From the NCBI GenBank assembly GCA_027420455.1, contig DAIBJA010000046.1, positions 1-41,891 on the forward strand: a DNA stretch of 41,891 nt, written 5' to 3'. The notes beneath the pieces were generated by a model that made no database searches, was not told the DNA's origin, and saw nothing but the letters and a program-made list of their open reading frames with translations. The stretch is from Clostridia bacterium (GTDB lineage Bacteria > Bacillota > Sulfobacillia > JAJZYS01 > JAJYTV01). A program made the position numbers and the translations under genes. Shown here one piece after another: positions 1 to 41,891 of the stretch. Each line of letters begins with the position of its first letter. The stretch's first letter is position 1.

Positions 1-139
1 TCGTCCAGTAGAGCGCCGTAAAGAAGCTCGTGTGCTGCGACCACGCGAAGAGCAGGGCACTGACATAGACGATGACGGCGACCACCATCAGCGTCCGGGC
101 CGTACGCCCAAAGAGAAATCCACGGCGCATGCGGGTCAT
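1..139 (-). CDS. Partial membrane protein, likely N-terminal part of a potassium/ion channel (C-terminus lies outside the window)
   Basis: Minus-strand translation MTRMRRGFLFGRTARTLMVVAVIVYVSALLFAWSQHTSFFTALYWT: one TM helix followed by a pore-helix-like FxxALYWT, as found just before TxTTVGYGD in K+ channels. The selectivity filter is not in the window. Start codon uncertain. Confidence 0.5.
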   Translation of the reverse strand, partial: MTRMRRGFLFGRTARTLMVVAVIVYVSALLFAWSQHTSFFTALYWT

Positions 140-293
140 CAGTTGGCGAAACGTCTGGAATAAGCCGCCCTGGTCTCTCGTGGGACCTGCCGTTACGCAC
201 CCTCCAATCGGATCCGAGGAGCCTATGGAGGTTGTTCGCCACAGGCGCATGGGCACCTTGTACGCTGTCAAGCAACAGACGGTTCGTGCGATA

Positions 294-1157
294 TCAGGCC
301 GGCACGCTTCGCCGCATGAGGTATTGCGCCAGCATTTCGTGGTAACCGAGCGATGTGAGCGCCGCCAGGGTCGCGGACTCCGAAGCGGGGATGTTCATGG
401 CGATAGAGCGCGGCACCGGGCCAAGGACACGGGCAACGAGGACCTCAAGCAGACGCTGCGCATCAGAAGACTCCGGCGACGCGACCGCCTGGTAGATGGT
501 CGTAGCGATCGGGACGCCCTCGCGGTACCTGCGGCGCAGGAGCGCGTAGGCGAGCGTCTTGCCGGTCTCGCTCCTGAGGTACGCAGCGCGCCCGCCGGGG
601 ATGCTCTGCCAGCGGCACTGCCAGGGAGCGGCGCTGCGATAGAACGGCACAGCGGCGACGGTCTCGGCATCCGCTTCCTCCACCAGAATGCCGGACTCTG
701 AAGCGGATGGCGGCTGCGTCGCCGTCCACTCCAGCACCGAGAGCCGGTCGCGAATCTCGTAACCCTCCCGGCGATAGAGCCGCAAAGCGCTGTCGTTGCT
801 TGTCACGACCTCCAGCGTTGCGAGGTGCGCTCCAGCAACGCGGTAGCGCTCCAATGCTGAGCGAATCAGCAGTGTACCGACGCCCTGGCCGCGGTGGTCG
901 GTCGCGACCCCGGTGCCACCGTTGTAGGCCTCCTTGCGCCCACCCATCTCGCGCATGCCGCTCAGGGCGATGCCGACCGGCCGTGCACCGTCGAATGCGA
1001 CAACGGAAATCTCGGGGTCGATCTCATCCTGGGCGATGTGCGCGAGCCACTCTCCCATCGTCATCCTACCCGCGTAGGGATAACCCTCGAATCCGTCGCT
1101 CCACGCACGAAACCCGTCCTCGAAAGCCACCTGGCTCAGTGTGCGGACGTCCACCAC
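294..1157 (-). CDS. GNAT family N-acetyltransferase (probably two GNAT-like halves)
   Basis: 287 aa; motif A-like region GTGVATDHRGQGVGTLLIRSALERYRVAGAHLATLEVVTSNDSALRLYRREGYE is typical of GNAT enzymes. Confidence 0.85.
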   Translation of the reverse strand: MVDVRTLSQVAFEDGFRAWSDGFEGYPYAGRMTMGEWLAHIAQDEIDPEISVVAFDGARPVGIALSGMREMGGRKEAYNGGTGVATDHRGQGVGTLLIRSALERYRVAGAHLATLEVVTSNDSALRLYRREGYEIRDRLSVLEWTATQPPSASESGILVEEADAETVAAVPFYRSAAPWQCRWQSIPGGRAAYLRSETGKTLAYALLRRRYREGVPIATTIYQAVASPESSDAQRLLEVLVARVLGPVPRSIAMNIPASESATLAALTSLGYHEMLAQYLMRRSVPA

Positions 1158-1380
1158 GTACTCCCCCAGGACAAGGCATGGCTACATGCTAGCGGAAATA
1201 CAGGCGGTCTTGCACGATGCGTCGCTCGGGCGGCTATGGTGGGCCCCGTGGCCCCAGGCGCCAGGGAACAAGCCCCAATCAAGTGGTCGCCGGGTTTCCC
1301 GATGTGAAGGAGACGTGACTGATCGTTTCGAAATCGACCCCATTCCAGGCGTCTTCTGGCCAGGACGAGGGGTGAGCTCA

Positions 1381-2154
1381 GTGCACCAGAGGCTGATCGC
1401 CGTCGCGGCTTGCACCGCCTTCCTCCTTGCCGCCTGCGGCACGGCGCCCGAGACGGCGTCAGGCCATGCGAAAACCTTCACCGCCCACAACCAGAGGGCG
1501 AAGCCCGGTATGAACCCAGAAGCGGTGCCCAACGGGCCGCCGCACCCGCAGGCATCCGGCAGCATCGCCGTCACGCTGCCCGTCACGAAGCTCAGCACAA
1601 GTTTCGGGGTCGACTATGGCCTGACTGTCCCAAACTCCGTCACGGTCACGATACCAGCCGCCTGGGTAGGCGACGTGGCCGCCTACTGGTCCGGCACCGT
1701 CTTCCTCGCTCCCGCTGGCTGGACTGGACGAGGCCTCTACGGGGCGGACGGCAGCGGCGGCATCACCCTCTATCCCGCGGGTGGCAGCCCCAGCCGCGGA
1801 GAGCGCATCACGATCTTCTCGGATGGCGGTTGCGTAGGCTGCGGCGTCGAGCCGGCAGCGCAGTTCTTTCCCTACCTGCGCACGCACTGGTCCCAGGTGC
1901 GCGTGATCGATGCGCCGGCACCAAGGCCTGTCCGCGTCATCTCTGAAGTCTTCCTGTCGCCGAACATCGCGGCCTACCGCCTGCCCGACACGCGGGACGG
2001 GCTCGAGGTGAACGGCGTCGCATATTCGGGCCTGATCGACCACGCTTCCGACATCACCTTCGAGCAGATGAACGCCTATCTCCCGGCTAGTGATCACGGC
2101 CTGGCGACGGTCATTCTCAATTACTTCCTGGCGCACGCCATGACGATGCCCTGA
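1381..2154 (+). CDS. Putative secreted lipoprotein of unknown function
   Basis: GTG start after GAGGGGTGAG; N-terminus VHQRLIAVAACTAFLLAACG carries a lipobox (LAAC). The track ORF starts upstream at 1141, but the signal peptide supports a start at 1381. Confidence 0.65.
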   Translation: MHQRLIAVAACTAFLLAACGTAPETASGHAKTFTAHNQRAKPGMNPEAVPNGPPHPQASGSIAVTLPVTKLSTSFGVDYGLTVPNSVTVTIPAAWVGDVAAYWSGTVFLAPAGWTGRGLYGADGSGGITLYPAGGSPSRGERITIFSDGGCVGCGVEPAAQFFPYLRTHWSQVRVIDAPAPRPVRVISEVFLSPNIAAYRLPDTRDGLEVNGVAYSGLIDHASDITFEQMNAYLPASDHGLATVILNYFLAHAMTMP

Positions 2155-2274
2155 CCGCCCATCGCCCTCCAGGTGCTCCGGCGCCATGAGACAACGAGAT
2201 TGACAGGCATCTTAGAATAGGTCATGCGCCTTGCCTGCGACGGGGCGCCAGGCAACTGTCAGTCATGCGGAGGG

Positions 2275-3543
2275 ATGATGCTGGTGGCGCGGCTTGAAAG
2301 GCACGTGCCGGCTCTCCTGCGGGAAGCTCCCTTCCGCAGGTACTGGATCGGCCAGGGAGCTTCACTCCTGGGTGATCAGATCCGCATGCTCGCCCTGCCG
2401 TTGACGGCCGTTCTCGTCCTGCACGCGACTGCCACGGGCATGGCTTTCCTCAGTGCGATCGGCATGCTGCCGTGGCTCCTCTTCGCCGTGCATGCCGGCG
2501 CGTTCGTGGACCGCCGCGGCAAGCGCCGCCAGACGATGCTCGCGGCCGATCTTGCGCGGGCGGCGTTGCTGCTGGCGGTTCCGGCCGCCTTCCTGCGCCA
2601 TGTCATCAGCCTGCCGCTTCTGCTCGCGATCTCGTTCCTCGTCGGCACCTGCTCCGTCTTCTTCAGCGTCTCCTCGAGCACGCTCTTCGTCGCCCTCGTG
2701 TCACGGGACCGCTACGTGGAGGCGGGATCGCTCCTCAGCGGAGCGCGCTCAGGAGCGTTCCTGATCGGCCCCGGTATCGGAGGCTACCTCATCCAGCTCT
2801 TCTCCGCGCCCTTCGCGCTCCTCGGGGACGCCCTCTCCTTTCTCGCCTCCGCCCTCTCGCTCGCAACGATCCGGCCGGTAGAGCCGCCGGCCGCGACGCG
2901 GGAGGCGAGGGACGTCCTCTCCGGGCTGCGCTTCATCCGCTCTTCGCCCGTCCTGCGCGCCTCGCTCGGAGCCGCTGGCACCGTGAGTCTCTTTCAGTCG
3001 ATCTTCAGTGCGCTCTACATCCTCTACGCCACGCGTTGCCTCCACGTCACACCGTTCGAATGGGGCATCATCCTGGGGCCGAGCTCCGTGGGAGCCATCC
3101 TGGCGAGCATCCTCGCCTTGCGCCTCAGCCGCGTAATCGGCCTCGGGCGCACCTTGCTCCTGGGCACGCTCTTCTACACCATGCCCTACCTGCTCGTTCC
3201 CCTGGCTGGGGGCCCGCATGTCCTCGTGGTAACCATGCTCTTTCTCGCCGAGTGCGCGGTCGGCGCCGGGTCGATGATCCGCGAGATCTCGAGCGGCGCC
3301 ATCCAGGCGGCGGCGATCCCCGACGAGGTTCGCGCCCGTGCCACGGCCGGCTTCGTCACGGTCAGCAGCGGCATCCGCCCCATCGGCGCACTCGCCGCGG
3401 GCCTCCTCGCCGAGATCCTCGGCCTGCACCCGACGATCTGGATCGCCGCCATCGGCGCGTCGCTCGCCTTTCTCTGGCTTCTGCCCCTCCGCCTGGGCCG
3501 CATGCGCTCGGTGGACGACCTCGCCGCCCCGTCGGCGTCCTGA
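2275..3543 (+). CDS. MFS transporter (DHA3/macrolide-efflux-like)
   Basis: About 12 hydrophobic segments; N-terminus FRRYWIGQGASLLGDQIRMLALPLTAVL and GAFVDRRGKRR loop typical of this MFS group; GGAGGG near ATG 2275. Confidence 0.8.
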   Translation: MMLVARLERHVPALLREAPFRRYWIGQGASLLGDQIRMLALPLTAVLVLHATATGMAFLSAIGMLPWLLFAVHAGAFVDRRGKRRQTMLAADLARAALLLAVPAAFLRHVISLPLLLAISFLVGTCSVFFSVSSSTLFVALVSRDRYVEAGSLLSGARSGAFLIGPGIGGYLIQLFSAPFALLGDALSFLASALSLATIRPVEPPAATREARDVLSGLRFIRSSPVLRASLGAAGTVSLFQSIFSALYILYATRCLHVTPFEWGIILGPSSVGAILASILALRLSRVIGLGRTLLLGTLFYTMPYLLVPLAGGPHVLVVTMLFLAECAVGAGSMIREISSGAIQAAAIPDEVRARATAGFVTVSSGIRPIGALAAGLLAEILGLHPTIWIAAIGASLAFLWLLPLRLGRMRSVDDLAAPSAS

Positions 3544-3634
3544 GAGCTGCCGCGACCTGCACCGCCGCCGCGGGACAGGAGGCCTGCGGGCGCGAACCGA
3601 ATCACGGGACAGGCTGCCATCCATCGGGGGGACC

Positions 3635-4852
3635 ATGAACAGAGAGAGCCGATCGCAGCTCACGCGCTTCTACTTCGGCACGTTCTGGCTCTACAGCGCC
3701 GACCTCTTTGTTCTTCTCGCCGCCCGCTGGGGCATCGTGGCAGGGGGCGGCTCAGCGATCACCCTGGCGCTCGTGTTCATCCTGCATGCGCTGCCGCAGC
3801 TCGCGGTGGGCATCGTGGGCCCCGAGCGCGTCGGCGGCCACCGGCGGCTGCCCATCGTCGCGGTCCTGGGCGGCATCGGCCTGGCGGCCGTGTCTGTCGC
3901 AGCCTTCGCTGGCGGCGGTCGCGCGTTCGTTCTGCTGCTTCTCACGGCATCTTTCCTCGCAGGCTGGGCGAACGCTGTGGCGGTGCCGCTCGGCCAGGCA
4001 TCGCTGATGCAGTGCCTGCCCGCCGCACAGCGGGTGCGCGGCTCGCGCGGCTACGAGATCGCCTCGCGCATCCCGACGCTTGCCGGGCCGATCGTCGGTG
4101 GCGCCCTCATCGGCCTCCTGGGCGTCCGTGAGCTCCTCGTCGGGGCCATGGTATTCTTCCTGCTGGCCGCCTCGGCCTACCGGCGATGGACGCTGCCCGC
4201 GTTCGCTCCGTCGCCGCGCCTCGGTTCCCTTCGGCAGAGCCTCACAGCGATCCGTGGCGACCGCTGGCTCCTGACAGCGCTCACCGTGCGCGGACTCCAA
4301 AACCTCTTCTGGCCAGCCTTCTCGCTCGGCCTGCCGCTCCTGGTGGTCGGGCGGCTGCACGGCGGCGCTCTCGCCTACGGCTTCCTCCTGACCTGCTACG
4401 GCGTCGCCACCCTGCTCTCCGCCGGCCTGTCCGCGCGTCTGCGCCTTTCGCATCTGCGCTGGCTCTACTACCTCAGCTGGGTGACAACCGGACTCGGCTT
4501 CCTCGTCCTCTCCGCGGCCACGAGCATGGCCGCCGCAGGCGCCGGTGCGCTCCTGGCAGGCATCGGATCACCGTTCGTGCACATGGCGCTCGATACGCAC
4601 ATCGGTACGAACGTCGCCGTAGAGGTGCAATCGGCCCTCTTCGGCTTCCAGCGCCTGGTGATGTCGGTCCTCGGCCTCGTGGGTTCCTACGCGGTCGGCT
4701 TGTGGCTGACGGTGGACACCCCCCATGGAGCCCTGGCCACCTCGGGCGAAGGGCTGGCGGTGATCGGCGTCGCGGGCGCCCTCGCCATGCTTTTGCTGGG
4801 CAGGCGCGCAAGGAGCAGCGACGCACACTCCCTGCCTGGGCAAGGCGCCTGA
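3635..4852 (+). CDS. MFS-type transporter
   Basis: ATG at 3635 after a G-rich RBS; multiple TM helices, MNRESRSQLTRFYFGTFWLYSADLFVLLAARWGIVAGG... Confidence 0.65.
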   Translation: MNRESRSQLTRFYFGTFWLYSADLFVLLAARWGIVAGGGSAITLALVFILHALPQLAVGIVGPERVGGHRRLPIVAVLGGIGLAAVSVAAFAGGGRAFVLLLLTASFLAGWANAVAVPLGQASLMQCLPAAQRVRGSRGYEIASRIPTLAGPIVGGALIGLLGVRELLVGAMVFFLLAASAYRRWTLPAFAPSPRLGSLRQSLTAIRGDRWLLTALTVRGLQNLFWPAFSLGLPLLVVGRLHGGALAYGFLLTCYGVATLLSAGLSARLRLSHLRWLYYLSWVTTGLGFLVLSAATSMAAAGAGALLAGIGSPFVHMALDTHIGTNVAVEVQSALFGFQRLVMSVLGLVGSYAVGLWLTVDTPHGALATSGEGLAVIGVAGALAMLLLGRRARSSDAHSLPGQGA

Positions 4853-4895
4853 CCGCGGCTCTGCCCGTACGGTCGGATATGGAAAGGAGATCGCG

Positions 4896-5726
4896 ATGTC
4901 TGAAGAAAGCCTCGTCGCAGGAACGCCGGCGCCTCGCACCCGCGCCAGCCTGGCTCAGGACTTCGCGCGCCTCGGGCTCGCACGGGGCGATCTCGTCCTG
5001 ATGCACGCGTCCCTAAGCAGTCTCGGCTGGGTCGCGGGCGGCGCGCCCGCCGTCCTCCTGGCGCTCATGGACGTTCTGGGCGATACCGGCACCCTGGTTG
5101 TCCCGACCCAGACAGGCGACAACTCGGACCCCGAAGACTGGAGCCGGCCGCCGGTGCCGGAAGACTGGTGGCCGGTGATCCGGGCCGAGATGCCCGCGTA
5201 CGATCCCGCCATCACCCCGAGCCGTGGCATGGGCCGCATCCCGGAAGCCCTGCGCACCTGGCCGGGTGCAAGGCGCAGCGCCCATCCCCAGGTGTCCTTC
5301 GCAGCCCTCGGGCCGCTTGCCGCCGAGGTGACCCGCGACCACCCCTTCGATGATGGACTGGGCGAAAGGTCTCCGCTCGGACTCCTCTACCGTCGCGGAG
5401 CGAAGGTGCTTCTGCTCGGCGTCGGCTACGACAGCGCCACGGCGATTCATCTCGCGGAGTACAGGGTACCTGGGGTGCCGCGGGATACCTTCGGTGCGGC
5501 GGCCTTGGTCGGACCCGAGCGGCGCTGGGTCACCTACCGGGACGTCGAGCACCTCGACTCGGACGAACTCTTCCCTGCCCTCGGCGAAGGCTACGAGCGT
5601 CTGCATCCCGTCGTGTCAGGCCAGGTTGGGTCGGCACGGGCGCGTCTTCTGCCCATGCGCGACCTCGTGGACTTCGCCGAGATCTGGATCGCAAGGCATC
5701 TGGCGGGCCAGGACAACGATATCTAG
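4896..5726 (+). CDS. AAC(3) family N-acetyltransferase (aminoglycoside 3-N-acetyltransferase-like)
   Basis: LVLMHASLSSLGWVAGGAPAVLLALMDVLGDTGTLVVPTQTGDNSDP and LLLGVGYDSATAIHLAEY match the Antibiotic_NAT family pattern. Confidence 0.85.
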   Translation: MSEESLVAGTPAPRTRASLAQDFARLGLARGDLVLMHASLSSLGWVAGGAPAVLLALMDVLGDTGTLVVPTQTGDNSDPEDWSRPPVPEDWWPVIRAEMPAYDPAITPSRGMGRIPEALRTWPGARRSAHPQVSFAALGPLAAEVTRDHPFDDGLGERSPLGLLYRRGAKVLLLGVGYDSATAIHLAEYRVPGVPRDTFGAAALVGPERRWVTYRDVEHLDSDELFPALGEGYERLHPVVSGQVGSARARLLPMRDLVDFAEIWIARHLAGQDNDI

Positions 5727-5746
5727 GCCGGGACGCCATACGTCAA

Positions 5747-5781
5747 GGGGCGGCATCCCCGACACTGGAGGATGTCGCCCC
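5747..5781. terminator. Bidirectional hairpin between convergent genes
   Basis: GGGGCGGCATCC...GGATGTCGCCCC inverted repeat (12 bp, one G-U) between the 5726 and 5800 gene ends. Confidence 0.55.
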
Positions 5782-5799
5782 CGCTCTGGCCAGCGGAGT

Positions 5800-6888
5800 T
5801 CAGAGAGGCAGCCGCTTGTAGTTCCGCACCGTCTCGAGGAGTTCGTCACCGTCGAGCGCCGGCACCATTCGTCCCTCAGGCCGTACGGCCACCATCGGCT
5901 CGCCGGCGAGGAGGGCGTTCAGCACCGCCTCCTCCACCGCCTGGCAGACGGCTTCGTAGACAGGATCGAAGCACTCGTCGTTCAGGGCTTCGAAATGCAG
6001 GAGGTCGCCTGCGGACTGCGGCAGCGGCGACGGATTGGCGGTCGAGAAGGCGAGGAAGAGGTCGCCCGAGCTGTTGCCCCCTGACGTGCCGGTGCGCGCG
6101 ATGCCAAGTGCCGCCCGGCGCGCGAGGCGCCTGAGCTGGTGCGGCAGCATCGGCAGGTCGGTCGCGACGATGCCGATGACCGAGCCCCGCTCCGGTTCGC
6201 TCCTCTTGGCGGCCATGAGGCGACCGACCGGCACGCCGCAGACGGTGAGGAGGTCCGGCCGGCCGAAGTTCGCCTGCACGAACGCCCCGACCGTCCCCCT
6301 GACCTCGCCCGTGCCTACGACGCGGGAGGACGTGCCGCTGCCGCCCTTGTGGCCATAGCAGATCATGCCCGTGCCGCCGCCGACGCTCCCCTCCGCGACC
6401 GGCCCGCCGTCGGCGCAGGCGATGGCCTCGCGCACGTTCTCCTCGGTCACGTGCTGGCCGAGCACGTCGCTCAGCACACCGTCGTAGGTTTCGGCCACCA
6501 CCGGCAGCGACCAGAGGTGGTCAGCCGTGAAGGCGTCACGGTACGTCTCGATCATGTAGCGGACCGCCGCGTGGTGGACGATGCCCAAGGAGTGCGTGTT
6601 CGTGAGGCAGATCGGACCGACGAAGTAGCCGCCGTCCTCGACCCACTGGAGGCCCGTCATCTCGCCGTTGCCGTTCAGGCGGAAGCTGCCCGCCCAGGCC
6701 GGCCGCAAGGGGCCCGCCTTGCCAAAGGGCAGGATCGCCGTGACGCCGGTGCGCACGATCGGCTTGCCCTCCTCGCGCCGTATCGTGCGATAGCCCACCT
6801 CGACCCCTGGAACATCGGTGATCGCGTTGTGACAGCCCGTCTCGCCCTCGAGCGGCAACCCGAGCTCGCGCGCGCGCCTTGGTGCCAT
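5800..6888 (-). CDS. P1 family peptidase (DmpA/S58-type aminopeptidase)
   Basis: ITDVPGVEVGYRTI N-terminus and GTSGGNSSGDLFLAFST autoproteolysis region (Asn-Ser junction) typical of DmpA-like proteins. Confidence 0.88.
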   Translation of the reverse strand: MAPRRARELGLPLEGETGCHNAITDVPGVEVGYRTIRREEGKPIVRTGVTAILPFGKAGPLRPAWAGSFRLNGNGEMTGLQWVEDGGYFVGPICLTNTHSLGIVHHAAVRYMIETYRDAFTADHLWSLPVVAETYDGVLSDVLGQHVTEENVREAIACADGGPVAEGSVGGGTGMICYGHKGGSGTSSRVVGTGEVRGTVGAFVQANFGRPDLLTVCGVPVGRLMAAKRSEPERGSVIGIVATDLPMLPHQLRRLARRAALGIARTGTSGGNSSGDLFLAFSTANPSPLPQSAGDLLHFEALNDECFDPVYEAVCQAVEEAVLNALLAGEPMVAVRPEGRMVPALDGDELLETVRNYKRLPL

Positions 6889-6905
6889 GGGTGCCCTCGC
6901 CTCTT

Positions 6906-7484
6906 TCAGCCTTGCTCGGCCAGGAGCTCGCAGAGCATGCGCATCGCCTTGCCGCGGTGCGAGTGGCGCGACTTCTCCTCGGGAATCAGCTCAGCCGCGC
7001 TCAACTTGAGCTCTGGCACGTAGAAGAGCGGATCGTAGCCGAATCCGCCCGTGCCGCGCGGCACGTGAAGAATCTCGCCCTCCCACGTGCCCATGGCGCT
7101 CCACTCGCGCTCGCCGTCGAACAGCACAAGCGCCGCCCGGTAGCGCGCCTTGCGGCTCTGCTGGCCCTCGAGCCGCTCGAGCAGCAGCCGGTTGTTGCGC
7201 TCATCAGTGGCGTCCGGGCCCGAGAAGCGGGCGCTGTAGATACCCGGCGCGCCAAGGAGCGCCTCCACCTCGATCCCGGAGTCGTCGGCCAGGACTGGCC
7301 TCTTCGTGGCGATCTGGCCGTGCACCGCCTTGAGCCGCGCGTTCTCGAGAAAGCTCGAGCCCGTCTCCTCCGGCATCTCCACCTCGTCCGACAGCGCGAC
7401 GATGCGGATGCCGTAGGGCTCGGCGATCTGGGCCATCTCGCGCAGCTTGCCGGGATTGCGCGTTGCGAGGACGATCTCACGCAC
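6906..7484 (-). CDS. rdgB: XTP/dITP diphosphatase (RdgB/HAM1 family)
   Basis: EIVLATRNPGKLREMAQI, VLADDSGIEVEALLGAPGIYSARFSG, and GGFGYDPLFYVPE motifs. Confidence 0.93.
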   Translation of the reverse strand: MREIVLATRNPGKLREMAQIAEPYGIRIVALSDEVEMPEETGSSFLENARLKAVHGQIATKRPVLADDSGIEVEALLGAPGIYSARFSGPDATDERNNRLLLERLEGQQSRKARYRAALVLFDGEREWSAMGTWEGEILHVPRGTGGFGYDPLFYVPELKLSAAELIPEEKSRHSHRGKAMRMLCELLAEQG

Positions 7485-8217
7485 GGCCTGTCACCCGCGA
7501 GAGGCGCTCACCGAGAACCTCCGCCTGGAGTGCCAGGAGCTCTGCCGTGCCTTCCCTGGCCAGACCCAGCAGGACGTCGAACTGGGACGGACGCAGAGGC
7601 TCCGCCTCGGCGGTCGTCTGCAGTTCGACGAAACTGCCCTCCGACGTCATGACGAAGTTCGCGTCGACATCCGCCTGCGCGTCCTCCTGGTAGCAGAGAT
7701 CGAGCATCGCCTCGCCGCCGACGATGCCCGCGGAGACGGCGGCTATCTGCCGCAGGAGCGGCCGTCCGACCGTGCGGTCGAGATCCTGCAGCCAGGCGAG
7801 TGCGTCGACGAGCGCCACCATGGCTCCCGTGATCGACGCGGTGCGCGTGCCGCCGTCCGCCTGAAGCACGTCACAGTCCACCCACAGCGTGCGGTCGCCG
7901 ATCGCCTTGAGGTCGAGCGCCTGGCGGAGCGATCGCCCGATCAGCCGCTGGATCTCGTGCGAACGCCCGCTCGCATGGCCGCGCGTCACCTCGCGCGCCG
8001 TGCGCTGGGCCGTGGCGCGCGGCAGCATGGCGTATTCGGCCGTCAGCCAGCCCCCCATGCCCCGGCGCCAGGCCGGCACCTTGTCCTCCACCGTGACGGT
8101 GCAGACGACGCGCGTCTGTCCCACCGCGATCAGACACGAACCCTCGGCCTGCGGCAGGAAGCCGCGCTCCATCACGACCCGCCGCATCTCGTCGCTCCCA
8201 CGTCCATCCGGTCGCAA
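7477..8217 (-). CDS. rph: Ribonuclease PH
   Basis: MRPDGRGSDEMRRVVMERGFLPQAEGSCLIAVGQTRVVCT...RTASITGAMVAL. TTG start. Confidence 0.95.
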   Translation of the reverse strand: MRPDGRGSDEMRRVVMERGFLPQAEGSCLIAVGQTRVVCTVTVEDKVPAWRRGMGGWLTAEYAMLPRATAQRTAREVTRGHASGRSHEIQRLIGRSLRQALDLKAIGDRTLWVDCDVLQADGGTRTASITGAMVALVDALAWLQDLDRTVGRPLLRQIAAVSAGIVGGEAMLDLCYQEDAQADVDANFVMTSEGSFVELQTTAEAEPLRPSQFDVLLGLAREGTAELLALQAEVLGERLSRVTGRA

Positions 8218-8260
8218 AAGGCCTTCCGCCCTTCTCTTGTGCTTCTGCCAGTGTAGCGCA

Positions 8261-8295
8261 AACGGCCCCCCCGGCGCCTTAGCGCCGGGAGGGCC
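8261..8295 (-). terminator. Rho-independent-like terminator of the NCS1 permease
   Basis: On minus strand CGGCCCTCCCGGCGCTAAGGCGCCGGGGGGGCCGTTT just after the permease stop. Confidence 0.65.
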
Positions 8296-8308
8296 GATAC
8301 AGATCCGC

Positions 8309-9682
8309 CTAGGCGGCCGCCTTGTCGTGGGTCGGCTTGGCGAGGATCGCGTAGACGATGCCCGCGACGATGAATCCTACGAAGTAGGTGATGTCGCCGA
8401 ACTGAGGGTGGCTGCTGGCGAACGGACCGACGAACATGCCGTATTGGTTCATGAACGGCACCGAGACCAGGATGCCGATCAGGAAGGCCCAGATGCCTGG
8501 TGCAAACGGCTGCTTGCGGTTGTAGAACTCGCCCGTGTCGTAGCGGCCCCTGGCCTTGAACACGTGGTCCACAAGGACGATGGCCAGCCACGGAGCCACC
8601 CAGTAGCCGAGCAGGAACAGGAAGGTCTGGTACTTCGAGAAGAACGTGCCGTTCTGGTTGGCGTACCAAGCCACCGCAGTTCCCAGCACACCAACGACCA
8701 CGGCACTCATCCAGCGCTTCATCGGAATGTTGATCACGAGGGAGGAGAGCGCACCGGAGTAGATGTTGAGCACGTTGGCGGTGATCGTTCCGAGTACGAC
8801 GGCGATCATCGTGACGATGCCGAGCGAGTGCGGCAGGAGGTTGGTCACGAGGTCCGTGGGAACGAAGATGCCTTTCAACGTGGCGAGCGCCGCGCCGAGC
8901 ACCTCAAGCCAGACGCCAGCGATCAGGAGCGACAAGAATGCGTTGCCGAACACGGCCCGCGCCGACGTCGACTGGGGCAGGTAGCGCGTGTAGTCGGAAG
9001 CGAAGGCCATCCAGCCGAGGCAGTACGAGAACGTGATGGCGAGAGTGAGCATGAAGGCGCCAGTCGCCCCGCCCACCTCACTCGCCATCTTGACGTTGAG
9101 CGGCGCCGAAAGGTGCCCGGTCGCAAAGCCATAGACCGAGACGATCAGGAAGACGACCGTCAGCACCACCGCGAGCCAACGCTCCAGGGTGTGGATCAGG
9201 TTGTAGCCATAGACAGCGATGATGATCTGGATAACGGCCATGATGGCGAGCCCGAGGGCGAACGACATGTGGAAGAGCCACTGCAGGGCGAAGACGCCCA
9301 GCACGGTGTTGACCGCGAACCAGGAGAAGCCGGCGACGAAGTTCAGGATGCCCGGGAGGAAGTTGCCGTAGTAGCCGAACGCCTTGCGGGACTGGATCAG
9401 CTGCGGCACGCCATACTTCGGGCCGAACGTGCTGAGATACCCCAGCGCGAGCGCACCGAGCACGTTGCCGATGAGGATCGCGAGCACGGCCTGCCAGAAG
9501 CTGAGCCCGAACACGCCGGTCGCGAGGGCACCGGTCACCAGCGTGGCGAACTCCACATTCGCGCCGAACCAAAGGGTAAAGATGTTGAAGGGCTTGCCAT
9601 GCCGCTCGTGCGGCCCGATCGGTTCGATACCCTTCGGTTCGACCTTGAGCACCTGGTTTTGGTAATCGTACTCAGCGCTCAC
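8309..9682 (-). CDS. NCS1 family purine/cytosine permease
   Basis: 457 aa, ~12 TM; GPHERHGKPFNIFTLWFGANVEFATLVTGALA, FGPKYGVPQLIQSRKAFGYYGN typical of NCS1 permeases. Confidence 0.9.
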   Translation of the reverse strand: MSAEYDYQNQVLKVEPKGIEPIGPHERHGKPFNIFTLWFGANVEFATLVTGALATGVFGLSFWQAVLAILIGNVLGALALGYLSTFGPKYGVPQLIQSRKAFGYYGNFLPGILNFVAGFSWFAVNTVLGVFALQWLFHMSFALGLAIMAVIQIIIAVYGYNLIHTLERWLAVVLTVVFLIVSVYGFATGHLSAPLNVKMASEVGGATGAFMLTLAITFSYCLGWMAFASDYTRYLPQSTSARAVFGNAFLSLLIAGVWLEVLGAALATLKGIFVPTDLVTNLLPHSLGIVTMIAVVLGTITANVLNIYSGALSSLVINIPMKRWMSAVVVGVLGTAVAWYANQNGTFFSKYQTFLFLLGYWVAPWLAIVLVDHVFKARGRYDTGEFYNRKQPFAPGIWAFLIGILVSVPFMNQYGMFVGPFASSHPQFGDITYFVGFIVAGIVYAILAKPTHDKAAA

Positions 9683-9693
9683 GCGACCCCTCC

Positions 9694-9737
9694 GTTTCCG
9701 AACGTTCTACGCGCAGTATGCCATAAAGTTCGGTATT
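9694..9737 (-). promoter_or_regulatory. Putative PurR-type PurBox pair with overlapping sigma-A promoter upstream of the NCS1 permease
   Basis: Minus-strand AATACCGAACTTT (9725..9737, matches AWWWCCGAACWWT) and, in opposite orientation, GTTTCCGAACGTT (9694..9706), 18 nt apart. -35-like GTGACA (9738..9743), 17-nt spacer, -10-like CATACT (9715..9720). Confidence 0.55.
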
Positions 9738-9751
9738 TGTCACCTAGGCGC

Positions 9752-9782
9752 AAAAAAACGGCAGACACTGCCGCCTGCCGTT
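9752..9782 (-). terminator. Rho-independent terminator of the thioredoxin-fold-like small protein gene
   Basis: Minus strand AACGGCAGGCGGCAGTGTCTGCCGTTTTTTT: 8-bp stem plus T7. Confidence 0.85.
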
Positions 9783-9796
9783 CCGGGAGGCCCCGC

Positions 9797-10099
9797 TCAG
9801 GCCCCTATGGCCTGTTTGATCTCCCTTTGGATGTCCTGCCACGGAATGTCGCCCTCGAAACGCACCTGCCCGTCGAACAGCACGAGCGGGAGTTCGCATT
9901 CGCCCTCCCGCACGCGCCGCGCGAGCTCAGGGTCCTGACCATCCTCCAGGTTGCGGTAGCTGACGGTAGCCTGCCCCGCAAAACGCAGTTTGACAAAGCC
10001 CTGAACCATCTCGGCCTGCTCGAAGAACGTCATGGCACTCGGGCAGGAGCCGTAGGCGAACTCCTCGCCGTTCGTGCCGATGATCGCGACGTCGATCAA
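9797..10099 (-). CDS. Small conserved-looking protein, possibly thioredoxin-fold (YuzD-like)
   Basis: TTG start at 10099 after GGAGGAG RBS; IDVAIIGTNGEEFAYGSCPSAMTFFEQ...ELPLVLFDGQVRFEGDIPWQDIQREIKQAIG. The longer track ORF to 10258 would run into the tmRNA gene. Confidence 0.55.
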   Translation of the reverse strand: MIDVAIIGTNGEEFAYGSCPSAMTFFEQAEMVQGFVKLRFAGQATVSYRNLEDGQDPELARRVREGECELPLVLFDGQVRFEGDIPWQDIQREIKQAIGA

Positions 10100-10128
10100 A
10101 GCTCTCCTCCGTCGCTGAAACCCAATTT

Positions 10129-10480
10129 TGGTGGAGGCGCGGGGGAACTGCCCCCCCGGTCCGCCAGGCCTCAAGCCCGGGCATCTACGAGCGTAGCCCT
10201 TGATTTGATCTCGCCTTCGGTGCCTTACAAGGGCGAAGTCACCGTCAGCCAGCTGCAATTGATGTCCGCGCTCCGTCGCCGCGACCGGTGCGCGTAAGTC
10301 CGCGATTTGCGTTCCTGCCGACGTGCGGACTTCGTCAGGCGGAACGGCTCAAGCGCTCTTAGGCTGCGAGAGCGAAGTTTGAGTCGTTGGCAGTTGTGCC
10401 GTTTCCGCTGTTTTGCGAGGCGCGGAACCTCGGCTCGCTTCCCGAACCGGACCACCCGACGTCGATTCTAGTTCGCCCCC
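10129..10480 (-). ncRNA. ssrA: Transfer-messenger RNA (tmRNA); tag (A)ANDSNFALAA
   Basis: 5' GGGGGCG pairs fully with 3' CGCCUCC preceding ACCA (one G-U); tag reading frame GCC AAC GAC TCA AAC TTC GCT CTC GCA GCC TAA (10359..10391); GGCTACGCTCGTAGATGCC segment matches the conserved tmRNA 3' region; 352 nt; adjacent to smpB. Confidence 0.93.
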
Positions 10481-10935
10481 AAACTATGGCGCCGCCCCTT
10501 GAGCGCGCGCTCCATCTCGCGCTTCGCGTCGCGCTCCTTGAGGTCCTCGCGCTTGTCGTAGAGCTTCTTGCCGCGGCAGATGCCCAGTTCCAGCTTGCAA
10601 AGACCGCGCTCGGTGAAATACATGCGGAGCGGCACCACGGTCATGCCACGCTCGCGCATGCGACCGACGATCGCGTCGAGTTCACTGCGATGCAGCAGGA
10701 GCTTGCGACGCCGGTACGGGTCCACGTTCATGCGGTTGCCCTGCTCATAAGGGCTTATGTGCAGATGCTGGACATAGAGCTCGCCTTGCGAAAAGGACGC
10801 GTAGGCGTCCTGCAGGTTCACCCGCCCTAGTCGCGCCGACTTGACTTCCGTGCCCGTCAATGCGATCCCCGCCTCGATCGTCTCGAGGACGAAATAATCG
10901 TGGCGGGCCTTGCGGTTGTCGGCGATGATCTTCAT
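10468..10935 (-). CDS. smpB: SsrA-binding protein SmpB
   Basis: MKIIADNRKARHDYFVLETIEAGIALTGTEVKSARLGRVNLQDAYASF... classic SmpB. Confidence 0.97.
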   Translation of the reverse strand: MKIIADNRKARHDYFVLETIEAGIALTGTEVKSARLGRVNLQDAYASFSQGELYVQHLHISPYEQGNRMNVDPYRRRKLLLHRSELDAIVGRMRERGMTVVPLRMYFTERGLCKLELGICRGKKLYDKREDLKERDAKREMERALKGRRHSLGAN

Positions 10936-13487
10936 GGCGTTTCGCCCGCAGGCTCCCTCGGCGTCTCTTTGTTGCCATTCTTGCCGCCCTTGCCGCGGCG
11001 ACCCGAACGGCGCCTCCGATTGTAGTTGCGGCGCGACTTCCTGTCAACGACAGGGGTGTCCCCTTCGCCGTCCGCAGGCGCCTCGACGGCCCCGGGCGCT
11101 TCGCCTGCCACCGCGGCCGTTCCGCCCACCTCGACTGTGCCGGCCACGGACGGCGCGGCCAGCGAGGAAAGCACCGTCTCGTCAACCTGTGGCTGCGACG
11201 CCTCGGCTGGCTGCGCCTGGCTCTTCCGCCCGCGCCGGGACCTGCTCCGCCCGTTGCGTCCGCTACCGGAACCGTTGGTGCTTCCCGCGCCTGCGGTCTG
11301 CACGCCCTGTGCACCGTTCGGAGCCGGGACGCCCTGTCCGCTACGGGCCGCCTGCGGGACTTCCGCCAGCGAGAGCTCGATTTCGCCATGTTCGACGTCG
11401 ACCCGCTCGACGCGAACGCGCACGCGGTCCGCGAGGCGGAAGACGCGACGTTGGCGCTCGCCCTGGAGCTGGAACTGCTTCTCGTCGTAGTGGTAGTAGT
11501 CATCGGTGAGCGAACTCACCCTCAGGAGTCCCTCCACGCCGAGCGAGACCTCGACGAAGATGCCGAACGGCGTGACCCCAGTGACGATCCCGTCGAACTC
11601 GTCGCCTGTCTTGTCCTGCATGAACTCGACCTTCTTCAGGTCGAGCGACTCGCGTTCCGCCTCGTCCGCCTGGCGCTCGCGCTCGGAGGCGAGACGTGCG
11701 ATCTCGGGCAGGCGCGCCACGAGGTCCTCCCGCCGCTCGTCGCGCATGGGCCGGCGACGAAGGTATTCCTTCAGGATGCGGTGGATGACGAGGTCGGGAT
11801 AGCGCCTGATAGGCGACGTGAAGTGGCTGTAGAGCGGCGTTGAGAGGCCGAAGTGGCCGATTGCCGCGGTATCGTAGCGGGCACGCGCCATCGAGCGCAG
11901 CACGACCGCATTGACAAGGTCCTGTTCAGGCCGACCCTGGACGCGCGCCAGCACATCCTGCAGGGCGCGCGGATGCAGCTTCTTCCCGTTCCCGCCGGCG
12001 ATATGGAAGCCGAAGCGACCGAGCAGCCCCCTGAGGATCTCGAGCTTCTCCGGATCCGGCTCCTCGTGCACGCGATAAAGGAACGGCAGGTTCTGACGCG
12101 CGGCGACCTCCGCCACCGCCTCGTTCGCCTGCAGCATGAACTCCTCGATCAGCTGGTCAGCTTCGGTGCGCTCGCGCCGCTCGATCGCGATCGGCTTGTG
12201 GTCCTCATTGAGCCGCACCTTGAAGTCGCTGACGGTGAGGTCGATCGCGCCCCGCTCGCGGCGGCGCCGCCCGAGGATGTCCTTGAGGCGGGCCATGCCG
12301 AAGAGGATCGGCATGAGCTCCTCATAGGGCTGATCGGGCGGTTGGCCCTCGAGCGTCTGGTTGACGCCGCTATAGGAGAGGCGCGCCCGGCTGCGGATGA
12401 CGCTCTCTTGCATCTGATGGCGCACGCGTCGGCCCGCTGCGTCGAAATCGATGAAGACGCTGAGCGTTAGCCGGTCCTGCTGCGGCAGCAGGCTGCAGAC
12501 GCCGTTCGAGAGGTGCTCGGGCAGCATCGGAATGACGCGGTCAACGAGGTAGACCGACGTGCCGCGACGCAGAGCCTCGCGATCGAGCGCCGTCCCCTCG
12601 TGCACGTACTGGCCGACATCGGCGATGTGCACGCCGAGACGCCAGCCGTCGTCCGTCGGCTGCAGCGAGATCGCGTCGTCGAGGTCCTTCGCGTCGTCGG
12701 AGTCGATCGTGAACGTGACGAGGTCCCTGAGGTCCTGACGCTGACGCAGGTCCTTCTGCGCCATCTCGGCCGGGATCTTGGCCGCCTCCGCCAGAACGTC
12801 GTCGGGAAATGCCTCGGGCAGTCCGAGCTTGCGCACGATCGCAAGCACGTCGACACCCGGACGGTGCATCTCGCCGAGCCTCTCCACCACCTTGCCCACC
12901 GGACCGCGCCTGGCGTCGCCGAACACCTCGACATGACAGACCACGAGTTCCCCGTCCTCGGCGTCCATGCGCTCGCGGTCGGGGATGATGATGTCATAGG
13001 CATCGCGTCCGTCCTGGGGGCGAACAAACCATGCCCCGCCGACCAGCTCGATTCGGCCGACGATCGTGTCGCGCGCCCGCTGTACGATGCGTACGACCTC
13101 GCCGGAGCGGCCCTCCAGCCGGCGCACCAGGACGCGGTCCCCGTGCATGGCGCCCTTGAGGTGTTCGACGGAAACCCTGAGATCCTCACCGTCGCCGTCC
13201 TCGGGGACAAACCAGCTGTCGCCGCGCCTGGTGCCCTGAATGCGTCCAGGCAGGAGGTCGACGCGCCCCGGCACAGCCAGGGACCCGCGTCGCGTCCTGA
13301 CAATCTCACCGCGCGCCACCATCTCTTCGAGCATGCGCGTGAAGGGGGCGCGGCGTTCGGTCTTGATCTGGAACTTTTCCGCGAGCTCCTCCGGAGAGAT
13401 CGGGTGCTGCGCCTCGTCGCGGATGAAGGCGATCAGACTCTGCCGCGCAGGCAGGTCGGAAGGTCGCCGCCGGCGGCTCACAACCAT
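10932..13487 (-). CDS. rnr: Ribonuclease R with a long low-complexity, basic C-terminal extension
   Basis: TIDSDDAKDLDDAISL, HIADVGQYV, VHEEPDPEKLEILRGLLGRFG, S1 domain FDGIVTGVTPFGIFVEVSLGVEGLLRVSSL; then an Ala/Gly/Arg/Lys-rich tail. Confidence 0.95.
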   Translation of the reverse strand: MVVSRRRRPSDLPARQSLIAFIRDEAQHPISPEELAEKFQIKTERRAPFTRMLEEMVARGEIVRTRRGSLAVPGRVDLLPGRIQGTRRGDSWFVPEDGDGEDLRVSVEHLKGAMHGDRVLVRRLEGRSGEVVRIVQRARDTIVGRIELVGGAWFVRPQDGRDAYDIIIPDRERMDAEDGELVVCHVEVFGDARRGPVGKVVERLGEMHRPGVDVLAIVRKLGLPEAFPDDVLAEAAKIPAEMAQKDLRQRQDLRDLVTFTIDSDDAKDLDDAISLQPTDDGWRLGVHIADVGQYVHEGTALDREALRRGTSVYLVDRVIPMLPEHLSNGVCSLLPQQDRLTLSVFIDFDAAGRRVRHQMQESVIRSRARLSYSGVNQTLEGQPPDQPYEELMPILFGMARLKDILGRRRRERGAIDLTVSDFKVRLNEDHKPIAIERRERTEADQLIEEFMLQANEAVAEVAARQNLPFLYRVHEEPDPEKLEILRGLLGRFGFHIAGGNGKKLHPRALQDVLARVQGRPEQDLVNAVVLRSMARARYDTAAIGHFGLSTPLYSHFTSPIRRYPDLVIHRILKEYLRRRPMRDERREDLVARLPEIARLASERERQADEAERESLDLKKVEFMQDKTGDEFDGIVTGVTPFGIFVEVSLGVEGLLRVSSLTDDYYHYDEKQFQLQGERQRRVFRLADRVRVRVERVDVEHGEIELSLAEVPQAARSGQGVPAPNGAQGVQTAGAGSTNGSGSGRNGRSRSRRGRKSQAQPAEASQPQVDETVLSSLAAPSVAGTVEVGGTAAVAGEAPGAVEAPADGEGDTPVVDRKSRRNYNRRRRSGRRGKGGKNGNKETPREPAGETP

Positions 13488-14182
13488 GCCTCCAGATGCC
13501 TGCTGAGAAACACTACGATCCTCTGCACGAAATCTTCCGCGTCTCTACGCGGCACGTGCTCATGGGAAGGAAGCATCGCAAACTCCTTCTCCCGACTGCC
13601 GAACCGCTCGAAGAGCCGCTGCGACGCCTCGGGGCGCACCGTCGGATCGTGCTGCGACTGCAACACGAGGACAGGAGCGCGAACCTTCGGGGCTTCCGCC
13701 GCAGACTCCCGCATCGCGCGCACCAGTTCTGCGACAGCGTGCACGGAGAGGCGGTCCTCGGCTTCGGGACCAATCTTGATGTACGGAACCAACCGCCACA
13801 GGTATGGCGCGACGGAGGCTGCCTTGCGCTGCACCGCCGCAGCCGGGTTCACGCAGACGAGTGCGCGCACGGGAAAGCGCGCAGCGAGGTCTACCGCCAG
13901 CATACCCCCGAGCGACAGGCCCAAGACGGCAACGCCACTGCGTGGATGTTCCTCCACCAGTTCCATGAGGGCGATCTCCGCGCCGCGCCGCCATTGGTAC
14001 GCCGTGACTCTTTCCAGTTCGACCGGCCCGTCCCCATGTCCGGCGAGCCATGGCGCCTTGACGCTATAGCCGCTGACGCCAAGCCGCTCACCGAACGCCG
14101 CGAGGTCGGCGGGTACCCCCGTGAAGCCGTGCAGGAGCAGGACGCCTGGACCGTCCTGCCCCCAGCGCAGGCCTTGTGGCAT
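13478..14182 (-). CDS. Alpha/beta hydrolase, Est30-type carboxylesterase
   Basis: GVLLLHGFTGVPADLAAFGERLG, APWLAGHGDGP, VLGLSLGGMLAVDLAARFP; position between secG and rnr as in Bacilli. Start at 14182 rather than the track ORF start. Confidence 0.88.
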   Translation of the reverse strand: MPQGLRWGQDGPGVLLLHGFTGVPADLAAFGERLGVSGYSVKAPWLAGHGDGPVELERVTAYQWRRGAEIALMELVEEHPRSGVAVLGLSLGGMLAVDLAARFPVRALVCVNPAAAVQRKAASVAPYLWRLVPYIKIGPEAEDRLSVHAVAELVRAMRESAAEAPKVRAPVLVLQSQHDPTVRPEASQRLFERFGSREKEFAMLPSHEHVPRRDAEDFVQRIVVFLSRHLEAWL

Positions 14183-14189
14183 GCCCTCT

Positions 14190-14417
14190 CTAGAAACCGA
14201 CGCGCGAGAGCAGGAGGGAAAGCGCGAAGAAGACGAAGGCGAGGATGGCGGTGGCCCGCGCAAGGCCTTCGTCCAGGCCACGGCGCCTGCCGAAGAACGT
14301 CTCGCTCGAACTGCCGAACGAGCCGGTGAACCCCGGGACGCGCGCCGACTGGAGCAGAATGCTGACAACCAGAAGGATCGCCACCAGGATATAAGCGATC
14401 AGCCCTACGGTCTTCAA
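14190..14417 (-). CDS. secG: Preprotein translocase subunit SecG
   Basis: LKTVGLIAYILVAILLVVSILLQSARVPGFTGSFGSSSETFFGRRRGLDEGLARATAILAFVFFALSLLL. TTG start inferred. Confidence 0.88.
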   Translation of the reverse strand: MKTVGLIAYILVAILLVVSILLQSARVPGFTGSFGSSSETFFGRRRGLDEGLARATAILAFVFFALSLLLSRVGF

Positions 14418-14442
14418 AAACAGTTCACCATCCAAATCTTCG

Positions 14443-17232
<2,790 letters not shown>

Positions 17233-17240
<8 letters not shown>

Positions 17241-17979
17241 CGACCATCACCTCCAGCATGGCAAGAAAGGATCTGGGGTCGAGCGAGGCCGAACCCACGA
17301 GCAGCCCGTCGATCTGGGGCTCGTCCATGAACCCGCGAACAGTCGCGGGGGATGTCGAGCCGCCATAAAGCACCGCCACCTCGTGCGCGGCCGCTTGGCC
17401 GCAGCAAAGGCGCACCCTTTCGCGGATCAGCTCCGCCGCTTGGCTGGCCTCTCCTGGCGTCGCCGGCCTGCCGCTACCGATGGCCCAAAGTGGCTCATAG
17501 GCGATCAGGAGCCTGCCGCCGAGCTCACCTGAGAGGGCATCGAGAACGGTATCGAGCTGCTGCTTGAGCCGGGCCTCTCCCTGCCCGCTCGCCCGCTCCG
17601 CGGCGTCCTCGCCCACGCAGTAGACGGGCGTCAGGCCCGCCCCCCAGAGCGCGGCGATCTTGCGTGCGGCCGCGGGGTCGTCCTCGCAGGCGTAGCGTCG
17701 CCGCTCGGAGTGGGCCACAAGGGCGAAGCCGCAGCCCGCGTCACGCAGCTGCGGTGCGGAAACCATGCCGGTGAACGCGCCGGCATCGGCCCAGCCGACG
17801 TCCTGCGCGCCGAGTGCGATCCTTGTGGCCTTGGGCCGCAGGGCCGCGAGCGCCGTCAGGGGCGGAAAGACGATGACCTCCGCCTGGCCGAGGCCGGGCG
17901 CACCGGCCACCGCGTCCAGCCATGCCTTTGCCTCGCCGATGGTCTTGTACATCTTCCAGTTGGCCGCGAGGATGGGCAT
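17233..17979 (-). CDS. tpiA: Triosephosphate isomerase
   Basis: MPILAANWKMYKT start at 17979; VAHSERRR; IAYEPLWAIGSGRPATP; LYGGSTSPAT. Confidence 0.95.
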
Positions 17980-17980
17980 C

Positions 17981-19147
17981 TCAGTTCTCCAGGAGACCTT
18001 CGATACCAGGCAGGACGCGCCCTTCGAGGTACTCAAGCGATGCGCCGCCGCCGGTCGACACATGGCCGACCTTGTCCGCGAGGCCGGCAACCGCCAGTGC
18101 CGCGGCCGAGTCGCCACCGCCGACCACGGTATACCCACGGCAGTCGGCCACGGCCCTCGCGATGGCCAGCGTGCCTTGCGCGAACGCCGGGCGCTCGTAG
18201 AGGCCGAGGGGTCCGTTCCAGAATACCCTTTGGGCGTCGAGCACGATGTCCCTATAGGACGCCTGCGTCGCTGGTCCGATATCGACGATCATCTCGTCGG
18301 ACCCGACCTCCTCGACGTTTACCGCTCGCCCGTCCTCGGTGATGGCACGTGTCGCCACCACGTCGATCGGCAGGTGGAAGCGCCCCTGGAATCGCCGCAT
18401 CAGAGCGCGCGCCGCATCCAGCTCGCCGGACTCGGCGAGCGAGCGCCCGATCGGGACGCCACGGGCCTGCAGGAACGTATTGCCGAGGGCACCGCCGATC
18501 AGGACGTCCTGCGCCTGCTGGGCGAGGTGTTCGATGACGCCGATCTTGTCCGCGATCTTGGCGCCACCCAGAATCAGCACGAACGGCTGGTCCGTGCCGT
18601 TCATCAGGCGATCGAGCGCCTGCACCTCGCGTTCGACGAGCTGTCCGGCGTAGCTCGGAAGAATGGCTGTGATGGCGCGGGTCGAAGCGTGCGCGCGGTG
18701 CACCGCCCCGAACGCGTCTTCAACGAAGATCTCGCCGAAGCGCGCAAGCTCCGCGGCGAAGCCCGGGTCGTCCTTGGTCTCGCGCGGGTCGAAGCGGAGG
18801 TTGTCGAGCAGGAGCACATCGCCAGGCTCGAGGCGCTTCACCTCGACCTGGGCGGCGGCGCTCGTCGGCAAGCCCTGCGTGAAGCGGACATCGGTACCGA
18901 GGAGTTCCGAGAGCCGCTCGGCCACTGCTCCGAGGCTGAGGCCATCCTCGATCTTGCCCTTGGGTCTGCCGAGGTGCGACATGACGACGACGGCGGAGCC
19001 CCGTGCCCGCAGGGTCTCGATCGTCGGCAAGGAGGCGCGGATGCGCGTATCGTCACGAATCCGACCGCTGTCGAGCGGCACGTTCAGATCCGCGCGCACC
19101 AAGGCGAGCCCTACCCGCGGCGCTGTGCTCAGACTGCGCAGCTTCAC
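17981..19147 (-). CDS. pgk: Phosphoglycerate kinase
   Basis: LALVRADLNVPLDSGRIRDDTRIRASLPTI, VVMSHLGRPKGK, GGGDSAAAL, STGGGASLEYLEG. Confidence 0.96.
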   Translation of the reverse strand: MKLRSLSTAPRVGLALVRADLNVPLDSGRIRDDTRIRASLPTIETLRARGSAVVVMSHLGRPKGKIEDGLSLGAVAERLSELLGTDVRFTQGLPTSAAAQVEVKRLEPGDVLLLDNLRFDPRETKDDPGFAAELARFGEIFVEDAFGAVHRAHASTRAITAILPSYAGQLVEREVQALDRLMNGTDQPFVLILGGAKIADKIGVIEHLAQQAQDVLIGGALGNTFLQARGVPIGRSLAESGELDAARALMRRFQGRFHLPIDVVATRAITEDGRAVNVEEVGSDEMIVDIGPATQASYRDIVLDAQRVFWNGPLGLYERPAFAQGTLAIARAVADCRGYTVVGGGDSAAALAVAGLADKVGHVSTGGGASLEYLEGRVLPGIEGLLEN

Positions 19148-19149
19148 CT

Positions 19150-20151
19150 TCACACCCTCTTCGCGATGTAGGCTGCGAAGTCCACGAGACGCGTCGCGTA
19201 GCCCCACTCGTTGTCGTACCAGGCGACCACCTTGGCGAGCTCGCCCACCTGCCCGGTGAGCAGGCCGTCGACGATCGCGGAGTGCGTGTCGCCGCGCAGG
19301 TCGCTCGACACCACGGGGTCTTCGGTATAACCGAGAATGCCGCGCATGGGCCCCTCGGCAGCGGCACGGAACGTCGCGTTGATCTCGGCGGCCGGCACGG
19401 GCCTACGCATGTGCACGACCAGGTCGATGACGGAGACGACCGGTGTGGGGACGCGCAACGACAGGCCGTGGAAACTCCTGCCCATCTCGGGCCAGACGGC
19501 GCCGACCGCCTTCGCGGCTCCGGTCGAGGTCGGGATGATGTTCATGGCCGCCGCCCGGGCTCGCCGCAGATCCTTGTGCGACTTGTCGAGGAGGTTCTGA
19601 TCGCTCGTGTAGCTGTGCACCGTCGTCATCATGCCCTCCGCGACGCCGAAGTTCTGGTCGAGAACCTTCATCACGGGCAGGAGGCAGTTCGTGGTGCAGG
19701 AGCCCATCGACACCACCCTGTGCTCGAGGGGGTCGAACTCCTCCTCGTTCACGCCGAGCACGAACGTCGGCGCGGGGTGGCCCTTGGCCGGCGCCGCGAG
19801 CACGACGTGCGCCACGCCCGCCTCGAGGTGCCCCTTGGCAAGTTCGGGGTCGTTGAACTTGCCCGACGCCTCCAGCACCAGGTCGACCCCTACGCCGCGC
19901 CAATCGATGCGGGCGGGCTCGCGCTCATGGAATGCGCGAATGCTCCGCCCGCTGATGTAAAGATGATCGTCGTCACTCAGGACCTCGCCGGGAAACACGC
20001 CGTAGTTCGAGTCGTACTTGAACAGATGCGCCATGGTTGCGCTGGCGCCTGGCCCATTGATGGCCACCACCTGCAAATCCGAACGTCCTTCGGCAATTCT
20101 CAGCGCGCGACGTCCGACGGCGCCGAATCCGGAGATGCCTACGCGCAGCAA
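19150..20151 (-). CDS. gap: Glyceraldehyde-3-phosphate dehydrogenase, type I (GapB-like features)
   Basis: LRVGISGFGAVGRRALRIA, SMGSCTTNCLLPVMKVLDQNFG, TTVHSYTSDQNLLDKSHKDLRRARAAAMNIIPTSTGAAKAV, WYDNEWGYATRLVD. TTG start at 20151. Confidence 0.93.
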   Translation of the reverse strand: MLRVGISGFGAVGRRALRIAEGRSDLQVVAINGPGASATMAHLFKYDSNYGVFPGEVLSDDDHLYISGRSIRAFHEREPARIDWRGVGVDLVLEASGKFNDPELAKGHLEAGVAHVVLAAPAKGHPAPTFVLGVNEEEFDPLEHRVVSMGSCTTNCLLPVMKVLDQNFGVAEGMMTTVHSYTSDQNLLDKSHKDLRRARAAAMNIIPTSTGAAKAVGAVWPEMGRSFHGLSLRVPTPVVSVIDLVVHMRRPVPAAEINATFRAAAEGPMRGILGYTEDPVVSSDLRGDTHSAIVDGLLTGQVGELAKVVAWYDNEWGYATRLVDFAAYIAKRV

Positions 20152-20200
20152 GCTGAGGACACTTCCTTCTTGTACCAATATGGACAGAGACCGCACTCAT

Positions 20201-20206
20201 TATAGC
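20201..20206 (-). promoter_or_regulatory. Candidate -10 (TATAAT) of the gap glycolytic operon
   Basis: Minus strand ATTCGCTATAATGAGTGCG upstream of gap; no convincing -35. Confidence 0.45.
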
Positions 20207-20265
20207 GAATGCTACAGTCTAGGCGCCACTTGCGCATTTGGCCACAGAGCAAGTACCGATGGCAG

Positions 20266-20290
20266 GGGCCGGCAGCACCGCTGCCGGCCC
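20266..20290. terminator. GC-rich hairpin after glnA
   Basis: GGGCCGGCAGC ACC GCTGCCGGCCC perfect inverted repeat just 3' of the glnA stop; no long U-tract. Confidence 0.5.
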
Positions 20291-20307
20291 TTTGGACATA
20301 TCCACTC

Positions 20308-21738
20308 CTAGATGTCGAGGTAGAGGTAGTACTCCATGGGCGTCGGCTGCAAATTGACCACGTGGAGCTCCTCGCGCCGCTTGTAGTCGATCCAGGTCGA
20401 GATCAGGTCCTCCGTGAACACGCCGCCCTCGGTGAGGAAGGCGTGGTCTTCCTCGAGCGCCCGTAGCGCTTCGTCGAGCGTACCCGGCACGGCCTTGACC
20501 TTCGCCGCGTCCTCTGGCGACAGGTGGTAGATGTTCTTGTCGAGGGGGCCGAAGCCCAGCTCGGTCGGGTCGAGCCGGCGCCGCACCCCGTCGATTCCCG
20601 CCATCAGCATAGCCGCGAACGAGAGATAGGGGTTCCCGGTCGCGTCCGGCGTGCGGAACTCGATGCGGATGGCTTTCGGGTTCTGCGACGTGACCGGCAC
20701 ACGGATCGCCGCCGAGCGGTTGCCCTTGGCGAAGACCAGGTTGACCGGCGCCTCGAAGCCCGGCACGAGCCGGCGGTAGGAGTTGGTCGTGGCGTTCGCG
20801 AGCCCGACAAGCGCCGGCGCATGGCTGAGAATGCCGGCGATGTAGTGGAGCGCGATCTGCGAGAGGTGGCCGTAGCCGTCCTTCTCGTAGAACAGCGGCA
20901 CGCCACCGCGGGAGATCGACTGGTGTGTGTGCATGCCCGAGCCGTTGTCGCCGTAGAGCGGCTTCGGCATGAAGGTCGCGACCCGGCCCTCGCGCCGCGC
21001 GACGTTCTTCACGACGTACTTGTAGAGCATGACGTGGTCAGCGGTCGTCGTCAGCCGGTCGAAGCGGATGCCGATCTCGCTCTGGCCGGCCGTCGCGACC
21101 TCATGGTGGTGACGCTCGACCTCGATGCCGCACGCCTTCATCGTCCGCACCATCTCCCCGCGCAGGTCGGAAAGCTGGTCCGTAGGCGCTACGGGGGCGT
21201 AGCCCGACTTCGGACGGATGCGATGCTGCAGGTTGGGCGCGCCGACATCGCCCGATCCCCAATGCGACTCCTCGGAGCCGATCGCGAAGAACGACTCCTC
21301 GGGGCTGACCTGGTAGCGGACGTCGTCGAAGATGAAGAACTCGAGTTCGGGGCCGAAGTACGCCGCATCGCCGATGCCACTCGACTCGAGGTACGCCTCC
21401 GCGGCCTGCGCCACGCGACGAGGGTCACGCGAGAAGCGCTGCATCGCGGGATCGTAGACATCGCAACTGATCGAAAGGGTCGGGCGCGCGTGGAACGGGT
21501 CGAGGAAGGCGGTCTTCGGATCGGGGAGCATGATCATGTCGCTCTCCTCGATCTCGCGGAAGCCGCGCAGGGAGCTGCCGTCGAACGGCACGCCTTCGGT
21601 GAATGCCGCCTCGGTGATCTCTTCGGCTGGCAGGGTGATGTGGTGCCAGGTACCCGGCAGATCGATCAGCTTGAGGTCCACGAACTCGACCGCACCGCTC
21701 CGAAGCATCGACAGGATCTCATCCTTAGTCAAGCCCAT
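20308..21738 (-). CDS. glnA: Glutamine synthetase type I, GSI-beta-like
   Basis: FDGSSLRGF, NGSGMHTHQS, TTNSYRRLVPGFEAPVNL, NRSAAIRVP; C-terminal LDKNIYHLSPEDAAKVKAVPGTLDEAL resembles the E. coli adenylylation region MDKNLYDLPPEE. Confidence 0.95.
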   Translation of the reverse strand: MGLTKDEILSMLRSGAVEFVDLKLIDLPGTWHHITLPAEEITEAAFTEGVPFDGSSLRGFREIEESDMIMLPDPKTAFLDPFHARPTLSISCDVYDPAMQRFSRDPRRVAQAAEAYLESSGIGDAAYFGPELEFFIFDDVRYQVSPEESFFAIGSEESHWGSGDVGAPNLQHRIRPKSGYAPVAPTDQLSDLRGEMVRTMKACGIEVERHHHEVATAGQSEIGIRFDRLTTTADHVMLYKYVVKNVARREGRVATFMPKPLYGDNGSGMHTHQSISRGGVPLFYEKDGYGHLSQIALHYIAGILSHAPALVGLANATTNSYRRLVPGFEAPVNLVFAKGNRSAAIRVPVTSQNPKAIRIEFRTPDATGNPYLSFAAMLMAGIDGVRRRLDPTELGFGPLDKNIYHLSPEDAAKVKAVPGTLDEALRALEEDHAFLTEGGVFTEDLISTWIDYKRREELHVVNLQPTPMEYYLYLDI

Positions 21739-22093
21739 CCTCCTCTTCCTGATCGTGGCGCTCGCTCAGAACGCGCTCCAACTCGGCCCGGTTCGACACC
21801 GGGTAGAGCGATCGCAGGGCATGAGCGGCCATCAGACGGCTACGCACGTCGCGCTCGGGCTCCACGGGCTGCTGGCTCTCGACGATGCGCCGCGCCGTCG
21901 CCAGTGTCTGACCAGATGCCAGGAGGCGTTGGATCTCCAGAAGGCGCACGACTTCGCTCTCGCCGTAGTAGCGTTGCCCACCCTGGGTGCGCCGCGGCGA
22001 GATGAGGCCGAGCTGCTCATAATAGCGGATCTGCCGCTCGCTCAGCCCTGTGCGCTTGCTTACGGCCCCGATCCCCATCGAGCGGTCCGGCAT
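21725..22093 (-). CDS. glnR: MerR family regulator, GlnR-like
   Basis: MGIGAVSKRTGLSERQIRYYEQLGLISPRRTQGGQRYYGESEVVRLLEIQRLL, located directly upstream of and overlapping glnA. Confidence 0.85.
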   Translation of the reverse strand: MPDRSMGIGAVSKRTGLSERQIRYYEQLGLISPRRTQGGQRYYGESEVVRLLEIQRLLASGQTLATARRIVESQQPVEPERDVRSRLMAAHALRSLYPVSNRAELERVLSERHDQEEEDGLD

Positions 22094-22152
22094 CGTTGCG
22101 CCTCCTTTCTGTCAGATATAGTAGGCGAACACTCGAAAAATGGTCAATGTTT

Positions 22153-22179
22153 TGTCAGGTTTTAATTGCAAACCTTACA
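22153..22179. promoter_or_regulatory. 27-bp dyad upstream of the glnR promoter
   Basis: TGTCAGGTTT-TAATTGC-AAACCTTACA (9/10 arm match). On the minus strand it is followed by TTGACC-N18-TACTAT and AGAAAGGAGG before the glnR ATG. Confidence 0.6.
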
Positions 22180-22246
22180 TTCGACCGTCCGGGTCCCTCA
22201 CGGCAGCCGCGCGTGGTCTTGACGCGGTTGGTAGCTACGTTTTATC

Positions 22247-22274
22247 ATCTATGTAGATCTCCATCTATGTAGAG
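22247..22274 (+). promoter_or_regulatory. Tandem palindromic operator upstream of the ArsR-type gene
   Basis: ATCTATGTAGAT (22247..22258) and ATCTATGTAGAG (22263..22274), 16 bp period; TTGACG-N18-TATCAT promoter overlaps the first copy. Confidence 0.55.
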
Positions 22275-22285
22275 GAGGCTCCGCG

Positions 22286-22861
22286 ATGGGCGAGGACGAA
22301 ATCGCCGCCGCTCTCTCCTTCTTCAAGGGGCTCGCAGACGAGAGCCGCCTGCGCATTCTGGGTCTCCTGGCCGAACGTCCGCGCAGTGTCGAGGAGCTCG
22401 CGGCCGGCCTCGATCTCCGCACCCCGACAGTCTCGCACCATCTGCAGACCTTGCGCCGCCTCGGCTTTGTCGAGATGGACCAGGAGGGGACGACCCACCG
22501 CTACAGGCTCGACCTGCGACGGCTCCAGGATCTGAGCCGCGAACTTCTCGCCACCGACAAGGTGCGCAGCCTTGCCGCAGGAGACGCGGATGCAGCCTGG
22601 GAGCGCAAGGTCCTGCGCGACTTCTTCTCCGGCGAGGAGCTCAAGGAGATCCCGGCCAGCCGCAAGAAGCGCCTCGTGGTTCTGCGCTGGCTCGCGGAAC
22701 GCTTCGAGAACGGCCGGCGCTACAGCGAGCGCGAGGTGAACGAGATCCTGCGCCGCCACCATCCGGACGTTGCAACCCTGCGCCGCGAGTTCATCGCGAC
22801 GGGGCTCATGCAGCGCGAGGAGAGCGTCTACTGGCGCACGCCGCAACCGCCGCAGGACTGA
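22286..22861 (+). CDS. ArsR-type HTH regulator with C-terminal DUF2087 domain
   Basis: ALSFFKGLADESRLRILGLLAERPRSVEELAAGLDLRTPTVSHHLQTLRRLGFV plus C-terminal LRDFFSGEELKEIPASRKKRLVVLRWLAERFENGRRYSEREVNEILRRHHPDVATLRREFI. Confidence 0.88.
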   Translation: MGEDEIAAALSFFKGLADESRLRILGLLAERPRSVEELAAGLDLRTPTVSHHLQTLRRLGFVEMDQEGTTHRYRLDLRRLQDLSRELLATDKVRSLAAGDADAAWERKVLRDFFSGEELKEIPASRKKRLVVLRWLAERFENGRRYSEREVNEILRRHHPDVATLRREFIATGLMQREESVYWRTPQPPQD

Positions 22862-22934
22862 CGTCCCAACGACAACCTGCACGGGAGGCCGCCTGTCTTA
22901 TGCGCACACTACGCTTAGGCAGGTGACTTCTCGC

Positions 22935-23450
22935 ATGTGGTCCATGTGGCAGCTCATGGTGCCGGTGCCCGATCTCGTCTTCCGCAGCGCCCTCATCTAT
23001 CTCGCCGTGCTGCTCGGCATGCGCCTGTTCGGGAAGCGCGAGGTCGGGCAGTTCACGCTCTTCGACCTGGCGCTCGTCATGCTCGTCGGCAACTCAGTGC
23101 AGCCGGCGATCACGGGACCCGACACATCGATCACGGGCGGGCTCGTCATCATCGTCACGCTCTTCTCGCTGAACCGGCTCGTCAACTACCTCACCGTGCG
23201 CAGCCGCCTGGTCCGCGACATCATCGAAGGACGCCCCACCGTCGTGGCCCGCGGCGGCCGCTGGCTGAGGCGCGCGCTGGCGCAGGAGGGTCTGGCCCCG
23301 GAGGACTGCCTCTCGGCCCTGCGCGATCACGGCGTCGCGACGGTCGAGGAGGTGGACCTCGCCGTGCTCGAGGTGGACGGCACGCTGTCGGTAGTGCCGA
23401 TGGGATCCGGCCTCAAGCGCGGCAACCGCGTGCTGGACCAGCATGTCTGA
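22935..23450 (+). CDS. DUF421 (YetF-like) membrane protein
   Basis: ALIYLAVLLGMRLFGKREVGQFTLFDLALVMLVGNSVQPAITGPDTSITGGLVIIVTLFSLNRLVNYLTVRS...IIEGRPTVVARGG. Confidence 0.85.
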   Translation: MWSMWQLMVPVPDLVFRSALIYLAVLLGMRLFGKREVGQFTLFDLALVMLVGNSVQPAITGPDTSITGGLVIIVTLFSLNRLVNYLTVRSRLVRDIIEGRPTVVARGGRWLRRALAQEGLAPEDCLSALRDHGVATVEEVDLAVLEVDGTLSVVPMGSGLKRGNRVLDQHV

Positions 23451-23473
23451 TAGCCATGGTCTCAGGCATTGGC

Positions 23474-23512
23474 AGAGCCCGGGCGGGGCGGAATACCGCC
23501 TGCCCGGGCTCT
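23474..23512. terminator. Bidirectional terminator hairpin between convergent genes
   Basis: AGAGCCCGGGC GGGGCGGAATACCGCCT GCCCGGGCTCT, 11-bp perfect outer stem. Confidence 0.65.
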
Positions 23513-23523
23513 TGGTGTCGCAT

Positions 23524-24177
23524 CTAGCGGTTCAGGTCCTGACGCTCCCCCGAGACCATGAAGATCACGGCCTCGCCGAGGTTCGTCGCATGATCCGCCA
23601 CGCGCTCGAGGTGCTGCGCGACGAACAGGAGGTGGGTGCCCTGATGGATGGTGCGGGGATCCTCCATCATGTAGACGAGCAGTTCGCGCATCACCTGGCT
23701 GTAGAGGTGGTCCACCTCGTCGTCGGTCTTCAGGAGCTCTTCCGCCGCCTGCGGGTCGCGGCGGACGTAAGCCCGGAGCGCGTCGCGCGTCATGCGCAGG
23801 GCCAGTTCCGCCATGCGCGGGATGTCGATGAGCGGCTTCATCAGCGGCTCGTCGCCGATGCGCTCGGTGACGCGGGCGATGTCCACCGCATGGTCGGCCA
23901 TGCGCTCGAGGTCGCCCACGATCTTGATCGCGGTCCCCACGATGCGCAGGTCGGAGGCGGCAGGCTGCTGCAGGGCGATGATCTCGAGGCAGCGCGTCTC
24001 GATGTCGAGCTGCATGCGGTCGAGTTCGTCGTCGCCTGCGACGATCTGGCGCGCGAGTTCGCGGTCGCCTTCCGCAAGCGATTTGACGGACTGGCCGATC
24101 CGCTCCTCCACCAAGGTTCCCATGCGCAGGATGTCCTGCTGCAACTCCTCGAGTTCTTGATGGAATGTGCTGCGCAT
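23524..24177 (-). CDS. phoU: Phosphate signaling complex protein PhoU
   Basis: MRSTFHQELEELQQDILRMGTLVEERIGQSVKSL...; ADHATNLGEAVIFMVSG. Confidence 0.94.
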   Translation of the reverse strand: MRSTFHQELEELQQDILRMGTLVEERIGQSVKSLAEGDRELARQIVAGDDELDRMQLDIETRCLEIIALQQPAASDLRIVGTAIKIVGDLERMADHAVDIARVTERIGDEPLMKPLIDIPRMAELALRMTRDALRAYVRRDPQAAEELLKTDDEVDHLYSQVMRELLVYMMEDPRTIHQGTHLLFVAQHLERVADHATNLGEAVIFMVSGERQDLNR

Positions 24178-24192
24178 CTCCCGTACTCCCTT

Positions 24193-24951
24193 CTAGCCGA
24201 ATCGCCCCGTGACGTAGTCTTCCGTCCTGGGGTCGCGTGGTCGTGTGAAGATGTCCCTCGTCGGCCCGAACTCTATGAGCTCCCCGCTGAGAAAGAAGGC
24301 GGTGTGGTCCGAAATGCGACCTGCCTGCTGCATGTTGTGGGTCACGACGATCAGCGTGTAGTTTTCTTTGAGCGCATCGGTCAGCTCCTCGATCTTCGCC
24401 GTCGCCACCGGGTCGAGCGCCGAGGCCGGCTCGTCCATCAGCAGCACCTCCGGCTCGATCGCGAGAGCCCTGGCGATGCAGAGCCGTTGCTGCTGACCGC
24501 CTGAAAGCTCGAAGGCGCTCTTCTGCAACTTGTCGCGGACCTCGTCCCACAGCGCGGCACGCCTCAGGCTCTGCTCGACAATCTCGCGCAGCCGAGCCTC
24601 CGAGCGCTCGCCGTGGACGCGCGGCCCGTAGGCGATGTTCTGGTAGATCGTCATGGGAAAGGGATTCGGACGCTGGAAGACCATGCCAACCCGTTTCCTG
24701 AGACGTGCCGGATCCTGACCCCGCGCGTAGATGTCCTCGCCATCCAGGAGCACCCGGCCGGTGACGCGCGCGCCGGGCACATGGTCGTTCATGCGGTTCA
24801 ACGTGCGCAGGAAGGAAGACTTGCCGCAACCGCTTGGGCCGATGATGGCCGTGATGGTGTGTTCCTCGACCTCGACGCTGACGTCCTTGAGGCCCTGTGC
24901 TGCACCGTACCAGAGGCTGAGATTCTCTACGTTGATCTTAGCAGCACTCAA
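24193..24951 (-). CDS. pstB: Phosphate ABC transporter ATP-binding protein PstB
   Basis: Walker [40 protein letters not shown], signature [16 protein letters not shown]. Confidence 0.96.
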
Positions 24952-25700
24952 CGGAGCCTACCCTCCCGTCGCTCTCCGGCCAGCACCGCCGCCCCTCCCG
25001 CTGCCACCAAGGACAGCAGAAGCAATAGCACCGCTGGCCAGAAGGCCCGCGCGTCGCGAACCCTGCCCGTGATCTCAAGATACCATAGCGCCGATGCGAG
25101 CGTGGTGCCGGCCTGCAAGGCAAGCCTGCCGCGCTCGAGAAGGCCCTGTGCCAGCAAGGCGACGAGCGCCGCCTCGCCCAGCGCTCGGCCGGCCACGCCG
25201 AGCAGGATGCCGGCCACCTCCCGGCGCACGAATCCGTAGACTGCGACGGCTGCCTCCGCGGGACGCGCACCGAGCGCCTGCGCCGCCTCCCCGGTCTCCC
25301 TGCGGCGGCCGAAGCTCTCTTCGGCGAGTAGCACGGTCTGCGGCAGGCAGAGGAGCCCGAGACCTGCGGTGACGAGGCCGATGCCGGGCACGGCGCCGAG
25401 CCTGTCGCCGAGCCACGTGAGCAGCGTCGCGCCCACGACCACGCTCGGCAGGGCGGCGCTCATGCTCAGCGCCATGCGCCAGCGCCAGCCACCGGGTGTG
25501 AAGGCGAGGGCGCCCCCGGCCGCCACACCGAATGCGGCACTCGCGGCCACCGCCCCGACCGCCCCGACGATGCTCGCGAGAAGGCTGCCGACGTCCGGTG
25601 GCCCCTTCGGCGGGCCAATGCCGCGCAGCACACCGAACCAGAGCAGCAGGAGCGCGGCCTGCGTCAGCCGGTAGCGCCCAAGTCCACGCCTAAAGGCCAT
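24948..25700 (-). CDS. pstA: Divergent PstA-like phosphate ABC permease
   Basis: Six TM; EAA-like loop [45 protein letters not shown]; overlaps pstB by ATGA. Confidence 0.75.
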
Positions 25701-26454
25701 GGGCCGAATCCCTTCCCAGCCAGCCCGTCAGGCCGCCAAGGAGGCCAAGCAGCAGCGCGATGCCACCCAGCGCAAGCACCCAGCGGCCCTGCGGCGGTGC
25801 CTGCGGCAGCTCGCCGAGCAAGGTGCCCGCGAGGCTGCCGGACGGCGCCAGGAGGTGCGGCCAGCTGTTCGCCCCCCCGACCAGGACGGAGACGAGTGCC
25901 GCCTCGCCGGCGATGCGCGCCGCTGCGGCGAAGGACATGCGGATCGTGGCCCTGCGCGTCGCCTGGCCGATTGCCCGGCCGGCGTCGTCCGGGCTGCAGC
26001 CGAGCGCCAGAGCGGCAAGATAGGTATCGCGCCAGGAGGCCGCCTCGCCCGCGACGCCCTCGGCTACGAGCGGCATCGTGGCGAAACCGAGTCCGAGGCC
26101 CGCAAGCAGGCAACCGGGACCAAGGCCGATGCTGCGCAAGAACCCAAGGCCGCCCGCCAGCAGCGCGAAGGCGATCAGCACCCCCGGCGTGCCGGCCAGC
26201 AGCGAAACGGCAAAGGAGCTGCGCCCAGCGAGTCCGATCTGGAGACCGACACCCTCGCCGAGCACACCGGCCACTGCGCCACCGACGATCGAAACCAGGG
26301 CTGTGCCGGCAGCGATGCCGAGTACGCCGTAGACACTGGGCGGCGCCCAGACCCAGGACGCGAAATCGACGGCGCCGAGCCCCGGCAGGCCCCATATCAC
26401 GACCGCCGCGAGCGGAACGATGCAAAGGAACAGCACGACGCGCGTCTGGGTCAT
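25690..26454 (-). CDS. pstC: Divergent PstC-like phosphate ABC permease
   Basis: ATG at 26454; EAA-like AALALGCSPDDAGRAIGQATRRATIRMSFAAAARIAGEAALVSVLVGG. The track ORF extends upstream to 27363 but that part overlaps pstS. Confidence 0.75.
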   Translation of the reverse strand: MTQTRVVLFLCIVPLAAVVIWGLPGLGAVDFASWVWAPPSVYGVLGIAAGTALVSIVGGAVAGVLGEGVGLQIGLAGRSSFAVSLLAGTPGVLIAFALLAGGLGFLRSIGLGPGCLLAGLGLGFATMPLVAEGVAGEAASWRDTYLAALALGCSPDDAGRAIGQATRRATIRMSFAAAARIAGEAALVSVLVGGANSWPHLLAPSGSLAGTLLGELPQAPPQGRWVLALGGIALLLGLLGGLTGWLGRDSAHGL

Positions 26455-27191
26455 GGCGCCAGGTCCTGCCGCTTCGCCACCGCGGCCACGAGGTCCGCCG
26501 CAAGGCTCGCCCGCAGGTCTCCCTCCCGCCAGATCGCGTAGGCTCTGTAGCGCAGGGGATAGTCCCTCTGTGAGGGCAATCGGCCATCCAGCCGCACGAT
26601 CAGTCGTTGCGGCGCGAACGCAAGCTCGACGATGCCGATGCCGCCGGGCAGTGCTAGGACGAGATCGGATACCTGCCCGCTCGCGAGAGCGGTCAGAGCC
26701 CCAGGGCGCAGCCGGCCGCCGGCCAGTTGCCTGAGCCTCGCCCGGAGCCCTGAGCCATGGGCTCTCAGCACCAGCTCGATGGGCCGGTGCGGCCCCCCGA
26801 GCGCCGCCCAGTTGCGCACCTGCCCACGCAGGATGGCCTGCAGCGACTTGAGGCTCAGATTGCGCGGCAGCCCTGGTGCCGCGATCACCGCAAGCGTCGC
26901 GAGCGACACCTGCTTCATGGCGATACCAGGCATGCGGTAGGGCACGTCGACGAGCGCCAGGTCCGCACTGCGCCGCATCAGGGCCGCAAGGCCGTACGCC
27001 GAGCCCAGTGCGGAGACCGCGACAGGCCCGCCAGCCAGCACCTGGAGTCCAGGACGCGCCGCCTCCGCCAGCGGCAGGAGAGACGTCGCCCCGGCGACGC
27101 GCAGCGCCGGTCCCGGCAGCAGTTCGAGCAGCAGGATGAGGAGCGCGGCGACGGCCAGAACCGTCCGCCAGAGATCGAGAAAGCGCTGCAC
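26451..27191 (-). CDS. pstS: Short, divergent PstS-like substrate-binding protein
   Basis: N-terminal TM/signal anchor, then VAGATSLLPLAEAARPGLQV...SADLALVDVPYRM...RNWAALGGPHRPIELVLRAHGSGLRA, resembling PstS; encoded between phoR and pstC. Confidence 0.7.
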   Translation of the reverse strand: MQRFLDLWRTVLAVAALLILLLELLPGPALRVAGATSLLPLAEAARPGLQVLAGGPVAVSALGSAYGLAALMRRSADLALVDVPYRMPGIAMKQVSLATLAVIAAPGLPRNLSLKSLQAILRGQVRNWAALGGPHRPIELVLRAHGSGLRARLRQLAGGRLRPGALTALASGQVSDLVLALPGGIGIVELAFAPQRLIVRLDGRLPSQRDYPLRYRAYAIWREGDLRASLAADLVAAVAKRQDLAP

Positions 27192-27214
27192 ATGGAGCCC
27201 CCCGCTCTCCCGAC

Positions 27215-28471
27215 CTATGCATCGCCCGACTGGGCCATGCCCGGAAGGCGGAGGTGGAAGGCGCTGCCGTGGCCCACCTCGCTCTCGACGGAAAGCTCCG
27301 CGCCGATCGACAGCGCGAGGTGGCGCGCGATGGCGAGACCGAGTCCCGATCCGCCGGTCGCACGCTGCCGCGAACGGTCCACGCGGTAGAACCGCTCGAA
27401 GATGTGCGGCAGGTCCGCCTGGGGAATACCGGGGCCGTCGTCCTTCACCGTCAGTTCGGCAGCGCCGCCGGACGACCCGATCTGCACCTTGATATGTCCA
27501 CCCTCCTGGGTGTACTTCACCGCATTGTCGATCAGCGATATGAGAATGCCCTCGATGCGGTCCCGGTCGGTCAGCGCGCCCGTCGGCTCACCGGCGACGC
27601 CGAGCGCGACCCCGCGGGCCTGGGCCTCTGGACCGTAGCGCTCCGCCACCGCTCGCGACGCCTCGAGGAGATCGACCCGCGTGCGCTCCGGACGCTCGCG
27701 GCCGCTCTCGATCGCGGCTAGGCGCAAGAGGTCGTCGACCAGCAGCGAGAGCCGCCTGGTCTCGTCGGCAATGTGCCGCACGAATCGGCGGCGATGCCCC
27801 TCGTCGACCTCATCGTCGAGCAGGGTTTCAGCGAAGCCGCCAAGCACGGTGAGAGGCGTCCTGAGCTCGTGCGAGACATTGGCGACGAACTGGCTCCGCA
27901 CTTCGAGGAGGCGCCGTTCCTCGCTGACGTCGTGCACCACGAGCAGGGTACCGCCCGTGCCAGGTACCGGCGCGAGGTCGATCTGCAGGGTGCGCTCGCC
28001 TTCGCGACGCTCGAGCTGCAGTACCTCGCCCTGTTCCACGCGGTCGAGAGCCGACTCGAGCGCGTAGGTGTGCGTCATGGCCAGATGGTAGGTCTGCTCC
28101 ACTTCAGGCGCCCAGACGCCGAAGATGCGCTCGGCCGCCGGATTGATGACCTGCACGCGCCGGCGGGCATCCAGCAGCACGACGCCCGCGCGCAGGTTCC
28201 GGATGATGGCGAGGAAGCGCATGCGGTCGAGTTCGAGCGCTGAAAGGCGTTCGGCCAACTGCTGCAAAACGTCGTTGAATCTCTCCTCGCGCTCGGCGAG
28301 GTCTCCTAGAGGCGCGTAGAACCGTTCTGGCTCCGCGCCGGCCGCCAGCGCCGCAAGCGCCCTCAGGACGAGATCGAACGCGCGCAGAGCGCGGCGGCGC
28401 AACACCAGGGCGGCCGCAAATCCGACCGCCAGCCCCGCCAGCATGCCAATGACGAACAGCAGACCCGTCAT
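27215..28471 (-). CDS. phoR: PhoR-type sensor histidine kinase
   Basis: [25 protein letters not shown] boxes ISLIDNAVKYTQEGGHI, GPGIPQADLPHIFERFYRVDRSRQRATGGSGLGLAI. Confidence 0.93.
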   Translation of the reverse strand: MTGLLFVIGMLAGLAVGFAAALVLRRRALRAFDLVLRALAALAAGAEPERFYAPLGDLAEREERFNDVLQQLAERLSALELDRMRFLAIIRNLRAGVVLLDARRRVQVINPAAERIFGVWAPEVEQTYHLAMTHTYALESALDRVEQGEVLQLERREGERTLQIDLAPVPGTGGTLLVVHDVSEERRLLEVRSQFVANVSHELRTPLTVLGGFAETLLDDEVDEGHRRRFVRHIADETRRLSLLVDDLLRLAAIESGRERPERTRVDLLEASRAVAERYGPEAQARGVALGVAGEPTGALTDRDRIEGILISLIDNAVKYTQEGGHIKVQIGSSGGAAELTVKDDGPGIPQADLPHIFERFYRVDRSRQRATGGSGLGLAIARHLALSIGAELSVESEVGHGSAFHLRLPGMAQSGDA

Positions 28472-29148
28472 GGGGCGAAGCGGTAGCCCACACCGCGAAC
28501 CGTCTCGATGAGACGCGGGTGCGACGGCTCCACCTCCACCTTCTCCCGCAGATGGCGAACGTGCACGTCCACCGTGCGCGCATCGCCGTAATAGTCGTAG
28601 CCCCAAACCCGCTCAAGAAGCATCTCGCGCGTGAGTACCTGGCCCGGACGCTCCATCAGGGCCTGCAAGAGTCCGAACTCCGTCAGAGTCAGCTCGCGCT
28701 CCAAACCCTCGACGAAGCAGCGGTGCGCCGAGATGTCGATCTCGACACCGCCTGCCGCGAGGCGCTCGGTCGGAGGATCGGTCCGACGCAAGACGGCCCT
28801 GATGCGAGCGACAAGTTCGCGCGGCGAGAACGGCTTGCCAACATAGTCATCGGCACCCAGCTCGAGTCCGCGGACCCGATCCGCCTCCTCCGTGCGCGCC
28901 GTGAGCATGACGACGGGCACGCGGCTCTGGCGCCTCAGGGCGCGCAGGACCGAGACGCCGTCCAGCCCGGGCAGCATGAGATCCAGAACCACCAGGTCGG
29001 GGGACGCCTCGAGCGCCAGGCGCAAGCCCTCCTCGCCGTCCGCGGCCTGCTGCACGCGAAAGCCGGCCGTCTCGAGATGGAACGCCACGAGCTCGCGAAT
29101 CGCTTCCTCGTCCTCGACGATCAGCACGGTGCCCTGACGGGCCACCAC
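28468..29148 (-). CDS. phoB: PhoB/PhoP-type response regulator (OmpR family)
   Basis: VLIVEDEEAIRELVAFHLETAGF...LVVLDLMLPGLDG...MLTARTEE...VGKPFSPRELVARIRAVLRR; winged helix LTLTEFGLLQALMERPGQVLTREMLLERVWGYDYYGDARTVDVHVRHLREK. GTG start after GAGGAGGG. Confidence 0.93.
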   Translation of the reverse strand: MVARQGTVLIVEDEEAIRELVAFHLETAGFRVQQAADGEEGLRLALEASPDLVVLDLMLPGLDGVSVLRALRRQSRVPVVMLTARTEEADRVRGLELGADDYVGKPFSPRELVARIRAVLRRTDPPTERLAAGGVEIDISAHRCFVEGLERELTLTEFGLLQALMERPGQVLTREMLLERVWGYDYYGDARTVDVHVRHLREKVEVEPSHPRLIETVRGVGYRFAP

Positions 29149-29198
29149 GGTCCCTCCTCTGCCAGAGCCGACCTCATCCGGATCATGGCAGACAAAAG

Positions 29199-30062
29199 TT
29201 AAGGTCGCATTGCGCCTTCGCCGGCCGGGCGGACTTCCTCGTCCTGCGGGAGCTCCACTCGGCGCGCGGTGATGTTGGCGCTCAGAACATTCTGGGCCGT
29301 CATCTGCTCCACCATCAGCCGCACGCGATCCCTGGCACGGGCCAGGGCCGTCGGCAGGTGGTGCCCGAAGACGACGGTGACGTCGAGGTGGAGCACAAGG
29401 CCCTCCGGCCACGTCTCCATGGCCACCCGGCGCACCCTTGCGATGCCGGCGATCTCCTCCGCGGCGTGGGCCGCGATCGCGGATACGGCCTTGTCGTCGA
29501 TCGTGAAGCGGCCGAGGTAGCTCCAGGTCGGCCGCACAACCGACTTCTCGATCACCATGGCACGGCGCTGGCCGCCGCTGCCCCGCAGGATGAAGCGGAG
29601 GGGGTCCACAAGATAGCCCGAGAACGTGCGCTTCACCTCGACGATGGGCGCCGGGATGACGTGCTTGCCCTGCTCGCGGCGGATCTGCTGCGCGTGCAGG
29701 ATCTCCTCGGGACTCGCGATGTCCTCGATGTGCACTACTTCCGCCGGCTGCGGCAGCCCGAGCACCTCGCAGATGCGTCGCACCATGCCGAGCGATGTGC
29801 CGAGCACCAGGACACGCCTCGGCTGGATTTCGCCCAGACGCTTGCGCATGGCCTGGGCATCGTCCGCGTCGGCGAAGATCGCCCGCCGCACGGCTGCCAG
29901 TTTGGACGGGGCACGCTTCGCGGACTCCCCCGCGAGGATCTTTCCCTCGCGCACCAGGAGTCCGTCATCTATGATCGCCTCGGCGCCACGCTGGATGGCG
30001 ACAAGTGACGCCCGATGGCTCTTGCCGGTGCCGCTCGGACCTACAAGCGCCACGACCTGCAA
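29199..30062 (-). CDS. P-loop nucleotide-binding domain fused to an Asp23/Gls24-like domain; function unknown
   Basis: Walker A GPSGTGKSH near the N-terminus; C-terminal GRFTIDDKAVSAIAAHAAEEIAGIARVRRVAMETWPEGLVLHLDVTVVFGHHLPTALARARDRVRLMVEQMTAQNVLSANITARRV is Asp23/Gls24-like. Confidence 0.7.
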   Translation of the reverse strand: MQVVALVGPSGTGKSHRASLVAIQRGAEAIIDDGLLVREGKILAGESAKRAPSKLAAVRRAIFADADDAQAMRKRLGEIQPRRVLVLGTSLGMVRRICEVLGLPQPAEVVHIEDIASPEEILHAQQIRREQGKHVIPAPIVEVKRTFSGYLVDPLRFILRGSGGQRRAMVIEKSVVRPTWSYLGRFTIDDKAVSAIAAHAAEEIAGIARVRRVAMETWPEGLVLHLDVTVVFGHHLPTALARARDRVRLMVEQMTAQNVLSANITARRVELPQDEEVRPAGEGAMRP

Positions 30063-30155
30063 AGACCTTCCCGTCCTTCTTCCGGCCCGCGCCCGCCTAT
30101 GCGCGGCAGAGGCCGGTTCCTGCTCGCATGATAGCAGATGCGTTCGATGAACGGT

Positions 30156-30521
30156 TCAGGCCTCCGGCGCGAGGTCGGGTCGCAGGGACAGCGTCCCGTG
30201 AAGGTAAACCGGCACGAGGCGCTGACGCTCGGGGCGCTCCACCTCCACGAGGACGCGGATCATCCTCTGGGGCATTCCCGGCACGGCCGTCTCCACGGCG
30301 CCGAGCAACGGGACGTCGGTCCAGCCCAGCCGGCGCGCGGCATACGCGGGGAACGCCGCGTCGAGATCGGGTGTCATGGTGAAGAAGGCGGCCACGACCT
30401 CAAGAACCCGGATACCGTTCCGCTCCACGATGGCGTCGATCAGCTCTGCGGTGGCATCCCAGATCGCCTCGGGGCTGTTCTCTCTCGCGATCGTCGCTCC
30501 GCGCACGGCGCTAACGGCCAT
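30156..30521 (-). CDS. aroH: Chorismate mutase, AroH class
   Basis: MAVSAVRGATIARENSPEAIWDATAELIDAIVERNGIRVLEVVAAFFTMTPDLDAAFPAYAAR...PQRMIRVLVEVE. Confidence 0.93.
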   Translation of the reverse strand: MAVSAVRGATIARENSPEAIWDATAELIDAIVERNGIRVLEVVAAFFTMTPDLDAAFPAYAARRLGWTDVPLLGAVETAVPGMPQRMIRVLVEVERPERQRLVPVYLHGTLSLRPDLAPEA

Positions 30522-31299
30522 AACCCACCTCTTCACGCAATGTCGTCGCAGCTCGGCGGGCTGCCTCAAGCGTCTCGGGCAGGCCCTGCGCGACGTCCGC
30601 CAGTATCGCGCCGAGTTCCCGTGTGGCCGCCTCAACCGCCGGACTGTTCAAGTCGAGGATCTCCTGCCACAGTCCGGTCGGACTCGTCGCGACGCGCAGC
30701 ATCTCAAGCGCCGCGGGCCCGAGGAGTTCCACCGGCCGCTCCTTCAGCATCAGAGCCAGGGCGCAGCTGAAGGTGTAGCAGAGATGCGAGGTGACGGCGA
30801 CCTCCCGGTCGTGGTCGCCGGGGTCCAGCCAGATGGGCACCGCCCCAACCGAGCGCACGAGCGCCTCGGCCGCCTCCCCGGGACCGCCGCCGGCACAGAG
30901 GGCGAAACCCCGTCCGGCGAAGAGCCCCGTCTGCGCGGCGCCCGGTCCGGAACCGGCATTCCCGGCCAAAGGATGTCCGCCGACAAAGGGCAGGCCCCGT
31001 TGTCGCGCGGCGGCGCAGATGGGCTGTTTCACGGACCCGGTGTCGAGCCAGAGGGGCGCCTGCCACGGAGCGTCGAGCAGGGCGATACTCGCCTTGGGCG
31101 GCGCGGCGAGCACGATGCAATCGAATCGTCCGTCCATTTCAGGGATGCTTCCCCTGATGGCGCCAGCCGCCGAAGCCGCCTCGCAATGCTCTGGCGACAC
31201 GTCGTAACCCCAGATTTCGTGCCCCAAAGCCGTCAGATCAAGGGCCAGGGATGTGCCGATGAGGCCGAGCCCCGCGATCAAGATCCGCACAGAGCTCAC
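30511..31299 (-). CDS. tyrA: Prephenate dehydrogenase
   Basis: ILIAGLGLIGTSLALDLTALGHEIWGYDVS; DTGSVKQPICAAARQRGLPFVGGHPLAGNAGSGP; VAVTSHLCYTFSCALAL. GTG start within the longer track ORF. Confidence 0.92.
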   Translation of the reverse strand: MSSVRILIAGLGLIGTSLALDLTALGHEIWGYDVSPEHCEAASAAGAIRGSIPEMDGRFDCIVLAAPPKASIALLDAPWQAPLWLDTGSVKQPICAAARQRGLPFVGGHPLAGNAGSGPGAAQTGLFAGRGFALCAGGGPGEAAEALVRSVGAVPIWLDPGDHDREVAVTSHLCYTFSCALALMLKERPVELLGPAALEMLRVATSPTGLWQEILDLNSPAVEAATRELGAILADVAQGLPETLEAARRAATTLREEVGYGR

Positions 31300-31343
31300 C
31301 CCCGTCCCAGCTTGAGGCGCCGCCAATGGCGGCCGGCTATGGC

Positions 31344-31784
31344 CTATTCGGGGTGCGCAACGACGCGGCTGCGCATCTCCGACAGGATCTCGGGCGGAAA
31401 CGGTATGGCGCGCCGGATGCTGCGGTCGAGGTGCGCAGCGATGAACTCGCACGTCGCGACGAGCTGGCCGTCTCTCGACAGGCGGAGAGAATGCCGATAG
31501 CGGATGGTCTTCTCCCGCACCTCGAGCAGATCGGTGTAGACGGCGACGGTGTCTCCTGGAAAGAGCTCCTTGTGGTAGGTCGCCTCCTGCGTCAGGGCAG
31601 CCATGCCGAAGCCGCTCGACTCGAAGTACGGCCGCCCGAGGCCGAGCCGGCCGAAGAATCCCCAGTTCGCCGCATCGAAGATCTCCGCATAGCGCGCGAT
31701 GTTGATGTGGCCCATGTGATCCGCTTCCCAGGGATACACGACGCCGACATAGGTCGGCTCGAGGTTCTGCTCGTTCAGCGACAA
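31344..31784 (-). CDS. Acyl-CoA thioesterase (hotdog fold, 4HBT-like)
   Basis: YPWEADHMGHINIARYAEIFDAANWGFF; TTG start after AGGAGGGGG. Confidence 0.85.
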   Translation of the reverse strand: MSLNEQNLEPTYVGVVYPWEADHMGHINIARYAEIFDAANWGFFGRLGLGRPYFESSGFGMAALTQEATYHKELFPGDTVAVYTDLLEVREKTIRYRHSLRLSRDGQLVATCEFIAAHLDRSIRRAIPFPPEILSEMRSRVVAHPE

Positions 31785-31915
31785 GGCTCCCCCTCCTGGC
31801 AGGTGCGCTGGCGAACCATTCGCGCTGCGCTGCAATACGGTACATGAGGCTGACGGACCATGGGCGACGCCCCACGGTCCAGGCTCTAGACCTGTGCCAA
31901 GAGGGGCGAAGCGGT

Positions 31916-33817
31916 GTGTGCGGAATCGCCGGTTGGATCGATTGGCAGAAGGACCTGAGGCAGGAGGCGGCACTCCTCGAGCGCATGGTGTCCGCGTTGA
32001 CGCCGCGGGGCCCCGACGATGCGGGCCTCAAGCTCGAGCGGCACGTGGCGCTCGGACACCGCAGGCTGATCGTCGTGGATCCCGAGGGCGGTGCGCAGCC
32101 CATGACGCGACGCTACGGCGCACGCGAGCTGACCATCGTGTACAACGGCGAGCTCTACAACACCGAAGATCTCAGGCGGCCCCTCCTGGCGCAGGGCTAT
32201 CGCTTCCGCGGACATTCCGACACCGAGGTGCTCCTCGCCGCCTATGCGGCCTGGGGCGACACGTGCCTCACTCGCCTCAACGGCATCTTCGCGTTCGCCA
32301 TCTGGGACCGCCAGCGCGAGGAGCTCTTCCTGGCGCGCGACCGGCTCGGCGTGAAGCCTCTGTTCTACGCTCCGAGGCCGGACGCCTTCCTCTTCGCCTC
32401 GGAGCTCAAGGGCCTGCTCGCACATCCCCTGGTGCCACCGGAGCTCGACCGGGACGGGCTCGCCGAAGTCTTCCTCATGGCCCCTGCCCGCACTCCGGGA
32501 CACGGCGTCTTCCGCGGCGTCGCGGAGCTGCGTCCAGGTCATGCCCTGCGCCACAGCAGGAGGGGCACCCAGATCACACGCTACTGGGCGCTGGAGGCCA
32601 AGGAACACACCGATGACACCGAGGCGACGGTGCACACCGTGCGCGATCTCCTGCGCGACACCATCGAGCGCCAGCTCGTATCCGACGTCGGCGTCTCGGC
32701 ACTGCTCTCGGGCGGTCTGGATTCGAGCGCGGTCACGGCGTTCGCCAGCGCCGCCCTGAGGCGCGATGGCCGACCGCCCCTCAGGACCTGGGCCGTCGAG
32801 TTCGCAGACATGGCCGAGCACTTCCGGCCGTCCGACTTCCAGACCTCTCTCGACGGCCCCTGGGCGGCCAAGGTGGCGGCGTATCTCGGCACCGACCACC
32901 GGACAGTCACCTTGGGCGCGCGCGAGGTCGCGGACGCGCTCGATGCCGCCACGATGGCGCGGGATCTGCCCGGCATGGCGGACGTGGACAGCTCGCTCTA
33001 CCTCTTCTGCAAGGAGATCAAGGAGGAATCCACCGTCGCCCTCTCCGGTGAATCGGCCGACGAGGTATTCGGCGGCTATCCCTGGTTCGTGCGGCCCGAT
33101 GCGCTGGCCGCCCGCACGTTCCCATGGGCTCTGCGCCAGAGCGACCGGCTCGCGCTGCTCGATCCCGACTTCGTCCGCTACCTCGACGCCGACGCCTACG
33201 TCGCCTGGCGGTACGAGGACGCTCTGGCAGAGGTGCCGCGACTGCCCGGCGAATCCGTGACCGAGGCGCGCATGCGCGAGATCCTGCACCTCAACATCAC
33301 CCGCTTTCTGCCGACGCTCCTCGATCGCAAGGACCGCATGAGCATGGCGTCCGGCCTGGAGGTGCGGGTGCCGTTCTGCGACCACCGCCTGGTGGAGTAC
33401 GTCTTCAACATCCCCTGGTCCATGAAGACACTGCGCGGCCAGCGCAAGGGCATCCTGCGCGAGGCACTGCGCGGCGACCTGCCCGACGATGTCGTGGACC
33501 GCCCGAAGAGCCCCTACCCGTCGACGCCGGATCCGCGCTTCCTGCAAACGGTGCGCAAGGGTGCGCTCGAAGTGCTGGCGGATCCGCGCTCACCGCTGCA
33601 GGGACTACTCAACCGACCGGCGATCGAACGTCTGGCCCGCGCGGACCAGGATCCCTTCGCTCTCCCCTGGTTTTCGCAGCTCATGGGACTCGCCCAGTGG
33701 TTCGCGTATGTGCTTCAGCTCGAAACGTTCATGCGCCGCGGACCTGTCACGACCCCATACCGCCCCGGGCGGCGGCTCGACGTCCTCACGCCAGCCGAGG
33801 CGGCGGGCGCGGACTGA
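31916..33817 (+). CDS. asnB: Asparagine synthase (glutamine-hydrolyzing)
   Basis: GTG start giving MCGIAGWIDW with N-terminal Cys; RGPDDAGL; SALLSGGLDSSAV; SGESADEVFGGYPWF. Confidence 0.95.
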   Translation: MCGIAGWIDWQKDLRQEAALLERMVSALTPRGPDDAGLKLERHVALGHRRLIVVDPEGGAQPMTRRYGARELTIVYNGELYNTEDLRRPLLAQGYRFRGHSDTEVLLAAYAAWGDTCLTRLNGIFAFAIWDRQREELFLARDRLGVKPLFYAPRPDAFLFASELKGLLAHPLVPPELDRDGLAEVFLMAPARTPGHGVFRGVAELRPGHALRHSRRGTQITRYWALEAKEHTDDTEATVHTVRDLLRDTIERQLVSDVGVSALLSGGLDSSAVTAFASAALRRDGRPPLRTWAVEFADMAEHFRPSDFQTSLDGPWAAKVAAYLGTDHRTVTLGAREVADALDAATMARDLPGMADVDSSLYLFCKEIKEESTVALSGESADEVFGGYPWFVRPDALAARTFPWALRQSDRLALLDPDFVRYLDADAYVAWRYEDALAEVPRLPGESVTEARMREILHLNITRFLPTLLDRKDRMSMASGLEVRVPFCDHRLVEYVFNIPWSMKTLRGQRKGILREALRGDLPDDVVDRPKSPYPSTPDPRFLQTVRKGALEVLADPRSPLQGLLNRPAIERLARADQDPFALPWFSQLMGLAQWFAYVLQLETFMRRGPVTTPYRPGRRLDVLTPAEAAGAD

Positions 33818-33830
33818 CGCCCGCCGCCTC
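33797..33830. terminator. Bidirectional terminator hairpin with the asnB stop codon in the loop
   Basis: GAGGCGGCGGGCG-cggactga-CGCCCGCCGCCTC, 13-bp perfect stem between convergent asnB and tlp. Confidence 0.65.
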
Positions 33831-33836
33831 CTGCCG

Positions 33837-34058
33837 CTACTCGCCCCGGTGCGCTTCGTCCTCGATCTCGTCGCGAAAACCCTCGATAGCCTCGCGGCGC
33901 CTCCGGTTCTTGTCCTCGATCGCGTCCACCTGGTCGTCCCGCATGTCGTGCTTGTGCGCGGCCAGCGCATCCTCGGCATCGTCCAGGTTCTCGTACGTGT
34001 CCTCGATGTGCTCCTGGAGCCGCTCGACGTTGTCGGACCGGTCATCTGGCTTCGGCAT
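33837..34058 (-). CDS. tlp: Small acid-soluble spore protein Tlp
   Basis: MPKPDDRSDNVERLQEHIEDTYENLDDAEDAL...AIEDKNRRRREAIEGFRDEIEDEA closely follows the Tlp family pattern. Confidence 0.92.
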   Translation of the reverse strand: MPKPDDRSDNVERLQEHIEDTYENLDDAEDALAAHKHDMRDDQVDAIEDKNRRRREAIEGFRDEIEDEAHRGE

Positions 34059-34101
34059 CGATCATTCCTCCTCGGGGTCGCCGCTCTGGAGCCATGACGA
34101 A

Positions 34102-34244
34102 GGCGCCCCGGCGCATAGCCTGCGCCGGAGCGCCCTCTGCATGCAGCCAAGGGACGGAAAGGCAAGGACATGGCCCCTGGGCGGCGAACCGCTTACCCAT
34201 TGGCGGGGCTGAGACGCCCTGCCCGCGTCGCTTGTCGCAGCGAC
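34102..34244. other. Structured intergenic region with three strong stem-loops
   Basis: 34102..34134 (14-bp stem, one mismatch), 34173..34209 (GCCCC / TGG-GCGG-CGAA-CCGC-TTA-CCA / GGGGC), 34227..34244 (GTCGCT/AGCGAC). Confidence 0.5.
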
Positions 34245-34264
34245 GGCACAGGGGAGCTGGTCGA

Positions 34265-35461
34265 TTGTTCGCGCTCGTCGACGTGAACGCGATGTTCGCG
34301 AGCTGTGCAGCCGCTGAGGAACCAAGCCTCAGAGGGCTTCCGCTCGTTGTTGCCGGCGACCCCTCTGACCGGCGCAGCATCGTCCTCACGGCGAGCTACG
34401 AGGCTCGCGCCTATGGCGTGCGCACGGCGATGCCGGTGCGCGAAGCCATGCGTCTCTGCCCCGACGTTCGCATCGTGCCGCCGGACCGGCAGCTCTATGA
34501 GCGTTACAGCCGGCACCTCTTCGCCACACTGGAAGCATTTACGCCGATCGTCCGCCCTGTTTCGATCGATGAAGGCTACCTCGATCTCACAGGCTGTCCA
34601 GGCCTGCAGGCGGGCCCCGTGGCGCTGGCCGCGGAGATCCGGCGCACCGTGTTCGAGCGGACCGCCCTCTACGTCTCAATCGGCCTCGCCGAGGGACCAT
34701 GGCTCGCCAAGATGGCCGCCGATCTCGCGAAGAAGCGCAGCGACGGCATCCTCCTGCTGTGCCCGGAGGATATGCCGCAGGCCGTGTGGCCGCTCTCCGT
34801 CGACGCGTTCCACGGCATCGGCCCCAAGACCGCAGCGAAGCTTCGCGGCCTCGGCATTCGCACCATCGGCGATCTCGCCACGACGGACCCCGCACGCCTG
34901 CGGTCGTTCGGGGTCCAGGGGCCTCGCATGCGCCGCCTCGCCCGCGGCGAGGAACAAGGCTCCCTGCCGGAGGAGAGCGGCCCCCTCTCGCTCTCCCACG
35001 AAGAGACGTTCGCCCGCGACGTACGCGATCAGGAGGAGCTCCACCCGGCCCTTGTAGCGCTCTGCGACCGGGTCGCAGAGCGGCTGCGCCGCGAGGGATT
35101 CGTTGCGCAGTCGCTCGGGCTGCGTCTTCGCAACAAGGACTTTCGCGACTTCAGCCGACAGGGGCCCCTGCCGGCGCCGAGCACCCGTGCCGAAGACCTG
35201 CGCCGCGCAGCCGAATCCCTCTTGGGGCGCATGCCCGCGACCGCATTTCCCTGCCGTCTGATCGGCGTCACGGCGCACGGACTCACCAAAGCAGGCGCTA
35301 CGGCGCCCGAGCTCTTTCCCGATGATCTGGCCGAGCGGCGAGACAGGCTCTGGCAAGCCGTCAGCGCCGTCCGGGAGCGCTTTGGCCCCGATGCGGTCAA
35401 GCCCCTCGGGGCCGAGGCGACCCGTCCGTCACGCCGCCCATCGGGCCAGTCGAAGGGATAA
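34265..35461 (+). CDS. Y-family DNA polymerase (DinB/UvrX-like)
   Basis: LFALVDVNAMFASCAAAEEPSLRGLPLVVAGDPSDRRSIVLTASYEARAYGVRTAMPVREA; VSIDEGYLDLTG; HhH region FHGIGPKTAAKLRGLGIRTIGDLA. TTG start. Confidence 0.9.
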   Translation: MFALVDVNAMFASCAAAEEPSLRGLPLVVAGDPSDRRSIVLTASYEARAYGVRTAMPVREAMRLCPDVRIVPPDRQLYERYSRHLFATLEAFTPIVRPVSIDEGYLDLTGCPGLQAGPVALAAEIRRTVFERTALYVSIGLAEGPWLAKMAADLAKKRSDGILLLCPEDMPQAVWPLSVDAFHGIGPKTAAKLRGLGIRTIGDLATTDPARLRSFGVQGPRMRRLARGEEQGSLPEESGPLSLSHEETFARDVRDQEELHPALVALCDRVAERLRREGFVAQSLGLRLRNKDFRDFSRQGPLPAPSTRAEDLRRAAESLLGRMPATAFPCRLIGVTAHGLTKAGATAPELFPDDLAERRDRLWQAVSAVRERFGPDAVKPLGAEATRPSRRPSGQSKG

Positions 35462-35518
35462 CACATTATTCCGATCTATATGCTATACTTTGCGTAATTC
35501 GCGCAGGGGGGATATGTC

Positions 35519-36442
35519 ATGTCCATCGCAGACTCTGTGCTTGAACTCATCGGCCGGACGCCGCTCGTCCGGCTGCGCAGAATATCGGCCGAGACGGGAG
35601 TGGAGGTCTGCGCCAAGCTGGAGAGTCGCAACCCCGGCGGGAGCGTCAAGGACCGCATCGCCTTCGCCATGGTCCGCCGGGCGGAGGAGACAGGGCTCCT
35701 CAAGCCGCGGGGCATGATCGTCGAGCCCACGTCCGGCAATACCGGCGTCGGCCTCGCGATGGTAGCCGCGGCCAGCGGCTACCATCTCATCGTGACCATG
35801 CCGGAGTCGGCATCGGTCGAGCGGCGCCAGCTCATGGCCGGCTATGGAGCGGAAGTCGTGCTGACGCCGGCCGCCCAGGGCATGAAGGGGGCCATTGCCC
35901 GGGCCGAGGAGATCGCACGGGAGAAGGGTGCATTCATGCCGCAGCAGTTCGAGAACCCCGCAAACCCCGAGATCCACCGCCGCACCACAGCCGAGGAAAT
36001 CTGGCAGGACACGGAGGGGCGCGTCGACGCGTTCGTGGCCGGCGTCGGCACAGGCGGCACGCTCACGGGCGTGGGCCAGATCCTCAAGGCGCGGGCCGGG
36101 ACGCACATCGCGGCCGTGGAGCCGGAGCTCTCGGCCGTCCTCTCAGGTGGGGCGCATCACCCGCACAAGATCCAGGGCATTGGCGCCGGCTTCGTGCCGC
36201 AGGTGCTCGACCGCTCCGTGATCGACGAGATCCTCACGGTGCCAGAAGCCGACGCCTTCGCGACGGCTCGCGCCCTGATGCGCGAAGAGGGCATCTCGGC
36301 CGGCATCTCAGCTGGCGCCGCCGCCTTCGCCGCCGGCATCATCGCGGCGCGCGCCGGCATGAAGGGCAGGCGCATCGTCGTCATCCTGCCCGACACGGCC
36401 GAGCGCTACCTCTCGACGCCGCTCTTCGCACCGCCGGCCTGA
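35519..36442 (+). CDS. cysK: Cysteine synthase A (O-acetylserine sulfhydrylase)
   Basis: [67 protein letters not shown]. Confidence 0.96.
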
Positions 36443-37815
36443 TCGCCGCGCTCGGTCTCCGGCGCGGACGGTAGGATGCAGCGCACGGTGGTGCCCTGCC
36501 CCGCGGCTGACGCGATCTCGAGCGTCGCCCGGTGCGCCTCCGCGATCTCGCGCGCGATGGCGAGCCCGAGACCTGCACCGCCGCCGGCGGCCCGCGCGGG
36601 ATCCGCACGATAGAACCGCTCAAAGGCGTGCAGGCGCGTTTCCTCCGACATGCCCGGCCCCTCGTCCCGCACCTCGAGGATGGCGGCCGGGCCATCCTTG
36701 CGCGCCAGGATATGCACGGTCTGGCCCTCGCCGCCGTACTTGATGGCGTTGTCCACCAGGATCCAGATAAGCTGCTTCAGGAGGTCCCAGTCGGCCTGCA
36801 CCGGCACGACCTCCCGTGTCTCGTCGACGACGGGCGGTGCCCCGGGCAGCGCCTGCGCCTCGGAGACCGTCTCGCCGACGAGCTCGCCCAGATCCAGTTG
36901 GCGTGGCTCGAGCCGCAATCCCTGAGCGCCGCGCGCCAGGAAGAGAAGATCTTGCACGAGGCGCTGCATGCGCTGGGCCTCGCGGCTGATGGTGGAGACC
37001 GCCTCCTCGCGCACCTGCGGATCCGCGGCGGCCCAGCCCTGCAGCAGCTCGGCGTAGCCGGAGATCACCGCGAGCGGCGTCCTCAGTTCATGCGAGGCGT
37101 CCGCGACGAAGCGCGTCTGGCGCGCGAAAGCCGCCTCGAGCCTGTCCAGCATGCGGTTGAAAGCCTGGGCCAGCCGCCCGAGCTCGTCTTGCGGACTTGC
37201 CCCTTCCAGCCGGCGCGAGAGGTCGGTGTCGGAGATCTCCGTCGCGAGATTCGTGAGCCGCCCGACCGGACGCAGAGCCCGCCGCGCAAAGAGGTAGCCG
37301 ACGAGCGCCACGAGGGCGAGGCCAGCAACGCCGCCCTCGATCAGGAGCGCGCGCAGGAGCAAAAGTTCCCCGAAGCTCGCCGCCAGGCTGACCGATACCT
37401 CCACCGCCGCCAGCGGCAGGCCGTGGTACGTGATGGGCAGGCTGACGTAGCTCGCGGGTTCGCCCTTCCAGGTGATCATTTGCTGCACGGACTGCGTGAT
37501 CCGCACCGGCACCGGCAGATAGGGCCTCTGCGACGCGGCGACGACCGTGCCGAACGGGCTGACGATCTGTACGGCGGTCTCGTCCGGCCTGGCACCGAAA
37601 AGGTAGGCCTTGCTGTCGGCCTGCAGGACGTCGAGGTCGCCGCCGTGGGCGAGGAAGTTCTGGCGCGTCGCCTGGGCGACGCTCTGGGCCGTGCGCATCG
37701 CGTCCTGCACCACCTCGTCGCGCAGGAGGGTGAAGATTGCTGCGCCGAGCGCGAAGAGCACCACGGCCATGGCGACCGAGATGAAGACGGTCAGACGGGT
37801 GCTGAGGCTACGCAC
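36406..37815 (-). CDS. HAMP-domain sensor histidine kinase
   Basis: Two [85 protein letters not shown]. Confidence 0.93.
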
Positions 37816-38485
37816 CAGGGACGTCCTCGCGCAACACGTAGCCGACGCCGCGCACGGTATGCAGGAGCGGTCGCTCGAAGGGCTCGTCGATCTTGCTGCG
37901 CAGCTGGTAGATGTAGACGTCCACGACGTTGGTGGTGCCGTAGAAGTCGTAGCCCCAGACATGCTCGAGGATGGCTTCCCGCGACTGCGGGTGGCTCTGG
38001 TGGCGCATCAGGTACTCGAGCAGGGCGAACTCGCGCTTGGTCAGGTCGATCGGATGTCCCCCCCGCTGCACGCTGCGCTCGAGCCGGTCGAGGCGCAGGT
38101 CCGCGATCTCGAGCACATCCTGCACCGGTCCCTGCTGGCGTCGCACCACCGAGCGGATGCGGGCCAGGAGCTCCTCCAGCTTGAAGGGTTTTGTCAGGTA
38201 GTCGTCGGCGCCGAGATCCAGCCCCTGCACCTTGTCCTCGGTGTGGTCGCGGGCTGTCAGGAGAATGACCGGCACGCCGGAGCGGCGGCGTACCGCCTGC
38301 AGCACCTGCATGCCGCCCAGGCCAGGCAGCATCACGTCGAGCAGCACGAGATCCTGATCGGAAGAGGCGAGCCGAAGGCCCTCCTCGCCGTCGTAGGCGA
38401 CGCTCACCGCGTAGCCCTCGTGTGTCAGGGCCAGTTCGAGATAGCGCGCGAGGTCGCGGTCGTCCTCCACCACGAGAATGCGCAC
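37808..38485 (-). CDS. OmpR-family response regulator
   Basis: VRILVVEDDRDLARYLELALTHEGY...VLLDVMLPGLGG...LLTARDHTEDK...LTKPFKLEELLARI; DNA-binding domain; GTG start after GGGGGG RBS. Confidence 0.93.
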   Translation of the reverse strand: MRILVVEDDRDLARYLELALTHEGYAVSVAYDGEEGLRLASSDQDLVLLDVMLPGLGGMQVLQAVRRRSGVPVILLTARDHTEDKVQGLDLGADDYLTKPFKLEELLARIRSVVRRQQGPVQDVLEIADLRLDRLERSVQRGGHPIDLTKREFALLEYLMRHQSHPQSREAILEHVWGYDFYGTTNVVDVYIYQLRSKIDEPFERPLLHTVRGVGYVLREDVPGA

Positions 38486-38507
38486 GGTCAACCCCCCTAG
38501 CTGCCTG

Positions 38508-38948
38508 TCAGCGACCGGACTCCCTGGGCAGATTCTCGACGAGGCTCCGGGCAGCCTCGAGCCAGCGTGCGCGCAGCGGCAGCAGGGTCGGCGCCAGGCG
38601 CACCGAGACGACAAACGGGCGGTCACCGCCCAGGATGTCCCCATAGGGCAGATCGCGCAGCGCGCCTTCGACCAGCCTGAGTCCGCCAGCGACGTCGAAT
38701 GACCGCACGACCGCGAACGCCGGCACATCGATGCGGATCGTCACCTGGCTCGCCTCGAGGCTGGCGCCCAGGAGGTAGATTTCCTCCTCGGCCCCGAGAC
38801 GCATCACGGAAGGCACCAGGTTGACCTTGGCGGTCGTCACGGAGGCCACGGCCTTCTGCAGTACATCGATCTCGTCCGGCGTCAGTACAGGCATCCGCAC
38901 AATCTGGTCCAGTGTCTCCGGCCGCAACGTCTTCGCGACGTCGTCCAT
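38508..38948 (-). CDS. Protein of unknown function within an ABC/two-component operon
   Basis: ATG at 38948 after GAGGAGAACCCT; 146 aa MDDVAKTLRPETLDQIVRMPVLTPDEIDVLQKAVASVTTAKVNLVPSVMRLGAEEEIYLLG...; co-directional and tightly spaced. Confidence 0.65.
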   Translation of the reverse strand: MDDVAKTLRPETLDQIVRMPVLTPDEIDVLQKAVASVTTAKVNLVPSVMRLGAEEEIYLLGASLEASQVTIRIDVPAFAVVRSFDVAGGLRLVEGALRDLPYGDILGGDRPFVVSVRLAPTLLPLRARWLEAARSLVENLPRESGR

Positions 38949-39007
38949 AGGGTTCTCCTCTTTTCCGTTCGCTGCTGCCCCTAGCGTACCGCAGCCTGGC
39001 TCTGCGG

Positions 39008-40537
39008 TCAGGCCCTGCCCTCGCTCGGACGCACGAAATCCATGGCACGGATCCGCAGCTCGCTCAGCTGGAGGCATAGATAGGCCTCCGCCAGGGCGGA
39101 GAGACTCCCCGCTACCGCACCGGCTGCAAAGCCGGCGAGGGCGAAGGCGCCCGCGAAGAAGCCCGCGGCGATCGCGGTCGCCAGGATCGTGACGAGAAAG
39201 CGCAGCCAGACTGCGATGCCGCGCTGATCCAGCGCGTTCGGCAGCATGGCCCAGCCGAGCAGCCCGACGGCCCGGACGAGGCACATCAGAGCGAGCGCGA
39301 GCGGCAGGCTCCAGAGGGCGATCGCCGTCTCACCCATGCCGATGAGCCAACCGCCAGCCACGCCGGCCCAGCCGAGTCCCGTCACGCAGGCGCCAGGCAG
39401 AAACCACGCGAGGAGCTTCTTCCCGATAGGGCCCGGCGTCTGTGCCCAGAGTGGCGTAGCGAGGATCTGGCTGAAGTTCATCGAGGCGACGGCCGCACCG
39501 GTCAGCAGCATGATGTACGCGACGAACCCCGGCACCACCTCCCACGGCACACCCCGCGGTCTGGCGAACGTGCCCGCGACGCCCGCCGCGAGCCACGCCG
39601 CCGCGATCAAGAGCGCCGTGGTGGGCCAGAGCGTGCGGTAGAGCCGGGCGAGCTCCACGCCGAAGAGCGCGTAGTCCCCGCGGCCTGGCCAGTCGTGCCG
39701 ACGGTAGCGGCGTCGGCGCGCTCTGCTCCCCACCTGACCCGAAGGGGCGCCCGCAGGGCGCGCAACGAGGCCGCGCCGCCCGGCCAGCACGGGCAAGGCA
39801 CTCCAGTCGACGCCCAAGCGAACGATCCTCGGTGCGAGTGCCACCATGGCGAGCAGCAGCAATATGGCCGCAATGCCCAGCAGGGCTAGCCCCAAGGGGT
39901 ATCCGTGCAAGGCAGCCACAGCCAGGGCGACCGGCCAAAGGTGCGAGATCGCCGCCGCCAAGTCGGCCACGCCGCCGCGCAGCAGCGCGGACCCGGCGAA
40001 GAGCAGGAGGCCTGCAAGGGCGAGCAGCATGAGATAGCGCAGGGGCCTGCCCCAGCGGCCCAGGCCGAGCAGGATGTGACGCACCGCCATGGCGGCGACC
40101 AGCGTGAGGGCGACCGCGTAGAGCAGGCTACCCCAGTCGACGCCGCCCGACTGAGCCATCTGCGGCACCCAGAATACGGCCACGATGACAAGCAGGCGGA
40201 GCTGCGAGACGGCCTGACGAACGAGCGCCCAGACCACGATGCGATCGGGGGCGATGGCGCTCGGCACTACGAGCGCGAGGTCCGCAGGTCGGGCCAGGAG
40301 GCGCCGTCGGCCGCCTATGGCGCCGACGCCGAGGAAGACGAGCCAGAGGCCCAGGCCGTAGATCGACGCGGCATGGCTGAAGTGCGGCATGCCCTGACGG
40401 CCCTCGCTCAGGATGAAGACAAGATAGGCGGCGACGAGAACGTAGACGGCGAGACGGCCGCGCGACCGCGCGAGTTGGCGCAGTTGCGCGCGCAGGGTCC
40501 GCCACTCGAGATAGAGCAGGGCGCGGTATCCCCTCAT
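39008..40537 (-). CDS. ABC-type transporter permease (many TM helices)
   Basis: ATG at 40537 overlapping the ATPase stop by ATGA; about 509 aa highly hydrophobic protein. The upstream part of the track ORF (to 41158) is out-of-frame ATPase sequence. Confidence 0.78.
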   Translation of the reverse strand: MRGYRALLYLEWRTLRAQLRQLARSRGRLAVYVLVAAYLVFILSEGRQGMPHFSHAASIYGLGLWLVFLGVGAIGGRRRLLARPADLALVVPSAIAPDRIVVWALVRQAVSQLRLLVIVAVFWVPQMAQSGGVDWGSLLYAVALTLVAAMAVRHILLGLGRWGRPLRYLMLLALAGLLLFAGSALLRGGVADLAAAISHLWPVALAVAALHGYPLGLALLGIAAILLLLAMVALAPRIVRLGVDWSALPVLAGRRGLVARPAGAPSGQVGSRARRRRYRRHDWPGRGDYALFGVELARLYRTLWPTTALLIAAAWLAAGVAGTFARPRGVPWEVVPGFVAYIMLLTGAAVASMNFSQILATPLWAQTPGPIGKKLLAWFLPGACVTGLGWAGVAGGWLIGMGETAIALWSLPLALALMCLVRAVGLLGWAMLPNALDQRGIAVWLRFLVTILATAIAAGFFAGAFALAGFAAGAVAGSLSALAEAYLCLQLSELRIRAMDFVRPSEGRA

Positions 40538-41238
40538 GCGCCTTCGGTGAGGCCGAGAAAGGCCTCCTGCAGACTGGCGGACTGCGCCGTGATCTCTTCG
40601 AGCGTGCCTTGCGCGATCAGGCGGCCGCGCTGCAGGATGAGGAACCGGTCGCAGATCTCCTCGGCGCTCTGGAGCATGTGGGTGGAAAGGAGGATGGCGG
40701 CGCCACCGCTCCTGATCTCCCGCAGGGCCTCTACGAGCTCTCTCTGGCCGGCTGGGTCGAGACCCACCATCGGCTCGTCCACCAGCATGAGTTTCGGCTG
40801 GTGCAGGAGTGCGCAGGCGATGAGGAGTTTCTGCTTCATGCCCTTCGACAGCGCCCCGCCCACACGGTCCGCCACGTCCTCCAGGTGGAGGCGGCGCAGG
40901 ATACCCTGTCCGGTTTCCTGCCAGCCGTCCGGGAGATCGTACGCCCGAGCCACGAAGCCGAGATGTTCCTCGACCGTCAGCAGCGGAAAGACCTCCGGCT
41001 GCTCGGGCACGAAGCCGATGAGTGCCTTCTGCTGTTCGATCGGCATCCCGTCGAGATAGGCTCGTCCAGAGGTCGGATGGACGAGCCCGGCAAGGGTGTG
41101 GAGGGTCGTCGTCTTGCCCGCCCCGTTCGGGCCCAGGAGGCCGACGATCTCCCCGCACGGTACCGTGAAGCTGAGATCCCGCACAGCGGCGACATCGCCG
41201 TACTGTTTGCCCAGTCCTTCGACACGCAGGCCGTCCAT
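40534..41238 (-). CDS. ABC transporter ATP-binding protein
   Basis: LLGPNGAGKTTTLHTLAGLVHPTSG, GALSKGMKQKLLIACALLHQPKLMLVDEPMVGLDPAGQRELVEALREI. Confidence 0.94.
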   Translation of the reverse strand: MDGLRVEGLGKQYGDVAAVRDLSFTVPCGEIVGLLGPNGAGKTTTLHTLAGLVHPTSGRAYLDGMPIEQQKALIGFVPEQPEVFPLLTVEEHLGFVARAYDLPDGWQETGQGILRRLHLEDVADRVGGALSKGMKQKLLIACALLHQPKLMLVDEPMVGLDPAGQRELVEALREIRSGGAAILLSTHMLQSAEEICDRFLILQRGRLIAQGTLEEITAQSASLQEAFLGLTEGA

Positions 41239-41376
41239 CTTGAACCCGCCATCCTTCCCTGCACGGCAGGAATACCGCAAGGTTCTCGAGGTCATGGCTC
41301 TAAGTCTGGGATGACGGGCAAAGAGATGTCAACGCCGCCTCATGCCGTCCGGCAAAGAGTGCGGTACGATGCTTCC

Positions 41377-41891
41377 ATGTCGAGGCTTTGGGCTGCCTAT
41401 CCGCGGGCTCTGCTGGTCCTCGTCCTCTCGACCGTCGTCATGGTCACGGGATTCTCCATGCTTTGGCCGCTCGTCACGCTCTACGTGCACAGCCGCCTTG
41501 GCCTGCCCATGAGCTGGGCAGGGGGCGTACTGCTGATCCAGTCGGCGGCCAACCTCGGCGGAAACATACTCGGCGGTCCCCTCTTCGACCGCTGGGGCGG
41601 CCGCCCCGCGATCCTGACCGGCGCTGCGGCGGCCGCGGCCGCCGCCTTCGGCATGGCCGCGACACACGGCATCTATCCCTACCTCGCCATGACGATCGTG
41701 CTCGGCGTCGGCACGGGACTCATCTATCCCTCGATCAACGCCTACGCCGCACAGGTGTGGCCGGAAGGACGACGTGCGGCTTTCAACGCCATCTACGTGG
41801 CCTCAAACGTCGGTGTGGCGATCGGTTCGATGATCGGTGGGCTTCTGGCCCAGGTGCACTTCTGGCTCGCATTCACGGTGACGGGCCTGCT
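41377..41891 (+). CDS. MFS transporter, N-terminal part (runs off the window)
   Basis: Open frame from ATG 41377: MSRLWAAYPRALLVLVLSTVVMVTGFSMLWPLVTLYVHSRLGLPMSWAGGVLLIQSAANLGGNILGGPLFDRWGGRPAILTG. Not in the supplied track because it has no stop. Confidence 0.82.
   Translation, partial: MSRLWAAYPRALLVLVLSTVVMVTGFSMLWPLVTLYVHSRLGLPMSWAGGVLLIQSAANLGGNILGGPLFDRWGGRPAILTGAAAAAAAAFGMAATHGIYPYLAMTIVLGVGTGLIYPSINAYAAQVWPEGRRAAFNAIYVASNVGVAIGSMIGGLLAQVHFWLAFTVTGL

Follow-up and report, generated by a model that had tools for sequence, protein, structure and literature searches.

The genes smpB and ssrA share 13 nucleotides on the minus strand of the window, which is the whole 41,891-nucleotide stretch of DNA analysed here, and this overlap is real. 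An arrangement previously known as a curiosity of a decaying symbiont is a stable feature of ordinary Bacillota that evolved twice, in one case across an order. We consider it rather probable, judging from sequence, that smpB and ssrA form one unit in which the tmRNA would be cut out of the smpB message, an upstream smpB stop codon having been lost and a TAG within the tmRNA having taken its place. The feedback loop on SmpB that has been proposed for such an arrangement becomes testable by transplanting it into a laboratory host.

The smpB gene ends inside the tmRNA gene

The ssrA gene was located with the Infernal covariance model RF00023, which matches 10480..10129 on the minus strand over model positions 1-374 with an E-value of 3.8e-53 and no truncation (Table 1). 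The 5' end is also placed independently of this model by the acceptor stem and the ACCA encoded at the 3' end of the gene. All seven base pairs of the stem (GGGGGCG/CGCCUCC) are formed, the third being a G3.U70 wobble, which is the alanine identity pair. Because the stem is fully paired, contains the G.U pair and is accompanied by the encoded ACCA, base 1 of the tmRNA is assigned to 10480. The gene thus combines a full covariance-model match, an acceptor stem, a G.U pair, a tag reading frame and CCA, as is characteristic of tmRNA. ARAGORN called no tmRNA at 10129..10480, a gene with an Infernal score of 135.7 bits, and Infernal was used for tmRNA placement after this miss. Given the miss, automatic annotation may overlook ssrA in the group to which the window belongs.

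Table 1. Coordinates of the features discussed in the text.
Feature	Position	Strand	Basis or remark
rnr (RNase R)	10932..13487	minus	RNB, CSD2 and S1 domains
Sigma-A-type promoter-like site, TTGACA-17-TACAAT	11019..11047	minus	11/12 match, inside rnr 3' end
smpB, 155 aa	10468..10935	minus	ORF list; PF01668; start overlaps rnr stop (ATGA)
smpB/ssrA overlap, 13 nt, (TT)G GGG GCG AAC TAG	10468..10480	minus	RF00023 and ORF list; in 6/6 genus members
smpB stop TAG	10468..10470	minus	tmRNA bases 11-13
ssrA (tmRNA)	10129..10480	minus	RF00023, 135.7 bits, full model; 5' end 10480, 3' end 10129
Tag reading frame, ANDSNFALAA-stop (GCC..UAA)	10359..10391	minus	Sequence and RF00023 alignment
Small gene, DUF1462-like	9797..10099	minus	Kept in family; PF07315 match weak, below cut-off

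SmpB has a complete domain (PF01668, E-value 3e-60, residues 4-146, profile positions 1-142 of 143) together with the GKK...DKR tail motifs (...RGKKLYDKRE...). smpB (10935..10468) ends 13 nt into the tmRNA (10480..10129). A previous sequence-only reading of this DNA had put the tmRNA 5' end at 10480 and the smpB stop at 10468..10470, with an smpB 3' end reading ...AGT TTG GGG GCG AAC TAG and the third base of a Leu codon serving as tmRNA base 1, and all of these points were confirmed. The Infernal search also puts the tmRNA 5' end at 10480 and not downstream of 10468, and the overlap stands. The same reading was slightly off in placing the smpB stop codon inside the acceptor stem, as the stop occupies bases 11-13 whereas the acceptor strand consists of bases 1-7, which are spanned by the smpB codons for L-G-A.

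Distribution and origin of the overlap

RF00023 and PF01668 served to place both genes in 126 class genomes, and the DNA between the two genes was read. The comparison of spacing among relatives that had been suggested earlier gave an exact 13-nt overlap in all six species of the genus examined, and because the same 13 nt recur in every one of them, the overlap is not due to chance or assembly error. These six members represent five distinct smpB sequences, the smpB-side DNA of G000 and G003 being identical, and their SmpB proteins end in H/Q-S/T-LGAN. Among 118 class members in which both genes have a position, there is no other overlap. In the sister genus, SmpB ends in ...SRR-TGA at a distance of 6 nt upstream of the tmRNA, with a linker one base longer, and the gaps in order relatives range over 8-27 nt; the overlap in the genus is therefore derived, through an indel that deleted the old smpB stop. 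Tight spacing is common in the class, with a gap of 0-11 nt in 33 further genomes and a gap of at most 11 nt in 39 of the 126 members.

A sample of the phylum, in which the closest smpB-ssrA pairs were read, yielded one more overlap (G345). The order to which this genome belongs has the identical 13-nt overlap in eight of eight species examined, which come from four genera and include one single-contig genome, and since all eight share it, an assembly quirk is excluded. SmpB of this second order ends in L/M/T-GAI, with TAG again at tmRNA bases 11-13. Gaps in the other family of its class measure 19-152 nt, and the overlap is thus a separate derivation; the arrangement is also old, because third-position identity of smpB is only 30-57% for most pairs of species, which is near saturation.

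In two other Bacillota families and one class member (L232-L235, L240, L241, L195) the smpB stop directly abuts tmRNA base 1, and at these loci cleavage by RNase P would put the stop codon at the extreme 3' end of the mRNA. An Erysipelotrichaceae MAG (L081, 3945..3949) has a gap of 1 nt between the smpB stop and the tmRNA, extending tight spacing beyond the class of the window. With the exception of this MAG, the gaps in named Bacilli, Geobacter and others are at least 74 nt where ARAGORN detected a tmRNA.

Why the overlap measures 13 nt

A reading frame that enters the tmRNA in phase 2 meets a stop at base 13 in 66 of the 126 class genomes, while the median distance to a stop in the other two phases is 68-69 nt; the three distances in the window are 132, 13 and 122. 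After loss of an upstream stop, a short harmless tail is available only in phase 2 because the other phases run further, and since phase 2 stops at once, convergence on 13 nt is accounted for without selection for the exact length. Selection on the residues of the SmpB extension is likewise unsupported, since the final residues vary in the genus (H/Q, S/T).

These observations bear on the view that the overlap is a neutral accident, in which loss of the stop is tolerated because another stop follows within a few codons, cleavage rarely meets a translating ribosome and no regulatory role exists. We give this view a little less than an even chance. It is favoured by the cheapness of the 13-nt outcome, by the variable extension and by the frequency of very short gaps in the class, but it has to explain why the overlap was kept in all eight species of the second order while smpB third positions approached saturation, although single substitutions (e.g., GAA to TAA) would suffice to recreate a stop ahead of ssrA.

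Promoters and transcription

Promoter calls in this study are consensus matches. On the minus strand upstream of smpB there is a single 11/12 site (11047..11019), compared with 0.5 sites in shuffles of the scanned region, and transcription from this site in the rnr tail would be expected to start near 11012. The site lies at the same place in six of six genus members and appears as TTGAAA-17-TATAAT in both members of the sister genus (8/8 in the family), so that the change from TTGACA/TACAAT to TTGAAA/TATAAT between genera retains the 11/12 match. The wobble bases of its hexamers give GTT (21 of 308 Val codons) and AAT (16 of 90 Asn codons), which are uncommon codons in the neighbouring genes. 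Within 120 nt of ssrA, by comparison, the best promoter-like match in the genus reaches only 4-5/12, in agreement with the earlier remark that smpB contains no convincing ssrA promoter. CATAGT (10488-10483) was rejected as an ssrA promoter, being too near 10480 and unconserved (CACAGT, CAGAGT, CACACT).

Throughout the class, a site of at least 9/12 near ssrA occurs in 0 of the 39 genomes with a gap of at most 11 nt versus 24 of the 87 others (p=5e-5; 0.001 by genus and 0.019 by family), a comparison to be read with caution as the near-ssrA regions of short-gap genomes are coding. The result depends on the threshold, and at 10/12 or better the p values become 0.005 for genomes, 0.017 by genus and 0.089 by family. 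This pattern suggests that ssrA in the class either possesses a promoter of its own together with a wide spacer, or is carved from the smpB message. Several short-gap lineages of the class are without a strong site upstream of smpB too, which tells against the preferred reading. All species of the second order (8/8) have a TGnTAnAAT element upstream of smpB, and hairpin-plus-T sequences were read by eye 3' of ssrA in several members.

It is conceivable that ssrA is transcribed from its own promoter inside smpB, the smpB transcript being minor and the overlap rarely of consequence. Some class members with longer gaps do carry near-consensus sites at 40-100 nt before ssrA, which speaks for this, and ssrA could use a non-canonical promoter; yet the weak best match in the genus and the lack of any site of at least 9/12 near ssrA among the short-gap genomes make it quite improbable. 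The sequence-only reading had made its argument conditional on joint transcription, and this condition has gained support from the absent ssrA-adjacent site and the conserved near-consensus site in the rnr tail. Joint transcription, with maturation of the tmRNA removing the smpB stop, is accordingly regarded as likely.

Probable consequences of tmRNA maturation for smpB

Under the preferred reading of one smpB-ssrA unit, rnr, smpB and ssrA would form an operon that has a further promoter within the end of rnr. A small indel would have removed the ancestral smpB stop immediately before ssrA, and the sole early in-frame stop on offer, the TAG lying in the conserved 5' end of the tmRNA, would have taken its place, fixing the overlap at 13 nt. 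Maturation of the tmRNA 5' end by RNase P is established (PMC3985003). Because the stop lies inside the tmRNA, it would be lost at maturation provided that transcription is joint, and a cut at 10480 would leave an smpB mRNA ending in ...AGU UU without a stop. A ribosome arriving after this cleavage would be rescued by tmRNA-SmpB and the SmpB chain tagged with A-ANDSNFALAA, whereas one arriving before the 3' half of the tmRNA has been transcribed could still terminate at the TAG. Pioneer ribosomes may in fact terminate normally, because cleavage needs the tmRNA 3' half, which is made about 350 nt later, and this timing may let most ribosomes complete smpB before RNase P acts and keep the nonstop message rare. 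The truncated SmpB would be without only LGAN, which lies beyond the Pfam domain, and may be active if released untagged. An RqcH-type gene is present in the genus, and RqcH could also handle ribosomes on the nonstop smpB message. ArfB was not seen, the only PF00472 proteins observed being of the RF1/RF2 type, and it was rejected as a backup rescue factor.

The joint transcript, its cleavage, the tagging of SmpB and any net negative feedback on SmpB are inferred from this arrangement, and a regulatory role of the overlap is possible. The stronger claim is that the overlap is a selected control, in which each tmRNA made would cost one smpB stop codon and SmpB output would be tied to tmRNA supply and rescue activity, as a homeostatic circuit with two or more origins and fixation within lineages. 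We regard this as rather unlikely. Equally doubtful is a competition in which a ribosome at the smpB stop covers the 5' strand of the tmRNA, delays tmRNA maturation and so balances the two outputs. The stop lies 11-13 nt into the tmRNA here and 0-11 nt before it in the 33 further class genomes, and such distances fall within the footprint of a ribosome; this competition is nevertheless pure inference, and the order of transcription may separate the two events.

Comparison with known systems

An smpB stop located within the mature tmRNA on the same strand, as in the window, is a defining feature of the kind of overlap described in Carsonella. Hudson, Lau and Williams (2014; PMC4131195, citing Mao et al., 2009) reported that smpB overlaps ssrA in half of the Carsonella strains and, among about 2,000 genomes, "nowhere else". 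They noted that tmRNA maturation would give a nonstop smpB mRNA, calling this an interesting feedback situation, and the feedback idea is therefore not new. Carsonella ruddii resembles the window in that smpB enters ssrA and a nonstop smpB mRNA, a substrate of its own product, is expected. It is, however, a degenerate insect symbiont in which half of the strains show an intrusion of variable extent, the SmpB tail and central loop are lost and ssrA is decaying. Unlike Carsonella, the window encodes the full SmpB domain with its tail motifs and a full-length tmRNA with a normal tag, and the overlap has one fixed 13-nt phase in every examined species of the genus and of a separate order. A literature search, which covered few subscription papers, found no reports of an smpB-ssrA overlap after 2014. 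What is new here is the existence of two lineage-wide, independently derived overlaps in ordinary genomes, along with the promoter anatomy and an explanation of the 13 nt.

Related logic is known from arfA of E. coli and brfA of B. subtilis, rescue factors made from stop-less mRNAs and repressed by trans-translation (PMC8012679). Their messages lose the stop through an RNase III site or a terminator hairpin, whereas that of the window would lose it through RNase P maturation, and the factor concerned would be SmpB itself. In the selB/selC pair of Alphaproteobacteria (PMC8124441), the gene for a tRNA overlaps that for the protein dedicated to it, and processing has been proposed to repress this protein; this is a different gene pair, and the tRNA can lie entirely within the ORF. 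The secG-rnr-smpB operon of S. pneumoniae (PMC3534368) shares with the window an overlap of rnr and smpB, which are co-transcribed there, but does not involve an ssrA-smpB overlap.

Genomic surroundings

The window forms contig 11 of its source genome, which measures 1.98 Mb and is incomplete (77%). The nearest named relatives are Bacillota MAGs, and one of them, DBS2-4.bin93, has an SmpB with 100% identity to SmpB of the window. The minus-strand gene order is enolase, alpha/beta hydrolase, rnr, smpB, ssrA and the DUF1462-like gene. A special RNA structure at the 3' end of smpB was rejected because its final 120 nt showed no better folding than shuffled sequences (z +1.0); a terminator scan found no terminator-like site near the smpB stop. 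The DUF1462-like gene (100 aa) starts about 30 nt past the tmRNA 3' end and is conserved across the family of the window. The same scan predicted no terminator between ssrA and this gene, which leaves the tmRNA flanked by coding genes on either side. The window and G003 (L077/L041) are essentially identical over 4 kb or more upstream and on through smpB, and from within ssrA onward their identity falls to 75-92%. The breakpoint lies inside the tmRNA gene and represents either recombination or island exchange, or a MAG chimera.
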